Positions 1 to 64,000 of a stretch of DNA of 64,000 nt are shown here, in pieces. The translations under genes were made by a program, and so were the position numbers. The notes beneath the pieces are model-generated. The model searched no databases, was not told where the DNA came from, and saw only the letters and a list, made by a program, of their open reading frames with translations. The number at the start of each line of letters is the position of its first letter. The first letter of the stretch is position 1. Origin of the DNA: Gemmatimonadota bacterium (GTDB lineage Bacteria; Gemmatimonadota; Gemmatimonadetes; Longimicrobiales; Gaopeijiaceae); assembly GCA_027623325.1 (NCBI GenBank), contig JAQBXY010000002.1, positions 1 to 64,000 on the forward strand. Reading direction: 5' to 3'.

Positions 1-2
1 GC

Positions 3-1253
3 ACCGACTGGATCATCGCCTTCGCCAGCCACAACCAGAACTACCTCTACAACCTCACGACCGATCAGCGGGTCCAGATTCCCGATCGCTCGGATGCGGT
101 AGCCACCCCCGACGGTCGCTACATGACGGTTCCGTCGAACTACACGCCGGACTCGAATACCCGGTTCTATCCCGTGGCGCCGATGCTCGAAGCGCTCGCC
201 GAGGGCCGTGACATCGCAGACTTGGAGCCCGTGTTCATCCACGACCATCCGTCGATGCACCGGGTGTACTATCAGTCCACGTCGCTCCTCTCCGAGGTCG
301 ATACGGACAGCGGGCTCGAGACCACCTATCGGCTCATGTTCTCGGGAACGGCTGACCAGTCGGGCTTTCGTGTCGTGGACTATCTCTTCCGCCACAATGC
401 CGACTCCGGAGCGCTGCTCGGCGTCGAGGCGAGCGAGCCCATGGCGGTCTGCCCCGCGGTACAGAACGACCTCAACACGCCCTTCATTTCGAAGGACGGA
501 CGCTACATCGCGGCTTATACGAGCGAAGTCGCGGGCAACGCATTTGCGACGGGCGCTTCTCTCAAGATCTTCGAGATCACGGGCGCTGACCCGAGCGCCG
601 GAACGATGGCGTGCACGGAGGTGGCCGACGTTGGGTTCCCCGCCGGAAAGGCGGACTTCAGCTTCGATGGCTCGATGTTGACCTTCCATCTGAGCCAGGG
701 TGCTTATCTGACCCCGTTCGTGAACGGTGGCCTCCCGAGTTCGACGATCACCGATGTGGTGGTCGCCCGTCTCGACCGAGATCCTGCCGGACGCATTTCC
801 GGATACTCCGGACTGCAACGCCTCTCCACCTCGATGACCGCGGGCGTGGGCAGCTACTTCCCTGCGTTCCTCCCGGACGGAAACCTCTTCTTCCTCGCGA
901 ACACGGCGCCTCGGGACTCGGAGGCGGAGAAACGTTTCCGATTCCGTGTCGTCGACCCCGGCTCGCGTGGATGGCGCACAACGACTCTGGCGTCCGACGC
1001 GCAACGCGACCTGTGGACCGAACTTGGGACGCTCTGGCAAGCCGCGTGTATGCCGTCCCTGGCGGCTCTTCAGGCCGAGCCCTTTCCACTCGATGCACAC
1101 GAGCTTTCCGGTCAAGCGCTGGCTCTGTCACCGAAGCAGTGCGAAGCCCTCATTTCCGATGCTCGGGCCGAGGCGCATGAAGGGGGGACGGAAGGACCGT
1201 CCGGTCGCGATTGGGACGGGCTCACGGGACTCTGCCGCGCGATCGAGCCGTAG
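3..1253 (+). CDS. Beta-propeller (PD40/TolB-like) protein, 5' partial
   Basis: The reading frame is open from the left edge, so the true start lies outside the window; 416 residues are visible. Repeating blades carry the PD40/WD40-like signature: PDGRY near residue 37, SKDGRY, SFDGSM and LPDGNLFF. These fit a beta-propeller resembling TolB C-terminal repeats. The last ~80 residues are alpha-helical with three cysteines and end CRAIEP. No catalytic motif is seen. Such proteins are usually periplasmic binding or scaffold proteins, but the signal peptide would be upstream and cannot be checked. It converges on the minus-strand gene that ends at 1285. An internal ATG at 123 would begin inside a blade and is unlikely to be the start. 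The fold is fairly sure; the function is not known. Confidence 0.75.
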   Translation, partial: TDWIIAFASHNQNYLYNLTTDQRVQIPDRSDAVATPDGRYMTVPSNYTPDSNTRFYPVAPMLEALAEGRDIADLEPVFIHDHPSMHRVYYQSTSLLSEVDTDSGLETTYRLMFSGTADQSGFRVVDYLFRHNADSGALLGVEASEPMAVCPAVQNDLNTPFISKDGRYIAAYTSEVAGNAFATGASLKIFEITGADPSAGTMACTEVADVGFPAGKADFSFDGSMLTFHLSQGAYLTPFVNGGLPSSTITDVVVARLDRDPAGRISGYSGLQRLSTSMTAGVGSYFPAFLPDGNLFFLANTAPRDSEAEKRFRFRVVDPGSRGWRTTTLASDAQRDLWTELGTLWQAACMPSLAALQAEPFPLDAHELSGQALALSPKQCEALISDARAEAHEGGTEGPSGRDWDGLTGLCRAIEP

Positions 1254-1284
1254 AGAACACCGGGGCGCTCGGCGCCACGCGTCG

Positions 1285-2109
1285 TTATCCCGCCGTAAGA
1301 AAGGCGGTCAGGTATCTCCCATATCCGTCGCTGTTTCGATAGCCGGGTAATACCGGCGACACACGATCGGGCCCGAATACCAAGATCGACGGCGCGTGCA
1401 CCTGAGCGTCACGCATGACGAGTTCGACCGAGTCGATTTCCCGCAACGCTGAGGCGGGCATGCCCACCCGCTCGGCTTCCCTGCGAGCGAAGTCGGCGTC
1501 CCCGCGAGCGATCAGAACGGGCTCGACGGATAGCCCGAGCCGGTCCGCGGCCTTCTGAATCTCTGCGAAGCCGTCGACCGACAGAGGCATGTGCGGTGAC
1601 CAGACGTAAACCACGACCGGTCGACCCGCGGCCGCGGACAGCGCCGACCCGAGGTCCGCGTCGGTGAATCGGGCGGGTCGGCCCTCACTGCGGTTGGCCC
1701 CCACCGCTCCTTCTTGCGGGGGCGTGCTCCGCGCGACGCTGCGCTCGTCGACCGAGCAGTCCGAAGCGAAGGTCCGCACCGTGGCACCTGCCGGCGTCAG
1801 CCGCGATACCTGCGGCCGACCACGATTGGGTACGGTGAGGATCACCCAGTCAGAGCGGGTGCTCGTCGGCAAGCGATAGCTGCGTCCGCCATCGGCCGAA
1901 GGCGGAGCCGTGAGATACCGGCTCACCGCACGAAAGTCATGGAGCGTCTCGGCGACCTCCCGCCCACATACCACATCCTGTAGCAACGCGGCGCTTGTCC
2001 CGCGAGCGGGGTGGTCGGGCACACACCCGAACGCCGAGAGAGCTACTATCGGGAACAGCCCGTTCCGCCAGTTCCGCGAAGCCGGAGACGAACTCGGACT
2101 CGAACTCAC
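1285..2109 (-). CDS. Lipoprotein with thioredoxin-like domain lacking the CxxC
   Basis: A 274-residue protein. The N-terminal stretch runs into LSAFGC, a plausible lipobox with the cysteine near residue 29, so a lipid-anchored protein is inferred. The second half (about 150-274) reads like a thioredoxin/TlpA fold: VVVYVWSPHMPLS stands where VxFWAxWCxxC is expected, and later VHAPSILVF resembles the strand after the cis-proline loop. Both redox cysteines are absent, so disulfide exchange is not expected. The start is GTG at 2107-2109. It overlaps the stop of the upstream COG3014-like gene as GTGA, which suggests translational coupling. What it binds is unknown; an oxidoreductase-derived binding role is an inference. 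Confidence 0.65.
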   Translation of the reverse strand: MSSSPSSSPASRNWRNGLFPIVALSAFGCVPDHPARGTSAALLQDVVCGREVAETLHDFRAVSRYLTAPPSADGGRSYRLPTSTRSDWVILTVPNRGRPQVSRLTPAGATVRTFASDCSVDERSVARSTPPQEGAVGANRSEGRPARFTDADLGSALSAAAGRPVVVYVWSPHMPLSVDGFAEIQKAADRLGLSVEPVLIARGDADFARREAERVGMPASALREIDSVELVMRDAQVHAPSILVFGPDRVSPVLPGYRNSDGYGRYLTAFLTAG

Positions 2110-3080
2110 CGGATCGAGGCTTCCCGAAAGGGAGCCAACGCTGGGACTGGGTCCGCGCCGGGCGTCGCGGCCCTCGGGCGGGCCCGCGGAACTTCGTGCC
2201 TCACTCCGCGAGTCGCGCCTCGGAAGCGGCCCTGGTCGCCTCCATCTCGTCCCGTTACGGCGATGGTTTCCAGCGACACGGCGCCCGCTCGGACGTCGAT
2301 GCGTACCGTGCGCGTTTCGGGCCCGCGTGCGCCCTCATACGAGATCTCGATGTCGTTCGGTCCCGCCGGGAGCCGCATGCGCACCAGGAGCAGTTCGGCC
2401 GGAAGACCCGACCAACTCCGGGTGTCCGCCCGTTCGGTCGCATTCGCGAAGGTTCGACTCGCGATACGAGCCGCGAACCCACCCAGCGCACCACCCGCCG
2501 ACGTGCCGGCCTGTTCGCTCTTCACGACAGCACTTTCCTTGAGGAGCGCACGGGCCAACATCCTCAGCATCATCGACGTCTTTCGTTCCTCGAAGTCCCT
2601 CAGGGCGATCACCGACAGATCTCCGAGCAGCACGGGGCTCACCGCCACCTCGTCGCTTCCGCTTCGAACTCGAATCCCCGTCGCGCGTCGTGCGTTCAGC
2701 TCGTAGGCCGGCCACGCCATGGTGATCAGCTCCACGCCCGCCGCGCTCAGCGCCGCACTGGCGATCATCACTCCATCCTCGTGGGCCTGGAGGTAGTCCT
2801 GTCCGCCCCGGCCCAGCTCGTTCATCACGATGACCGTTCGAATCAGCACATTCAGCGACGCGGCGACCGCGGACCCGGCGCTCCCCGAGATGACCGAGTC
2901 GCGCTCGCTTCGCAAAACGGGCATGAACAACTTCTGCTGCTTCTTGTGTGCGATGAAGCCGTTCTCGATGACCAGGATCACATCCCCCGAGTCCGACGCT
3001 CGAGCGGGCACCCGGGGTGTTTCAGCGACCCCGCCCAGATGGGTCTCTCGCGTCCGCTCGGCCACGTCGTCCAGCCCCAT
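2106..3080 (-). CDS. COG3014-like protein, apparently lacking the N-terminal TPR half
   Basis: The coding-like sequence begins around ATG 3078-3080, giving 324 residues. It has the marks of the COG3014 family: VILVIENG followed by a basic stretch and a hydrophobic strand, and later the block ATERADTRSW with LPAE and RLPAGPNDIEI. Known COG3014 proteins also have a TPR-rich N-terminal half and a lipoprotein signal; here neither is visible in any frame upstream. The same frame is open to 3296, but residues encoded there look like out-of-frame translation. The gene overlaps the upstream 3022..3735 gene by about 59 bp and overlaps the next gene as GTGA. Either this is a shortened form or a frameshift has removed the start. 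COG3014 often neighbours cell-envelope lipoprotein genes; its molecular role is unknown. Confidence 0.6.
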   Translation of the reverse strand: MGLDDVAERTRETHLGGVAETPRVPARASDSGDVILVIENGFIAHKKQQKLFMPVLRSERDSVISGSAGSAVAASLNVLIRTVIVMNELGRGGQDYLQAHEDGVMIASAALSAAGVELITMAWPAYELNARRATGIRVRSGSDEVAVSPVLLGDLSVIALRDFEERKTSMMLRMLARALLKESAVVKSEQAGTSAGGALGGFAARIASRTFANATERADTRSWSGLPAELLLVRMRLPAGPNDIEISYEGARGPETRTVRIDVRAGAVSLETIAVTGRDGGDQGRFRGATRGVRHEVPRARPRAATPGADPVPALAPFREASIR

Positions 3081-3735
3081 GCTCGATGCGATCCGCGCAC
3101 TCCTCCACGGTGATCGCCAAGCTCTCCGCAGCGGTCGCACCGGCGCGCCCACCCAACCCGGAAAAGTCGGCGACCTCCTGAACGATGGAGATGCGCTGGA
3201 GCCCCGCATCGTTCGAGAAGTAGAGGACCAGATTCGCCATCCACTGAATGGCTTCGGCAATGCCGAGTCCACCTCGTGATCCAGCAGGCGGCGCATCGAC
3301 GCCGGTCAATGGTGCGCTGAAGTCCAACGGGGGCTTGCAGTACACCCCGAGAAGGGGCGCATCGTACGGGATGCACACGATCTGGGACTGGACCTGAGCG
3401 ACGAGCCCATCCGCCTCGAACGCGAACGAAGCCGCGGGAGCAGGCCAGGGGATGTGCACCAGCGCCTCAGCATCGATCACGCCGACGTTCAGACCGGCCC
3501 CCCTGAGCCCGTGCGCCACCTCGTCGGCACGGTATGGACCCGATGCCAACAAGACCTCCGGAGCCGGGAAACCGACCTTCAGCGTGGCATCATCGACCGC
3601 CACTCCCAGGATCTCCGCGACGGCATCGAGGTCCACAGTACGATGGGGTGGGTCAGCGACGACGAGGATCTGAGGGTGCACGGCGGTTCCGGACGCTGGA
3701 GGTAACGAATTCGATGACCATCGGAGGCCAAACAT
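3022..3735 (-). CDS. Uncharacterised protein upstream of the COG3014-like gene
   Basis: A 237-residue frame with coding-like composition through about residue 215 (ending near TVEECADRIE); the last ~20 residues (arginine- and glycine-rich) look like the shadow of the next frame. Residues 40-95 resemble the small alpha/beta module seen in L7/L12-C-type domains (P-x-V-L-L-A-S-G, then a helix, then G-L-N-V-G-V), but this is only a pattern impression. A middle segment has two cysteines (CIPYD, GVYCKPP). No signal peptide is evident at the listed ATG; a GTG at 3679-3681, just before HPQILVV, is an alternative start. It is the first gene of a three-gene minus-strand run and overlaps the COG3014-like gene. 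Function unknown. Confidence 0.55.
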   Translation of the reverse strand: MFGLRWSSNSLPPASGTAVHPQILVVADPPHRTVDLDAVAEILGVAVDDATLKVGFPAPEVLLASGPYRADEVAHGLRGAGLNVGVIDAEALVHIPWPAPAASFAFEADGLVAQVQSQIVCIPYDAPLLGVYCKPPLDFSAPLTGVDAPPAGSRGGLGIAEAIQWMANLVLYFSNDAGLQRISIVQEVADFSGLGGRAGATAAESLAITVEECADRIEHGAGRRGRADARDPSGRGR

Positions 3736-3874
3736 CCGCTACCAGGCGGAGGGGGGCAAGCGACTCGAGTAGCCCCTGTCGGCGTCCTCGAGGTCGATCC
3801 TACGTTGCCACGCCCATAGCTGACGTGGGCGCAGTGGATCAGCCACAGCCCAATACATCGCCTGGAGCCCTTCC

Positions 3875-4291
3875 GTGAGTACCGATCCGTCCGCAGACGA
3901 GGTTCAGATCCGAGCTCGGCGAGCCGAATCGAACGCCGCCATCGCTCGCCACGACCTGGCCGCGCTCGCCGAGACAATGATGGAGGAATACCACGGCGCG
4001 GCGTCGAACGGCTCCTTCCGAAGGGGTCGGGAGGACGCGATCTCGGGATTGGCGGTACACTTCGCGGCGTTCGAGGACGCCGTCTACGTGAGGACACCGG
4101 AGTCGATCGAGGTCAACACCGTGGGCGAGGTGGCCGCTGAGGTGGGCAGTTGGGTCGGCACGTGGAGCGGCCTGGAAGGCCCCGTCCGCACGGGTGGACG
4201 ATACGCGGCGTATTGGCGGAAGGTGGAGGGCGTGTGGCGCATCCATGCTGAACTGTTCGTGCCGTTGTTCCGACAGGAATCGACCGATTAG
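3875..4291 (+). CDS. SnoaL/DUF4440-like (NTF2-fold) protein
   Basis: A 138-residue cytoplasmic protein with no signal peptide. The layout fits the NTF2-like cone fold: an N-terminal helix pair (ARRAESNAAIARHDLAALAE), a turn with the YHGAASNGS segment, then strands ending YWRKVEGVWRIHAELF, the typical final hairpin of DUF4440/SnoaL proteins. Family members include small-molecule isomerases, dehydratases and simple binding proteins, so no substrate can be given. The start is GTG. Its TAG stop overlaps, tail to tail, the TAA stop of the amidohydrolase on the other strand, so the two genes share their last bases and leave no room for a separate terminator. Confidence 0.75.
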   Translation: MSTDPSADEVQIRARRAESNAAIARHDLAALAETMMEEYHGAASNGSFRRGREDAISGLAVHFAAFEDAVYVRTPESIEVNTVGEVAAEVGSWVGTWSGLEGPVRTGGRYAAYWRKVEGVWRIHAELFVPLFRQESTD

Positions 4292-5970
4292 CCGCCGCCT
4301 CTCCGGAGCACTCTGCCCGGCCGAACGTCGGCCCGTCGGCCGTCATCGATGACCAGCGTTCCGTTCACCAACAGATAGTCGACGCCCTCGGCGAAGCGCA
4401 TCGCCTCCGAGCCGAAGTCGGCGGCATCCCGGATCTCCTCCGGATCGAAGATCACGAGGTCCGCGATCATGCCCGGCAGGACGAAACCGCGATCGTGCAG
4501 CCCGAGCCTCTGTGCGGCCATGGACGACATGCGGCGGACCGCGTCCTCGAGACTGAGCACGCTGTCTTCCCGGACGTATTTGGCGATGACGCGTGGAAAG
4601 GCCCCGAAGGCCCTGGGATGGGTTCCCGCCGCGGACAGCGGATTCACGGGCGACGCATCGGTATCGATCATGACGTACTCCGCGCGGAGCGCCTGCCACT
4701 TCTGCTCTTCATTCATGCTCTCGGGGTTCACGGTCACACTGCCGGCCTGAACCAGGTCGAAGAACGCGTTCCAGGGGTCTTTCCCGAGAACGGCTGCAGC
4801 CTCGGTGATCGACCGATTGATGACACGGGAATCGACGGCTGCGGGCGCAGAGACGATCAGCACCTTGTTCCAATCCATCCCCACGTGCCGGTACCAGTTC
4901 TCCCAGTCCGAGGTAGTCTCGACCTCGCGGCGCAGCTCGGCCCTCAATGCCGTGTCCGAAAGCCGCCCGAGGAAGGAATCCGTGCCGTCCGCGAAGTGTC
5001 TCGGATGTACGAACGAGCCGAGGCCGATCCCGTTGCGGATGTAGGGATAGATGTCTGCGGTCACATCCATCCCGGCGGCGCGAGCGGAGTCGATGAGCGC
5101 GAGCGCGTCGGTCATCCGCGGCCAGTTGTCCTGACCCGCCGCCTTGAGGTGGTAGATGTGTACCGGCACTCCCGCGCCACTCCCGATCGTCAACGCTTCG
5201 CGGATGGCGTCCAGGACCGCGTGGCTCTCGTTGCGCATATGTGTGAAGTAGACGCCGCCGTATTCGCCCGCGACTCGAGTGAGTTCCACGAGCTCCTCGG
5301 TGGTGGCGTACACGGCCGGCGGGTAGATGAGTGAGGTCGACGTTCCGATCGCCCCGTCCTCCATCGCCTGCCGGACGAGCGCCTTCATCTCCTCGAGCTG
5401 CGCGGGGGTCGGCTGAACGTCGCCTTCGCCGAGCACGACCTGGCGAACCTGCGTCAGCCCGACGTCGTGTACGACGTTGATGGGGATGCCCCGCCCCTCG
5501 AGAATGCCGAAGTACTCCGCATACGTCGTCCAGCGGAGTTCCTCGCCGTCTACGACCGGTCCGTTCGCGTCAGCGCGGCGCGGCGCAGGGGAGCCGCCCT
5601 CACCGGACAGGTACGTCGTGATCCCTTGGCGCAACTTGCTCTCGGCACTGGGCGGGTCGGTGATGAGCACCAGCGTCGACTGCCCCATCATGTCGATGAA
5701 GCCCGGCGACACGACCCGATCGGCGGCGTCAATCGTTCGGGTGGCGGGGCGACCCGTGAGCGATCCGATCTCGGCGATTCGGTCCCCGCGAATGCCGATG
5801 TCGGCGCGGAACCATGGATTGCCGGCTCCGTCCACGATGCGGGCGCCCGTGATGAGAATGTCGAAGGCGCCGGACGTCCTAGTCGAAGTCGCGTCGTTTG
5901 GGACGCATGACGCGAGGGAGACGAGGACGAGAACGAGACCGTACATGGCTTGGGTCAAGCGACGTTGCAT
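4288..5970 (-). CDS. D-aminoacylase-type amidohydrolase, lipoprotein
   Basis: A 560-residue protein of the N-acyl-D-amino-acid deacylase branch of the amidohydrolase superfamily. The start is ATG 5968-5970, with GGAG eight bases upstream; it opens with a signal ending LVSLASC, a clear lipobox. The N-terminal composite beta domain (ILITGARIVDGAG, VVSPGFID), the GEGGSPAP loop, FTHMRNES, VHIYHLKAAG and a C-terminal DLVIFDPEEI segment match the family. The usual metal-binding HxH after PGFID is replaced by MMGQST, as in a subset of these proteins. It would act outside the cytoplasm, perhaps on N-acylated D-amino acids or related amides; the true substrate is unknown. Open sequence to 6189 in the same frame is upstream non-coding. 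Confidence 0.87.
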   Translation of the reverse strand: MQRRLTQAMYGLVLVLVSLASCVPNDATSTRTSGAFDILITGARIVDGAGNPWFRADIGIRGDRIAEIGSLTGRPATRTIDAADRVVSPGFIDMMGQSTLVLITDPPSAESKLRQGITTYLSGEGGSPAPRRADANGPVVDGEELRWTTYAEYFGILEGRGIPINVVHDVGLTQVRQVVLGEGDVQPTPAQLEEMKALVRQAMEDGAIGTSTSLIYPPAVYATTEELVELTRVAGEYGGVYFTHMRNESHAVLDAIREALTIGSGAGVPVHIYHLKAAGQDNWPRMTDALALIDSARAAGMDVTADIYPYIRNGIGLGSFVHPRHFADGTDSFLGRLSDTALRAELRREVETTSDWENWYRHVGMDWNKVLIVSAPAAVDSRVINRSITEAAAVLGKDPWNAFFDLVQAGSVTVNPESMNEEQKWQALRAEYVMIDTDASPVNPLSAAGTHPRAFGAFPRVIAKYVREDSVLSLEDAVRRMSSMAAQRLGLHDRGFVLPGMIADLVIFDPEEIRDAADFGSEAMRFAEGVDYLLVNGTLVIDDGRRADVRPGRVLRRGGG

Positions 5971-6007
5971 AGAGAATGCTCCGAAGGAGGGCGCCCACGC
6001 GTGTAGC

Positions 6008-6892
6008 TTATGCCCCGCCCGGTCCGCCGTCACCTCGCCTTGCCCGAGCACGCCGCTTCGGTGGCGGCTGCATCGGGACGAGCTCCTTGGTGATGTACAA
6101 CCGGATCCAACGCGTGAAATAGCTGGACGCCGGCAGCGGACGCTGGGTTCGCCACTCGAGCGCGTACCACGGCACCGTGGTGTCTTCATGATGGTGGATG
6201 TGCCGATTGATGTTGAAGATCGGCAGGAAGGTCGTGTACTCGTTTGCGAAGTCGGGATTCCCGGGCTGGCTGCTGTGCTCGATCGCTCCCCGCAACGACA
6301 TGGGCCCCGTCACGGTGAAGGCCACGGTCACCAGCGACTGCCAGACGATCTCGCCGTGACCCACCAGAATCCACCCTGCGATGACGAACAACGAGAGTAG
6401 GAAGCCTGCCACGATCCGGCCTGGGCGCACATAAGGCCTCTTTCCGCGGAGCCCGTCGGCGAGCCAGTTGAGGTGCCGAAGGGAATCGAGGGCCATCGAT
6501 AGTCGGAAACCACCCGGCTCATGAGCGCTGTCGTGGTGGTGGTCCTCGCCGGGCTGGGCCTGGTTGGTCCACTTGTGATGTGCGAGATGCGCGCCCCGTA
6601 CGACTTCGAGCATGCCGTAGGTCATCATGATCCCATCCCAAAGGGTCACGACCGCGAGATTGTCGCGGTATGTCTTGAGCGTGATGCCGTGGAAGTACTC
6701 GTGGATCATGATCCCGATACGGTGGACGAGAACCACGCATGGAATGAACGCTGCCCAGAACGGCAAGCGCACGAGTAGGACGAAGTAGAAGGCCGTGAGC
6801 CCGAGGAGGCTCGCGTGCGTCAGGAATGCACCGCTGCGATCGGTCAGTCGACGGGGTGTACCTTCGGGGGCGTGTTGAGACGTCGCGGTCAT
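6008..6892 (-). CDS. Membrane fatty-acid desaturase/hydroxylase family protein
   Basis: A 294-residue integral membrane protein. It carries the three histidine clusters that bind the di-iron centre: HEYFH at 64-68, HLAHH at 102-106 and HIHHH at 231-235. Hydrophobic segments lie at about 28-60 and 160-200. The arrangement is that of the FA_desaturase/fatty-acid hydroxylase superfamily, enzymes that use oxygen and electrons to desaturate or hydroxylate lipids in the membrane. The start has a strong ribosome site (GGGAGG) six bases upstream. The C-terminal tail is basic. No ferredoxin or reductase gene is next to it. Lipid desaturation, carotenoid or alkane oxidation are all possible; the sequence does not decide. 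Confidence 0.9.
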   Translation of the reverse strand: MTATSQHAPEGTPRRLTDRSGAFLTHASLLGLTAFYFVLLVRLPFWAAFIPCVVLVHRIGIMIHEYFHGITLKTYRDNLAVVTLWDGIMMTYGMLEVVRGAHLAHHKWTNQAQPGEDHHHDSAHEPGGFRLSMALDSLRHLNWLADGLRGKRPYVRPGRIVAGFLLSLFVIAGWILVGHGEIVWQSLVTVAFTVTGPMSLRGAIEHSSQPGNPDFANEYTTFLPIFNINRHIHHHEDTTVPWYALEWRTQRPLPASSYFTRWIRLYITKELVPMQPPPKRRARARRGDGGPGGA

Positions 6893-7007
6893 CGGGTCCT
6901 CCCAGTCTTGCTCGAAGCGAGCGTGGGATCAGTGATGTACCGCGTAAGCTGCTTTGGCCCCGCACCGCCCGGTATACGTCAGGCTACGTAGATGCTGGGT
7001 CTACTCC

Positions 7008-7262
7008 CTACGTGTCGTACCGCAGGGCCTCGACAGGCTGAATCGCCAACGCTCTGCGAGTGGGCACCAAGACCGCGAGGACTCCCGCGATGACCATGAG
7101 CCCGACGAGGCCAGGGAAGAGCAGGGGACTGGCGTCGGGCAGTGCGAACACGAAGAGCCGCACTTTGGAGGCCTGCGCCCCGGCGAATGCTCCGACCGTC
7201 GCCAGATCGATAAAAGTAACGATGTGAGCGTATTCGAAAACTAGATCTTTGCCAAAACGGGC
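7008..7262 (-). pseudogene. Remnant of an FtsX/MacB-type ABC permease C-terminus
   Basis: An 85-codon frame is open on the minus strand, ending at TAG 7008-7010. The translation has a hydrophobic helix (LFPGLVGLMVIAGVLAVLV) followed by PTRRALAIQPVEALRYD and the stop. That is the characteristic end of FtsX-like permeases of the MacB/ADOP kind, where the arginine pair is followed by D/QPVEALR. Only the last transmembrane helix is present, with no start codon, periplasmic domain or earlier helices, and the frame is bounded upstream by the stop of the ABC-F gene. It is best read as the leftover end of a deleted permease. The 370 bp between 6893 and 7262 hold nothing else recognisable. Confidence 0.7.
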
Positions 7263-9068
7263 TCAGGCCCGTTCGTCTAGCGCTCCCCAACGCTCGAACG
7301 CGGTATCGATCTCGACCGGGATCTCCTGTGCACGTTGACTCACCGCTCGAATCTCGCCCGCGTCGCCGTGAAAGAACCCCGGGTCGGAAAGCCGCATCTG
7401 GACCTCGTGAAGCTCGTGCTCGAGTGCTTCGATCTGGCCCGGAAGTGCGGTCCACTCCTTCCGCTCCTGAAAGCTCAGCCGGCGGGCCTTCTTGTCGTCG
7501 GACCGCGTCGGGGTCTTGTTTGACGGTTCTCGGCCCCCCGACGACGGCAGGGCCTCTGCCGAGCGCTCTCGGGCTTCGACGACGCGCCTCCAATCGGAGT
7601 AGCCGCCGACGTACTCCTTGAAGGCTCCCTCGCCCTCGAAGACGAACGAAGTCGTGCAGAGATTATCGAGAAAGGCACGGTCATGGCTGACCACCAGCGT
7701 GGTCCCCTGATACGCGAGCAGGCGGACCTCGAGCAGCTCCAGCGTGTCTGTGTCCAGGTCATTGGTCGGCTCATCCAGAACCAGGACGTTCGCCGGCTGG
7801 GTGAAGAGCTTCGCGAGGAGGAGCCGATTGCGTTCTCCACCGGACAAACTCCCGACCGGCTGGCGCGACTGTTCCGGTGAGAAGAGGAAGTCCTGGAGGT
7901 AGCCGTAGATATGTTTCCGCTCGTCGCCGAGCGTGACGAATTCGTTCCCGCCTGAGACGGCATCGGCCAGCGTCGACGTCGGGTCCAATTGGGCACGGTG
8001 CTGGTCGAAGTAGGCGACTTCCAGACGCGCGCCGTGTTTGACGGTGCCCTGCTGCGGCTGAAGCTTCCCGATCAGCAGGTTGAGCAACGTGGTCTTCCCG
8101 CAGCCGTTGGGGCCGATGATGCCGATCTTGTCACCGCGCTGGATGATGGCGCTGAAGTCCCGCACGACCGGCGCGGAGCCCTCGGGCGACGTTCCATACG
8201 AGAAGGACACGGACTTGGTCTCGACGACACGCGCTGTGGAGCGTCCGCCTTCCTGCAGGCTGAGCCGGACCTTGCCGACCCGCTCGCGTCGATCGGACCT
8301 GTCCTTTCTGAGCTGCTCCAGAGCGCGGACCCGCCCCTCGTTTCGTGTCCGCCGTGCCTTGATGCCCTGACGGATCCACGCTTCTTCCTGCGCGAGCTTT
8401 CGGTCGTGCAGGCCCCATTCCTTTTCTTCGTTGGCGAGTAGCTCGTCCTTCCTCTTCAAGAAGGTCGGATAGTCGCAGTCCCAGCTCGTGAGCCGGCCCC
8501 GGTCGAGCTCGACGATCCGGGTCGCGACCTTCTGAAGAAACGCCCGATCGTGCGTAATGAAGAGGATGCTGCCGTGAAAGCGGAGAAGGATCGTTTCGAG
8601 CAGGTCGATATGATCGAGATCGAGATGGTTGGTCGGCTCGTCCAGCAGCAGAACATCGGGATCGCAGACGAGCGCTCTTCCCAGCAGGGCGCGACGCTGT
8701 TGTCCCCCCGACAGACTCGCAAAGGGCTGAGCGGGGTCTAGATGGAGAATCGAACACAGGCGGTCGGCGTGATGATCCTCGACCAGAGCCTGGGGTGAAC
8801 CCGAACGAACCACGTCGAGTGCAGTCCCCACGAGGCCCTCTGGAGCCTGCTGGCTCACGAGCGAGATCCGCGTGCCCGAATCCCAGGTGACCTCCCCGGC
8901 GTCGGGAGCCACATCCCCCATGATGATCTTGAGGAGTGTTGATTTGCCCTCCCCGTTCCGGCCCAACAGGCCTACGCGCTCCCCCCGTTCGATCTGGAGG
9001 TTGGCGTTGTCGAGGAGGAGGGGACCACCGAAGGCGATACGAAGTCGCTGACAGCTGATGAGGGCCAT
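7263..9068 (-). CDS. uup: ABC-F family ATPase (Uup-like)
   Basis: A 601-residue protein with two ABC ATPase domains and no membrane segment. Walker A motifs are GRNGEGKST (36-44) and GPNGCGKTT (about 320). Signature motifs are LSGGQ and LSGGE, and Walker B/D-loop segments are LLLDEPTNHLD and LVLDEPTNDLD, the latter two being ABC-F hallmarks. An interdomain linker of charged helices spans about 200-285. A C-terminal extension (about 505-601) contains a predicted coiled coil, as in Uup. ABC-F proteins act on ribosomes or, for Uup, on branched DNA intermediates and translation. The C-terminal coiled coil favours Uup over EttA or antibiotic-resistance types. The leader upstream contains a strong inverted repeat (9138..9202). 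Confidence 0.9.
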   Translation of the reverse strand: MALISCQRLRIAFGGPLLLDNANLQIERGERVGLLGRNGEGKSTLLKIIMGDVAPDAGEVTWDSGTRISLVSQQAPEGLVGTALDVVRSGSPQALVEDHHADRLCSILHLDPAQPFASLSGGQQRRALLGRALVCDPDVLLLDEPTNHLDLDHIDLLETILLRFHGSILFITHDRAFLQKVATRIVELDRGRLTSWDCDYPTFLKRKDELLANEEKEWGLHDRKLAQEEAWIRQGIKARRTRNEGRVRALEQLRKDRSDRRERVGKVRLSLQEGGRSTARVVETKSVSFSYGTSPEGSAPVVRDFSAIIQRGDKIGIIGPNGCGKTTLLNLLIGKLQPQQGTVKHGARLEVAYFDQHRAQLDPTSTLADAVSGGNEFVTLGDERKHIYGYLQDFLFSPEQSRQPVGSLSGGERNRLLLAKLFTQPANVLVLDEPTNDLDTDTLELLEVRLLAYQGTTLVVSHDRAFLDNLCTTSFVFEGEGAFKEYVGGYSDWRRVVEARERSAEALPSSGGREPSNKTPTRSDDKKARRLSFQERKEWTALPGQIEALEHELHEVQMRLSDPGFFHGDAGEIRAVSQRAQEIPVEIDTAFERWGALDERA

Positions 9069-9137
9069 GCGGGAAGCATCCGCGAATCGATGCGGATGTC
9101 AACGCGTCCAACCCGAGGGCGGCGGGCCCGCCTGGTG

Positions 9138-9202
9138 TCCGGATCCTGGTGGCGGCGGTGGCGAGCACCGTGCCCGCGCTCCGCGCCACCAGGGTCGATC
9201 CG
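9138..9202. other. Long inverted repeat upstream of the ABC-F gene
   Basis: Arms CCGGATCCTGGTGGCG (9138-9153) and CGCCACCAGG plus ATCCGG (9183-9192, 9197-9202) are complementary apart from a four-base bulge. The loop is about 29 bases. It lies between the stop of the 219-residue gene (9235) and the ABC-F start (9068), so in minus-strand mRNA it is either a transcription stop without a T-tract or a leader hairpin. A second small hairpin (9077-9098, CATCCGC/GCGGATG) follows just before the ABC-F start. Confidence 0.5.
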
Positions 9203-9234
9203 GTTGAGTCCTTCCGTTCGGACTGAGGTCGCCC

Positions 9235-9894
9235 CTACTGGAGGTTGGCGATCACCTCACGAAGCAGTCCATGCGATGCCGTGAGGAAGTCCGGCAGCTT
9301 CTTGGACATCGCGCCCAGCTGACCGCGCTTGTGCTCGAGATCGATGATCATCAGGTCGTTGAGCTTTCCGCGTCCGGTGATGTTCTTTTCGATCGTGTTC
9401 GCGATGACCGGCGCCTCTTCCGGGGCGTTGACCGTGACGGTCTCGGTCTTGGTAATCAGCGCCTGCGAGGGGTCCCGAGCCGTATAGGAATACGTGATTT
9501 CTGTGGGGAAGCTGTCTTCCTTGCGATCGACAAGATCCCTGGCCGCCGTGGCCGCCTTCCGAATACGGGCCATTTCCGTGCGCTTGGCGGCGAGGGCTTC
9601 CTTGAGATCCGCGGCCATGAAGTCCGCTCCGCTCTGGGCCATGACCATGACGTCGTTGCTGACGTCGGCCACGGCAGTCCCGGTCTCTACCGCCATTACG
9701 TTCCATCCAAGGGCCTTTCCGGCCTTGGCGAAGGTCCTCCTGAGTTGTTCCGTCTGGCGCACGCTGAGTTGCCCATCCTGCTCGATCTGGGCGAGGGCTA
9801 GCGCAGCCAATTGGCGTGATACCTGGCCGATCTCCGGCTCGCGGGACAGTTCGGCCTTCAATTTCTTCGTTCTCGCAGCCTTCTTTTTCGTCAT
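9235..9894 (-). CDS. Uncharacterised 219-residue soluble protein
   Basis: The start is ATG 9892-9894, preceded by GGAGGAG six to ten bases upstream; open sequence to 10044 is not part of the gene. The N-terminus is strongly basic (MTKKKAARTKKLK). It is followed by helices with even charge spacing and, near residues 140-180, a strand segment with EITYSYTARDP and ETVTVNAPEE. No signal peptide, membrane helix, cysteine or known catalytic motif is seen. The late region has alternating helices (GRGKLNDLMIIDLEHKRGQL). The basic N-terminus could bind nucleic acid, but that is only a suggestion. It sits alone between the kinase-propeller gene and the ABC-F gene on the same strand. The family was not recognised. 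Confidence 0.7.
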   Translation of the reverse strand: MTKKKAARTKKLKAELSREPEIGQVSRQLAALALAQIEQDGQLSVRQTEQLRRTFAKAGKALGWNVMAVETGTAVADVSNDVMVMAQSGADFMAADLKEALAAKRTEMARIRKAATAARDLVDRKEDSFPTEITYSYTARDPSQALITKTETVTVNAPEEAPVIANTIEKNITGRGKLNDLMIIDLEHKRGQLGAMSKKLPDFLTASHGLLREVIANLQ

Positions 9895-9996
9895 CCGGCT
9901 CCTCCGTAGGTACTCCAACAGCTGGCGCACACACGCACCGCGATCCCCATTACCCTGCGAGGCCGGGAATGTTTCATGGGGAAAAACAGGTGTTTC

Positions 9997-10034
9997 GGGG
10001 CTCGGGGCCGCCCGATCCTTGGGCCCCGCTCCCC
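9997..10034 (-). terminator. Rho-independent terminator after the kinase gene
   Basis: On the minus strand, downstream of the kinase stop at 10052, a GC-rich stem pairs 10022-10034 with 9997-10009 (GGCCCCG and CCCC arms with a CT/CT mismatch) around a loop of about 12 bases. Reading on in the minus direction, GAAACACCTGTTTTT follows. Confidence 0.55.
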
Positions 10035-10051
10035 AGATCGGCACCCGTGCC

Positions 10052-12700
10052 CTAGTTCGGTACTCGCGCCTTCAGTTCTTCGAAGAAGTTCTGAACCAGG
10101 ATGAGTTCGACCCGGTTCTCGGGGTCATCGCCACTGAACTGAACCGGCCGAGCCATCAGGAAACGCTGGTCGTCGGCGGTCACGTCGTACCATCCGCGAG
10201 GAATGCCGCCGATGACGCCGGCCGGAAGCCTGAACAGCAGCTGGGTGCCGATCACGCGAAAGCTGGGCGACGTTTCGACCTGCGCCGCCATAAGGCCCTC
10301 GGCCGAGGCGAAGAACAGTTCGCGGCCGCTATGCGACCAGAGCGGTGCCGCGCCTGGGCCCGTGGAGACCTGCCAGCGGCCGCTGTTCACGTCGGGGAAG
10401 GGCCGCACATACACCTGAGGGTCCCCGGTTTCGTCGGAGACGTAGGCAATCCAGCGACCGTCGGGGGACACCGTCGGAGCGTTCTCGTCGAAGCCCGGGG
10501 AGGCCGCTACCGGCATCGCGGCGCTGTCTCCCGGCCTCTGGGCGAAGATATCTCGGGTCGGCGCGGCCGAGGCACGGTAGACGAGCCAGCCGCCGTCCGG
10601 TGTCGACGTCAGGCTGACCGGTTCCCGTTCGACGTCGAGGAGCAGCGTGGGCTCCCCGGTCCCGTCCGCACGCTGGGTCCAGAGGTTGCGACCCGTGCCG
10701 TCTCGCTCGGACACGAAAACCACGCTCTGGCCATCGGGGGACCACTCGGGTGCCGCGTCGGCGCCGGGGTTGAAGGTGAGGCGGGAAACGGGGCCCCGGT
10801 CGAGCTGCTTGATCCAGATTTCCCCACCCGGTTCCCGCATGTCCTGATACGCGACCCGCGTCCCGTCGGGCGACAACCGTAGTGACTGGTTGGCGCCACC
10901 CGGGCTGAACGTCCACGTGGGATCGACCGAAGAAACACCTCCCGAGCGAGTGACCCAGATGAGCTCACTCTCGGCTCCGCTCGCCGCCGCGGACCAGTAC
11001 AAAAGCGTGCCGTTCTCGGACAGGGAGAACATGACGTCGGCGTTGGCGCTCACCCCGACACCCTGCACGAGGGGCACCGGACCACCGGTGAGGGTCATGG
11101 TCTTGGCGTCGAAGGGCGCCGCGAGGATCTGCCCGTCCAGCGTCGCGAAGACCAGGTGGCCGGTCGTGGTCACATACCCCCTGAGCCCCGTCGTCAGCGC
11201 CTTTCGTTCGCCGGTCGAGATTCGAATGCTCTCGAGGCGCGGCGGGGTCGTAAAGACGGAGAAGATGCCGGAGTCGCCGTCAGGCAACACGTGGAAGTAG
11301 CCGTGTTCGCTGTCGTTCTCGGCCAAACGGGTCGTAACCACTTCGGCCGTGCCCCCCCCGATCGGAATACGGCTGATCGTCGACTCGCTGGTCGAGTAGT
11401 AGATGAAGCCGTCGCTTCCCCATCGCGCGCAACAGCCTGCCTTGTCCGTGAGCGACCGGACGATCCCTCCGACCAGCGGAGAGACCTTGAGTTGCCCACC
11501 TTCCATGTAGGCGACCTCGGTGCCGTCCGGTGAAATGACGGGATCGACCGTCGTGCCCTCGGCGCCCTGGACGGGGCTCGAGGTCAGTTCCGCCCATCGG
11601 CGCAGGAAGAGTCGCGGCTGATTGCGCTCATCCAGGTACGTCATGACCATGGCCGAGCCGTCGGCCGAGAGGCTCAGCCACTCGCTCGGGAACTGGGCAT
11701 CCGTCACAGCAAGAGAAAAGCGTCGGACCGGCTCCGGCGCCTCGGGTCGCAACAGGGCCCAGCCCGCGGTGAACGCGAAGACTGCGGCCACTCCGGACAT
11801 GACGACGGCGAGTCGATGGCCGGAGGGTCCGCGACGAGCCGTTTCCAAGTCGCTTCCGTGTCGGAAACTTGGGTCCGTCAGCGCCCGGCTGAAGTCCTGG
11901 GCGCCGGTGAATCGGTCCGCCGGCAACTTCTCGAGCGCCTTCCGGATCGCGGCGTCGACGTTGGCCGGAATCGACTTCCGAATCGCCGTCGCCGACACGG
12001 GAGCGCCCTGGATGATCTTTCCGAGAACGGCCTGTGCCGTGCTCCCGATGTAGGGCGGGTCCCCCGTCAGCATCTCATAGAGCAACGCCGCCAACGCGTA
12101 GGTATCGCTGGCCGGCCCGACCTGTTGGTCGCCCGTCGCTTGTTCAGGCGACATGTAGAACGGGGTGCCGACCGAGAGGCCCGTCTCCGTCAGTCGGCTA
12201 CCGCCCGCCGCCCCGACCGCGAGCGCGATTCCGAAGTCCGCGACGACCGGCTGCCCGTCCTGGAGGAGGATGTTCGCAGGCTTGATGTCCCGATGGATGA
12301 CTCCACGGTCGTGCGCGTGCTGCAGCGCCGCGGCCACCGACGTCGCGATACGCACGGCCTCCTCGATCGGCAGCTGCTTCTCTCGGTTGATGCGTTCGCG
12401 GAGTGTTTCGCCCTCGAGGTACGGCATCACGTAGAAGAGGAACGAGTCCGCTTCTCCCGAATCGAACAACGGCAGAATATGAGGATGCTGCAAATTCGCC
12501 GTTGTCTTGATTTCCGCGAGGAAACGTTCGGCGCCAACGACCGCGGCCAGCTCCGGCTTCAGGACCTTGAGCGCCACCTTGCGCTGGTGTTTGACGTCGT
12601 CCGCCAGGTACACCGTCGCCATTCCCCCCTCACCCAGCTCGCCCTCGATCGTGTAGCGCCCCTCGAGGGCAGCGTTCAGACGGGTGACGGTATCAGGCAT
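10052..12700 (-). CDS. Ser/Thr protein kinase with C-terminal PD40 beta-propeller
   Basis: An 882-residue membrane-spanning kinase. The cytoplasmic kinase domain (about 16-275) has the glycine loop GEGGMATV (23-30), the ATP lysine in VALKVL (K45), the catalytic loop HRDIKPANIL (136-145) and DFG (155-157), so it should be active. A single transmembrane helix lies at about 297-317. The rest, presumed periplasmic, is a propeller of PD40/TolB-type repeats (SPDGTEVAYME, SPDGTRVAYQD, SPDGQSVVFVS, SPDGRWIAYVS). The layout is that of a receptor kinase in which the propeller could sense a ligand. ATG 12698-12700 is preferred; a GTG two codons earlier is the alternative. It has its own terminator. Targets and ligand are unknown. 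Confidence 0.9.
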   Translation of the reverse strand: MPDTVTRLNAALEGRYTIEGELGEGGMATVYLADDVKHQRKVALKVLKPELAAVVGAERFLAEIKTTANLQHPHILPLFDSGEADSFLFYVMPYLEGETLRERINREKQLPIEEAVRIATSVAAALQHAHDRGVIHRDIKPANILLQDGQPVVADFGIALAVGAAGGSRLTETGLSVGTPFYMSPEQATGDQQVGPASDTYALAALLYEMLTGDPPYIGSTAQAVLGKIIQGAPVSATAIRKSIPANVDAAIRKALEKLPADRFTGAQDFSRALTDPSFRHGSDLETARRGPSGHRLAVVMSGVAAVFAFTAGWALLRPEAPEPVRRFSLAVTDAQFPSEWLSLSADGSAMVMTYLDERNQPRLFLRRWAELTSSPVQGAEGTTVDPVISPDGTEVAYMEGGQLKVSPLVGGIVRSLTDKAGCCARWGSDGFIYYSTSESTISRIPIGGGTAEVVTTRLAENDSEHGYFHVLPDGDSGIFSVFTTPPRLESIRISTGERKALTTGLRGYVTTTGHLVFATLDGQILAAPFDAKTMTLTGGPVPLVQGVGVSANADVMFSLSENGTLLYWSAAASGAESELIWVTRSGGVSSVDPTWTFSPGGANQSLRLSPDGTRVAYQDMREPGGEIWIKQLDRGPVSRLTFNPGADAAPEWSPDGQSVVFVSERDGTGRNLWTQRADGTGEPTLLLDVEREPVSLTSTPDGGWLVYRASAAPTRDIFAQRPGDSAAMPVAASPGFDENAPTVSPDGRWIAYVSDETGDPQVYVRPFPDVNSGRWQVSTGPGAAPLWSHSGRELFFASAEGLMAAQVETSPSFRVIGTQLLFRLPAGVIGGIPRGWYDVTADDQRFLMARPVQFSGDDPENRVELILVQNFFEELKARVPN

Positions 12701-12941
12701 GGGCACGGCCCAGGGCTAGGTGAAGCGGGGCGCGGGGATGCGCGCGGCAAGATCTTAGGTGTGGCGCGCGGGGGCAACCGGGCCGCGGGTGCCGGTGAGG
12801 GTGACTCGCCCCCGCGGAGTGAACCCTCACGGGGGAAGGAATCTCACGAGAATACCGGGCTCTCGGTGATCGTGCCATTGACGGCGCCACTCGGGACTGA
12901 TCGCTCAAGTCCCCGCGAGCGGCGAAGGCATGAACGACGAA

Positions 12942-12971
12942 GCCCCGCCCGATCCTGGGATCGAGCGGGGC
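12942..12971 (-). terminator. Terminator after the LVIVD/DUF305 pair
   Basis: GCCCCGC and GCGGGGC arms, extended by CGATC/GATCG with one mismatch, form a strong hairpin about 50 bp past the stop of the LVIVD gene. In the minus direction it runs into TTCGTCGTTC, a weak T-rich tail. The rest of the 12701-13022 gap shows no coding pattern and presumably also holds the kinase promoter. Confidence 0.6.
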
Positions 12972-13022
12972 CGTCGCGCCGAGAAGAGGCGTCGTGCGGA
13001 GAAGAGCCTAGGCCCGGCGTCG

Positions 13023-14858
13023 TTAGCTGCCCAACCCGCGCAGCACTCCGGACAGTTTCGCCATACGATCGGCGTCGCCCCCGAGCGTCCCGGCATTGAT
13101 CGCCGCGACATCGGCATCGAGCTGACGCGCGACCGTACCGAGCTGAGCCGCAGTCGCAGAGCCCCGACGGGCCGCCTGTAGAACTTCCGTCACCTGAGCC
13201 GCGCGAGCGTTCAGAATCCGGTTGCCCCTGACCATCTGGTCCAGATAGGCCTGCGCGACCGAAACCGAAGGGGCCCAGGTTACCTGTGGCTGAAGCTGAG
13301 CGTTGAATTCGTCGACGTGCACGGCCTCGGCCGCGTCGATCTCCGCCTGGGAGAGATGCTCGCTCGGGGTGAGACGGAAGACGTCGATTCCCCGCGAGAT
13401 CTCCGCACCGTAGATGCGGCCGTTGAACCAGTAGGTCGACCAGTAGCCACCCGTGAAGAGCGACTCGATGCTGAGCGGGCCACGGTCGAAGAACGCGATC
13501 TCGAACGCGTTTGCCGGATCGGTGAAGTCCATGATCGAAAGGCCACCCTGGTACCAGGCCTGTACCATCAGGTCGCGGCCGGGCACGGGAATGATCGAGC
13601 CGTTGTGCGCTACACAATTCTCGGTCTCGGTCTGCGGGACCGGGAGCTTGTAGTAGCCCGCCAGCTCCATCTCGCCGTCCTCGATGGTGAAGATGGCGTT
13701 CGCGCCCCACGTGGCCGGGTCGCTCGCGCGGCAACGGGGTGCCGAGCCACCGCCCCACTCGTCCGTGAATACGATGGTCGAGCCGGAGTTGTTGAAGGTG
13801 GCCGAGTGCCAGTAGGCAAAGTTCGGGTCGGCCACCTCACCGATCCTGCGCGGATTCACGGGGTCGGAGATGTCGAGCAGGATGCCGTTGCCGGAGCAGG
13901 CACCCCCCGCGAGACCGATGCCGGGGAACGCGGTGATGTCGTGACACTGATTCGTCCGACGTGAGGACTGCGTGCCCGGACCGTGATCGCCACCCTGCCA
14001 GAGGCCGGCGATGTTGCCGGTCGCCTCGTCGGCGAAGATGCGCGGCATGTTCACGATCTCGGCGCGCTGCGGCGCCGCGAGGGGAACGCGCACGACCTCG
14101 ATGCGGAAGAGCGAGGTGTCTGCGTCATCCTCAGGCTCCCCGCCCGAACAGCCCGGAAGCTCCTCGCCCGGACGGACCGAGCTCGTTCCCTGGATGTAGA
14201 TGTACAGGTTGGCCGAGTCGTTCGGGTCGGTAACCAGCGTGTGCGTGTGCGAACCACGGCACGACTGAATCGCCGCAACCTGAGTCGGGTTGTTCAAGTT
14301 CGAGATGTCGAAGATCCGAACGCCGCGCATGCGTTCGGAGCTGATCGAGTCCGCTACGCCCTCGAGACCACAGTCGAGTCGGCCGCGGGTCTCCTGCGCA
14401 GACATGACCACCAGATTCCCGTAGACCGATACGTCGCCCTGCCCACCGGGGCAGACGACGGACAGCGCCAATGAAGGATCGGCGGGATTGGAAATGTCGT
14501 AGATCTGGAAGCCGTTGTAGTTGCCCTGAATGAGCATCTCGTCCCGGAAGGCGAGGTCGGTGTTGCTGAACCTCCCGTCCGCGGGGGTCGACGGATTGAA
14601 GAAGCCGTCCGGTCTCGGAATCGCAGCGAGAAGCTGCATGCCGCTGATGGCTGACTCCGCGTCGAGCCATCCGGCACCGAGGCCGATCCGAGGATCGTTC
14701 GGGTCCCACCTCAACGCGGGGGCCGCGGGCGGCACTTCCGTGGCGGCCTGCGCGGCAACTTCAGTCGCGGTCGTTAGCACCGCGGCCGCGAGGAACGAGC
14801 CACACAGTAGGAATTTCGTCGGCCTTGCGACGGTGTTCATCAACGTCTCGAGTGTCAT
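13023..14858 (-). CDS. Exported LVIVD-repeat beta-propeller protein
   Basis: A 611-residue secreted protein. ATG 14856-14858 is chosen because GAGG lies six bases upstream; a signal peptide ends near VAAQA. The body is a propeller with LVIVD-type blades: FQIYDISNPADP, VRIFDISNLNNP, ILLDISDPVNP and LSIMDFTDPAN. Several histidines recur at blade positions (SHTHTL, QCHDITAFP, YWHSATF, CVAHNGS), which could bind a metal, as in selenium-binding-protein-like propellers; this is inference. The last ~110 residues are helical. It follows the DUF305 lipoprotein gene by 48 bp on the same strand and shares its terminator, so the two are probably an operon. The function of LVIVD proteins is not established. 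Confidence 0.85.
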   Translation of the reverse strand: MTLETLMNTVARPTKFLLCGSFLAAAVLTTATEVAAQAATEVPPAAPALRWDPNDPRIGLGAGWLDAESAISGMQLLAAIPRPDGFFNPSTPADGRFSNTDLAFRDEMLIQGNYNGFQIYDISNPADPSLALSVVCPGGQGDVSVYGNLVVMSAQETRGRLDCGLEGVADSISSERMRGVRIFDISNLNNPTQVAAIQSCRGSHTHTLVTDPNDSANLYIYIQGTSSVRPGEELPGCSGGEPEDDADTSLFRIEVVRVPLAAPQRAEIVNMPRIFADEATGNIAGLWQGGDHGPGTQSSRRTNQCHDITAFPGIGLAGGACSGNGILLDISDPVNPRRIGEVADPNFAYWHSATFNNSGSTIVFTDEWGGGSAPRCRASDPATWGANAIFTIEDGEMELAGYYKLPVPQTETENCVAHNGSIIPVPGRDLMVQAWYQGGLSIMDFTDPANAFEIAFFDRGPLSIESLFTGGYWSTYWFNGRIYGAEISRGIDVFRLTPSEHLSQAEIDAAEAVHVDEFNAQLQPQVTWAPSVSVAQAYLDQMVRGNRILNARAAQVTEVLQAARRGSATAAQLGTVARQLDADVAAINAGTLGGDADRMAKLSGVLRGLGS

Positions 14859-14906
14859 CCTTAGCCTCAAATTCTCGGGTTATCCATCATCAATAGGTCC
14901 AAATCG

Positions 14907-15587
14907 TCAGCGTCCCGCATCCAAGAAATTCTGCATCCTCGTGATCTCCATCGCCTGATCCGAATCGACTTCGGAAGCGAATTTGAAGACCGTCGATTCC
15001 TGACCCGCGCCGGAGGTATTGAATAGTTCGGACACCATCATGATCGCCCCACGGTGGTGCTGGATCATGAACTCGAAGAAGAGCCGATCGAAGGTGCGAC
15101 CTGTCGCGTCACGCAGCTGCTGCATCTGCTCCGGCGAGAGCATTCCGGGCATCATGTGCAGGCCGCCCGTCATGCCGCGGCTCATGTCATGGGCCATGTC
15201 GACCGGCTCTCCATGATCGATGAGCCACTGCCGCATGAGACCGATCTCGTCGCGCTGCGAAATCTCCATACGAAGCGCCATCTGGCGGACAGCGTCACTC
15301 CCCGCCCTCGCGGGAACCAGCGCGGTCATCTGGAGCGCCTGTGCATGGTGCGGGATCATGCCTTGCATGAAGTGAACGTCGGCTGGGCCGTACGAGACGC
15401 CTTCGGTCGATTCGACTTCGCCAGGCACGAACGCACGGGTCGACTCGCCCGGGGCTCCGGGTTGGACGATTCTCGGTCCGGACGCCACGGCTGGGCTTCC
15501 GGCTGACGGCGCGGAGCCGCCGGCGCAGGCCGACACGGTGAACGCGAGCGCCACGACGGTCGACGCCCGAAGATGGAGAGTGCTCAT
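14907..15587 (-). CDS. DUF305 lipoprotein (ferritin-like four-helix domain)
   Basis: A 226-residue protein with a lipoprotein signal (VALAFTVSAC). DUF305 domains are ferritin-like four-helix bundles with methionine and histidine pairs. Here DVHFMQGMIPHHAQAL and FFEFMIQHHRGAIMMV are the two diagnostic HH motifs, separated by a Met-rich turn (MSRGMTGGLHMMPGM). Met/His richness suggests metal, often copper, handling, and DUF305 genes are often found near copper-resistance genes; no such gene is adjacent here. It is the first gene of a two-gene unit with the LVIVD propeller, transcribed divergently from the sortilin-like gene at 15741. A periplasmic location is inferred. Confidence 0.9.
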   Translation of the reverse strand: MSTLHLRASTVVALAFTVSACAGGSAPSAGSPAVASGPRIVQPGAPGESTRAFVPGEVESTEGVSYGPADVHFMQGMIPHHAQALQMTALVPARAGSDAVRQMALRMEISQRDEIGLMRQWLIDHGEPVDMAHDMSRGMTGGLHMMPGMLSPEQMQQLRDATGRTFDRLFFEFMIQHHRGAIMMVSELFNTSGAGQESTVFKFASEVDSDQAMEITRMQNFLDAGR

Positions 15588-15740
15588 GGGCTTACAAGGA
15601 TCGGGTAGGGGCAGGCTTCCAGTACAAGTCTCAGCCTACGGCTGTTCCCGCAAGACGCGTCACGCATTTGCCCGTCTGTGCGGTCCGCGGGCATCTTGAG
15701 GACCCTGCCAGGATTCAGGACATCTCAGGAGGTCGGTTTC

Positions 15741-18700
15741 ATGCGGTTCATCGTTCGTGCGCTTGCCGCCGTCGCTTTGTCGGCGGCCGTGGCGCTTCCC
15801 CTGCAAGCTCAGATCTCCTCGACGGATCTCGACGGCCTGGCGCCTCGTGCGATCGGACCGGCGAACATGAGTGGCAGGCTGGTCGACATCGCGGTCGTCG
15901 AATCGAACACCAAGACGTTCTACATCGCCGCGGCGACGGGAGGCGTGTGGAAGACCGAAGACAACGGCATTCGCTTCACGCCGGTCTTCGAGCGCGAAGC
16001 CGTGCATTCGGTAGGTGACATCGAAGTGCATCAACGCGACACGAACATCGTGTGGGTCGGCACCGGCGAACGAGCCAACCGCCAGTCGTCGTCGTGGGGA
16101 GACGGTGTGTACAAGTCGACGGACTCGGGCGCGACGTGGACCAACATGGGGCTCGCCGAGAGCCATCACATCGGCCGCATCATCATGCATCCCGGCGACT
16201 CGGACATCGTATACGTCGCGGCGCAGGGGCACCTGTGGGGGCCGAATGAGGATCGCGGCCTGTACAAGTCGACGGACGGCGGCGAGTCGTGGGAGCGGAT
16301 TCTCTACGTCGATCCGATGACGGGAGCGGTCGACGTCGCGATGGATCCGTCGAACCCCAACATCCTGTACGCGGCCATGTACCAACGGCAGCGTCGGCCG
16401 TGGGGCTTTCACGGAGGCGGTAGCGGCAGCGGCCTCTACAAGAGCGTCGATGCAGGAGCGACCTGGACCAAGCTGACCAACTCCGGGCTCGACAACGGAC
16501 TGGCGACGGGTGACATCGGCCGGATCGGGATCACGGTTTACCGCGCCGACCCGCGCATCGTCTACATCAGCCTCGAGCAGGGGGAGCGCTTCAACGCATC
16601 CACGGCCTACGAGCAGCGGCTCGCCGGCATCTACCGCAGCGAGAATCGGGGTGACAGCTGGACCTTCCAGGGTGACTGGAATCCGCGACCCATGTACGCA
16701 AGCCAGCCGATGGTCGATCCGAACGATGACCAACGGATCTACATGTTGAACTCCTACAGCTACTCGGACGACGGTGGGAAAACGTTCACCGTTCCGCGCG
16801 ATCACCGCACGCACGGGGACGACCGCTTCGTTTGGGTGAACCCACACGATTCCGACCATGTCATCAAGCTCGACGATGGCGGACTCGGCATCAGCTACGA
16901 CCGCGGCGACCACTTTCTGTACTCGACGAACCTTCCTCTGAGCCAGTACTACCGCGTGTCCGTGGATCTGGCGAACCCCTACAACGTGTACGGTGGGCTG
17001 CAGGACAACGGATCGTGGCGAGGCCCCAACGCGACCTACCGATCCGAAGGTATCCTCAACGAGGACTGGACTCGGTGGGGAGGTGGCGACGGCTTCCTCA
17101 GCCTCGTCGATACCACGAACAACAGGATTCTGTATACCGAGAGCCAGTATCTCGGACTGATCCGCAATGACATGGTGACCGGCGCGAGCCGCGACATCCG
17201 GCCGAACCAGCCGGAAGGATTCATCGGAGCGCGCAGGAACTGGACCACCTGGCCGGACCTCGACGACCCCTACGAGCGTCTCGGCAACGCGATGGCCCCC
17301 GGTAACTGGGACGGTCCGTTCATCATCAGTCCGCACGACACCAACACCCTCTACGCGGGCCTGAACGAGCTCTTCAAGAGCACGGATCGAGGGGATAGCT
17401 GGACGTCTCTCGGTGACCTGACCACAGGGACGGACCGCCGCACCCTCGTCATCATGGATCAGGCGGTCGACTCCTTCGTGCTCTCGCTCGACGACGGGAT
17501 CCCGTACTGGCCGACGCTGACCGCGGTGGCCGAGTCGGAGTTCACATCAGGCATTCTCTACGCGGGTACTGACGACGGCGTGGTCCAGGTGTCGCGAGAC
17601 GATGGCGCGACGTGGAGAAACGTCACGGCTGCCATGCCAGGCGTTCCGGAGATGGTATGGGTCAATCAGGTCCACGCTTCGAAGTCCGTTGCGGGTCGCG
17701 TATATGTTGCGGCGAACAACTACCGCAACGACGACTACTCGAACTATCTGTGGAGGTCCGAAGATGACGGGCGCTCCTGGAGGTCGATCTCGGGTGGTCT
17801 CCCCGCCGAGCGCGTCGTTCGGGCCGTGCGAGAGGACCCCAGGAATCCCGATGTGCTCTACCTGGGCACAGAGATGGGTCTCTTCTGGTCTTGGAACGGG
17901 GGCACCGACTGGACTGAGCTGAAGGGCGTCCTACCGACGGTAGCCGTCAACGATCTCGTGGTTCACCCCCGCGACAATGATCTGGTGCTTGCGACGCACG
18001 GTCGCGGAATCTGGATTCTCGACCACATCAACGCGCTGCAGGAGATGACGCCCGCCATCGCGGCGTCGGCGGCGCACCTCTTTGGAGTCGAGAGGGCCGA
18101 ACAGATCCGGTATCGGGGTGAGAAGGCCCATACGGGCAACATGATCTTCGAAGGCGACAATCCGCCCTCGGGCGCCATCTTCGACTACTGGTCGCGAGCC
18201 GAGGGGACTCAAGCCCAATTCGCGATCTTCAACGCGGCGGGTGCGCAGGTCGCGGCGCTCGACGATACGGCGAACCGAGGGGTCAACCGCCTCGTGTGGG
18301 ATCTGCGACACTCGGCAACGGATGGAAGTAGTGGGGGACCGAATGGTCCGCTCGTGGTGCCCGGCATGTACACCGTCCGGATGACAGCGGACGGTGTGAC
18401 CCGCGAGCAGCGCTTCCGAGTCGACGAGGATCCCCGGACGGACGTCGACGCCGGTGTGCGGAGACAGTGGACCGAGAACCTGCTTGGCTTGTGGGCCGGC
18501 GCTGGGCGCGCTCAGACGCTATCCCGAGCGGTGAGCGGGATGGCGCGTCGCCTCGATGCGCCTCAGAACCCGCTTTCGATCGCGAGCGGCCTCGAGACGG
18601 AGCTTCGTGATCTCGCGCGAGAGACGGACGAACTTAGCAGCCGCTTCAGTGGGCTGTACCGCTCCGCTCAGGGGTGGGTTGGCCCGCTCGCTGCCGACCA

Positions 18701-18788
18701 GCGGTCGCAACAGGAATTCCTGTCCGGAATGCTCGCGACGTTGTCGAGTGAGTGGACTTCGCTGTCGGCGCGGCTGCCGGGCGACTAG
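15741..18788 (+). CDS. Exported sortilin/VPS10-like BNR-repeat protein (copy 1)
   Basis: A 1015-residue secreted protein. ATG 15741 has AGGAGG nine bases upstream and begins a signal peptide ending PLQAQ. The body is made of BNR/Asp-box repeats of the VPS10/xyloglucanase type: GGVWKTEDNG, GVYKSTDSGATW, GLYKSTDGGESW, LFKSTDRGDSW, LWRSEDDGRSW. The C-terminal part has a beta domain (RLVWDLRH, PGMYTVRM) and a helical tail. The same architecture is found at 33125-36289. No hydrolase motif was identified. Proteins of this type are abundant in Gemmatimonadota and Bacteroidota, often near secreted peptidases, but their role is unknown. A perfect hairpin terminator follows. Confidence 0.88.
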   Translation: MRFIVRALAAVALSAAVALPLQAQISSTDLDGLAPRAIGPANMSGRLVDIAVVESNTKTFYIAAATGGVWKTEDNGIRFTPVFEREAVHSVGDIEVHQRDTNIVWVGTGERANRQSSSWGDGVYKSTDSGATWTNMGLAESHHIGRIIMHPGDSDIVYVAAQGHLWGPNEDRGLYKSTDGGESWERILYVDPMTGAVDVAMDPSNPNILYAAMYQRQRRPWGFHGGGSGSGLYKSVDAGATWTKLTNSGLDNGLATGDIGRIGITVYRADPRIVYISLEQGERFNASTAYEQRLAGIYRSENRGDSWTFQGDWNPRPMYASQPMVDPNDDQRIYMLNSYSYSDDGGKTFTVPRDHRTHGDDRFVWVNPHDSDHVIKLDDGGLGISYDRGDHFLYSTNLPLSQYYRVSVDLANPYNVYGGLQDNGSWRGPNATYRSEGILNEDWTRWGGGDGFLSLVDTTNNRILYTESQYLGLIRNDMVTGASRDIRPNQPEGFIGARRNWTTWPDLDDPYERLGNAMAPGNWDGPFIISPHDTNTLYAGLNELFKSTDRGDSWTSLGDLTTGTDRRTLVIMDQAVDSFVLSLDDGIPYWPTLTAVAESEFTSGILYAGTDDGVVQVSRDDGATWRNVTAAMPGVPEMVWVNQVHASKSVAGRVYVAANNYRNDDYSNYLWRSEDDGRSWRSISGGLPAERVVRAVREDPRNPDVLYLGTEMGLFWSWNGGTDWTELKGVLPTVAVNDLVVHPRDNDLVLATHGRGIWILDHINALQEMTPAIAASAAHLFGVERAEQIRYRGEKAHTGNMIFEGDNPPSGAIFDYWSRAEGTQAQFAIFNAAGAQVAALDDTANRGVNRLVWDLRHSATDGSSGGPNGPLVVPGMYTVRMTADGVTREQRFRVDEDPRTDVDAGVRRQWTENLLGLWAGAGRAQTLSRAVSGMARRLDAPQNPLSIASGLETELRDLARETDELSSRFSGLYRSAQGWVGPLAADQRSQQEFLSGMLATLSSEWTSLSARLPGD

Positions 18789-18820
18789 TCCGCCCCCAGG
18801 GGCGCGGAGGGTGCCTCACG

Positions 18821-18856
18821 CCGAGCCCCGGTGGTTTCGTGACCACCGGGGCTCGG
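18821..18856 (+). terminator. Hairpin terminator after the sortilin-like gene
   Basis: Two perfectly complementary 15-base arms (CCGAGCCCCGGTGGT and its complement) flank a six-base loop. TCGTTTCGG follows on the plus strand. It may also serve transcripts from the other side. Confidence 0.75.
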
Positions 18857-18875
18857 TCGTTTCGGCACACTTCGC

Positions 18876-19124
18876 CTAACCGCCGAGGGCGAACGGGAGC
18901 GTTGCGAATACGACGAAGGGGCTGCCGGTGCGCAGGATGAAGCGACCCCCTACCGTGGGGCGAAACCGGCCCGCGTCGAACACGATACCACCGCCGAGAT
19001 TCAAGCCGACGTCGGTGTCGGGAGCAAAGTAGCGTAGCGACCCTCCGCGAGGCGCGACTGTTCTTTCGCTCGCTTTCGCCGCAATCTCCCGGTCCCGGAT
19101 GGACGCTCCGGGTCGTCCTGTGTG
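18876..19124 (-). pseudogene. Remnant of an outer-membrane beta-barrel protein C-terminus
   Basis: An 83-codon minus-strand frame without a plausible start ends at TAG 18876-18878. Its last ~50 codons alternate polar and hydrophobic residues with glycine-rich turns (RYFAPDTDVGLNLGGG, RFRPTVGGRF, PFVVFATLPFALGG), like the closing strands of small outer-membrane barrels common in this group. The upstream part is not barrel-like. It looks like the leftover end of a deleted gene. A short real gene cannot be excluded. The 353-bp gap 18789-19141 otherwise holds the terminator and presumably the promoter of the PQQ gene. Confidence 0.4.
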
Positions 19125-19141
19125 CTACAAAGGATTGTTTG

Positions 19142-21190
19142 ATGGCCCGTATTCTCGGCGCGCTCTTTGCGCTGTTGGTCGTTGCCGCGGTCCCTGCATC
19201 AGCGCAGGAATTCTCGCCGCGAGCGCTGGCGGACTTCCCCCGCGGCGGGTGGCTCACCAACGGCGGCAATCTGGCCAATCAGCGGTACTCACCCCTCTGG
19301 CAGATCAACAAGGAGAACGTCGGTGAGCTGAAGGGCGTGTGGCAGGCCCGTCTCCGCGGTTCAGGCGTGGGCCCCCAGTACTCCGGGGAAGCACAGCCGC
19401 TCGTGCACGACGGCGTCATCTACATCGTGACTGGGGCGAACGATGTCTTCGCGCTGAGTGTTGAATCGGGAGAGATCCTGTGGGAGTACGAAGCCAACCT
19501 CGAACCGTCCATCTCGACGATTTGCTGCGGGTGGACGAGCCGAGGCGTAGCGCTCGGTGAAGGTCTCGTGTACGTGGGGCAACTCGACGGTCGCCTGGTC
19601 GCCTTGGACCAAGAGACCGGGCAGATGGTGTGGTCTACCCAGGCGGAGCGTTGGCAGGAGGGGTACGTCATCACGAGCGCTCCGCTCTACTACGACGGAC
19701 TCGTCATCACGGGCTTTGCCGGAGCCGAGTACGCGCAGCGCGGTCGGGTGAAGGCGTTTCGCGCGAGCGACGGCGAACTCCTGTGGACCTTCTACACGGT
19801 ACCGGGACCCGGTGAACCCGGGCACGAAAGCTGGCCTCAGAATAGTGATATCTATCTGTATGGGGGTGGCTCGGTGTGGCAGACGCCGGCCGCGGACCCC
19901 GAGCTGGGGTTGATCTACTTCGCCACGGGGAACGCGGGGCCGGACTTCAACGGAGCGGTTCGACCCGGCGACAACCTCTTCACCTCATCGATCGTCGCGC
20001 TCGACGCGATGACCGGGTCCTACCGCTGGCACTACCAGGTCGTCCACCACGACATCTGGGACTACGACCTACCGACCCCCGTTGTGCTGTTCGATATCGA
20101 GATCGATGACCGCACCAGGAAGGGGCTCGCAGGCACGGGCAAGACCGGCTGGGTCTACCTGCTCGACCGGGAGACCGGCGAGCCGCTGATCGGCATCGAG
20201 GAACGCCCTGTCCCCCAGGAGCCCGCGCAGGCTACGGCAGCGACGCAGCCATACCCTATTGGCGATGCCTACCTGCCCCAGTCGATCGATATCCCGCCCG
20301 AGGGTTACGATCTCGTGAACGGGGGCCGGATCTTCACGCCCTTCCTCGACGTGGGCATCGTGATGAAGCCCTCGCAGCTGGGGGGCGCGAACTGGCCACC
20401 AAGCTCCTACGACCCTGTGACGGGCCTCTACTACGTCTGCGCGGCCGATCGGATCGGCCTGTTTGTCGGAGGGCCGAGTTTCGACGCGGACCCCGTCGGG
20501 GGTGAAGTATTCCACGGCGGTCGGTTCGGAGGTGTCCGGCTACCCACGCAGGGAGTCTTCGCCGCGGTCGATGTCCGGACGAATCGAGTCGCGTGGAGTC
20601 AGCGCTGGGCGGAGTCGTGCTACAGCGGCTCGGTCACGACAGCCGGGGGCCTCATCTTCGTCGGGCGTAACGACGGTCGACTCACCGCGCTCGACTCCTT
20701 CACGGGCCATCGCCTCTGGGAGTTTCAAACCGGAGCGGGCGCCAACGCGCCGGTCAGCGTGTTCGAATACGAGGGCACCCAGTACGTCGTGTTCTACGCA
20801 GCGGGTAACCTGTTCGCGGGCTCCGCGCGCGGTGACAGGGTCTGGCTCTTTTCACTGGAGGGCGAACTAGGCCCTGAGCTCTCGTCGGCGCAGCGTGAGG
20901 CGGCGCTGGCCGCAGCGGCGGTTGAGGCAGAGTCGGGAGAATCGATTGTGGTCGCCGGCGGGGACGTCGAGTTGGGCGGGACCCTCTATGTGGCTTCCTG
21001 CGAGCAGTGTCACGGAACGGAGGGAGAAGGCGGCCACAACGGGATCGGCTTCCGGAGCACACTCACGCTGGAGCGGATCTACGCGACGGTGATGTCGGGA
21101 CGGAACGATATGCCGTCCTTCGCCGAAGACTTCAGCACGGACCAGGTAAGGGCTCTCGCGGCCTACGTCCTGAGGCTCATCGGTGGGTAG
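19142..21190 (+). CDS. PQQ-dependent dehydrogenase with C-terminal cytochrome c domain
   Basis: A 682-residue periplasmic quinoprotein. AAAGGA precedes ATG 19142; a TTG one codon earlier is unlikely. A signal peptide ends PASAQ. The eight-bladed propeller shows the vicinal cysteine pair C128-C129 (STICCGWTS) that stacks on PQQ, tryptophan-docking blades, and HHDIWDYDLP with the catalytic aspartate. A cytochrome c domain follows from about 600: CEQCH at 620-624 binds haem, and MPSF (in NDMPSF) gives a likely distal methionine. The layout matches type-II quinohaemoprotein alcohol dehydrogenases, which oxidise alcohols and pass electrons through the haem. The substrate is not predictable. No PQQ biosynthesis genes are in the window. 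Confidence 0.92.
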   Translation: MARILGALFALLVVAAVPASAQEFSPRALADFPRGGWLTNGGNLANQRYSPLWQINKENVGELKGVWQARLRGSGVGPQYSGEAQPLVHDGVIYIVTGANDVFALSVESGEILWEYEANLEPSISTICCGWTSRGVALGEGLVYVGQLDGRLVALDQETGQMVWSTQAERWQEGYVITSAPLYYDGLVITGFAGAEYAQRGRVKAFRASDGELLWTFYTVPGPGEPGHESWPQNSDIYLYGGGSVWQTPAADPELGLIYFATGNAGPDFNGAVRPGDNLFTSSIVALDAMTGSYRWHYQVVHHDIWDYDLPTPVVLFDIEIDDRTRKGLAGTGKTGWVYLLDRETGEPLIGIEERPVPQEPAQATAATQPYPIGDAYLPQSIDIPPEGYDLVNGGRIFTPFLDVGIVMKPSQLGGANWPPSSYDPVTGLYYVCAADRIGLFVGGPSFDADPVGGEVFHGGRFGGVRLPTQGVFAAVDVRTNRVAWSQRWAESCYSGSVTTAGGLIFVGRNDGRLTALDSFTGHRLWEFQTGAGANAPVSVFEYEGTQYVVFYAAGNLFAGSARGDRVWLFSLEGELGPELSSAQREAALAAAAVEAESGESIVVAGGDVELGGTLYVASCEQCHGTEGEGGHNGIGFRSTLTLERIYATVMSGRNDMPSFAEDFSTDQVRALAAYVLRLIGG

Positions 21191-21208
21191 AGGTCAGGCG
21201 GCGTCACT

Positions 21209-22267
21209 TTAGGGAACGAAGCTGTCCCCTGGCTTCAGGTCACATGCGAATGCCGCCAGCAACTCTGCCGCATGTTCGAGATCGGCGAGGGAAATCGTTT
21301 CGACCGCGCTGTGCATGTATCGGTTCGGGATCTGCACGAGTCCGGTTGCGACGCCGGCCCGAGTGACCTGGAGGGCGTTCGAATCGTTCGGGGCGGCACG
21401 ACCGAGCGCGGCCGACTGGTGCGGAATGTTCCCCGCGACGGCGAGCCGAGTGAGGCAGTCTCCCACGTGAGGGTTGATGTTCGGTCCCCGGACCAGAACC
21501 GGCCCACCGCCAAGGGTCACCTCCCCTCGTTGCCGCTTGTCGATGGTCGGACAGTCCGTGGCGTGCGTCACGTCGACGGCGATCGCGACGTGCGGATCGA
21601 TTCCATAAGCGGCCGTCCTGGCGCCACGGTGTCCGATCTCCTCTTGGACCGTTGAAGCGGCGAAGAGCGAACAGGACAAGCCGCGCTCGGTAGCACGGCG
21701 CAGTGCCTCGATGACGACCCAGACACCGCTCCGATTGTCCATCGCGGGTGCGTTCGCCAGCCCGTTTCGCATCTCTTGCATGCCGAGCTGAACGGTGACC
21801 GCGTCACCGATGCGCACGACCGATTCGACCTCGGCCCGGTCCCGCGCACCGATGTCGATCCACATGTCCTTCAGGTCGACGACGACCTTCCGCTCCTCGG
21901 GCGAGAGCATGTGGATCGCCTTTCGCGAGATCACGCCGGAGATGGGCCCTCCCTCGGTCCACACGGAGACGCGCTGCCCGACGAGCTGCTGCGGATCCCA
22001 TCCGCCGACGGTCTGGAAGTAGAGGAAGCCCGCCTCGTCGACGTAGGAAACGAGCAGGCCGAGTTGGTCGCAGTGCCCGTCGAACATGAGCCGGACGTCA
22101 CTCCCGGGGTTCGCGATCGCTACGACATTGCCGTGGACATCCGTTGTGACCTCGTCGGCGAACGGAGCCGCGTACGCTCGCACCACTTCCTGCACCGACT
22201 GTTCGTAGCCGGACACGCCCGGCGTGGTCAGCAGGTCATTCAGGAATTTCTTTGCGGACGAATCCAG
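21209..22267 (-). CDS. M42 family metallo-aminopeptidase, probable CTG start
   Basis: A cytosolic M42 (FrvX/glutamyl-aminopeptidase type) enzyme that removes N-terminal residues from peptides with two metal ions. Visible ligands and catalytic residues: GHCDQLG, the bridging aspartate in AMDNRSG, the glutamate pair in QEEIGHRG, the aspartate in AVDVTHATD, and the final histidine in RYMHSAVE. Starting at CTG 22265-22267 gives 352 residues, the normal family length, and keeps the conserved first helix (KKFLNDLLTTPGVSGYE). GAGGAG lies six bases before that CTG, and no ATG, GTG or TTG occurs in frame between it and the upstream gene's stop. The frame is open further, but that overlaps DUF2339 and is not family-like. 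Operon with the DUF2339 gene 33 bp upstream. Confidence 0.88.
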   Translation of the reverse strand: MDSSAKKFLNDLLTTPGVSGYEQSVQEVVRAYAAPFADEVTTDVHGNVVAIANPGSDVRLMFDGHCDQLGLLVSYVDEAGFLYFQTVGGWDPQQLVGQRVSVWTEGGPISGVISRKAIHMLSPEERKVVVDLKDMWIDIGARDRAEVESVVRIGDAVTVQLGMQEMRNGLANAPAMDNRSGVWVVIEALRRATERGLSCSLFAASTVQEEIGHRGARTAAYGIDPHVAIAVDVTHATDCPTIDKRQRGEVTLGGGPVLVRGPNINPHVGDCLTRLAVAGNIPHQSAALGRAAPNDSNALQVTRAGVATGLVQIPNRYMHSAVETISLADLEHAAELLAAFACDLKPGDSFVP

Positions 22268-22299
22268 GGGGCACTCCTCGAACGGCGGACAGGCATCGG

Positions 22300-25200
22300 T
22301 TAGATCAACTTCTTCAACTCGTCCGCATAACGCGAGTACAGCCAGGCAATGGCCACCAGGATCATGCCGAGCACGAAGAAGGCACCGATACGCGCAGTGT
22401 CCGAAAGCCCGATCGTGTCGACGGCGAAGACCCGAACGATACAGATGCCGAGAAGGACGAGCGCCACACGTCGATGGAGGGCTGACTTGAGCGCGAAGCC
22501 GGCCGCCATCATCGAGCCTCCGAGGAGCGACCACCCGGCCGTCGCCCAGGTCGGACCGAACATCTGCGATTCGTAGATCGCGACCATGGCGGTCAGCGTG
22601 GCCAGAACGACGAGCGTGGCGAGCGCCTCACCACGCAGGCGATGGTCCCGCTCCGGGGTGACCCAACGCAGCACCGCACGCTCCAAGGCCAGGGTCGCAA
22701 TGACGAAGAGCAGGATGGGAAGGAGCGCCGGCGCGAGTCGCGATCCAGGCACGCCGCCGAACACGAGGTGGAGATGCCAGAACGCCGTCGCGATGACGAC
22801 AGCCACCACACCTCTCGGACTTTCCATTCGGTCCGCGTACCAAACGAAGACCAGGCCGACGAGGGTCGGCATGAAGTAGGCCCATCCGAGGGGCAGCAGT
22901 TGTCCGGCGTATGCTCCAATGAGCAGGATGCCCATGGCATACGGCAGGAAGGTCAGAAACAAGACGCCCCACCACTGGGTCGTGTCGAGCGACGCACGGA
23001 AGTCATCGATGCGGCGGTCGATGCCGACCGCCACGACGAGCGCTACGAGGACGACGAAGCCTCCGGCCCACCACGAACTCAGCGTGCTTTCCGAGAGACC
23101 CGAGAAGGCCAGGGTGCCGTTCACCGACCGGAAGAGGAACGTCGAATAGCCCAGCACGAGTGTGACATAACCGGAAATGAACAACCCATGGCTTACGCGC
23201 CATGCAGACACCGCGATGATGGCACCAGCCCAGAAGGCGATCCAGACGGGCGCGGTATACACACGCCCGACCCCCGAGGCCGTCAGAACGACGATGAGCC
23301 CCGCGACGGCTAGGAACATGAGGATCGACAGGATATCGAAGGTCGACGGACTCCAGGACGCTCGGGGCTCGGGGGCTTCGTCGTCCACCTTCGGTTCTTT
23401 TGGTGAGTCGGCTGGCGACTTCGCCGCTCGTTCATCGACCGTGTATTGGAAGAAGAGCAGCAGGATCGGAATGATCATCCACGCGAGATAGCGTGTGGGC
23501 CCGGCGGCGAGCGCGGCCGCGGCGCCGAAGCCGCCTACCACCACCAGAGCTCCGATCGTGCGAGCGTGCCATCCCGCCCATGTGCGTGCAGGACCTTCGA
23601 ATCGGTCGGCCACCACGAGGACGAGGCCCGACGCCGCGACGATGAGTCCCGAGAGGAGAATCCACGCCGAGAAGCTCGAAAGAGCACCCGCGTACGCTGC
23701 ACCGCCCAACGCGACCGTAGTAAGCGTGAAGAGCAGGGCCGGCCGGACGCGGAGAAAGACGAGGCCGAGCAGCCCGAGGGCTGTCAATGCCAGGAAGACG
23801 CCGAGGCCTCCCTCCGTGCCGAAGTACGCGAGCGCTTCCCGCACGATGACGATACCACCGAGAACAGCGTGCGCGGGCGCCAAGAACGACCAGAGGGAGC
23901 CGTGCGTGCCCTCGCTGTACCACATCTCTTCCAGGGACGCCTTCAGAAGGTAGATGGACGCGACGGCGATCCCGGCGATGAAGATCGGGAACGTGACGTC
24001 CGCCGGCGGTGGGTAGACGACGTAATGGATGAACGCCACGGCCATCGCGAGCTGGGCGAGTCCGTAAAACACGCGTAGCCCGGTCCGATGCGCCGCGAGC
24101 AGCAGGATCAACGCCTGCGCCGCGAGTATGGTGTTCAACACGAGCGCGTCGAAGGCCGCGAACATCCCCAGCGTCCAGAGGATGGTGCCGAAGACCGGAT
24201 AGAAGACGAAGTCCTGGTGGTTCGCGTCCTTGTAGAGCCAAGCCAGCACGCCCTGGACGGCACCCAGCGTGAGGAAATACCACTCGATCGATTCCAGCCC
24301 TGTGCCCGACATCACGTACACGAACGTCGTGAGTGCGACGTAGAGAACGAGGTTGGTCGGGCCGAGGGCACGGGCCTGTCGTTCGCTGGCCGGTGAGCCA
24401 CTCTCTTCGCGCCCGGCCGCGCGTCTCCACCACAAGACGTCGGCGATCAGGAAGATGACGTAGTACGAGGTCAGGAACGCGAGGTTGAGCCAGAAGCCCT
24501 GGTCGCCGGGAATGGGGTCACGGTCGGAAAGGAGCCAGAGCAGGTGCGTGCCGTAGGAGATCGTCGCGCCGGCCAGTCCGAGCGCCACCCACTCGTGTCG
24601 GAGCAAGAGGACGATCGCCGTTGTTGCGAGGAAGGCGATCATGATGAGCGAGTAGAAGTCCGCATCACCTGCCGCGACCAGCGCCGAGACATTTCCCAAG
24701 ACGATGGCGAGAATGGCGGTCGGCTCCGACTGCCAGCGTTCGGCGGCGGCGAGGACCGTCAGCATGCTGAAGACCATCCAGACGATGGAGACCGGGAAGG
24801 ACACAGCCTGCATGGCCGGAACGAAGTGGGCTGCGAACGCGACGAAGAAGCCGAATGCGAGGCCCCCCGCCATGACCGGCCGAGCGAACTTGGCGAGTCG
24901 ATCCTCGAAGTACTTTCCGACGGCGAAGAAGGCGATGGATCCCGCGTAGGCGAGCGCGACCTTGGCAGCGGGTGGCAGCTGAGGAGCGATCGAGCGGGCG
25001 AAGAGCGCCAGAGCGATCGCGAGGATTCCGAGTCCGACACGGAGCAGCCACGTGCTGCCGATGAGCGTCTCGAAGTCGAGTCGGGCCGCGGCCGGTTCGG
25101 GCTGCGGCTCGGCTTCCTTGGTCGAGGGTGGCTCCCGCTGTGGCTCGGCGTCCTTGGTCGAGGGTGGATCCGGTTGCCGCGTAGGGCCGTCACTTCGGGT

Positions 25201-25614
25201 CGATTCTTCCTGCGGGGCCGCTTGCTTCGGACCGCTCGCACTCGCGTCGGGTGCCACGGTGGGCTCCGGGTCGATATCGGCCGGCCGCGCAGCAGCTTCC
25301 GAAGGGGCACTTCGCGACTTCGGCCACACGATCGACGGGGCCTCGGCACTCGTTCGAAGCGGCTCGGAGGGTGCCGGCTCGGGCGTCGTGGTCGGCTCGG
25401 GCCCCGGACTGGCCGCGGGCGACGGAGTCGGGTCAGGCCTCGGAGTCGCGTCGGCCCCCTCGGTAGTCGTCCCGGCCGCCCGTTGGTTCCGGCGCACTTC
25501 GAGCCGGAGTGCCTCGATGTCGGCGCGGAGCACCCGACTCTGGTAGGCGGCATACAATGCCAACGCGGGGGTGCCGAAGAACAGGAGGACGGCGACGAGG
25601 ACGAGCAGTTCCAC
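22300..25614 (-). CDS. DUF2339 polytopic membrane protein
   Basis: About 1104 residues when started at GTG 25612-25614. It opens with one hydrophobic helix (VELLVLVAVLLFFGTPALAL), then a short charged helix, then a long proline-, glutamate- and alanine-rich low-complexity linker (about residues 50-165) with a near-repeat of PPSTKDAEPQ/PPSTKEAEPQ. From RLDFETLIGSTWLLRVG, typical of DUF2339, more than twenty-five hydrophobic segments follow to the C-terminus (YSRYADELKKLI). DUF2339 proteins are uncharacterised inner-membrane proteins. The start is uncertain because only a weak ribosome site is seen. It heads a two-gene unit with the M42 peptidase and is divergent from the FG-GAP gene. Confidence 0.85.
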   Translation of the reverse strand: MELLVLVAVLLFFGTPALALYAAYQSRVLRADIEALRLEVRRNQRAAGTTTEGADATPRPDPTPSPAASPGPEPTTTPEPAPSEPLRTSAEAPSIVWPKSRSAPSEAAARPADIDPEPTVAPDASASGPKQAAPQEESTRSDGPTRQPDPPSTKDAEPQREPPSTKEAEPQPEPAAARLDFETLIGSTWLLRVGLGILAIALALFARSIAPQLPPAAKVALAYAGSIAFFAVGKYFEDRLAKFARPVMAGGLAFGFFVAFAAHFVPAMQAVSFPVSIVWMVFSMLTVLAAAERWQSEPTAILAIVLGNVSALVAAGDADFYSLIMIAFLATTAIVLLLRHEWVALGLAGATISYGTHLLWLLSDRDPIPGDQGFWLNLAFLTSYYVIFLIADVLWWRRAAGREESGSPASERQARALGPTNLVLYVALTTFVYVMSGTGLESIEWYFLTLGAVQGVLAWLYKDANHQDFVFYPVFGTILWTLGMFAAFDALVLNTILAAQALILLLAAHRTGLRVFYGLAQLAMAVAFIHYVVYPPPADVTFPIFIAGIAVASIYLLKASLEEMWYSEGTHGSLWSFLAPAHAVLGGIVIVREALAYFGTEGGLGVFLALTALGLLGLVFLRVRPALLFTLTTVALGGAAYAGALSSFSAWILLSGLIVAASGLVLVVADRFEGPARTWAGWHARTIGALVVVGGFGAAAALAAGPTRYLAWMIIPILLLFFQYTVDERAAKSPADSPKEPKVDDEAPEPRASWSPSTFDILSILMFLAVAGLIVVLTASGVGRVYTAPVWIAFWAGAIIAVSAWRVSHGLFISGYVTLVLGYSTFLFRSVNGTLAFSGLSESTLSSWWAGGFVVLVALVVAVGIDRRIDDFRASLDTTQWWGVLFLTFLPYAMGILLIGAYAGQLLPLGWAYFMPTLVGLVFVWYADRMESPRGVVAVVIATAFWHLHLVFGGVPGSRLAPALLPILLFVIATLALERAVLRWVTPERDHRLRGEALATLVVLATLTAMVAIYESQMFGPTWATAGWSLLGGSMMAAGFALKSALHRRVALVLLGICIVRVFAVDTIGLSDTARIGAFFVLGMILVAIAWLYSRYADELKKLI

Positions 25615-25775
25615 GTAAGCCCCGGGGCGTGTGAGGACATCCGTTTTCGAACGGCGGACCCGCCCGCAATGTGCCCGGCGTTGCAGGCCGGCGATAGGGC
25701 GGAGTACTTGGCAACGCTCGGTCCAAAGACGTAATTCGTCACCGACGACACGACCGACCCCTCCCGAGGAGCCCC

Positions 25776-27359
25776 ATGGCTGTTCGAAGCGCCGCGACCA
25801 CGATGATGGCGTTCGCCGTCTTCGCCGGATGCTCTGCCCCCGACGGAGGCCGCGAGGCCGAGCGCTCGTTCGGGCCGGATCCGCTCCCGGTTGCGCTTTG
25901 GGTGGACGAGACCGACCAGCTGCTCGACTCCACGGCCCAATGGACCAACAAGGTCGAGCTGGCCGACCTCGACGGCGATGGCCGGCTGGACCTCTTGTTT
26001 GCAAACGGGGGCGACTACTCCGAGCCGGGAGACCCGGAGCTGAATCGGAGCTTCTTGAACCGGGGGCCGGGCCAACGCTTCGAAGAGCACACGGAGGCTG
26101 TCTTCGGCACGACGCCGGATCTGACGCGGGTCGTAAAGGCACGTGACGTCGACGGGGACGGCAACGTCGATGTCTTCGTCGGGAACACGTACCAGACGCC
26201 GAGCAGACTCTTCATGGGGACGGGCGGCGGCCAATTCGTGGAACGGACTGCGACACACCTGCCTCGCTTGCGATTGAGCATCGGAGACGCCGAATTCGGC
26301 GACGTCGACGCGGACGGAGATCTCGACCTCGTCCTCGCCGAATGGGGCGCCGGCAACAACATGACGAATGCGGGGGGGCGGACCCGACTCTGGCTCAACG
26401 ATGGAACGGGGCGCTTCCGGGATCTCACGAGCGCACGAATGCCGGAGACGCTCGTCCACTTTTCGTGGGATCTGGAATTCGTCGATGTCGACAACGATTA
26501 CGACCTCGATATGCTCGTGTCGTGCAAACGGTGCGCGGGAAGCAAGCTATTTCGAAACGACGGCGCGGGGACGTTCGTGGAGGACACACGCGGCATTCCG
26601 CAGTACACGAACAACTACGAGTTCGAGGCGATGGATCTCGACGGTGACGGCTTCCTCGATCTCGTAACCATCAACGACGGCGAGATCGTGGGCGAGAGCA
26701 GTTCGAGCCGCCGGGAGCATGTATTTCGGAACAACGGCGAAGGTCGGTTCCGAGATGCGACCGACGGATGGTGGCCAGATTCCGAGAACATCGGCGAAGA
26801 CGACAACATCGTTGCCTTCCTGGATTTCGACTCGGACGGTGACGCCGACTTCATCATCGGGTCGCTCAGCGGGGCCGATCGCCTCCTGATCAACGACGGA
26901 GCTGGCCACCTGCGAAACGCGAACGACGTCTTCGTGGGTGATGAGACACCGGGAACGCTCGGCATGGCCATCGGCGACCTCGACGGTGACGGGCGTATCG
27001 ACGTCGTCCAGGCGCAGGGTGAGCATCCGACCGCGGTCCAGGAGCGTATTTCGATGGGGCGCGGCCTCGCGCCCGACACCGCTGATCCGGTCGTGACGAT
27101 GGTGTCGGCCGTGACTTCGACCGAAGGCATTCTGATTCGCGCGCGCATCCACGACCGCAAGAGTCCCACGCTCTCGACCGAGTGGCGCCGGGTCGAAGTG
27201 GAGTGGGTCTCGAACGGCGAACAGGTACGGACGCCGCTGACCTGGTATGGTGAGTTCCTCTGGCGAGTGGTTCTGCCGACGGACGCCGCGGGGATGCGAA
27301 TTTGTGCCGAGGACGCCTCCGGAAACGAGACCTGCCAGGGACTGCCCGGTGCGAGCTGA
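25776..27359 (+). CDS. FG-GAP/VCBS-repeat lipoprotein
   Basis: A 527-residue exported protein with GAGGAG before the ATG and a lipobox (AVFAGC). It carries several FG-GAP/VCBS calcium-binding repeats with DxDxDG loops: LADLDGDGRLDL, RDVDGDGNVDV, GDVDADGDLDL, MDLDGDGFLDL, LDFDSDGDADF and GDLDGDGRIDV. They should form a calcium-stabilised propeller of the integrin-alpha type. A C-terminal domain (about 435-527) is beta-rich and has a cysteine pair (ICAEDASGNETC). Such proteins are surface-exposed binding or adhesion proteins; no partner can be named. It stands alone between the divergent DUF2339 gene and the PSCyt1 gene. Confidence 0.9.
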   Translation: MAVRSAATTMMAFAVFAGCSAPDGGREAERSFGPDPLPVALWVDETDQLLDSTAQWTNKVELADLDGDGRLDLLFANGGDYSEPGDPELNRSFLNRGPGQRFEEHTEAVFGTTPDLTRVVKARDVDGDGNVDVFVGNTYQTPSRLFMGTGGGQFVERTATHLPRLRLSIGDAEFGDVDADGDLDLVLAEWGAGNNMTNAGGRTRLWLNDGTGRFRDLTSARMPETLVHFSWDLEFVDVDNDYDLDMLVSCKRCAGSKLFRNDGAGTFVEDTRGIPQYTNNYEFEAMDLDGDGFLDLVTINDGEIVGESSSSRREHVFRNNGEGRFRDATDGWWPDSENIGEDDNIVAFLDFDSDGDADFIIGSLSGADRLLINDGAGHLRNANDVFVGDETPGTLGMAIGDLDGDGRIDVVQAQGEHPTAVQERISMGRGLAPDTADPVVTMVSAVTSTEGILIRARIHDRKSPTLSTEWRRVEVEWVSNGEQVRTPLTWYGEFLWRVVLPTDAAGMRICAEDASGNETCQGLPGAS

Positions 27360-27557
27360 GGGGTCGAGACGCCGCCGCTAGTCCGTGACGCGTATGGCCG
27401 TGATGTTCGAATCCGCCTCTTCATCATGACTGCCCAACGGTCTCATCGGCCTCCCCATTTGTTTTGCGGGATTTCCGACCGGACACCATATTCGGGGCTT
27501 GGGGAAGCGTTCGTCGTCTGAGCTGCCCCGACCTGAAAATCCCGCCAAAGTGAAGCC

Positions 27558-30500
27558 ATGAAGAACGCCGCAATCCTGACGGCGACGGTCGCCCTCGCGT
27601 GTGTGTTCGCCGTTGATGCCTCTGCCCAGTCGGCGGACGACTTCTTCGAAACGCGAGTCAGGCCAGTCCTGGCTGCCAAATGTGCCGAGTGCCACTCGGC
27701 GGAGCGCCGCCGGGGTGGCCTACGCCTCAACACCCTGGAAGCGATGCTGGCGGGAGGGCGCTCGGGCCCCGTGATCATCCCCGGCGATCCCGACAACAGC
27801 CTGCTCATTCGGGTCGTTCGGCACCAGGTGGAAGACCTGGAGATGCCGCAGGACGCGGATCCGCTCACCCCGGGCGAAATCGAGGGGCTCGCGGAGTGGA
27901 TTCGCATGGACGCCCCGTGGCCCGAACAGGCCTCGGAAATCGTCTTCGCCTCGACGACGATTTCGACGGGCATGTCGCCCGGTGCGCGACTCTTCGTCGA
28001 TCGAGTTCGGCCCGTCATCGAGCAGAAGTGTTTCACCTGTCATACCGGTCAAGAACGCGGTGGTCTCCGCCTGGACTCACGAGACCGGATGCTGCAGGGG
28101 GGAGGGCGCGGCCCGGCGATCATCCCCGGCAATCCCGAAGGGAGCCTGCTCATCGCCGCGCTCCGGCACGAGAATGCCGACCTGCAGATGCCCCGCAACG
28201 CGGGCAAGCTCACCGATCACGAGATCGAGGGCTTCGTGGAGTGGATTCGCGCGGGGGCGGAGTGGGCGGACCTCGAGGCTCCTTTGGTCATACCGCGGCG
28301 CGGGGTCACGGACGAGGAGCGCGCCTTTTGGTCCTTCCGACCGCTCGCGGCTCCTGCGGTCCCCACGCCGGCCACGGAGGGATGGGCGCAAACGGACGTA
28401 GATCGCTTCGTACTCGCCCAACTCGAGCGCCAGGGCCTGAGCCCCGTGGCACCCGCCGGGAAGCGCCAACTCATCCGCCGGGCCACCTACGATTTGACGG
28501 GTCTGCCGCCGACCCCCGAAGAGATCGAGGCGTTCGAGCAAGACACTGCAACGGACGCGTTCGAGAAGGTCGTCGAGCGGCTCCTCGACTCGCAGAGCTA
28601 TGGCGAACGCTGGGGAAGACACTGGCTCGACGTGACTCGCTTCGGCGAGGACGACACACGGGGTCTCGCCCAGGGAGGTTCGGGTCGCGAGCGCTACCCG
28701 ATGGCCTACGTGCACCGCGACTGGGTCGTCGAGGCGTTCAATGAAGACATGCCCTACGACAGGTTCGTGAAGGCGCAGCTTGCGGCCGATCTCATGCCGG
28801 AGGACGAACGTGAAGCGCTCCTTCCGGGGCTCGGCTTCCTGGGACAGGGTCCGTGGTACTACGACATCGCCGAGCCGGATATCGCGCGCGCCGATGAGCG
28901 CCACGATCGAGTAGACGTGACGTCGCGTGGCTTCATGGGGCTCACGGTGGGCTGCGCTCGATGCCACGATCACAAGTACGACCCCATCGGAACGCACGAC
29001 TACTACTCGATGGCAGGTATCTTCAACAACGCCAAGTACTACGAATATCCGATCGCCGACGCGGAGACCGCGGAGGAATTGAAGAGCGATCAGGAGTTTA
29101 TCAAGACGATGGAGGAGGGCCTCGGCAAGTATCTGTCGACCGAGGGCCAGCAGCTTTCTCGAGTCCTCTCGCTGCAAACATCAGAGTACATGATGGCCGC
29201 GTGGCAGGTCACGGGTAAGGAACAGATTCCCGTGCAGGTCGCAGCCGGGCGGGAACGGCTGGATCTCGAAGTTCTCGAGCGCTGGATTCGCTTCCTTGCC
29301 AAGGAGCCGAAGCACTATCCGTTCGTGACCCCGTGGCAGGAGATGGTCGCCGATGAAGGCGGCACGGAGGAGAAGGCCCAGGAATTAGCGGACGCCTTCC
29401 AACGTCTCGTGCTCGGGATCGTTGCGGAGCAGTCGGAACTCGAAGAGCGGAATCGACGAATCATCGCGAAGGGCACTCCGCTCGAGGACGTCGAATCGAT
29501 ACCGATGCCGAATGGCTTCGAGAGCTTCTTCGACCAACACCAGCTTGAACTCGATGCGATGGATCGCGAGCGGTTCAACCTCTACATGGATCTGTTCGGG
29601 CAGGACCTCGACAACGAACTGGACACCTTCTTCCGTCAGCCTGCGGTGTTCCGTTTCAGCGGGTGGGGGCTTGAACGCCAGATGGGTCGCGTGGCCATCG
29701 ACCATGTCACGGCCATGCGAGAGGAAATAAAGGAGTTGAAGGATGCCCTCCCCGACATCCCCTTCGTCATGGGGGTGGCCGAGAAGGACTCGACAGAAGT
29801 CGTCGATATCGCGTTGCACATCCGTGGCAGCCCGAAGAATCTGGGTGAACCGGTCCCCAGGAGCTTCCTACACGTACTCGCTCCGGACACTCCGGAGCGG
29901 TACTCCGAGGGGAGTGGGCGACTGGAACTCGCCGAGGACATTGTGTCGCATCCCATTACCGCACGTGTGATCGTGAACCGCGTGTGGGCCTGGCACATGG
30001 GCTCAGGGATCGTCCAGTCCCCCAGCAACTTCGGCTTCGCTGGACTCCCGCCGACGAATCCGGAGTTGCTCGAATTCCTCGCGGCTCGCTTCGTCGAAGG
30101 CGGGATGTCGATCAAGCAACTCCACCGCGACATCATGCTGTCGTCGGTATACCAACTCGCGGTCGAAGAGAACGCGTCGTACGCGGCCATCGATCCGAAC
30201 AACAACTCGTACTGGCGGTTCAATCGTCAGCGACTCGACGCGGAGAGCATCCGGGACGCTCTGCTGCAGGTCTCCGGGAGTCTCGATGCGGAGGTCGGTG
30301 GGCCGTCGCTCCTCCTGCAGGACGAAAAGAACAACCGGCGCACCATCTACGGTGAAGTGAGCCGCTTTCAGGCGAACGAATTCCTGCAGACATTCGATTT
30401 TCCGAGCCCGAGCCTGTCGGCCGAGCGACGCTTCGCGACGAACGTACCGCTGCAGAGTCTCTACTTCATGAACTCCGACTTCGTGCTGCGGCAAGCGGAG

Positions 30501-30953
30501 AGCTTGGTACGGCGGCTGAATAAGGCGACGGCTGGGGATTCGGCGACCGTCGATCCTGCCGAAGAGGGGAGACCCCGGTCGCGCGGCGCAGGGGCTCGAC
30601 CCGAAGACGAGAAGAAGGCGGAAAAGGAAGATCTCCCGGACAGCTTCGACGATCGGGCGATGATCGAGGCCGCCTACCCGCTCTTGTATGGTCGACAGGC
30701 TACGGAGCAGGAGATCTCGATCGGTCTGAACTTCCTCTCGAGCCAGCGAGCGTCCCTCCTCGTGAAGGAACTCGAGGAGATGGCCGAAGCCGATGCGACG
30801 GGTATGGCTGAACCCGATGCGGAGGATGACGACACCGCTACCGAAGGTCAGGCGGACAAGGAGGCGCTCGCCGCGAGGCGGAGCTCCATGAAGGCGTGGG
30901 TCCAGTACGCGCGTGCGCTCTTCAGTGCCGCTGAATTCAGATTCATCGACTAG
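27558..30953 (+). CDS. Exported PSCyt1(x2)-DUF1549-DUF1553 (PSD1) cytochrome protein
   Basis: An 1131-residue secreted multidomain protein. A signal peptide ends ASAQS. Two planctomycete-type cytochrome c modules (PSCyt1) come first, with haem motifs CAECH (42-46) and CFTCH (158-162), each followed by GGLRL and, further on, an EGxxEWIR helix. DUF1549 (PSCyt2) begins near 278 (DVDRFVLAQLE, RRATYDLTGLPPT) and includes a GCARCHDHKYDPI segment, which adds a third CxxCH. DUF1553 (PSD1) covers about 780-1110 (HPITARVIVNRVWAWHMG, TNPELLEF). A Glu/Asp-rich insert precedes the C-terminus. This domain set is widespread in Planctomycetes and Gemmatimonadota, nearly always beside DUF1501; the reaction is unknown. 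The DUF1501 gene follows 51 bp later. Confidence 0.93.
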   Translation: MKNAAILTATVALACVFAVDASAQSADDFFETRVRPVLAAKCAECHSAERRRGGLRLNTLEAMLAGGRSGPVIIPGDPDNSLLIRVVRHQVEDLEMPQDADPLTPGEIEGLAEWIRMDAPWPEQASEIVFASTTISTGMSPGARLFVDRVRPVIEQKCFTCHTGQERGGLRLDSRDRMLQGGGRGPAIIPGNPEGSLLIAALRHENADLQMPRNAGKLTDHEIEGFVEWIRAGAEWADLEAPLVIPRRGVTDEERAFWSFRPLAAPAVPTPATEGWAQTDVDRFVLAQLERQGLSPVAPAGKRQLIRRATYDLTGLPPTPEEIEAFEQDTATDAFEKVVERLLDSQSYGERWGRHWLDVTRFGEDDTRGLAQGGSGRERYPMAYVHRDWVVEAFNEDMPYDRFVKAQLAADLMPEDEREALLPGLGFLGQGPWYYDIAEPDIARADERHDRVDVTSRGFMGLTVGCARCHDHKYDPIGTHDYYSMAGIFNNAKYYEYPIADAETAEELKSDQEFIKTMEEGLGKYLSTEGQQLSRVLSLQTSEYMMAAWQVTGKEQIPVQVAAGRERLDLEVLERWIRFLAKEPKHYPFVTPWQEMVADEGGTEEKAQELADAFQRLVLGIVAEQSELEERNRRIIAKGTPLEDVESIPMPNGFESFFDQHQLELDAMDRERFNLYMDLFGQDLDNELDTFFRQPAVFRFSGWGLERQMGRVAIDHVTAMREEIKELKDALPDIPFVMGVAEKDSTEVVDIALHIRGSPKNLGEPVPRSFLHVLAPDTPERYSEGSGRLELAEDIVSHPITARVIVNRVWAWHMGSGIVQSPSNFGFAGLPPTNPELLEFLAARFVEGGMSIKQLHRDIMLSSVYQLAVEENASYAAIDPNNNSYWRFNRQRLDAESIRDALLQVSGSLDAEVGGPSLLLQDEKNNRRTIYGEVSRFQANEFLQTFDFPSPSLSAERRFATNVPLQSLYFMNSDFVLRQAESLVRRLNKATAGDSATVDPAEEGRPRSRGAGARPEDEKKAEKEDLPDSFDDRAMIEAAYPLLYGRQATEQEISIGLNFLSSQRASLLVKELEEMAEADATGMAEPDAEDDDTATEGQADKEALAARRSSMKAWVQYARALFSAAEFRFID

Positions 30954-31004
30954 ATCGAACCGCTTCCCGAATGAAACAGGCGCTCCGGCGCCGCAGGAGT
31001 AGAG

Positions 31005-32489
31005 ATGGCAGACCACCGTCACGACCACGACGGCTGTGGCATCATTCACACCGAGCCCCAAACCCGGCGCGAGGCGCTCAAGACGATGGGTGCTGGGTTC
31101 GGGATGATGGCGTTCGCCCAGATGGTCGGGGCGTCGATGCTCGAAGCGGCGGGTCCGATCCGTTCGGCCATGGGCACCATGATCCCGAAGCCCGATTTCG
31201 CGCCCCGTGCCAAGAACGTGATCTTCCTTTTCATGAACGGCGGTGTGTCTCAGGTCGACACCTTCGACCCGAAGCCGGCCCTCGATCGCTACCACGGTCA
31301 GCCGTTGCCGACCGGCGAGGTCAAGACCGAGAGAAAGACGGGCTCGCTCATGCGGTCCCCGTTCGAATTCTCCCGCTACGGTCAGTCCGGACTCGAGGTC
31401 AGCGAGTTGTTCCCACACGTCGGGGCATGCGCGGACGATATCTGCGTGGTGCGCTCGATGTACACGGACATCCCCAACCACGAACCCTCGCTCCTCATGA
31501 TGAATACCGGGCACATCCAGCCCGGTCGTCCGTCACTGGGGTCGTGGCTGACCTACGGGTTGGGGACCGAGAACCAGAACTTGCCCGGATTCGTCGTGCT
31601 TTGTCCCGATCAGCCTACCGTGATCGGCCCGCCCCTGTGGAGCAACGGCTTCCTACCTGCCATCCACCAGGGCACCTACATCTCCGACAGGATTCCGAGG
31701 CTCGAGGACGACTTCGATCCGTACGCCCTGATTCCGAACATCCACAACGAGAACGTCGAGGCGCAGGATCAGCGGCGGGAGGTCGACCTGGTCGCCCGTT
31801 TGAATCGTCTCCACCTGGAGCGACTCCAGCAACACGATCCGGAGATCGAAGGCGCGATCCAGGCCATGGAGACGGCCTATCGGATGCAAACCGAAGCGCC
31901 CGAAGTCTTCGACATTCGAAAGGAAAGCGCGGCGACCCAGGCGCTGTACGGGCCGGGCAGCACCGCACGCGGCTGCTTGATGGCGGTCCGCCTCATCGAG
32001 CAGGGTGTTCGCATGGTGCAGGTCTACTACGCCAAGGGTGATCCTTGGGATGACCACGCCGACATCCAAGGCCATCGCGTACACGCGAGGCACTCCGACC
32101 AGGGCTTCGCGGCCGTCATTCACGACCTGAAGTCACGCGGGCTCCTCGATGAGACGTTGGTCGTGTGCGGCACGGAGTTCGGGCGCACGCCGGTCCTGGA
32201 GACGGGCGGCGGCGGTGCCGGTGGGCGTGTTACGAACGGTCGCGACCACAATCCGTTCGGCTTCTCGATTTGGCTGGCGGGCGGCGGCATCAAGGGCGGG
32301 ATGACCTACGGCCGCACGGACGACTTCGGCTTCAAGGCGATCGAGAATCCGGTCCACATCCACGATCTCCATGCGACGATCCTCTACCTCATGGGGATCG
32401 ACCACGAGAAGCTGACCTACAACTACAGCGGCCGCGACTTCCGACTCACCGACGTCGCGGGCAACGTCATCCACGACATCATCGCGTAG
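31005..32489 (+). CDS. DUF1501 protein, predicted Tat-exported
   Basis: A 494-residue protein of the alkaline phosphatase/sulfatase superfamily branch DUF1501. The N-terminus has a His-rich start, then TRREALKTMGAG and a hydrophobic stretch, which fits a twin-arginine signal. Conserved family segments are visible: NVIFLFMNGGVSQVDTFDPKP, MYTDIPNHEPS, GSWLTYGLG, YAKGDPWDDHADI, GTEFGRTP and DHNPFGFSIWLAGGG. The Asp, His and Asn residues in these would build the metal site. Folding before export would suit a metalloenzyme loaded in the cytoplasm. It is the partner of the PSCyt1/DUF1553 protein upstream, and both probably work together outside the membrane on an unknown substrate. Confidence 0.93.
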   Translation: MADHRHDHDGCGIIHTEPQTRREALKTMGAGFGMMAFAQMVGASMLEAAGPIRSAMGTMIPKPDFAPRAKNVIFLFMNGGVSQVDTFDPKPALDRYHGQPLPTGEVKTERKTGSLMRSPFEFSRYGQSGLEVSELFPHVGACADDICVVRSMYTDIPNHEPSLLMMNTGHIQPGRPSLGSWLTYGLGTENQNLPGFVVLCPDQPTVIGPPLWSNGFLPAIHQGTYISDRIPRLEDDFDPYALIPNIHNENVEAQDQRREVDLVARLNRLHLERLQQHDPEIEGAIQAMETAYRMQTEAPEVFDIRKESAATQALYGPGSTARGCLMAVRLIEQGVRMVQVYYAKGDPWDDHADIQGHRVHARHSDQGFAAVIHDLKSRGLLDETLVVCGTEFGRTPVLETGGGGAGGRVTNGRDHNPFGFSIWLAGGGIKGGMTYGRTDDFGFKAIENPVHIHDLHATILYLMGIDHEKLTYNYSGRDFRLTDVAGNVIHDIIA

Positions 32490-32510
32490 ATCAGGGTCTG
32501 TCGGTGGCGG

Positions 32511-32984
32511 TCACTCGTTGACGCTCTTCCAGTCGGCGAGGAAGCTCTCCGCGCACTGTTCGCCTAATCGGAACATGAGGTGGAGCTGCTGCACGCTGTA
32601 GCTGCCTACCCAGCTCTTGATCCAGGTGATCACGGGTGCGCCGTCCGCTCCCGGTCGTTCGGCATGCACACGTAGCGCGTACACGATGAGTCCGCTCTCG
32701 TAGAACGTGTCGACGTGGCACGCGACCGTGTTCGGCGCTCCCGGGACGATGCTGGGCGCCGCGTCTGCCGAGGCGATACTCGAAGCGAAAGATTGGCGAA
32801 GCGCCTCGACGAACTGCTCCGGCGTGGCACCGCCCGCGCTCACGGTGATCTGTTCGTCCCACACCGCGTCCGCACGGACCTGCACGCGTACGACGCCCGC
32901 CAACCGGGCTGGATCTTGAACTGCCTGGCCGGCGATCGGTGACGCCCAGACGGCGAACAACGTGAGGTACCTGAGCGTTCGCAT
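32511..32984 (-). CDS. Uncharacterised exported protein
   Basis: A 157-residue protein starting at ATG 32982-32984, with a signal peptide (LTLFAVWASPIAGQA). The mature part has a strand region (RLAGVVRVQVRADAVWDEQITVSAGG) resembling a small alpha/beta domain, then NTVACHVDTFYESGLIVYALRVH, and ends in a helix with one cysteine (FRLGEQCAESFLADW). No known family was recognised. It converges on the DUF1501 gene with a 21-bp gap and is divergent from the second sortilin-like gene. Upstream open sequence to 33170 has no coding character. Function unknown. Confidence 0.7.
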   Translation of the reverse strand: MRTLRYLTLFAVWASPIAGQAVQDPARLAGVVRVQVRADAVWDEQITVSAGGATPEQFVEALRQSFASSIASADAAPSIVPGAPNTVACHVDTFYESGLIVYALRVHAERPGADGAPVITWIKSWVGSYSVQQLHLMFRLGEQCAESFLADWKSVNE

Positions 32985-33124
32985 CGTATCCGAGGATCGG
33001 GGAGAGGGTGATGCGCCATGACCTGGTGCCAACCTACGCTCTTTCCTTCTGACGTTGAAGAGGCCTTGCGTCCCGCGTGAAGGAGCCCATTCTAGCCGTC
33101 TCGAATCAAGCTCTGGAGACCGAC

Positions 33125-36100
33125 ATGCCGCACCCCCGAATCGTACTTCCCGGATCGCCACTCGCCACACTGGTTCTGTGCGTCTCGCTTCTCGCTCCGA
33201 TGGATGTGGTGGCGCAGGAGCCCATCGTCGACCCGGGACTCTACTCCGGGCTCAGTTGGCGCGGCATCGGCCCGTTCCGGGGCGGGCGCTCGGTGGCCTC
33301 GACCGGCGTACCGTCCGATCCGATGACCTACTACTTCGGTACGGTCGGAGGCGGCGTCTGGAAGACCACGGACGCAGGCACGACGTGGAGCAATGTCACG
33401 GACGGGCAGTTAGCGACTTCTTCGGTCGGAGCGATCGCGGTGGCCGACTCCGATCCGAACGTCGTTTATGTGGGCATGGGCGAGCATGCCATTCGTGGAG
33501 TCATGACGTCACACGGTGACGGAGTCTATCGCTCGACGGACGCGGGCCGGACGTGGAAGCATCTGGGGCTGGAGCGTACACGATCGATCTCTAGGATTCG
33601 CGTGCATCCGAACAACCCTGACCTCGTGTACGTGGCGGCCCAGGGTGCACCCTACGGGGCCAACGAGGAGCGGGGGATTTATCGTTCCAAGGACGGAGGC
33701 GCGAGCTGGGAGCTCGTCCTGCACATCGACGAGGACACTGGCGCGTCCGACCTCGCCATGGACATGACCAACCCGCGCATTTTGTACGCGTCGTTCTGGG
33801 ACCATCGGCGGCTTCCCTGGCAGGTGGTCAGTGGCGGCACCGGAAGCGGATTCTGGAAGTCGCTCGATGGTGGTGACACGTGGTCGGAAATCAATACCGG
33901 CCTCCCCGACCTCATGGGGAAGACGGCGATCGACGTGTCACGAGCGAATCCCGACCGGCTCTTCGCCATGGTCGAGGCCGATCCGGGCGGCGGTCTCTTC
34001 CGCTCGGACAACGCGGGCGCTTCGTGGACGCTCGTGAGCGACAGTTGGACGATTCGTGCGCGGGCCTGGTACTACATCGAGGTCTTCACCGACCCCACCG
34101 ATGCGGAGACCGTCTACGTCCTGAACGCCCCCATGATGCGGTCCATCGACGGTGGACGGACGTTCACCAACGTCAGCGTGCCGCACGGGGACACACACGA
34201 CCTCTGGATCAATCCGGCCGACGGTGACGTCATGATCAACGCCAATGACGGAGGGGCGAACGTCTCGTTCAACGGCGGTCGGTCGTGGTCCACCCAGCAG
34301 AATCAACCGACGGCCCAGTTCTATCGCGTCAACACGGACAATCGGTTCCCATACCACGTGTACGGTGGCCAGCAGGACAACTCCTCGGTGGCGATCGCGA
34401 GTCGCGGAGCCGGTGGTGTGAGCTGGAAGGATTGGTACTCGGTCGGCGGTTGCGAGAGTGCGCAGCCCGCGTTCGATCGCGATGACCCTCGCTTCGTCTA
34501 CGCCGGTTGCTACATGGGGATCATCTCGGAATTCGACCACCAGACGCAGTCGGCCCGTGACGTGGCCGCGTATCCGGTCATGCCGGCGGCGCTTCAGGGT
34601 CGGGAGATGAAGTACCGATACAACTGGAGCGCGCCCATCGTCGTGTCCGAACACAATTCGAGCACGATCTATCACGCCTCGAATCATGTGGTACGGTCGC
34701 GCGATCGCGGACTCAGTTGGGATGAGATCAGTCCCGACCTTACGCGCGACGAGGACGAGAAGCAGGGCTACGGCGGAGGCCCGATCACCGGCGAGGGAGC
34801 GGGCGGAGAGATCTACGGCACCATCTACTATCTGACCGAGTCACCGCACGCGGCGGGTACCCTGTGGGCCGGCAGCGACGACGGGCTCGTGCACCTCACT
34901 CGAGACGACGGCGTCACCTGGAATGACGTCACCCCGAGAGGTTTGGAGGAGGGTCTCATCAACGCGATCGCGGTGTCTCCCCACGACCCTGCGACGGCTT
35001 ACATGGCCTACAATCGCTACAAGTTCAACGACTTCACACCGCGGGCGTTCAAGACGACCGACTTCGGCCGGAACTGGACCGAGATCTCGACCGGATTCGA
35101 TGCCGATGCCTGGGTGCATGTCGTCCGTGAGGATCCGGTGCGTCCCGGTCTGCTTTACGCGGGGACCGAGACCGGCATGTACGTCTCGTTCAACGGTGGC
35201 GGGCTGTGGCAGTCCCTGCAGCTCAACCTGCCGAACACGCCAATCAACGACCTGATGGTTCAGGAGCGGGACAACGACCTCGTCGTGGCGACTTCGGGCC
35301 GGAGCTTCTGGATCCTCGATGACCTGTCTCCGCTGCAACAGGCCGCAGATGTGGCCTCCGGAGAGCACTTTCTCGTCGCGCCGCGGGCCACGTATCGACT
35401 CGCGGGTGGTGGAGGCGGAGGCTTCGGTGGAGGCGGTGAGGGACAGAACCCTCCGAACGGAGCGATCATCGACTTCGTATTGGGTTCGCCGCCGGCCCAA
35501 GGTGAGGCGGTATCGGTGGAAATCCTTACCGCCGCGGGCGACGTGGTGCGTACGCTTTCGACCACGCCGGACGACGAACTGAGCCCCGGCGCTCGCCCAC
35601 TCGTGGCGCGGCCGGGTGCGAACCGAATCACGTGGAATCTCAGACACGAATCGATCCCCAACATCCCTGGGGCCTACGTATTCGGCTCGCTCCAAGGCCG
35701 CCGTGTGATCCCGGGGAACTATCAGGTCCGCATGACCGTGGGCGACTGGTCCATGACCCAGCCACTCGAGGTCCGCATGGATCCCCGATTGGAAGCGACG
35801 ATGGCGGACTACCGGGAACAGGACGCCTTCGTGGCGGAGGTTGCAGCAGAGCTGACGGCGATCCACCGGGGCGTGGCGCGGAACAACGATGTGCGAGGTC
35901 AGATCGAAACGTTGATCGAGCGCATAGAAGGGGACGAGCGGGCGGGGGAGGTGACCGAGTCGGGAGCTCTGTTGGCTGGCGATCTCGAGACCGTCGCGGA
36001 CTCGCTCTACCAGCGTCGGACGGTGGACGGCCAGACCGTCATCAACTTCCCTTCACGACTCAAATTCCAGTACGTCTTTCTCCACGGGAATGCCGATGGT

Positions 36101-36289
36101 GCGGAGACCGGCGTGAGCATGGGATCCCGCGACGTGCTCAACGACCTACGCGCGCGCTGGACCGTGCATCAGGCCGACAACGATGTGCTGCTCGGTTCGC
36201 GACTCGACCAGTTCAACGAATTGGTGCGCGAGGCAGGCTTCACGGTGATCATCACGCCGCCCGCGCCGCGGAGACCGATCTCGCAGTAG
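33125..36289 (+). CDS. Exported sortilin/VPS10-like BNR-repeat protein (copy 2)
   Basis: A 1054-residue secreted protein, paralogous in layout to the protein at 15741-18788. ATG 33125 opens a signal peptide ending DVVAQEP; the longer frame from 33077 has no signal start. Asp-box repeats include [60 protein letters not shown] and [11 protein letters not shown] glycine-rich loop ([13 protein letters not shown], about 760) leads into a beta domain ([24 protein letters not shown]) and a helical tail that is longer than in copy 1. No catalytic motif was seen. A convergent terminator separates it from the aminotransferase gene. Confidence 0.88.
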
Positions 36290-36298
36290 CGGCCTAGG

Positions 36299-36328
36299 GG
36301 GGCTCTGGACCGCCGGGTCCAGGGCCCC
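36299..36328 (+). terminator. Convergent terminator between sortilin-like and aminotransferase genes
   Basis: CTGGACC (36305-36311) pairs with GGTCCAG (36316-36322) around a four-base loop, and GGGGC pairs with GCCCC outside one mismatch. It lies 10 bp past the plus-strand stop and about 27 bp past the minus-strand stop, so it can serve both. Confidence 0.7.
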
Positions 36329-36354
36329 TTCGTAGCGAGGCTCAGCTCGGGCTC

Positions 36355-37611
36355 CTAACCCCGCAGGTAGTCGCCGACTCGTCGAAAGCCCTCTTCGATT
36401 CGGTCGAGGTCGTGCACCAGGGGGCCGAACGAGATCCGGATCCCGTTCGTGAGGGAGGGGCCGAATCCCTTTCCCGGCACGAAGATGACGCCCGTGTTGG
36501 CGAGCACTTCGCGGACGAAGGTGTCGCCGTTGCGGCCGACGTTCACAACGGTGTACAGGCCGCCTTGGGGCTGCAGGCACGGCATATCCATGTACGTGCG
36601 CACGCAATGCGCCGTGTGCTCGGCGGCGGCCTGGTAGTCCGCCCGCGCTTGATCGAGGTACGTCGCGAGGGATCCGTCCGGGAGGGCCTTCTCCAGGTAG
36701 CTCGCGAGGGCATGCTGGTGGACGGAATCGGGGCAGAGCGTCGTCGCCTGCTGCACGGTCTCCAGCGCCTCGATCACCTCGGGCGCAGCCTCGATCCAAC
36801 CGAGCCGTCGCCCGAGCCCCCGACACCACTTCGAGTTCGAATGGAGGCGAATCAGATTCGGAAAGTCGACGGGGCTCGCAGCGAAGTGGGCGGGCTCGGG
36901 GCGCTCGAAGCACTGGGCACGGTACGCGTAGTCCACCGCCACGAAGCAGTCGAAGTAGGCCGTCATCTCGAGTATGCGAAAGAAGACGTCGTCCCGGATG
37001 ACCTGGCTGGTGGGGTTGTCCGGCGTCGAGAAGAGGAGGAGCCGTGGCCGTTCACGCTCCAAAGCTGCGGCGAGTTCGGCGAGCAGGCGCTCCGGATCCT
37101 CCATGAAGGTCCACCGTTGCGCATCGAGCACGGACAGCCAGACGATCTCGACACCTTCGGGCCCCAGCCCCAGCTGGGGGCCGTAGTTCGCATACGACGG
37201 GTCGAAGAGCAGCACGCGGTCGCCCGGGTCGAGTAGGGTGGTGAACAGGGTGTGCGTGAGCTGAGTCGAGCTCTGCCCGACAATCAGGTGCTCGTCGGAG
37301 AGTCCGTTCGTCCGGTGGAGCGCCCGGTCGGTCGCGAGGAGCGCCTCGCGAAGCCGAGGGAGCCCCCGTGTCGGCGAGTACGCACCCAGTTCATGGAAGA
37401 GGGCTCGATTCTCGGCGATCTCTGCGTACTCGGCGCGCAGACCTTCGGGTGAGGCGTGGTTGACCCAACCGCCCGCGAACGAGATCACGTCGTCGGGATC
37501 GAGTCCCATGGCGATGATGTTACGACGGTCCGCGAGCTTCATGATCTCACGGATCGGCGACTTCTTGAGCTGGCCTTCCCGAAGACGCCGGGCGATGGGT
37601 GGTGTGGGCAT
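36355..37611 (-). CDS. PLP-dependent aminotransferase, class I/II
   Basis: A 418-residue cytosolic fold-type I enzyme. The start is taken at ATG 37609-37611 (MPTPPIARRL), although the frame is open 15 codons further. Family marks: an N-terminal VISFAGGWVNHASPE, the GAYSPTRGLPRLREAL segment, the PLP-contacting DNPTSQ, the aspartate-tyrosine pair in VAVDYAYRAQ, the Schiff-base lysine in SNSKWCRGLGRRLGW, and the carboxylate-binding arginine near RISFGP. This is the aspartate/kynurenine/2-aminoadipate aminotransferase style (MocR/ARO8-like). The amino donor is not predictable. It is a stand-alone gene, divergent from the TIG/OB protein gene. Confidence 0.9.
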   Translation of the reverse strand: MPTPPIARRLREGQLKKSPIREIMKLADRRNIIAMGLDPDDVISFAGGWVNHASPEGLRAEYAEIAENRALFHELGAYSPTRGLPRLREALLATDRALHRTNGLSDEHLIVGQSSTQLTHTLFTTLLDPGDRVLLFDPSYANYGPQLGLGPEGVEIVWLSVLDAQRWTFMEDPERLLAELAAALERERPRLLLFSTPDNPTSQVIRDDVFFRILEMTAYFDCFVAVDYAYRAQCFERPEPAHFAASPVDFPNLIRLHSNSKWCRGLGRRLGWIEAAPEVIEALETVQQATTLCPDSVHQHALASYLEKALPDGSLATYLDQARADYQAAAEHTAHCVRTYMDMPCLQPQGGLYTVVNVGRNGDTFVREVLANTGVIFVPGKGFGPSLTNGIRISFGPLVHDLDRIEEGFRRVGDYLRG

Positions 37612-37747
37612 GTGCGAAGGTCTACGCGTTGGCAGCTTGGTGGTCAACCGGAACATGGCGCGAGCGGGCGCGCCGCCCTACATGTTCAGCGCGTCTCTGG
37701 CGATTCGGCCCGTGAGTGCCGAGTATGGCGAACGATCAGGAGGATCC

Positions 37748-38380
37748 ATGTGGAAGCAACACCTTCATCTACCGGTCGGCCTCGGCCGGATGGCCGCGGC
37801 CATTCTACTCTCTTTCCTTGCCGCTGGCTTTTCGGCGGGGGAGGCGGCCGCACAGCGCCGCGTGGCCCCCGACTCGCTGCGCCACATCCAGCAGGTGAGC
37901 CCTCTCCACGGGCCGGCGGGGACGGTCGTCACGATTTTCACCGAGAACCTGCCCATTCAGGCGAAGGTTCACGTCGGGGTTGGAGCGACACGAACGGGCT
38001 TCGAAGCCCTCTTCGAGGCGCAGCAGGAGATGTGGGGTGAGGTCTCCGCGACGGTCACGATCCCGGAATCGACGCCCTGGGATCGTGCAGTCGTACTCAT
38101 CGCGTTCGACGCCATCTTCGCCCCGATTGGGATTTCCGATCCGTTTCACTTCATCAACCCGCAGGGATTCCTCCGCAGAACGGGCCGGATCACCGACGAG
38201 GGCGTCGAGTGCCTCGCCATGCGCGATACGGACGAGTACCTCTACACGCTGATTGGTGCGACCGACGGTCTTGCCGCCGGCGAGCCTGTCGTCATTGAGG
38301 GTGAGTACGTCGAGACGAGCACGTGCATGCAGGGTACCACGCTGCGCGTGACCCGGGTTCTGCCCCCGCCGCCTTCGTGA
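37748..38380 (+). CDS. Exported TIG/IPT-like protein with OB-like C-terminus
   Basis: A 210-residue protein with GGAGG just before ATG 37748 and a signal peptide ending EAAAQRR. Residues about 50-135 read as a TIG/IPT immunoglobulin-like domain: [20 protein letters not shown] is the classic start. The last ~75 residues ([23 protein letters not shown], then [19 protein letters not shown]) fit a small OB-like barrel of the DUF5818 kind with two cysteines. Its TGA stop lies inside the GTGA overlap with ilvD, so translation of ilvD may depend on it, which is odd for an exported protein followed by a cytosolic enzyme. Confidence 0.75.
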
Positions 38381-40065
38381 CCAAGAAGCTCCCGACCCTC
38401 AACCGCCACAGCGCACGAATCACCCAGGAGCCTGCCCACTCCAGCGCGCAGGCCATGCTCTACGCGACCGGGTTCAGCGCGGAGGACATGGCGAAACCCC
38501 AGGTGGGCATCGCCTCCATGTGGTGGGACGGCAACCCGTGCAACATGCATCTGCTCGACCTCTCGCAGGCGGTGGCTGACGGGGTCCGTGCGGCCGGGTT
38601 GGTGCCCATGCGGTTCAATACGATCGGGGTCAGTGACGGGATCTCGATGGGCACGGACGGCATGAGCTATTCGCTTCCATCGCGTGACCTGATCGCGGAC
38701 TCCATCGAGACCGTGATGGCCGCCCAGTGGTACGACGGTGCGGTCACGATTCCCGGGTGCGACAAGAACATGCCGGGATCGCTGATGGCGATGGGCCGGC
38801 TGAATCGGCCATCACTCATGGTCTACGGCGGCACCATCGCGCCCGGCCGGATCGACGACGAAGCCCTCGACATCGTCAGTGTCTTCGAGAGTTATGGGGC
38901 CTTCATCGCCGGGCACGCCGACGAAGAGCGACTGAGGCAGGTCGTGAAGAACGCGTGCCCGGGCCCTGGTGCCTGCGGCGGCATGTACACGGCAAACACC
39001 ATGGCGAGCGCTGCTGAAGCCATGGGGATGACGCTCCCGTACAGCTCCTCGACACCCGCGGCCACCGAGCAGAAACGAGACGAGTGCCGCGCCGCGGGTG
39101 GCGCCATACGGGCACTCCTCGAGGGCGACCTTCGCCCCCGAGACATCATGAGCCGCGCCGCGTTCGAGAACGCGATGGTGGTGGTCACCGTCCTCGGGGG
39201 ATCGACCAACGCGGTACTTCATCTTCTCGCGGTCGCCCACTCGGTCGGAGTGCCTCTGACGCTCGACGACTTCCAGGCCGTGAGCGATCGGACACCGTAC
39301 CTCGCGGACCTCAAGCCGAGCGGCCGCTACGTCATGGAGGACCTCCATCGCGTCGGGGGGATCCCCGGCGTCATGAGCATGCTGCTCGCGGAAGGACTCA
39401 TCGACGGCAGCTGCCAGACGGTGACGGGCCGCACCATCGCAGAGAATCTGGAAGCGTGCGCTCCGCTCTCCGACGGCCAGGACGTGATTCGGCCGGTGGG
39501 CGATCCCATCAAGGCGACGGGGCACCTGCGGATCCTTCGGGGGAGCCTCGCGCCCGATGGTGCCGTCGCGAAGATCACGGGGAAAGAGGGACTTCACTTT
39601 CGCGGCCCCGCGCGCGTGTTCGACCGCGAGGAGGCCGCGTTGGCAGCCCTCGAACAAGGTGCGATCCACGCCGGTGACGTCGTCGTCATCCGGTACGAGG
39701 GACCCAGGGGCGGACCCGGCATGCCCGAAATGCTCACGATCACGGCCGCCATCATGGGAGCGGGGCTCGGTTCCAGCGTGGCGCTGGTAACGGACGGACG
39801 ATTCTCAGGAGGGAGCCACGGGTTCGTCGTCGGCCACGTGACGCCCGAGGCTCAGTCCGGGGGGGCACTCGCCTTGGTCCGCGATGGCGATCCGATTTCG
39901 ATCGACGCAGAGATGAACCGAATCGAATGGGACGTCGATCCCGAAGAACGACACCGGCGGGCGGCGGGGTGGGTGGAGCCCCCGCTACCCGTTCACGGGG
40001 GAGTGCTCCTCAAGTACGTCCGATGCGTGTCGTCGGCGTCGACGGGATGCATCACCGACGCGTGA
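38377..40065 (+). CDS. ilvD: Dihydroxy-acid dehydratase
   Basis: A 562-residue enzyme that converts 2,3-dihydroxy-isovalerate and -methylvalerate into the 2-keto acids, the third step of valine, isoleucine and leucine synthesis; the 2-ketoisovalerate also feeds pantothenate. The three cysteines of the Fe-S cluster are present: C55 (NPCNMH), C128 (PGCDKNMPG) and C200 ([13 protein letters not shown]). [16 protein letters not shown] near the end is the signature with the catalytic serine. GTG 38377 overlaps the upstream stop (GTGA), and its own stop overlaps the next GTG the same way. The length fits IlvD; related sugar-acid dehydratases (Edd, IlvD/EDD family) are less likely given the closeness to IlvD motifs. 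Confidence 0.93.
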
Positions 40066-41000
40066 GGGTCGCGATCGTCGGAGCCGGGGGGCTCGGGAGC
40101 TACATCGGCGCGGTGCTCGCTCGGGTAGGGCACGAGGTGACACTCATTGCACGCGGAGCCCACGCGGCGTCTATCGAAGAGCACGGACTTCGTGTGTTGA
40201 GCCACGCGGGCGACTTCTCCGTTCGACCGAAGTGCGCCGGTTCGGCGTTCGGACTCGATGGCATCGAACTCACCTTCGTCGCGGTGAAGACCTATTCCCT
40301 CGACGCGGTGGCTCCGCAGGTCCGACATCTGTCCGAGGGCGGTTCGGTCGTCGTGTCCCTGCTCAATGGCGTGACGGCAACCGCTCGGTTGATCGCGCAG
40401 GGCTGCGGTGCCGATCGCACTCTCGATGGCGTCGCCTATATGACCGCGTTTCGTATCGAAGCTGGTGTCGTACAGCGGAAGGCCGAGCATCAGGAAATCG
40501 TGGTGGGCTCACCGACGGCCCGTGATGCGGGCGCGGCCGGCGTGGGCGGCGACGCAGCCGCATATGTCGAACGAGCGTTCCGGGAGACATCCGTCAAGAT
40601 CGGGGTCGCCGCGGACATCCGCGTGGAATTGTGGGAGAAGATGGCGGTCGTGTGTTCGTTGTCCGTCCTCTGTGCGATGGCCGCGAGGAACATGGGGTCT
40701 GTTCGTGCGCACCCACTTGGCGCCGACCTGCAGCGTCAGGCCATCGGTGAGGTTCTCGCTGTCGGGCGTGCGCGGGGTGTTCCGATCCCGTCAGACGCCG
40801 AAGCGAGAATCGACGAGAAGCTTGACCTCTTCCCGGACGACTTCTTTCCCAGCGTCATTCACGATCTGAACAGCGGCTTTCGTACCGAGATGGACGACCT
40901 CGGCGGCGCGATCTCGCAGATGGGCAGGGAAGTCGGTGTTCCGACGCCACTTCACGACGCGGGCACCTGTATCGTGCAAGTCGCCGAGGCTCGGGCGTAG
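40062..41000 (+). CDS. panE: 2-dehydropantoate 2-reductase (ketopantoate reductase)
   Basis: A 312-residue NADPH-dependent reductase. The Rossmann fingerprint [14 protein letters not shown] occupies about 8-21, with TLIAR as the next strand. VAVKTYSLD carries the catalytic lysine region, LNGV the dinucleotide loop and ELWEKM the helix of the ApbA C-terminal domain, whose [20 protein letters not shown] matches the substrate-binding segment. GTG 40062 overlaps the ilvD stop in GTGA; earlier ATGs at 40023 and 40047 would extend into ilvD. PanE makes pantoate for coenzyme A from a compound derived from IlvD's product, so the coupling makes metabolic sense. Some relatives reduce other 2-keto acids. 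Confidence 0.88.
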
Positions 41001-41021
41001 GCGACGCTAGCTTCCGAGCCG

Positions 41022-41264
41022 CTACCTCTTGATTCCGTCGCCCGAGGCCGCTTCGAGCCGGTCCAGCCGTTTCACGATCTCCGCGAGTTGGTGAAGAATC
41101 ATGACGTGGGTCTTCTTCGCGTCGATGCCCACGGGACTCTGGTCGCTGGCGATGAGGTCTTCGATCCGACGGTACTCTTCTTCCGGAATCTGCACGGGGT
41201 CTCCCGTTGGGGTGCGACTGATCGGTCGTGGTTCCGAAACAGAATACGGTGTCTGCGTCTCCAT
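41022..41264 (-). CDS. Small uncharacterised helical protein
   Basis: An 80-residue protein. The first 30 residues are Pro/Thr-rich and likely disordered. The rest is helical with heptad spacing (MILHQLAEIVKRLDRLEAA), suggesting a short coiled coil or dimerisation helix. GAAGG lies before the ATG. It lies between convergent panE and the divergent DinB gene. Other frames here are less coding-like. Family not recognised. Confidence 0.5.
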   Translation of the reverse strand: METQTPYSVSEPRPISRTPTGDPVQIPEEEYRRIEDLIASDQSPVGIDAKKTHVMILHQLAEIVKRLDRLEAASGDGIKR

Positions 41265-41339
41265 GGCCTTCGGCGTATGTTCGGTGTCCTACGGGCCCAA
41301 GACCCGGACCAAGAACCAGTGCTGCTGAGGAGGATGACG

Positions 41340-41840
41340 ATGGATGGAGCGATGATGCTTCCGGAGTTCGACCACGAATTCGCTGAGACACGGAAGAGCC
41401 TGGAACGGGTGCCCGAAGAGAAGTTCGATTGGAAGCCCCACGCGAAGTCGTGGTCGCTCCACGAACTCGCGGCGCACTGCGCGGAGGTTCCACAGTGGGT
41501 AGGACCGACGCTGATGATGGACGGCTTCGATCTCGACGCGCCCCACGAACGAATCGTGCCGAAGACGAAGGCCGAGATCCTCGCCCACTTCGACGAGGGA
41601 GTGGCCGCGGCCCGCGAGATCATCGAAGGCACGACGGGAGATGCGCTGGGGCAGATCTGGACGATGACGAAGGGGGGTAAGGTCGAGCTTTCGATGCCCA
41701 AGGGCGCAGTCCTGAGAAGCTTCATCTTCAGCCACAACGTGCATCACCGGGCCCAACTGGGCGTCTACCTGCGGCTGCTCGACGTCCCGGTCCCGGGGCA
41801 CTACGGACCGTCTGCCGACGAAATGATGGCGGAGGCGTAG
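41340..41840 (+). CDS. DinB/YfiT-like metal-binding protein
   Basis: A 166-residue four-helix-bundle protein of the DinB family. The histidine metal-site motifs are present: SLHELAAHC at about residues 38-46 and HNVHHRAQLGVYLRLL at about 131-146. The latter is the typical family C-terminal helix. The start is taken at ATG 41340 because GAGGAGG ends just upstream with suitable spacing; the ATG at 41334 would overlap that ribosome site. Members are thiol-dependent transferases or of unknown function, usually stress-related. No partner gene is obvious. Confidence 0.85.
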   Translation: MDGAMMLPEFDHEFAETRKSLERVPEEKFDWKPHAKSWSLHELAAHCAEVPQWVGPTLMMDGFDLDAPHERIVPKTKAEILAHFDEGVAAAREIIEGTTGDALGQIWTMTKGGKVELSMPKGAVLRSFIFSHNVHHRAQLGVYLRLLDVPVPGHYGPSADEMMAEA

Positions 41841-41906
41841 GTCGCGGCGGGGCTGGCGCGGACGGACGCGGTCCCGCCGGCCCTCGCCGCTACCGGCCCC
41901 CGTTCC

Positions 41907-43115
41907 CTAGAAGATGTTGGCTTCGACGGCCACGTCTCCACCGAACCTTCCGTGCCGGAAGTGGTCGACATCGACTGTCGACGTGCGACCGTTGGCCACC
42001 AATTCGGCAACAGCCACACCCGTGGCGGGCGCGTGCATGATGCCGTGACCCGAGAAGCCGCACGCGTCGATCCAGCCCTGTGCGTCCGGGTGGAATCCGA
42101 TGATGGGGCTGTTGTCCGGACTGACGCCGTAGTAGCCCCACCAGCTGCGACGTAGGTCGATGCCCAGTTCTTCCCACCAGGGGAAGCGGCCGACGCCCGT
42201 CAGGAGCACGTGCTCGAGCCACTCTTCGTCGACGCCCTCGGTGAAGCCGAAGGGCTGGGTCAGGTTGTCGAGACCAAAAAGCACCCGGTCCCCTTCGCTT
42301 CTGACGTAGACTCCGGTGGCCAGATCGATCGTAAGCGGGTACGTGCGGGTGTCCGTGATGGGCGCGCTCATGAAGATCTGGATGCGCTTGGGGCCGACCG
42401 GTACGTCGAGACCGGCCAAACGCCCGACCTCCCCCGACCACGCCCCTGCCACGTTCACGATGTGGCCGCATGAGTAGCGCTCCGTCCCGCAGCTCACCTC
42501 CCACCCGCTCCCGGAACGTTCGATCGCGGTGACTCGGCGGTTCATTCGGTAGTCGACGCCGAGCCCTTTCCCCATTGCGACCCATGCGTGCGTCACCATG
42601 TGCGGGTCGATGACCCCATCCCACGGGCCGTACGTCGCGCCCGCGAGACCCTCGGTATCGAAGTCGATGAAGCGACGGGCGTCCTCGGGAGCGAAGACTT
42701 CAACCGGCGCCCCCAGGCTCTGTTGGAGTTCGACCGACTCAAGGTGTCGACTCCAGCGGGCGTGCGGGACGAGCAGGAGGTATCCGATGTCTTTGTAGCC
42801 GATGTCATGGCCGTACCGGTCGGCGAACTCTCGGTAGGCCGGGAGCGAATACAGTGACAACCGGATGTTCGGAGCTGTTGTGAACTGAACTCGGACTCCC
42901 GCCGCACTCTTTCCGGTCGAACCCATTGCGGGTGCGCTGTCGCGTTCCAGCACCGTGACACGGAGTCCGCGGGAGGCGAGCTGAAAGGCGCTCGAAGCTC
43001 CGTTGATGCCGGCACCTATGACGACGACGTCTGATCGAGTCTTGGGCACGAAATCGGGATTGGGGTGAGAGCCGCTTGGCCGGGACGACCGACGAGGCCA
43101 TGAAGGACGGGCCAT
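41907..43115 (-). CDS. FAD-dependent oxidoreductase, DAO/sarcosine oxidase-beta family
   Basis: A 402-residue flavoenzyme. VVVIGAGINGASSAFQLASRG (about 30-50) is the FAD-binding dinucleotide fold, followed by the acidic VTVLERD. STGKSAAGVRVQF matches the family segment after it, and GFSGHGIMHAPATG near the end closes the FAD pocket. It resembles the glycine/sarcosine/D-amino-acid oxidase group, probably oxidising an amine or amino acid. ATG 43113-43115 gives a 22-residue leader before the fold; GTG 43047-43049 is an alternative start. It is divergent from the next plus-strand gene. The substrate is unknown. Confidence 0.88.
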   Translation of the reverse strand: MARPSWPRRSSRPSGSHPNPDFVPKTRSDVVVIGAGINGASSAFQLASRGLRVTVLERDSAPAMGSTGKSAAGVRVQFTTAPNIRLSLYSLPAYREFADRYGHDIGYKDIGYLLLVPHARWSRHLESVELQQSLGAPVEVFAPEDARRFIDFDTEGLAGATYGPWDGVIDPHMVTHAWVAMGKGLGVDYRMNRRVTAIERSGSGWEVSCGTERYSCGHIVNVAGAWSGEVGRLAGLDVPVGPKRIQIFMSAPITDTRTYPLTIDLATGVYVRSEGDRVLFGLDNLTQPFGFTEGVDEEWLEHVLLTGVGRFPWWEELGIDLRRSWWGYYGVSPDNSPIIGFHPDAQGWIDACGFSGHGIMHAPATGVAVAELVANGRTSTVDVDHFRHGRFGGDVAVEANIF

Positions 43116-43225
43116 GAAAGTAGGAGGGGCGCCCGAGCCGCGTCAGGGGCCAGTTGTCACAGGAGGCAACTTCCGGTCGTCATCCTACGTATCATGTGCG
43201 GAGTGCTCTCTTTCGGAGGCTGTTC

Positions 43226-44362
43226 ATGACTCGTGCCTCGACCCGACTACGGTCGTTGTGGTTGTGCGTTTCGCTCTGCGTGTTCGCGCCGGCGCTGGTG
43301 CCGGTTCCGGTTCTCGCCCAGGTCACTTTAGCCGAGTCGGCCGCGGTCCTCCTGCGGGCGGCGACCGCCTTCGAGGAAGATGGCCAATGGGAGATCGCGG
43401 AGGCGATCTATCGGCACATTACGGAGCAGTTCGGGGGGACGCCCGCGGCCGCAGAGGCGACGTCCCGGCTCGCCGCACAGCCTGGGGACCGGATCGAGCG
43501 CTCCAGCCGGGTCGAGCTCCAGGTCTTCGGCACGTTGTACGGGCTCTGGCTCGGGGTCGCGGTGCCGGCTGCGTTAGGCGCCGACGAAGCGGAAGGCTAC
43601 GGCGCCGGACTCCTGATCGGTGGCCCGCTCGGCCTTTTTTCGTCACGGGCCTACGGACGGGCCAACCCCATGAGCGAGGGACAGGCACGGGCCATCAGCT
43701 GGGGTGGGATCTGGGGCTCGTGGCAGGGTAGCGGCTGGGCAGGGATCGCGGACGCCCGCACGGAGGCCGGCTTCGCCGCCACGATCGCGGGCGGATTGGC
43801 GGGGATCGTGACTGGAGCCGTCATCGCGCGAAATCCCGTGCGCTCGGGTGTGTCAAGCGGTGCACAAGGGGGCTCGATTTGGGGCAGTGTGTATGGTGCG
43901 ATGATCGCAGGTCTGTTCGATCCGGACGCTGGGGACGGGGTGGTGGCCAGCTCCCTGATCGCCGGCAATGTGGGGCTGATCGCCGGTGCCGCAGTGGCTG
44001 GCAAGTACGACTTGAGCCGGGGTCGGGTCCGGATCATCAACCTGGGAGCGTTGGTGGGTGGGCTGGGAGGACTTGGCATCGACCTTCTGGTCCAGCCGAA
44101 CGATGACGAGGCGTTCATCGCGATTCCTCTGGTGACGAGCATCGCCGGTCTCGCCATCGCAGCGCACGCGACACGCAACAGCGATGGCGCAGTCTCAGGG
44201 CCGGGCGACGAGCTCGGGCAGGCGCTCTTCAGCTACCGCGACGGCAAGCTCTCCGTCGGCACGCCCATGCCGATGCCCGCGTTGCTACCCATGGACGATG
44301 TGAACGGGCGCCCCACGTGGCGTCCGGGGCTCTCCGTCGAGTGGCTTCGCGCGAAGTTCTAG
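43226..44362 (+). CDS. Exported glycine-rich protein with TPR-like N-terminus
   Basis: A 378-residue protein with GGAGG before ATG 43226 and a signal peptide (VSLCVFAPALVPVPVLAQ). The mature N-terminus has a TPR-like pair of helices (AAVLLRAATAFEEDGQWEIAEAIYRHI). From about 95 to 310, repeated glycine-rich hydrophobic segments (GLWLGVAVP, AATIAGGLAGIVTGAVIA, GSIWGSVYGAMIAGLF, GNVGLIAGAAVAG) look like glycine-zipper membrane helices rather than a barrel. The C-terminus ends SVEWLRAKF. A surface or envelope location is inferred. The family was not recognised. Confidence 0.7.
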   Translation: MTRASTRLRSLWLCVSLCVFAPALVPVPVLAQVTLAESAAVLLRAATAFEEDGQWEIAEAIYRHITEQFGGTPAAAEATSRLAAQPGDRIERSSRVELQVFGTLYGLWLGVAVPAALGADEAEGYGAGLLIGGPLGLFSSRAYGRANPMSEGQARAISWGGIWGSWQGSGWAGIADARTEAGFAATIAGGLAGIVTGAVIARNPVRSGVSSGAQGGSIWGSVYGAMIAGLFDPDAGDGVVASSLIAGNVGLIAGAAVAGKYDLSRGRVRIINLGALVGGLGGLGIDLLVQPNDDEAFIAIPLVTSIAGLAIAAHATRNSDGAVSGPGDELGQALFSYRDGKLSVGTPMPMPALLPMDDVNGRPTWRPGLSVEWLRAKF

Positions 44363-44391
44363 GCCGAGCTCGGCGCTGCGCAAGAAAAAGA

Positions 44392-44425
44392 GAAGCCCCG
44401 CAGACCGTGTGGTCTGCGGGGCTTC
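44392..44425 (-). terminator. Strong terminator for the 44450-44977 gene
   Basis: Perfect 15-base arms (GAAGCCCCGCAGACC and complement) around a four-base loop. On the minus strand the stem is followed by TCTTTTTCTT, the T-tract of an intrinsic terminator. It may also stop plus-strand transcription from the preceding gene. Confidence 0.85.
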
Positions 44426-44449
44426 ACCGCATGGAGCGATCAGGACGCC

Positions 44450-44977
44450 TCACCACCTGCTCGATCCCCTTCGGTCCCTGGCTTCACGAATCATGTAGAC
44501 GTCGTCGATGAAGCCGTCCCCGTCGTAGTCGAGGAACTCGGCGATTTCGACCCGATCCATCGTCACGATGAGGATCGAGCCTCTTCCACGAGTGTCCTCC
44601 CAGTGGCCGCGCAGCGCTCCACGAAGCCCCGCACGCCGCCCTGCGTCATGCACGCGATCGACCGCCCGGTGGCCGAGCACGTCCACCAGTCTTCGGTGGT
44701 TGAGGACCCCCGCCCGTGCCCGGTGCCGGAGAGCGACTCTGTCACGCCCCCAATCGACCCGGACCCAGAACCGGTCCTGCACCTCGCGCCGGTATCTGCT
44801 GCTGTGGCTGCTGTACACCACCCGACTGCGCGGCGCGATTCTGCTGCTCACGGTGATCGGGGCTGGCTGCGTGGCGCGAGGGCCCCGGTCCCGCGTGTCC
44901 CGCGTGCGCTGAGCGCTCGCATCAAGCGGAACGAGGAACGAAGCCCCTATCAGGACCATCACCAGGTTGTGTCTCAT
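44450..44977 (-). CDS. Exported arginine-rich protein with an EF-hand-like loop
   Basis: A 175-residue protein with GGGGGAG eight bases before the ATG and a signal peptide ending ASAQRT. The mature part is rich in arginine and histidine, with many RR pairs. Near the C-terminus DYDGDGFIDDVYMI looks like a single calcium-binding (dockerin/EF-hand-like) loop. No enzyme motif is seen. Basic composition could mean it binds anionic surfaces. It has a clear terminator, so it is a single-gene transcript. Family not recognised. Confidence 0.65.
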   Translation of the reverse strand: MRHNLVMVLIGASFLVPLDASAQRTRDTRDRGPRATQPAPITVSSRIAPRSRVVYSSHSSRYRREVQDRFWVRVDWGRDRVALRHRARAGVLNHRRLVDVLGHRAVDRVHDAGRRAGLRGALRGHWEDTRGRGSILIVTMDRVEIAEFLDYDGDGFIDDVYMIREARDRRGSSRW

Positions 44978-45126
44978 GATACTCCCCCTTTCTCCGAGTT
45001 ACCCGCCGATGTGCGTATCATCGGTCTTCACCTCAGGAGAGAGATAATGCAGCGACCGTGCCCGAACGCTCAGGAAAGCGTAAAGCATTAAGTAACATAG
45101 CCTTACCGGCACTGCCAGATTCAAAT

Positions 45127-45148
45127 AGTGTCACTTATTGTGGACACT
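45127..45148 (-). terminator. Possible terminator after the thioredoxin gene
   Basis: AGTGTCAC and GTG(G)ACACT arms with one bulged base and an AT-rich five-base loop lie about 28 bp past the thioredoxin stop. In the minus direction ATTTGAATC follows. The rest of 44978-45176 is more AT-rich than its surroundings and shows no gene. Confidence 0.4.
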
Positions 45149-45176
45149 TTCGGAAGAGGCAGGGTCGAGCGGTGGG

Positions 45177-45539
45177 TCACTCCGCCAGGAGTTCGACCAA
45201 CTCGCGCTCGAGAACCGGTTTGGGAACCGCGCCCACCATTTCGAAGAGCGGGGAGCCGTCGCGAAAGAAGATCAGCGTGGGAATGGAGCGGATGCCGAAG
45301 GCCTCGGCGGTCTCGGGGGCCTGATCGACATCGACCTTCACGACCCGCACCCCTCGGTCCGCGAACTCGCGCGCGATCTCACCGAGGATCGGCTCCATCA
45401 TGACACACGGCCTGCACCATGTGGCCCAAAAGTCGACGACGGCGATACCTGACACGCCGCTCACGAGGGCATCGAAGTCGTCGTCATAGGCGTGAACGAA
45501 CGGTGGGGGAGGCGCGGCTTCCCGCTTCTTGAAGAACAT
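45177..45539 (-). CDS. trxA: Thioredoxin
   Basis: A 120-residue thioredoxin. The active site is WCRPC at 41-45 in VVDFWATWCRPC, the cis-proline is in SIPTL, and KVDVDQAPETA and FRDGSPL match the family; it is about 10 residues longer than E. coli TrxA, with an N-terminal MFFKKREAAPPPP. The arginine in WCRPC is a common variant of WCGPC and should still be redox-active. AAGGAG lies before ATG 45537-45539; the frame further upstream is not coding. There is no signal peptide, so it is cytosolic. It is divergent from the Bat operon, where redox or envelope stress protection could connect them, which is only inference. Confidence 0.93.
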   Translation of the reverse strand: MFFKKREAAPPPPFVHAYDDDFDALVSGVSGIAVVDFWATWCRPCVMMEPILGEIAREFADRGVRVVKVDVDQAPETAEAFGIRSIPTLIFFRDGSPLFEMVGAVPKPVLERELVELLAE

Positions 45540-45660
45540 CAATGGCGCTCCTTGGAGGTATCCCGGCCAACCCTTCCCTGGCGATATGCATCCATTACCA
45601 TAATCCGGCCAACTACGGCTGTAATCCACTCGCTGTCCACCAAGATCCCAAGCGACCGGC

Positions 45661-46662
<1,002 letters not shown>

Positions 46663-46669
46663 GGTCGAT

Positions 46670-47548
46670 ATGATTCCGCGGGAGATTCTCAAACAGGTTC
46701 GTCGGATCGAGATCTCCACCCGAGGCCTCGTCAACGAGGTGTTCTCGGGTGAGTACCACTCGGTCTTCAAGGGCCGCGGCATGAATTTCGCCGAGGTCCG
46801 CGAATACCAGTACGGCGACGACATTCGAAGCATCGACTGGAACGTGACGGCCCGGACGGGCTCGCCGTTCGTAAAGGTGTTCGAGGAAGAGCGCGAACTG
46901 ACGGTCATGCTGGTCGTGGACGTCAGCGCGTCTGGCGACTTCGGGACTCGGGAGCGCCTCAAGGGTGAGGTCGCGGTCGAGATCTGCGCGTTGCTTGCTT
47001 TCAGCGCTACGAAAAACAACGACAAGGTCGGTCTGATCATCTTCTCCGACCGCATCGAGAAGTTCGTGCCGCCTCGCAAGGGCCGCCGGCACGTCCTGCG
47101 CGTACTCCGTGAACTGCTCTATCACCAACCGGAAGGGCGTGGAACGGATATCACCGGGGCGCTCGAATTCCTGACGCACGTGCAGAGGAAGAAGGCTGTG
47201 ACGTTCCTCGTTTCGGACTTCCAGGACACCGGGTTTGAAAAAGCTCTCGCGATCGCGGGTCGCCGACATGATCTGATTGCGGTCCGCATGGGAGATGAGC
47301 GCGAGCGCGAGCTGCCGCCCCTGGGGATGCTGGAACTCGAGGACCCCGAAACGGGCGAACGAGTCGTCGTGAACAGCTCCAATCCCGACTTCCGTAGCTC
47401 CTTCGCTGAAGTGACCGCCCGGGGGCGAGCCGGGCTCGATCGTTCGATGAGACGGAGCCGAGTCGACGTGATCGACGTCGAGACGGGACGTCCGTACGTG
47501 AAGCCCCTCATGCGCTTCTTCCAGGAACGGATGCGGAGGCGTCATTGA
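46670..47548 (+). CDS. DUF58 protein of the Bat operon
   Basis: A 292-residue cytosolic DUF58 protein. The diagnostic segment GMNFAEVREYQYGDDIRSIDWNVTAR (around 35-62) is present, followed by a degenerate VWA domain with the metal-site sequence VDVSASGDFG (DxSxS) and FLVSDFQD. The start is ATG 46670, chosen because the earlier frame lies inside moxR. DUF58 proteins are constant partners of MoxR ATPases and are thought to be their VWA adaptor. The next gene begins 8 bp after the stop. Confidence 0.93.
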   Translation: MIPREILKQVRRIEISTRGLVNEVFSGEYHSVFKGRGMNFAEVREYQYGDDIRSIDWNVTARTGSPFVKVFEEERELTVMLVVDVSASGDFGTRERLKGEVAVEICALLAFSATKNNDKVGLIIFSDRIEKFVPPRKGRRHVLRVLRELLYHQPEGRGTDITGALEFLTHVQRKKAVTFLVSDFQDTGFEKALAIAGRRHDLIAVRMGDERERELPPLGMLELEDPETGERVVVNSSNPDFRSSFAEVTARGRAGLDRSMRRSRVDVIDVETGRPYVKPLMRFFQERMRRRH

Positions 47549-47556
47549 GAGACGCG

Positions 47557-48522
47557 ATGCGCATGGTTGGCTGCCGTCGTCCGTCGACCCGCCTGGGGCG
47601 CGCAGGTGGGGGACTCGCATTCCTTCTCGTGCTCGCCTCGCCCCTCCAGGCTCAGTCGAACGTCCGTACCGCCGTCGATACGACGGTCGCGACCGTGGGT
47701 GGCCGAGTGACCCTGACCGTCTCGGTCGAACATCCCGCCGGCTCGACCGTCGTGTGGCCCGACTCGGTCGACCTGGATCCGTTCGAGGTGCTCGCGGCGA
47801 GAGCGGTGCCCATGGTCGTTGAAGGGGCCCGCGCCCGATCGGCCGCGGTCTTCTCGGTCGCGGCGTTCGAATTGGGGACGCTCGAGATTCCTAGCTTCGA
47901 CATCGACGTGCTGGCCCCGGACGGCTCTCGAGAGACGCTCGGGACCGACCGCTTCGGAATCGAGGTGGTCACGGTCGGGGCCGACGACACGGGCGACATC
48001 CGCGAGATCCGAGGGCCGTATTGGATCGCCGTGGGGGTGATGACGATCGTGTTGTGGGGCCTCGTGCTGCTGGCGTTGGCGCTGCTGATCTACTTCGCGG
48101 TTCGGCGACTACGCCGGCGGGATCCATCGGCTCCCGCCGACGTCTCGGGCCCGCCACCCAAGCCAGCACACGAGATCGCACTCGAGGCACTCGCTCGTCT
48201 CGAGGCCACCGGCCTGCTGGAGCGAGGTGAGGTGAAGGAGTACCACATCGCGGTCTCGGACATCCTGCGACGGTACGTGGAGGCCCGCTTTCACGTGGCG
48301 GCCCTGGAGATGACGACGTGGGAGATCGTTGAAGGCCTCCAACGCGTAGAAGCTTCCACCGACTTCCGAGAGGGTCTTCGTGGCTTTCTGGACCGTTGTG
48401 ACCTCGTGAAGTTTGCCAAGGTCAGACCGAACTCGGACGCCTCGCGGGAGGTGCTCGCGTTGGGCCGGACGCTCGTGGAGCGCTCGTCCAGGGACGAGAG
48501 CTCCGGGCAGGAGGGCTCCTGA
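47557..48522 (+). CDS. BatD/DUF4381-like exported-and-anchored protein
   Basis: A 321-residue protein with a signal peptide (LLVLASPLQAQS), a BatD-like immunoglobulin-type beta domain (about 35-145, VTLTVSVEHPAGSTVVWPDS), one transmembrane helix (about 165-190, IVLWGLVLLALALLIYF) and a cytosolic helical tail (EIALEALARLEATGLLERGEVKEYHIAVSDILRRY) that resembles DUF4381. Thus the beta domain would face the periplasm. The start is ATG 47557 or 47563; a TTG at 47545 would overlap the DUF58 stop. Its stop overlaps the batA start as TGATG. Confidence 0.8.
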   Translation: MRMVGCRRPSTRLGRAGGGLAFLLVLASPLQAQSNVRTAVDTTVATVGGRVTLTVSVEHPAGSTVVWPDSVDLDPFEVLAARAVPMVVEGARARSAAVFSVAAFELGTLEIPSFDIDVLAPDGSRETLGTDRFGIEVVTVGADDTGDIREIRGPYWIAVGVMTIVLWGLVLLALALLIYFAVRRLRRRDPSAPADVSGPPPKPAHEIALEALARLEATGLLERGEVKEYHIAVSDILRRYVEARFHVAALEMTTWEIVEGLQRVEASTDFREGLRGFLDRCDLVKFAKVRPNSDASREVLALGRTLVERSSRDESSGQEGS

Positions 48523-49508
48523 TGTTCCGTTTCGAAGATCCGCTCGTCCTCTCGCTTCTTCTCGCGATCCCGGCACTCTTCTGGTTTCGGAACAGGCAGT
48601 CGAGGCGCGGGGCGACGATCCGCTATTCGGCCGTGGACGCGGTGCGGGGTGCGGGAGCCGGGCAGATACGGTGGGCTCACCGCATCCCAGGACTCCTCCG
48701 AGCCCTCGCCCTCGCGGCGGTCGTCGTTGCGCTCGCCAGGCCCCAGACCGGCATCACCTCGGAGAACGTGCGGACCGAAGGCATCGACATTGTGCTCGTC
48801 CTCGACGTGTCGAGTTCGATGCTCGCGGAGGACCTGGAACCCAATCGCCTCGAGGCGGCCAAGATCGTGGCCGCGGACTTCGTCGCGGGTCGACGCAATG
48901 ATCGTATGGGCCTGGTCGCGTTTGCCGGCCAGGCCTTCACCCAGGCTCCGCTCACCTTCGACTACGGAGTCGTTCAGTCTCTCTTGGGTGAGCTCGAGAT
49001 CGGGATGATCGAGGACGGCACCGCGGTCGGAATGGGGCTGGCAACGGCCGTGAAACGTCTCCAGGCCTCGGATGCCGCCTCGAAGGTCGTGATCCTCCTC
49101 ACCGACGGTCGTAGCAATCGAGGCGAGATCGGACCGATCACCGCCGCCCAGATGGCTCAGGCGCTCGGGGTGCGCGTCTACACGATCGGCGCGGGGTCCC
49201 AAGGAACCGCGCGGGTCCCGGTCCAGGACCCACTTGGAGGCACACGGTACGCGACCATGCGCGTCGACATCGACGAGCCGACGCTACAGGAAGTCGCCGC
49301 GCTGACGGGAGGGCGGTACTTCCGAGCGACGGATACGGAGAGCCTCGCATCTATCTACGCGGAGATCGATGAGCTCGAGACCACGGTGATCGAGATCGAG
49401 AACTTCACGCAGTTCGGGGAGGAATTCCCTCTGCCACTCGCGCTGGGATTCCTTCTGCTCATGGCCGAGTTGGCGCTCGCTCAGACCGCGTTGAGGACGT
49501 TGCCCTGA
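48522..49508 (+). CDS. batA: BatA, membrane VWA protein
   Basis: A 328-residue inner-membrane protein with two N-terminal helices (LVLSLLLAIPALFWF and IPGLLRALALAAVVVALA), a VWA domain carrying an intact MIDAS (D95-S97-S99 in DVSSSM, then the threonine in DGTAVG and the aspartate in LLTDGRSNRGE), and a C-terminal helix (LPLALGFLLLMAELAL). The layout is that of BatA/BatB of the aerotolerance operon. The start overlaps the previous stop by one base (TGATG). It presumably forms a complex with BatB and the MoxR ATPase to act on envelope proteins. Confidence 0.92.
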   Translation: MFRFEDPLVLSLLLAIPALFWFRNRQSRRGATIRYSAVDAVRGAGAGQIRWAHRIPGLLRALALAAVVVALARPQTGITSENVRTEGIDIVLVLDVSSSMLAEDLEPNRLEAAKIVAADFVAGRRNDRMGLVAFAGQAFTQAPLTFDYGVVQSLLGELEIGMIEDGTAVGMGLATAVKRLQASDAASKVVILLTDGRSNRGEIGPITAAQMAQALGVRVYTIGAGSQGTARVPVQDPLGGTRYATMRVDIDEPTLQEVAALTGGRYFRATDTESLASIYAEIDELETTVIEIENFTQFGEEFPLPLALGFLLLMAELALAQTALRTLP

Positions 49509-50539
49509 TGTTTCGCTTCGCCGACATCGCTTGGCTGTGGGCACTCGGACTCGTGCCAATGCTGGTAGCCCTCATGTGGGTCGCTGCGCGTAGTCGTCGC
49601 CGTGCACTCGACCGATTCGGCGAGTCGGAGCTGGTGAAGAAGCTGACGGATTCGGTCGACGGACCTGCCCGCCGTTGGAAGGCCGTTCTGCAAGTCGTGA
49701 CTGTGGCCCTCATGGCGGTCGCGTTGGCGCGTCCCCAGTTCGGTAATCGCCTCGAGACGGTGCGCAGCGTCGGCCAGGACATCGTGGTCGCCGTCGATCT
49801 TTCGCAGTCGATGCTCGCCGAGGACGTGGCGCCCAATCGGCTCGAGCGCGCTCGCCTGGCCATCTTGCGACTGATGCGCCAGCTCGACGGGGACAGGATC
49901 GGTCTGGTCGCGTTCGCGGCAGATGCGTTCGTGCAGAGCCCGCTCACTGTCGACTACAGCGCCGCCGGGATGTTCCTCAACGCCATGCATCCGGAACTCA
50001 TGCCGGTGCAGGGGACCGATCTCGGCGCGGCGATGCGGGTATCACTCGACGCGCTCGAACAGGGGGCCCGCGATGCGCGGGTTCTCGTTCTGGTGACGGA
50101 CGGCGAGGATCATGAGGACGATTTCGGTGCTCAGATGCAGCGGGCCGTCGAGGGTGGCGTGCAGGTGTATCTGGTCGGCATCGGTTCCACGGAAGGGGTT
50201 CCCATTCCTGTGTTCGATGACGCGGGGCAGCGGCAGGGATTCCTGCGCGACGAAGACGGGTCGGTCGTAACGACCCGTCTTGCGGAGGAGACGCTGCAAA
50301 GGCTCGTGCGGGATGCGGGCGCGACGTATGTGCGTGCCGGGGCCGGGGGAACCGCGTTCGACGATCTGGTGGATGAGATCGCGCGTGGCCAGGGCGAGGA
50401 AATCGACTCGCTGCAGGTGACGCGGTTCGAGGAGCAATACCAGATCTTTCTAGGTCTCGCGTTGGTGATGCTCCTCGCTGAGGCACTGATGTCCGATCGA
50501 AGAAAGCACAAGCGAATTTGGTCAGGGAGATTCGAATGA
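49508..50539 (+). CDS. batB: BatB, membrane VWA protein
   Basis: A 343-residue paralogue of BatA with the same layout: N-terminal helices (WLWALGLVPMLVALMWVA and VLQVVTVALMAVALA), VWA domain with MIDAS D97-S99-S101 (DLSQSM) and VTDGEDHEDD, and a C-terminal helix (IFLGLALVMLLAEALM). The motif QGTDLGAA gives the MIDAS threonine. It overlaps batA as TGATG and batC as ATGA, so the three are translationally coupled. Order and lengths match the Bat operon of Bacteroides and Leptospira, in which BatA and BatB form large complexes. Confidence 0.92.
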   Translation: MFRFADIAWLWALGLVPMLVALMWVAARSRRRALDRFGESELVKKLTDSVDGPARRWKAVLQVVTVALMAVALARPQFGNRLETVRSVGQDIVVAVDLSQSMLAEDVAPNRLERARLAILRLMRQLDGDRIGLVAFAADAFVQSPLTVDYSAAGMFLNAMHPELMPVQGTDLGAAMRVSLDALEQGARDARVLVLVTDGEDHEDDFGAQMQRAVEGGVQVYLVGIGSTEGVPIPVFDDAGQRQGFLRDEDGSVVTTRLAEETLQRLVRDAGATYVRAGAGGTAFDDLVDEIARGQGEEIDSLQVTRFEEQYQIFLGLALVMLLAEALMSDRRKHKRIWSGRFE

Positions 50540-51294
50540 GGCTCGAAGCGACGGGGTGGGGGCTGGTCCTGGCAGGAGCGGTGTTCGTCTCGCTCGGCTC
50601 GGTCGAGCTACAGGCTCAGGCGGGGCGCGCCAGGGTTCAAGAGGGCAACCGCCTGTACGAGCAGGGCCTGTTTTCGGAGGCTCACCAGAAATATCTGGAG
50701 GCCCTGGCCGAGGTGCCGGAGTCGTCGATCATCCCCTTCAATGACGGTAACGCTCTCTATCAGGGGAACGACTACCAGAAGGCGATCGAGGCCTATCAGC
50801 GTGCCATCGAGACGGGAGATCCGGCGGTGGCCGGAGCGGCGTGGTACAACTTGGGCAACGCGTTCTTTCGCGAGCAGCAACTCGAACAGAGTCTCGAGGC
50901 GTACAAGCAGGCCCTACGTCTGAACCCGGCCGCCCTCGACGCGAAGCACAACCTCGAGCGCGTCCTCGAACAGATGCAGCAGCAGGATCAGCAGGACCAG
51001 CAGGACCAAGGCGATCCGGATCCGAACCAGGACGACGAGGAGCAGGATCAGGGCCAGCCTCCGGAGTCGCCGAACGGCGACCAACCGGAAGATGGCGAGC
51101 CCGACCCGCAGGATGGTCAGCCGGAAGACGGCGAGCAGCCACCGGAAGATGAGGCCGGTCGGCCTCAGCCTCAGGAGGGAGAAATGACCCCGGAGGAAGC
51201 CGAGCGCCTGCTCGATGCGGTGGAGGAGAATCCCGACGACGTGAACCGCAAGCCGGCAGCGGCCCGCGGACGCCGACCCAAGAAGCCCTGGTAA
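50536..51294 (+). CDS. batC: BatC, periplasmic TPR protein
   Basis: A 252-residue exported protein starting at ATG 50536, which overlaps the batB stop (ATGA). A signal peptide (GAVFVSLGSVELQAQAG) is followed by three TPR repeats (about 30-145; AGAAWYNLGNAFFREQQLEQSLEAYKQAL is the clearest). The remainder is a low-complexity tail of Gln, Asp, Glu and Pro (QQQDQQDQQDQGDPDPNQDDEEQ style; about 150-215) and a helical end with MTPEEAERLLDAVEENPDD. The acidic tail with the C-terminal helix is typical of BatC. Its TAA stop overlaps the batD ATG (TAATG). Confidence 0.9.
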   Translation: MRLEATGWGLVLAGAVFVSLGSVELQAQAGRARVQEGNRLYEQGLFSEAHQKYLEALAEVPESSIIPFNDGNALYQGNDYQKAIEAYQRAIETGDPAVAGAAWYNLGNAFFREQQLEQSLEAYKQALRLNPAALDAKHNLERVLEQMQQQDQQDQQDQGDPDPNQDDEEQDQGQPPESPNGDQPEDGEPDPQDGQPEDGEQPPEDEAGRPQPQEGEMTPEEAERLLDAVEENPDDVNRKPAAARGRRPKKPW

Positions 51295-53087
51295 TGAGAC
51301 ACGCGCTACGGGTGCTGACCACGCTGATCCTTCTTGCGATCCTCCCTCTGGGTGGTGTCGCGCAGGACACTTCAGCGCGCGCCTACCTGACCCCGGGAAA
51401 CGCCGTCGGCGTCGGCCAGCAGTTCGTGCTCAACGTCGAGATCTCGGGGACCCAAGCGATGGGACGTGAGCCGCGGCTCCCCGATATGAGCTTCGCGCAG
51501 TTTCTCGGGAACAGCACCCAATCCGCTGTGCGCACGGTCAACGGCCGCACGGCCGTGACGCTGACCATCCAGTACCGCTATCAGGCCTTGGTCGAGGGCA
51601 CCTTCACCATTCCGAGCTTCGAGGTCGTCGCGGGCAGCGCCACCCATGACACCGCGCCGCTGACGCTCACGGTCTCTACGGCACCGCCTGCCACTGCGGG
51701 ACAGGCGTCCCCAGGAGGGATCGGACCCGACGACCTCTTCATCACCGCCGTGGCGAGGAAGGCCACCGTGCGGGAAGGCGAACCGGTCGTCGTGGAGTAT
51801 CGGATCTGGACCCGCGTCGACGTCTCCAATTTCGGGATGACCCACGTGCCGGAGCCTGCCGGCTTCTGGGTAGAGGACATCACCCCGCCAGGGCCGCCGG
51901 TGGTCGAGCAACTGGAACGAAACGGCGTTCAGTACGCGAGCGCCGTCATTCGCCGGGTCGCGATGATTCCGACGGGGCCGGGCGAGAAGACGCTCGAGCC
52001 GATCGGCGTCGAAGCCCAGGTGCGCAATCGCGGCGGCCGAGATCCGTTCGAGGACTTCTTCGGCAGGAGCAGCTTGTTCGGGACGTCGTCGACGCCCGTC
52101 ACCGTGTTGTCGAATCCGCTGACGGTAACCGTTCGCCCCCTGCCCGCGGGTCGGCCGCAGCCGTACAGCGGAGTCGCCGGAACGCTGGGCATTACGGCGC
52201 GCCTCGACCGGGACTCCATCGAAGCCAACGACGCAGTCACGTTGACCCTACGGGTGACAGGCGACGGCAACATCCGTGCGGTGCCGGCGCCGGTCCTCGA
52301 TCTCCCACCCGACTTCGAAGCATTCCCCCCGGAAATCTCCGAGTCCGTCAGCCCCACACCTTCGGGTCTTTCGGGGACCAAGACGTTCGAATACGTCCTC
52401 ATCCCCCGCGCTCCAGGAAACCGGGAGATCCCGTCGGTGGCGCTCGGTTACTTCGACGTTGCCCGAAACGAATACCGCCGGGTCGAGACCGGGAGCCTGC
52501 CACTCACGGTCACGGGAACAGTCGTGGAGGGTCCGGCGTCATTGGCGCGGGGTGGCGTATCGCAGCTCAGGGAGGACATCCGCTTCATTCATCTCGGTGC
52601 GCTCGGCCTGCGCCCCACCGGCCGGCCGATCTTCGAAGGTCTGACGTTCTGGATGTTCCTACTGCTCCCGCTCGCCGGACTGGGTGGTGCCGTCGTTCTG
52701 CGCCGGCATTGGGATCTGCTCGAAGGCGACGTGGCCTATGCGCGTGGGCGGCGGGCGAGTCGGGTCGCTCGAAAGCGCCTCGCGGAGGCGAGCCGCCTCA
52801 TGACAGGAAGCGACGCGCGCCCCTTCTATTCTGAAGTGGCTCGAGCGCTCAGAGGGCTCGTCGCCGACCGCCTGAACCTGGCGGAGGCGGGGCTCCAGAT
52901 GACCGACGTCGAATCAGCGCTCGAGCGGGCCCGAGTCGAGGAGTCGGTTCGCGCCGATCTCCAGAGTTGCCTCGAGCACTGCGACCGCCAGCGTTTCGCG
53001 CCGCCGGCCTCCGATCCTGAAGAGAAGACGCGCTTCCTCGAGCGGGCGGCCTCGCTCATGACCTCACTGGACCGGGTGATGAAGTGA
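51294..53087 (+). CDS. batD: BatD, oxygen-tolerance protein
   Basis: A 597-residue protein of the BatD family. A signal peptide (LILLAILPLGGVAQD) leads to several tandem immunoglobulin-like beta domains facing the periplasm (to about 440). One transmembrane helix (about 455-475, LTFWMFLLLPLAGLGGAVVL) follows, then a cytosolic helical region of ~120 residues with FYSEVARALRGLVADRLN resembling the tail of the 47557 protein. BatD-type proteins interact with BatA/B and TPR partners. Two BatD-like proteins in one operon is unusual but seen in related phyla. It overlaps batE as TGATG. Confidence 0.9.
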   Translation: MRHALRVLTTLILLAILPLGGVAQDTSARAYLTPGNAVGVGQQFVLNVEISGTQAMGREPRLPDMSFAQFLGNSTQSAVRTVNGRTAVTLTIQYRYQALVEGTFTIPSFEVVAGSATHDTAPLTLTVSTAPPATAGQASPGGIGPDDLFITAVARKATVREGEPVVVEYRIWTRVDVSNFGMTHVPEPAGFWVEDITPPGPPVVEQLERNGVQYASAVIRRVAMIPTGPGEKTLEPIGVEAQVRNRGGRDPFEDFFGRSSLFGTSSTPVTVLSNPLTVTVRPLPAGRPQPYSGVAGTLGITARLDRDSIEANDAVTLTLRVTGDGNIRAVPAPVLDLPPDFEAFPPEISESVSPTPSGLSGTKTFEYVLIPRAPGNREIPSVALGYFDVARNEYRRVETGSLPLTVTGTVVEGPASLARGGVSQLREDIRFIHLGALGLRPTGRPIFEGLTFWMFLLLPLAGLGGAVVLRRHWDLLEGDVAYARGRRASRVARKRLAEASRLMTGSDARPFYSEVARALRGLVADRLNLAEAGLQMTDVESALERARVEESVRADLQSCLEHCDRQRFAPPASDPEEKTRFLERAASLMTSLDRVMK

Positions 53088-53863
53088 TGCGTGTGCGCGC
53101 CGCGATGTTCCTCACGATGACGCTCCTCGCCACGATGCGAGCGGTGGTTCCCGCACCGATCTTGGCGCAGGACGAAATCGTCGCACGAGCCAACCAGCTG
53201 TACCAGGAGGGAGACTACACCGGGGCGATCGAGGCGTACGAGGCCGTATTGACCGCCGGCTTCCGAAGCGGGGGACTCGAGTACAATCTCGGTAACGCGT
53301 ATTTCAAGTCGGGCGACCTCGGCCGGTCGATTCTTCACTGGGAGAGGGCATCGGTTCTGGCTCCTGGAGATCCGGACATCCGGGCGAACCTCGATCTGGC
53401 TCGACAGCTGACTGCGGATGCGGTCGAGCCGCTGCCCCGATTCTGGCTCCTGTCTGTGCTCGCCTGGTGGGTCGGACTGTTGCCCCGTGCTGCCTTGGTC
53501 GCCGTCGTCGCCATCGCATGGCTCTCGCTCACGTCAGGTGCTGCGATGCGTGTGCTCGCTCGTGGTGAGTGGGCCCGAAGGGTGGGCACGTGGCTCGCCG
53601 CGGGAGGGGGTGTCGCGGTTCTGATTCTCGGAACGAATCTGTTCGTACGAGAGGCGCGCCTGTGGGAGCCCGAGCGGGCGGTGATTCTCGCCGAAGCCGC
53701 GGCGGTGCGCTCCGCACCTGCCGAGGACGACGATCTGGTTCTCTTCGAGGTGCACGAGGGCACCCGCGTTCGGATCGATCGGCGCACGGGTAATTGGGCC
53801 GAGGTCGTGCTCGACGACGGCAAGGTCGGCTGGGTGCGAATCGACGTGATGGAGGTCATCTGA
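53087..53863 (+). CDS. batE: BatE, TPR membrane protein with SH3-like domain
   Basis: A 258-residue protein. A signal peptide (MTLLATMRAVVPAPILAQD) is followed by two TPR repeats (about 30-100; GGLEYNLGNAYFKSGDLGRSILHWERA), two transmembrane helices (FWLLSVLAWWVGLLPRAALVAVVAIAWLSL and GTWLAAGGGVAVLILGTNLF) and a bacterial SH3-like barrel at the C-terminus (RAVILAEAAAVRSAPAED, GTRVRIDRRTGNWAEVVLDDGKVGWV). This is the standard BatE plan. ATG 53087 overlaps the batD stop; its own stop overlaps the CTG of the next gene. Confidence 0.9.
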   Translation: MRVRAAMFLTMTLLATMRAVVPAPILAQDEIVARANQLYQEGDYTGAIEAYEAVLTAGFRSGGLEYNLGNAYFKSGDLGRSILHWERASVLAPGDPDIRANLDLARQLTADAVEPLPRFWLLSVLAWWVGLLPRAALVAVVAIAWLSLTSGAAMRVLARGEWARRVGTWLAAGGGVAVLILGTNLFVREARLWEPERAVILAEAAAVRSAPAEDDDLVLFEVHEGTRVRIDRRTGNWAEVVLDDGKVGWVRIDVMEVI

Positions 53864-54339
53864 CCGCGTACGGCCTGGCGCTTCTCGGTCACTCGTGGTT
53901 CCGCTGGATCGTGCTCAGCCTCGGCGTCGCCGTCTTGCTGGTTCGCTGGAGGGCATGGAGGGGGAGAGGCCGTGCGGCCGGCCAAGAACCGAGCGCGGCA
54001 CTCGACAAGGGCTTCATTGTCGCCCTGGACATTCAGGTGGGGATGGGGCTCTTGCTCTATCTGGTGCTGAGCCCCCTTCCTCGGCTCGCGCTCCAGGACA
54101 TCGGCGCGGCGATGTCCGACGGCGTCACCCGCTTCTACAGCGTTGAACACGCGTTTGGCATGTCCGTCGCGTTGATCGCGGCCCATGTCGGGTATGCTCG
54201 CCTGCGCTCCTCCTCCCCGCCGGGCGAGCACTACGGTTCGGCGTTGCTCGGCCAGGCGGTGTGGCTCTTCGTGACGCTCGGGTCGATCCCGTGGCCCGGG
54301 CTGCCATACGGGCGACCCCTCCTCCGCCTCTTCTTCTGA
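53860..54339 (+). CDS. Small four-helix membrane protein, probable CTG start
   Basis: A 159-residue polytopic protein ending the Bat operon. Four hydrophobic segments are visible, beginning with HSWFRWIVLSLGVAVLLV, then ALDIQVGMGLLLYLVLS, FGMSVALIAAHVGYARL and LLGQAVWLFVTLGSIPW. The N-terminal HSWxRW and later histidines (VEHAFGM, AAHVGYA) recall small haem-b or CopD-like membrane proteins, but haem binding is only inference. The coding pattern starts right at the batE stop. The only start with good context is CTG 53860, in CTGA overlap with that stop, with GGAGG four bases upstream; no ATG, GTG or TTG is in frame before the first helix. The frame further upstream lies inside batE. Confidence 0.75.
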   Translation: MTAYGLALLGHSWFRWIVLSLGVAVLLVRWRAWRGRGRAAGQEPSAALDKGFIVALDIQVGMGLLLYLVLSPLPRLALQDIGAAMSDGVTRFYSVEHAFGMSVALIAAHVGYARLRSSSPPGEHYGSALLGQAVWLFVTLGSIPWPGLPYGRPLLRLFF

Positions 54340-54483
54340 CCGGACCAAGCGGTTTCTGACCGAATCATACCCTCGGGGCCTCGCGGAGCCGGGGATCGCA
54401 GGTGGAATCACTTGCGAAGCACAGGGTCGGACCGGACATTCGATTCGACCGGCCGCGGGCGACGGCCAGCCGACGGAGGATCG

Positions 54484-55326
54484 ATGAGAGGAATTCGGGT
54501 GTTGTTCTGCGGAGCGATCGGTTTGACGCTCGTTCCGCTCGTCTCTTCTCCGCTTCACGCACAGGCGCCTCTCGGCTATGTGACGGCTCGTGGGTCCACG
54601 GTTACGCCCGCGTATGAGGGCTGGTACGGGAACGACGACGGCTCGATCACGCTCTCGTGGGGCTTTTACAATCGCAACTCGGAAGAAGTCATCGAGATTC
54701 CGTTGGGGCCCGACAACTTCATCGTGCCGGCCCAGTTCGACGGGACACAGCCAACCCACTTCACCGCGAGCCGTCAGTGGGGCACGTTCGGCGTCGTGCT
54801 ACCCGGGGACTACGATGGAGCCCCGGTTGCGTGGACGCTGAAAATCCGAGGAAAGACCTTTACGGTTCCCGCCAACCTAGCCGCCGAGTGGGAGATCGAT
54901 GCCCTCGACGGTGAGGCGGATGGAAACGCGGCACCCAGGCTGGCGCTGGCTCAGGATGGGCCATGGTTCGCCGGACCCGGAGGTCGATACGGTGACGCTT
55001 CCGCGGGCGTCGGTCGACCGATTCGACTCGAGGTTTGGGCCAAGGACGATGGCTCACCGTCGGTCAGCATCGGCTCCCCGGGGCGACCCGGCGTGCCTGT
55101 GACGCTCACTTGGTTCAAACACAGTGGCCCCGGTGGCGTGACGTTCGCGGAGTCATCCGCAGAGATTCCAGTGGAAGGGGGCATGATGGCGACGACTGCC
55201 ACGTTCGCCGCTCCCGGTGAGTACGTGTTGAGAGTACGCGCAAACGATGCCTCGGGGGTATCGAGTGCAGGTCATTCGCAGTGCTGCTGGTCGAACGCGT
55301 TCGTGCGCGTGACGGTCGGCAACTAA
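54484..55326 (+). CDS. Secreted Ig-like protein with a C-terminal CCW motif
   Basis: A 280-residue exported protein with GGAGG before ATG 54484 and a signal peptide (LVPLVSSPLHAQA). The mature protein looks like two beta-sandwich domains. The first (about 30-140) contains LSWGFYNRNSEEVIEIPLGPDN; the second (about 175-280) contains RPIRLEVWAKDDGSPS, a GGVTFAESSA segment and the ending GEYVLRVRANDASG, HSQCCWSNAFVRVTV. The vicinal cysteines before tryptophan stand out. The gene lies 15 bp before the cytochrome c-copper monooxygenase gene and is likely in one operon with it, so it may be a substrate-, metal- or electron-transfer partner. Family not named with certainty. Confidence 0.75.
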   Translation: MRGIRVLFCGAIGLTLVPLVSSPLHAQAPLGYVTARGSTVTPAYEGWYGNDDGSITLSWGFYNRNSEEVIEIPLGPDNFIVPAQFDGTQPTHFTASRQWGTFGVVLPGDYDGAPVAWTLKIRGKTFTVPANLAAEWEIDALDGEADGNAAPRLALAQDGPWFAGPGGRYGDASAGVGRPIRLEVWAKDDGSPSVSIGSPGRPGVPVTLTWFKHSGPGGVTFAESSAEIPVEGGMMATTATFAAPGEYVLRVRANDASGVSSAGHSQCCWSNAFVRVTVGN

Positions 55327-55341
55327 CCAGGAGTGCGCCTC

Positions 55342-56712
55342 ATGAGCAGGAAAGGGTTCCATATCGTGTTGTGGAGCGGGGTCGGGGCCGTGGTTTCCAT
55401 ACTCGGTGTAGCCGTCCCGCAGGGTGCGGCGCAGGAAGTCACCTATGCCCGAGACGTGGCTCCGATTCTCCAGGCGAATTGCCAGCAGTGCCACATGGAG
55501 GGTTCGATCGCCCCCATCCATCTCACCAACTACGAAGAGGCGCGCCGGTACGCCCGCCGTATTCGTGCGAAGGTGGCGGACAGGATCATGCCCCCCTGGC
55601 ACATCGATCGCACCGTCGGAATTCAGGCGTTCAAGAACGACCGCTCGCTGACCGACGAAGAGGTTCAGACGATCGTGAGTTGGGTCGACCATGGGACCCC
55701 GCTCGGCGACCCGGCGGAGCTCCCCGAGGCTCCCGACTTCAGCGACCCGCTCGGATTCCAGCTCGAAAGCGACTTCGGGGCTCCGGACCTCGTCATTGCG
55801 TCGCCCCCCTATACGCTCGAGGCGGAGACACAGGACAAGTGGTATCGCCCTCTGACCGAGACCGGCATCACGGAACCCCGCTGGGTGCGTGCGATCGAGA
55901 TTCGGCCCGTGGGCGCGGACGCCAAGACGATCACCCATCACGTACTGGCTTTTCTCCAGCAGGACGAGGAGGAGAGTGAGTACACCGTCGGCCCGCTCAT
56001 CACGAGCGCGCGCGGTGGTTCGATGGGTGGACCGGGCCTCTTCATGGAGTGGGCCGTCGGCAAGGAGGGAGAGATCTTCCCCGAGGGCGCGGGCAAGCTG
56101 ATGCTCCCCGATTCGAAGATCCGCTGGGAATTGCATATGCACGCGATGGGCAGGGTCGTGGAGGACGCGACCGTCGAGCTGGGAGTCTGGTTCTACGACC
56201 GGGACGACGTGCCCGAGAATCGCACTCGCCTACGCATGTTCGACGCTCGGGGTGAGACCGGCCTCGACATCCCGCCGGGCGAAGTCGCGGTTACGCAGCA
56301 ATATCATGTGCTGCGGTGGCCGAGCCGACTCGAGAACTTCCAGCCTCATATGCACATGCGCGGCAAGGTGATGCAGATGGAGGCCGTGTATCCTAATGGC
56401 TCGCAAGAAGTGCTGAGCCGTGTCACTGACTTCCAGTGGAATTGGCACGTCAACTACATCTACGCCGATGACGCGGCGCCGCTGCTGCCGGCCGGCACGA
56501 CGCTCGTGATCACCGCGTGGCACGACAACACAGCCGAGAATCCGAACAATCCCGACCCGACACAGTGGATCGGCTGGGGGGACCGCACGGTGGATGAAAT
56601 GGCGCACGCGTGGGTCGATGTCACGTATCTGAGTCAGGAAGACTTCGAGATCGAGGTCGCGAAGCGTGAGCGCATGGCCGACGACCGGGCGAATCGAAAC
56701 CAGAACCGCTGA
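55342..56712 (+). CDS. Cytochrome c fused to a PHM/DBH-like dicopper monooxygenase
   Basis: A 456-residue exported protein. ATG 55342 has AGGAG eight bases upstream; a signal peptide ends GAAQE. A short cytochrome c domain (about 36-110) binds haem through CQQCH (47-51), with MPPWH as a likely distal methionine. Then comes a two-domain copper type-II ascorbate-dependent monooxygenase fold (as in peptidylglycine hydroxylase and dopamine beta-hydroxylase). The six copper ligands can be placed: H199-H200 (ITHHVLAF) and H265 or H267 (LHMHAMG) for one site; H336, H338 (QPHMHMRG) and M420 (VDEMAH) for the other. It should hydroxylate a substrate with oxygen outside the cytoplasm, with the haem supplying electrons in place of ascorbate. 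Substrate unknown. Confidence 0.88.
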   Translation: MSRKGFHIVLWSGVGAVVSILGVAVPQGAAQEVTYARDVAPILQANCQQCHMEGSIAPIHLTNYEEARRYARRIRAKVADRIMPPWHIDRTVGIQAFKNDRSLTDEEVQTIVSWVDHGTPLGDPAELPEAPDFSDPLGFQLESDFGAPDLVIASPPYTLEAETQDKWYRPLTETGITEPRWVRAIEIRPVGADAKTITHHVLAFLQQDEEESEYTVGPLITSARGGSMGGPGLFMEWAVGKEGEIFPEGAGKLMLPDSKIRWELHMHAMGRVVEDATVELGVWFYDRDDVPENRTRLRMFDARGETGLDIPPGEVAVTQQYHVLRWPSRLENFQPHMHMRGKVMQMEAVYPNGSQEVLSRVTDFQWNWHVNYIYADDAAPLLPAGTTLVITAWHDNTAENPNNPDPTQWIGWGDRTVDEMAHAWVDVTYLSQEDFEIEVAKRERMADDRANRNQNR

Positions 56713-56724
56713 CCTGACGGGTCC

Positions 56725-56744
56725 CGGGGCCGCTCTGGGCCCCG
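56725..56744 (+). terminator. Terminator after the copper monooxygenase gene
   Basis: CGGGGCC and GGCCCCG arms enclose a six-base loop 12 bp past the stop; CTCGGGGATTTGTTTA follows with a T-rich tail. It lies between convergent genes and may serve both. Confidence 0.7.
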
Positions 56745-56757
56745 CTCGGGGATTTGT

Positions 56758-57816
56758 TTAGGCTGGGGAGTCGCCGCTCTTACGGGCGGCGATTTCTTTT
56801 CGTACGACCGGTGCGACTTCCGTACCCAAGAGTTCGATCGCGCGTAGCACCTTCTCGTGGGGCATCGGACCGACCGTGAGCTGAAGCAGAAAGCGGTCGT
56901 GGTGGAAGACGTCGTACTGAAACAAGATCTTGTCGATCACCTGTTGCGGGCTCCCCATGAAGATCGCTCCGCGCGGCTCACTCTCGGCGTCGAAGCGGGC
57001 GCGCGTGGGCGGTGGCCACCCCCGCTCTCGACCGATCCGACCCATCGTCTCGGCGTAGGCAGGGTAGGCGAGGTTCGCCGCCTCGTCGGGATCGTCCGCG
57101 ATGAACCCGTGCGAATTGATGCTCACCGGAAGCGTCGCCGGATCGCGACCCGACCGCAGGACGGTGTCGCGATAAAGGTCGACCATCGGGCGGAAGCGTT
57201 CTGGCATCCCTCCGATGATGGCCAGCGCCATAGGCAGTCCCAGGGTGGCCGCGCGCACGACAGACTGTGGATTGCCTCCCACCGCGACCCAGATCGGAAG
57301 GGGATCCTGCACGGGCCGAGGGAGGACGAGGCGATTCTGAATGGGCGGGCGATGAAGCCCCGACCACGTGATACGCTCCTCTTCACGGAGGCGAAGAAGA
57401 AGCTCGAGCTTCTCCGCAAAGATCTCGTCGTAGTCGGAGAGATCCTGGCCGAAGAGCGGGAAAGACTCCGTGAACGATCCTCGTCCCGCCATGATCTCGG
57501 CTCTGCCACCCGAAATCAGATCGAGCGTCGCGAAGTCCTGGAACACGCGCACCGGGTCGTCCGAACTCAGCACCGTGACCGCACTCGTGAGTCGAATCTG
57601 TTTCGTCCGTGCAGCGGCGGCAGCCAAGACGACGGCGGGTGCGGACACGACGAAGTCCGGCCGGTGATGCTCACCCAGGCCGAAGACGTCGAGTCCGACC
57701 TGATCGGCGAGTTCGAACTCCTCCAGCAGGTGTGCGAGACGTTCCTGGGCACCCAGCTGGCGGCCCGTCGCGGGGTCGATTCTGGCTTCAGCGAAGGTAT
57801 AGATTCCAATTTCCAT
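56758..57816 (-). CDS. LLM-class flavin-dependent oxidoreductase
   Basis: A 352-residue protein with the luciferase-like monooxygenase barrel. The start is ATG 57814-57816 ([11 protein letters not shown]); the frame upstream to 57894 has no coding character. Matching segments are [65 protein letters not shown] and the final [21 protein letters not shown]. This is the F420- or FMN-dependent LLM family, close to CE1758/MsnO8-like proteins. It is cytosolic; the substrate is unknown. It converges on the copper monooxygenase gene. Confidence 0.92.
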
Positions 57817-57969
57817 GACCGGAACATGGGGGAAGTCTGCGCGGCTCCCTAGCGTCGCCAAGCAAGCCCTTAGACTGGTTTCTCGCCTGACCACTCAACG
57901 CTTATCATTCGATGCGAGTCTTTTTGAGGAATCACCCCAGTCCGACTCTCCCCCTCCCGATATACGTCC

Positions 57970-58422
57970 ATGGTCAGGAATGAACGGCTGTACATAGGTG
58001 TCGTCGCGATGCTCGCCCTCGCGAGTTGCTCGTCCGGCACCGCGGTTCCCACCGCGGAGACGCCTCGACCGATGCCTGTTGTCGAGGCACGCGACGAGCC
58101 CACGACCGCGGACGGCGTGTTCACGCTCGCTCAGGCGGAGCGTGGAGCCCAACTCTTCACCAGCACCTGCTCGGAATGCCACGACCAGGCCGATTGGACC
58201 GAGTCCGGCTTCAAGGGACGTTGGGAAGACCAGTCGGTTTTCCAGCTCTGGTACTACATCAACGACCGCATGCCGTACGACGATCCGTGGAGCCTAACGC
58301 GGCAGCAGGTGACCGACGCGCTCGTGTACATCCTCAGTCTCAATGGCCTGCCCGCCGGAAACACCGAGTTGGCTACCGACGACGACTCGATCGACGACTA
58401 TTGGATCAAGTGGAGTCCCTGA
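57970..58422 (+). CDS. Cytochrome c lipoprotein
   Basis: A 150-residue lipoprotein (lipobox LALASC) with one class-I cytochrome c domain: CSECH at about residues 67-71 for haem, GFKGRW, and YINDRMPYDDPWSLT with the likely distal methionine. A C-terminal helix (QQVTDALVYILSLNGLP) and YWIKWSP close it. Together with the fused cytochrome of the copper monooxygenase and the PQQ enzyme it shows c-type electron transport outside the membrane; which donor it serves is not known. The gene is 153 bp upstream of, and divergent from, the LLM oxidoreductase. Confidence 0.92.
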   Translation: MVRNERLYIGVVAMLALASCSSGTAVPTAETPRPMPVVEARDEPTTADGVFTLAQAERGAQLFTSTCSECHDQADWTESGFKGRWEDQSVFQLWYYINDRMPYDDPWSLTRQQVTDALVYILSLNGLPAGNTELATDDDSIDDYWIKWSP

Positions 58423-58428
58423 GTCGAG

Positions 58429-58860
58429 CTACCACGACGAACTGATCGTGAGCTTGAAGCCGTCGGGATCGACCATGGAGAATGAGCGTCCACCCCAGGG
58501 CATGTCTTGCGGTTGCGATTCGAGTGAGCCGCCCCGCGCCTCGATGGCAGCGGCGACATCGTCGACCTCCTGAGTGGTCGTCAGAAAGAGTCGAAAGCCC
58601 TCGCCCTTCGGGCGGTCACGTCCCTTGGCCCAGTCGTCCTGGCCGATGAGCAGGTGAGCAGAACCGGCGACGAGGTCCGCGCCGAGTACCTCTCCATCGT
58701 GCTCCCAGAGTTGGCCGACCGTGAAGCCGACGACATCACGGTAGAAAGCGAGGCTCGCATCAAGGTCGCCCACGGTGAGGCTGGGGGAGATCGAGCTCAG
58801 GCGTAACGATTCGGGTGCACTGCGCTTTGCCTTGGCTGTTCCGTTGGATTCGGTGCTCAT
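58429..58860 (-). CDS. VOC (glyoxalase/bleomycin-resistance fold) protein
   Basis: A 143-residue cytosolic protein with GGGAGG before ATG 58858-58860. The VOC beta-alpha-beta-beta-beta modules are seen: SPSLTVGDLDASLAFYRDVVGFTVGQLW, the second half EVDDVAAAIEARGGSLESQPQDMPWGGRSFSMVDPDGFKLTI. These match the single-chain glyoxalase-like family of thiol-transferases, isomerases and binding proteins. The metal ligand pattern is not complete in the usual way, so catalysis is uncertain. Seven bases separate its stop from that of the cytochrome c gene (convergent). Confidence 0.85.
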   Translation of the reverse strand: MSTESNGTAKAKRSAPESLRLSSISPSLTVGDLDASLAFYRDVVGFTVGQLWEHDGEVLGADLVAGSAHLLIGQDDWAKGRDRPKGEGFRLFLTTTQEVDDVAAAIEARGGSLESQPQDMPWGGRSFSMVDPDGFKLTISSSW

Positions 58861-58915
58861 GGGGCCTCCCGGTAGTGGCGCTCGTCGTGGCGAAATGGGT
58901 CTGCACGCGGACGAT

Positions 58916-59001
58916 AAGAGTACTAGGCTACCCGGCGATCGGGCCAACCCTGCACGAATACTCCGCAAGAGTGCTAGCCTACCCGGCGATCGGGCCAATC
59001 C
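58916..59001. repeat. Pair of 35-bp direct repeats at a gene end
   Basis: Copies 58916-58950 and 58967-59001 (51 bp apart) agree at 32 of 35 positions; the shared core is CTACCCGGCGATCGGGCCAA. The second copy encodes the last residues and stop of the glycosyltransferase gene. The first copy lies just past it, ahead of the VOC gene. Confidence 0.8.
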
Positions 59002-60151
59002 CCCGACGCGAAGCCGTCTCCAACACCGTCAGGATCGCACGAAAGTTGGTAGCCTCGTCATGACGCGCGCCGATTTCTGCCGCTGCGTGGCCCATGGGGA
59101 GACGCCGGTCCGGACGGGAGAGTGCCGAGATCGCCTGGAGGATGGCCGGTTCGTCGTCGGCATCGACGACCAGTCCTGAGACGCCGGCCTCGATCAGCTC
59201 GGCGGCGCCGACATGGCGTGTGGTGACCACGGGAAGCCCACACGCCATGGCTTCCAGTACCGCGAATCCGAACGAGTCGTGCCACGACAGGTGCAACAGC
59301 GCGTCGGCAGCGGCGAACGCGTCGATCGAGCGCGCGACGGGGCCCACGAGGGTCACGCGATCACCCAGACCCCGTCGCCGGACGATGTGTGCCGCCCGGC
59401 TACGCTGGTAGTGACCGGTACCACGCCCGACCGCGAGTAGGTGGATGGGCCGGTGGTGGACGCGCGGTAAGACTTCGAGAAGCCGCCAAAGCCCCTTCAA
59501 CCGAAAGTTGTGCCCGAGAAAGAGCAGGCAGAGTGCATCGTCTTCGATCGACCACTTCGCGCGCATTTCGGCGCGGAGGTCCTCTCGGCGTGTGGGGGAG
59601 AACTCGGAGGTGTCGACCGCATTGTGGATCACATGGATGTGGTCCGGTGGAACGCGGTAGCAGTCCAGGATCTCCGAGCGCATGTAGGCCGACTGTGCGA
59701 TGACCTCAGGACATGGGGTCGTCCGTTCGTAAAAGGCTCGTTCGCGACGTCTTTGGACTGAGACCCATGGGGTGACGCGAAGGGCGTTACGGAGCCCGCG
59801 CTCCACCGGATTGCGGAAGGAGCGAATCTTCTGGCGGTACTGGTCGGTGCCATAGCCGGCTCTCAGGACGTTCGCCGCTACCCCTCTGTATCGTCCCGAC
59901 CTCTCCGGATTCAAAAGGAGAGCGTCGAGTCCGAGACTCCCCACGTGCGACCGAAGCATAGACGCAGAGTGCCTGCTCAGGTCATGGAAGTGAAGGCCGT
60001 CCGGCCGGACGAAGTCGCCGGACTGCTCCCGGCCCGTGAGGAAGTGCACGTCGTGACGTTGAGCGCTCAGCCAGCAGCCCATCCGCCATAGATAGCGCTG
60101 TTGACCCGACTCAGCGGCGTCGGCCACCCGAACGTCGATTCCGATCCGCAC
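58979..60151 (-). CDS. Glycosyltransferase family 4 protein
   Basis: A 390-residue GT-B glycosyltransferase. The N-terminal half binds acceptor (RIGIDVRVADAAESGQQRYLWRM). The C-terminal nucleotide-sugar domain has HVIHNAVDTSEFSP, LLFLGHNFRLKGL (FxGRxxxxKG position), DRVTLVGPV, HLSWHDSFGFAVLEAMACGLPVVTTRHVGAAELI with the family E(x7)E-like glutamates, and GVSGLVV. This is the RfaG/GT4 group that uses UDP- or GDP-sugars to build lipopolysaccharide or other glycans at the inner membrane. The start is GTG 60149-60151, three bases after the rsmD stop. Its C-terminus falls in the duplicated 35-bp repeat. Confidence 0.9.
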   Translation of the reverse strand: MRIGIDVRVADAAESGQQRYLWRMGCWLSAQRHDVHFLTGREQSGDFVRPDGLHFHDLSRHSASMLRSHVGSLGLDALLLNPERSGRYRGVAANVLRAGYGTDQYRQKIRSFRNPVERGLRNALRVTPWVSVQRRRERAFYERTTPCPEVIAQSAYMRSEILDCYRVPPDHIHVIHNAVDTSEFSPTRREDLRAEMRAKWSIEDDALCLLFLGHNFRLKGLWRLLEVLPRVHHRPIHLLAVGRGTGHYQRSRAAHIVRRRGLGDRVTLVGPVARSIDAFAAADALLHLSWHDSFGFAVLEAMACGLPVVTTRHVGAAELIEAGVSGLVVDADDEPAILQAISALSRPDRRLPMGHAAAEIGARHDEATNFRAILTVLETASRRGIGPIAG

Positions 60152-60154
60152 GAG

Positions 60155-60670
60155 CTACGCCCGGAGGATGGTGATCCGAGTAGGCCCATCGAAGGCGTAT
60201 TGTGTGCCGCCAGCACCAAAGTCGTGGTCCTGATCGTGCTCGATGATCAGGATGTCGGAGAAGGGGACCTCCCTCCACTGCTCGACGACGCGATCCAGCT
60301 TCAGGGACCCGTACGGGGGATCGATGAAGGCGATCCGGTACGCGCGAGCACTGAGCTTTCTTACCCAGGGCAGGGCGTCGCGCTTGAAGATCCGCACCTG
60401 CTTCGATGCGCGGAGGGCAGCGACGTTCGCCTTGAGCGAATGCAGCGCCGCGGAACCGTTTTCAACGAAGTCGACCGAGAGCGCCCCACGCGACAGCGCC
60501 TCGAGCCCTACGGCACCGGACCCGGCGAAGAGATCGAGCATTCGGGCGCCCCGCAGTTCATCGGCGACGAGATCGAGGCACCGGCCGCGTGCGACCTCAG
60601 GAGTTGGGCGCACCTGGCGAGCGGGTGACGTCAGTTCGCGCCCAGCATGGATACCCTTCAGGATTCGCAT
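60155..60670 (-). CDS. rsmD: 16S rRNA (guanine966-N2)-methyltransferase
   Basis: A 171-residue RsmD-type methyltransferase. The N-terminal MRILKGIHAGRELTSP, AdoMet-binding MLDLFAGSGAVGLEALSRGA (44-63), VDFVENG and the catalytic DPPY (117-120) are the family marks. The usual RPTTDRVREALF after the first strand is here RPTPEVARGRCLDL, a mild departure. It methylates G966 of 16S rRNA on the small ribosomal subunit. The gene runs straight into the glycosyltransferase gene, so the two share a transcript. Confidence 0.9.
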   Translation of the reverse strand: MRILKGIHAGRELTSPARQVRPTPEVARGRCLDLVADELRGARMLDLFAGSGAVGLEALSRGALSVDFVENGSAALHSLKANVAALRASKQVRIFKRDALPWVRKLSARAYRIAFIDPPYGSLKLDRVVEQWREVPFSDILIIEHDQDHDFGAGGTQYAFDGPTRITILRA

Positions 60671-60691
60671 CTCGTAGCCGGGGCGAGGGCC

Positions 60692-61639
60692 TCAGCGGCC
60701 CGCAGCCCTCCGGCCGACGTCGATCGTGCTGAACCCGCCCTCGCCCCATCCCATGACGAAGACGGTAAAGCCCTGCTCGATGCGCATTTCGATGTCACTG
60801 GCATTGGCCGGGAATCCGCACGGAACGTCGAACTCCTTGCACGCAGCGAGAACCTTCTGGATCGATGCCTCCCACGCTTCCTGGTCGAGGGTTCGGCGTC
60901 CTTCGGCATCGGTCACGGAGAACAGGCCACGCAGGGTGCCGGCACCCGGCCAGAGGACCCCGATCCCTTCCACGGCCGCGATCTCGCGGACGTTCGCGAG
61001 TCCTTCGTGACTCTCGACGATCGTCCAGTTGATGAGTTCCCCCTCCGGATTGACCGGCCAGAGATCGGCCTTCTGTCGGTACGCCGCCTCGCTGACGCCC
61101 CAATACGCTGGGGCGTTGCCGACGTTATCGGATCGGGTGCCCCCCTGAGAGCGGAAGCGCATGGCGGCGAGACCGCTCCGGAGCTCCGCGGCGCTCTCCA
61201 CCTCGACGAACATGAGCGCACTCACGCCTGAGTTGAGCTGGGTGCCGATGTCGCGGAGTACCGATGTGTCGGTCCCGATCTTCGGGGACTTCACCACCAG
61301 CGGGTGGGTGCGCGCGGTAGCGCCTGCTTCCATCAGTCCGGCTACGTAGGCGGACCACTCCGGGAGCGCGCGGTCCACACCACCTTCCATCGACCCGCTG
61401 AAGATGTAGTCACTCGTGGTGACCCCGAGCGTCTCGCGGGCCAAATCCAGCGGCGTCTTCTCGGCCGCAGGCTCCGCCCCGCGCCGGCCCCTGCTGTTGG
61501 CTGGCGCGTACAGGCCGAACAGAGATTCGCCCCGTTCGTGCCGCTCGATCATCGGATTCAGGCGCTCCTGCGCCTTCGTTTCCGTCGGGCTGGCCATCAG
61601 GGTCAAGCCGACCAGAGAAAGGGAGATGATCGAGCGCAT
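60692..61639 (-). CDS. Exported HpcH/HpaI aldolase-like protein missing a metal ligand
   Basis: A 315-residue protein with AGGAGG before ATG 61637-61639 and a signal peptide (LSLVGLTLMASPTETKAQE). Its TIM-barrel segments match the HpcH/HpaI aldolase family: SDYIFSGSMEG, PLVVKSPKIGTD, NSGVSALMFVEVESAAELRSGLAAMRF and TIVESHEGLANVREIAAVEGIGVLWPG. The metal-binding glutamate in IVESHEG is present, but the GPGDLS aspartate is replaced (GAGTLRG), and the active-site arginine position reads lysine. Normal members are cytosolic class-II aldolases acting on pyruvate; this exported form may be altered or non-catalytic. Confidence 0.8.
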   Translation of the reverse strand: MRSIISLSLVGLTLMASPTETKAQERLNPMIERHERGESLFGLYAPANSRGRRGAEPAAEKTPLDLARETLGVTTSDYIFSGSMEGGVDRALPEWSAYVAGLMEAGATARTHPLVVKSPKIGTDTSVLRDIGTQLNSGVSALMFVEVESAAELRSGLAAMRFRSQGGTRSDNVGNAPAYWGVSEAAYRQKADLWPVNPEGELINWTIVESHEGLANVREIAAVEGIGVLWPGAGTLRGLFSVTDAEGRRTLDQEAWEASIQKVLAACKEFDVPCGFPANASDIEMRIEQGFTVFVMGWGEGGFSTIDVGRRAAGR

Positions 61640-61740
61640 GCGTCCTCCTGACGCCCGGACGGAGCCGGGTCGAATGGGTGTTGACTGCGGGACGGTAGAC
61701 CGGCTTCCGGAGTGCGGCAAGCGGGGCTCCCGGTGGTGAC

Positions 61741-62814
61741 TCAACGGCTGGGGGCCGCGTCGACGAGCTCGATCGCCAGGCGATCAGGGCCTTCGATCAT
61801 GAACGCGCGGCGGTCGCCGAAGTCGTGGATGTCCTCGAGTACCGTGACGCCCTTCGAGCCGAGCCACAGACGCCACCCATCGAGATCGTCGACTTCGAAC
61901 GCGACGTGATCCAGGACCTGGCCGCGCGACGTGACCAGCGGCTGGTCGGCACCGCAGCGCCCGGAGACACATTGCCTCGGATACCAGGACATGCTGCCGT
62001 TGCCATGAACGACCGTTCCCCGAGGATCCCGGATCGTCCCGGCCCGCTCCAGCGAGGGCCAGCCGGCTTCTGCGACCGGGTCCTCGCAGGGTTCGTACGC
62101 CGGGCGGGGCGACGTCGTCCCGTCTTCGTGCCGAACGGGCGGAAGCTCCATCCCCAGGTGCTCCACGTACCAGTTCGCCGCGCACTGCGGATGCTCATGA
62201 AAGAAATGGATGTGCGATAGCGACGCGACGGTCGTCGGCCCCCCCGTGATTTCGAAGAGGACGCCATCAGGCGCGAGCACGTAGCTGAATCCCCCGGGTC
62301 GCGGTTCGACGGGCTCGGCGTTAGGGATCCGGTCCGCGGTCAGCGTGCCGGCGTAGGGCGTCAGGCCCGACCGCCACACACCGTTCTCGTCATCCGGACC
62401 CGTGTAGAGCGGCAGGTGCTCCACGCCGATCGCGTCCAACTCACCGTCCATGTTCGTGGTGTTCGCGAAGGCGCCGATATGCCAGAAGGCGCTCTGTCGG
62501 TCGGATCTTCCCAGGGCCGGGTCGAACGCGCCGTCCGCTTGCGTCTCCACTCGTTGGAAGACGAGGTACATTTCCGCAGCGACCGCCGGCAGGCCGGCGA
62601 CCGTGGTACGCTCCGCCGACGGCCACAACTTCAGATACCATTCCACTGCGGCTTCTGGGTCGGTCGAGTTGAGGCCGACGTGGGTCAGAGTGGGGGCGGC
62701 ATCAGGCCGCTGGGCGGGCTGAGAGGTGTCGGCCTGCGCACACGCGCTCAGTACGAGTGTTGAGCCCAGGACGAGGAGAGAGCGGACGCTGGTTCGCGCG
62801 GAGGTGTCAATCAT
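61741..62814 (-). CDS. VOC-fold lipoprotein with tandem modules
   Basis: A 357-residue lipoprotein (lipobox LVLSAC). Two or more VOC modules are seen: LTHVGLNSTDPEAAVEWYLKLWPSAER, FWHIGAFANTTNMDGELDAIG, LSHIHFFHEHPQCAANWYVEHLGME and QVLDHVAFEVDDLDGWRLWLGSKGVTVLEDIHDFGDRRAFMIEGPDRLAIEL. Histidines sit at the usual metal positions in the later module. Two cysteine pairs (PQC, PCEDP; RQCVSGRCG) suggest disulfides outside the membrane. It lies 101 bp before the exported aldolase-like gene on the same strand, so they may act together. Its ATG is only 9 bp from the divergent MutS-like start. Confidence 0.85.
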   Translation of the reverse strand: MIDTSARTSVRSLLVLGSTLVLSACAQADTSQPAQRPDAAPTLTHVGLNSTDPEAAVEWYLKLWPSAERTTVAGLPAVAAEMYLVFQRVETQADGAFDPALGRSDRQSAFWHIGAFANTTNMDGELDAIGVEHLPLYTGPDDENGVWRSGLTPYAGTLTADRIPNAEPVEPRPGGFSYVLAPDGVLFEITGGPTTVASLSHIHFFHEHPQCAANWYVEHLGMELPPVRHEDGTTSPRPAYEPCEDPVAEAGWPSLERAGTIRDPRGTVVHGNGSMSWYPRQCVSGRCGADQPLVTSRGQVLDHVAFEVDDLDGWRLWLGSKGVTVLEDIHDFGDRRAFMIEGPDRLAIELVDAAPSR

Positions 62815-62823
62815 GGAGGATGT

Positions 62824-64000
62824 GTGTCGCCGGACCGTCTTGAGGAAGTCATACCACTGACCGAGCCCGCACGGGTCTATCGCGATGCTGCGGATCGCCG
62901 CGGAGCCGAACTGACCGATCTCGAGCGCCGCTTCCTACGTGTCGAGATCGGCCGCGTGGTCGCCTTTCTCGTCGGCTCGATCGTAGGACTCCTCTACCGA
63001 GACCTGCCCATTCCCGAGCCCGTCGCGATCATCATAGCGGTGTCGTCGCTGTCCGTCTTCCTTGGCCTGGTCGTGTACCACCGTCGACTGCGACGGACGA
63101 TCCGTCGGGCTCGTGCAGCCGAGGCGTTGGCCCGGGTCGGCCTCTATCGGCTCGCGCGCGATTGGGGCGCACTCGACGAGGCGCTCGAGGCGGTGGGCTA
63201 CGATGATCCTTTGCTGCGCACGGAGGCGGGAGCGGACGTGGCGCACCCCTATCTGGTAGACCTGGACGTGTTTGGCCCCGCATCGGTCCGTGCGCTGCTG
63301 GGTCCGACGCTCACGCCGACGGGGGTCGAGACTCTGCGCGGCTGGCTCTCGCATCCGTCCTCTGTCGGCGATATCCAGAAGCGCCAGGCCGCGGTTCGTT
63401 CGCTCGTCGGAGATATCGGAGGCCGAGAGCAACTCACGATCGAGGCGCTGCTTCTCGACCACGTCGATCGGGAAGAGTGGGCGAAGTTCCAGAGGTGGCT
63501 GGGAGATCCCGCGCTCCTGATTCCCGCATGGTCGATCCACGTCGCCCGGTTCGCGCCTCCCGTCACCGTCGGATTGTTCGTCTTCGATGTGGCGGGCGGA
63601 GCGCTCTCGTCCTGGACCTGGATCATACCGTTGGCGTTCCAGACGGCGCTCGCGTGGAGCTGGGGCGAGGCGCTCGAGGGATACTTCAGTCGCGTGAGCT
63701 CTCGCTCACCGGGCCTTCGGCGCCACCACGCGCTCTTCGCAGCGTGGGAGGCGTACGTGGCGACGGACCCGTCGGTGCGCGCGCTCCAGGGTCGGTTGGT
63801 CGGCGAGAGCGGACTCCCCGCCTCGCACGAGATCCGCTCCCTCGAACGATGGCTCGATGCGGCGGATAGCCGCGCCTCGATGCTCCACATCATCGTGGCC
63901 GCGGGACTCCTCTGGGACGTCCACGTCGCGTGGGGCTTGGAGCGGTGGCGGCGCCGCGCAGGGTCCCGCGCCACTGAGTGGTTCGGTGCGCTCGGTGAAC
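62824..64000 (+). CDS. Membrane-anchored MutS-related protein, 3' partial
   Basis: The frame runs off the window; 392 codons are visible from GTG 62824-62826, with GGAGG just upstream (62815-62819). Two hydrophobic helices occupy about 43-75 (VVAFLVGSIVGLLY and VAIIIAVSSLSVFLGLVVY), then comes a soluble part with the MutS core-like LVDLDVFGPASVRALLGPTLTPTGVETLRGWLSHP and IQKRQAAVRSLV, and two more helices near 235-280. It belongs to the MutS-like proteins of Bacteroidota and Gemmatimonadota with transmembrane insertions; the ATPase domain should follow outside the window. The function of these membrane MutS relatives is not known. DNA repair is not proven. Confidence 0.78.
   Translation, partial: MSPDRLEEVIPLTEPARVYRDAADRRGAELTDLERRFLRVEIGRVVAFLVGSIVGLLYRDLPIPEPVAIIIAVSSLSVFLGLVVYHRRLRRTIRRARAAEALARVGLYRLARDWGALDEALEAVGYDDPLLRTEAGADVAHPYLVDLDVFGPASVRALLGPTLTPTGVETLRGWLSHPSSVGDIQKRQAAVRSLVGDIGGREQLTIEALLLDHVDREEWAKFQRWLGDPALLIPAWSIHVARFAPPVTVGLFVFDVAGGALSSWTWIIPLAFQTALAWSWGEALEGYFSRVSSRSPGLRRHHALFAAWEAYVATDPSVRALQGRLVGESGLPASHEIRSLERWLDAADSRASMLHIIVAAGLLWDVHVAWGLERWRRRAGSRATEWFGALGE

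Follow-up and report, generated by a model that had tools for sequence, protein, structure and literature searches.

Peptidylglycine alpha-hydroxylating monooxygenase (PHM) and dopamine beta-hydroxylase (DBH) are animal enzymes that serve in peptide amidation and in the synthesis of noradrenaline, respectively. In enzymes of the PHM/DBH type, the CuM site activates O2 and the CuH site gives the second electron, and animals reload both copper sites with ascorbate; DBH, which likewise uses ascorbate as its reductant, carries a DOMON domain. Reduction of a secreted copper oxygenase by a haem domain is known from CDH-LPMO, the cytochrome-fed lytic polysaccharide monooxygenases. Closer to the present case are bacterial proteins in which cytochrome c is fused to Cu2_monooxygenase domains, and because Pfam models already reveal this fusion in related proteins, the kind of enzyme is known. 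Here we describe a predicted member of this kind, CY, a cytochrome c - PHM/DBH-like dicopper protein, together with UP, the secreted partner encoded beside it.

The window, that is, the whole stretch of 64,000 nucleotides that was analysed, comes from an assembly of 3.35 Mb, and its nearest named relatives, at 76% identity, belong to the Gemmatimonadota (UBA1120 and others). Both open reading frames of the pair were found in the ORF list where the original prediction had placed them, on the forward strand: UP, of 280 amino acids, at 54484-55323 (stop 55324-55326), and CY, of 456 amino acids, at 55342-56709 (stop 56710-56712). The arrangement was also as claimed, with UP 5′ of CY, the two genes co-directional and 15 bp between the UP stop and the CY ATG; this gap contains AGGAG. 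The N-terminus of UP, read by eye, is a probable Sec signal peptide (54484..54561, with cleavage between LHA and QA), in agreement with the secretion proposed for this protein, and CY likewise starts with a probable Sec signal peptide (55342..55434, by eye). The terminator that was thought to close the pair did not hold up: the scan detected 1 site, a GC stem whose T tract is poor, compared to a mean of 1.8 in shuffled sequences, and the fold z of -1.1 is not above chance. Just upstream of the pair, at 50518-53863, TPR, BatD-like and TPR/SH3 proteins form a Bat-type cluster; the part of this cluster that was checked is not kept beside the pair in relatives.

The AlphaFold2 model of CY (pLDDT 83, pTM 0.82) matches PHM and DBH far above all other structures, in accord with the fold originally predicted. 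In a Foldseek search against the PDB, the top 31 matches were all PHM/DBH chains (E 6e-11 to 7e-9, probability 1.00), and the first match of any other kind followed four orders of magnitude behind (E 9e-5). Against PHM, the model reaches moderate TM-scores (about 0.57 when normalised by target length) and an rmsd of about 7 Å over both domains, so the domain arrangement of CY may differ. At the sequence level, the relationship appears with a profile (A3) built from eight cousins and five family members, CY included, which recovered human DBH (E 1.8e-7) and rat PHM (E about 7e-5) and placed the HH, H265 and HxH positions in register with the histidine ligands of these enzymes. Searches of the PDB with single sequences using phmmer did not find PHM or DBH, and the single CY sequence gave only weak cytochrome c matches in Pfam and none to Cu2_monooxygen; no match of the window CY above the cut-offs of PF01082 or PF03712 was found. 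Among 64 relatives, 12 match Cu2_monooxygen and 5 match Cu2_monoox_C with an E of at most 0.1. Relatives pass the Pfam cut-off for Cu2_monoox_C, among them some of the more distant, unpaired cousins (for example, L148 with 28.2 bits against 23). Taken with the ligands described below, the modelled fold supports placing CY in the PHM/DBH copper type II monooxygenase superfamily.

The complete six-ligand copper set of PHM/DBH was found at the positions originally given and is invariant in 162 aligned relatives, an alignment that takes in paralogues of about 30% identity and unpaired cousins. H199 and H200 (55936..55941), the predicted ligands of the CuH site, align to the HH of 1opm and 4zel, and H265 (56134..56136) aligns to the histidine of LEVHYH in DBH and LQVHYG in PHM. 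The predicted ligands of the CuM site are H336 and H338 of an H-M-H motif (56347..56355), aligned to the HTH of DBH/PHM, and M420 in a DEM motif (56599..56601), which lies beyond the PHM/DBH profile alignment. The third CuH ligand had been left as either H265 or H267; because position 267 varies among the 162 relatives (H/Y/F/T) and H265 is invariant, H267 was rejected and we assign this role to H265. The second-shell residue 263 is variable in the same alignment.

CY is further predicted, from its CxxCH motif (C47, C50, H51; 55480..55494) and a conserved M83 in an MPPW motif (55588..55590), to be a c-type cytochrome, with M83 as the candidate distal haem ligand. The c-haem motif, a feature of the original prediction, is present in every aligned relative in which its columns are filled, being conserved across the 162 sequences bar one or two gaps; M83 is a methionine in 161 of the 162, with one gap. 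None of the CxxCH, M83 and the six copper ligands varies in the narrower alignment of 64 CY relatives (A1). The Pfam model Cytochrome_CBB3 matches CY at E 1.4e-4, under its cut-off.

CY shares with rat PHM (1opm, 1phm), its top fold match, the core of two beta-sandwiches and the HH...H and HxH...M ligands, but differs from it in being bacterial, in its N-terminal c-haem domain and in its dedicated Ig-like partner. The only cysteines in CY are the two of the CxxCH, so that the disulfides of animal PHM are absent, and we therefore regard CY as a member of the superfamily rather than as PHM proper. Human DBH (4zel) is the best match to the sequence profile and has the same motifs (HH and EVHYH/HTH-type), whereas CY has a cytochrome c where DBH has its DOMON domain. 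The unpaired bacterial cytochrome c - Cu2_monooxygenase proteins (L148, L151, L154 and L160) resemble CY in their cytochrome c with MPPW, dicopper core and invariant ligands, but have no UP and show Redoxin-cytochrome c-Cu2_monoox or cytochrome c-Cu2_monoox-TPR architectures. In four such cousins (L148, L149, L154 and L156), Redoxin/AhpC-TSA, cytochrome c and the dicopper core are combined in one chain, L149 being so assigned by similarity to L148, and in L151, L152 and L155 TPRs are found at the C-terminus. The resemblance to CDH-LPMO is an analogy in the way of working, without a claim of homology; CDH-LPMO has a different, mono-copper fold with a histidine brace, and a b-type haem.

The partner had been described as a beta-sandwich protein, and its AlphaFold2 model (pLDDT 83, pTM 0.80) bears this out, being nearly all beta and consisting of two domains; a Foldseek search with the model gave generic Ig-like matches only. 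The N-terminal domain is a beta-sandwich of no named family, and the C-terminal domain appears to be PKD/Ig-like: the PKD profile scores 19.3 bits against a cut-off of 23.5, and 44 of 59 UP relatives match it with an E of at most 0.1. No NCBIfam family was found for UP. Through the 59 members of the UP alignment (A2), the motifs GWY-N-DG, FGY-NRN and GQPT-F are strongly conserved. The vicinal CCW motif on which the original prediction had remarked is present at residues 267-269 (C267 C268 W269; 55282..55290), in the loop that leads into the final strand of the C-terminal domain, and the HxQCCW loop to which it belongs is conserved in 58 of the 59 aligned UPs. However, CCW is not a defining mark of the partner: in one clade, 27 partners are without it and carry a short loop in its place, a difference explained by one change on the tree, and we accordingly rejected the motif as a hallmark of the whole family.

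The co-occurrence of the two genes in related genomes, suggested as a check of the original prediction, turned out to be nearly universal within the subfamily. UP adjoins CY on one strand in 78 of the 80 relatives fetched from named genomes; one of the two exceptions (L048) is explained by a contig end and the other (L080) is real. In a phylum sample, a draw of 150 Gemmatimonadota genomes with CY matches binned by bit score, all 28 matches of at least 700 bits, the closest orthologues, were paired on one strand, as were 93 of 96 matches of 300-600 bits, the deeper paralogues, and only 4 of 23 weaker matches were paired. This drop among the weak matches indicates that the pairing is characteristic of one subfamily within a wider cytochrome c - dicopper family. 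Most apparent orphan UPs were resolved on inspection: four of five adjoin a CY that is a fragment, lies at a contig end or was missed at first, and one is real. In the main clade, UP and CY are separated by a median of 34 bp, as measured from approximate start codons.

Gene order has switched about six times on the CY tree with adjacency kept, and some genomes contain roughly 10-13 CY-UP pairs. Within six genomes, paralogue distances of CY and UP are closely correlated (Mantel r 0.90-0.99, permutation p 0.0002-0.04), which indicates that the partners move and diverge together and are not swapped, although such agreement would also arise if each pair were merely copied as one unit. We further observed one divergent second copy (L059), in which CY and UP are convergent on opposite strands, and a CY-UP-CY triple (L115, G133:C7) with one UP between two CY paralogues.

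No third gene is universal to these loci. Only UP and CY recur in most of them, and we rejected a conserved larger operon, PQQ dehydrogenases and creatininase-family proteins being found in minorities of loci. PQQ dehydrogenases with a cytochrome c domain of their own adjoin the pair in about 25 loci, in varied arrangements, and none adjoins the pair in the window. These enzymes are abundant in pair-rich genomes, and their number follows the number of pairs (rho 0.96 in 12 chosen genomes, with pairs tallied by hand). However, some genomes of the 150-genome draw (G080, G090 and G025) have many PQQ candidates and zero pairs, so the link is suggestive only. Moreover, the richest genomes contain 40-56 PQQ matches, so that some would fall beside the pair by chance, and by a rough estimate the observed adjacency is in two- to three-fold excess. 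Two genomes (G115 and G117) contain an unusually large quinoprotein set, with 42 and 56 PQQ beta-propeller matches, respectively. About a dozen loci have a gene for a secreted creatininase-family protein immediately 5′ of UP and on the same strand (L007:4036-4995; also L005, L012, L037, L039 and others), a possible hint of an amide substrate. In the window, a cytochrome c lipoprotein is encoded 1.3 kb downstream of the pair (57970-58422); its kin include cytochromes that, in six relatives, are encoded next to or close to the PQQ dehydrogenases beside the pair.

Starting from the fold relationship, the conserved ligands, the haem motif, the near-obligate pairing and the co-duplication, all of which are directly supported, we infer catalysis, an electron route, a physical complex of the two proteins, a role for UP and a link to the PQQ enzymes. 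The reading that we favour, and consider rather likely, is that CY and UP constitute a secreted two-protein oxygenase unit, a haem-fed dicopper monooxygenase with an obligate Ig/PKD-like partner, with hydroxylation of a molecule outside the inner membrane as its probable reaction. Under this model, CY would be a dicopper monooxygenase of the PHM/DBH type, located in the periplasm or extracellularly. O2 would be bound at its CuM site, from which a C-H bond (or a heteroatom) of the substrate would be attacked, while the CuH site would keep the second electron in store and deliver it. The N-terminal c-haem, of the His/Met type and part of the same chain, would stand in for ascorbate by passing single electrons to CuH, and could itself be reduced by the periplasmic cytochrome c pool or by a quinoprotein dehydrogenase. 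In some loci, the product alcohol might be oxidised by the neighbouring PQQ dehydrogenase. UP would bind CY and most likely recruit or present the substrate, a role suggested by its being near-obligate, co-duplicated and diverging together with CY.

The main alternative for UP is that of a copper-loading or folding factor for CY, with the H-x-Q-C-C-W loop of the CCW clades as the presumed binding site for Cu(I). Both the retention of HxQCCW in nearly all aligned UPs and the near-obligate pairing would suit a dedicated assembly factor, but the CYs of the clade of 27 partners without the motif retain all copper ligands, and distant unpaired relatives keep these ligands without any UP; these two observations weaken the copper-loading role, which we consider unlikely. 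A different question is whether the two genes are functionally linked at all. The loci come mostly from related Gemmatimonadota, as would be expected if the genes were neighbours by shared ancestry only; however, the pair is also found in records titled Gammaproteobacteria, the order of the genes has flipped repeatedly, and at least 10 paralogous pairs in some genomes have kept their partners unswapped, so that adjacency by descent alone is hardly credible.

With respect to CY itself, the haem could serve a copper oxygenase otherwise than as a donor, by draining electrons in the oxidase or dehydrogenase direction, or the enzyme could act as an H2O2 peroxygenase, as LPMOs can. The c-haem domains of periplasmic dehydrogenases are often electron acceptors, and the adjacent PQQ enzymes carry cytochrome c domains too. 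Nevertheless, the full HHH/HHM set that characterises two-electron O2 hydroxylases does not vary, and an ascorbate-free periplasm requires an electron source, which the haem offers; we therefore regard these other uses of the haem as distinctly unlikely. A non-catalytic role for CY, as a copper or electron-transfer protein on the PHM fold, appears highly improbable, because conservation of all six ligands, the CuM methionine included, down to about 30% identity would hardly be expected without catalysis, even if the variability of H267 and of the second-shell residue 263 could be taken in its favour.

In the open-access literature, we found no description of the UP family, of the near-obligate pairing or of the paralogous expansion. 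More tentatively, the pairs might represent a large family of haem-driven secreted dicopper oxygenases, with about ten pairs per genome in some Gemmatimonadota, in which the Ig-like partner would set the substrate and the product would feed neighbouring PQQ dehydrogenases, a form of ascorbate-free, modular extracellular oxidation. CY would put ascorbate-free hydroxylation of the PHM/DBH type in one polypeptide and thus make it testable, and its predicted haem would allow the transfer of electrons to CuH, which is under debate for the animal enzymes, to be followed optically. Together with the partner that nearly always accompanies CY, the large number of paralogous pairs suggests that uncultured marine and host-associated bacteria have a secreted oxidation chemistry that is still unexplored.
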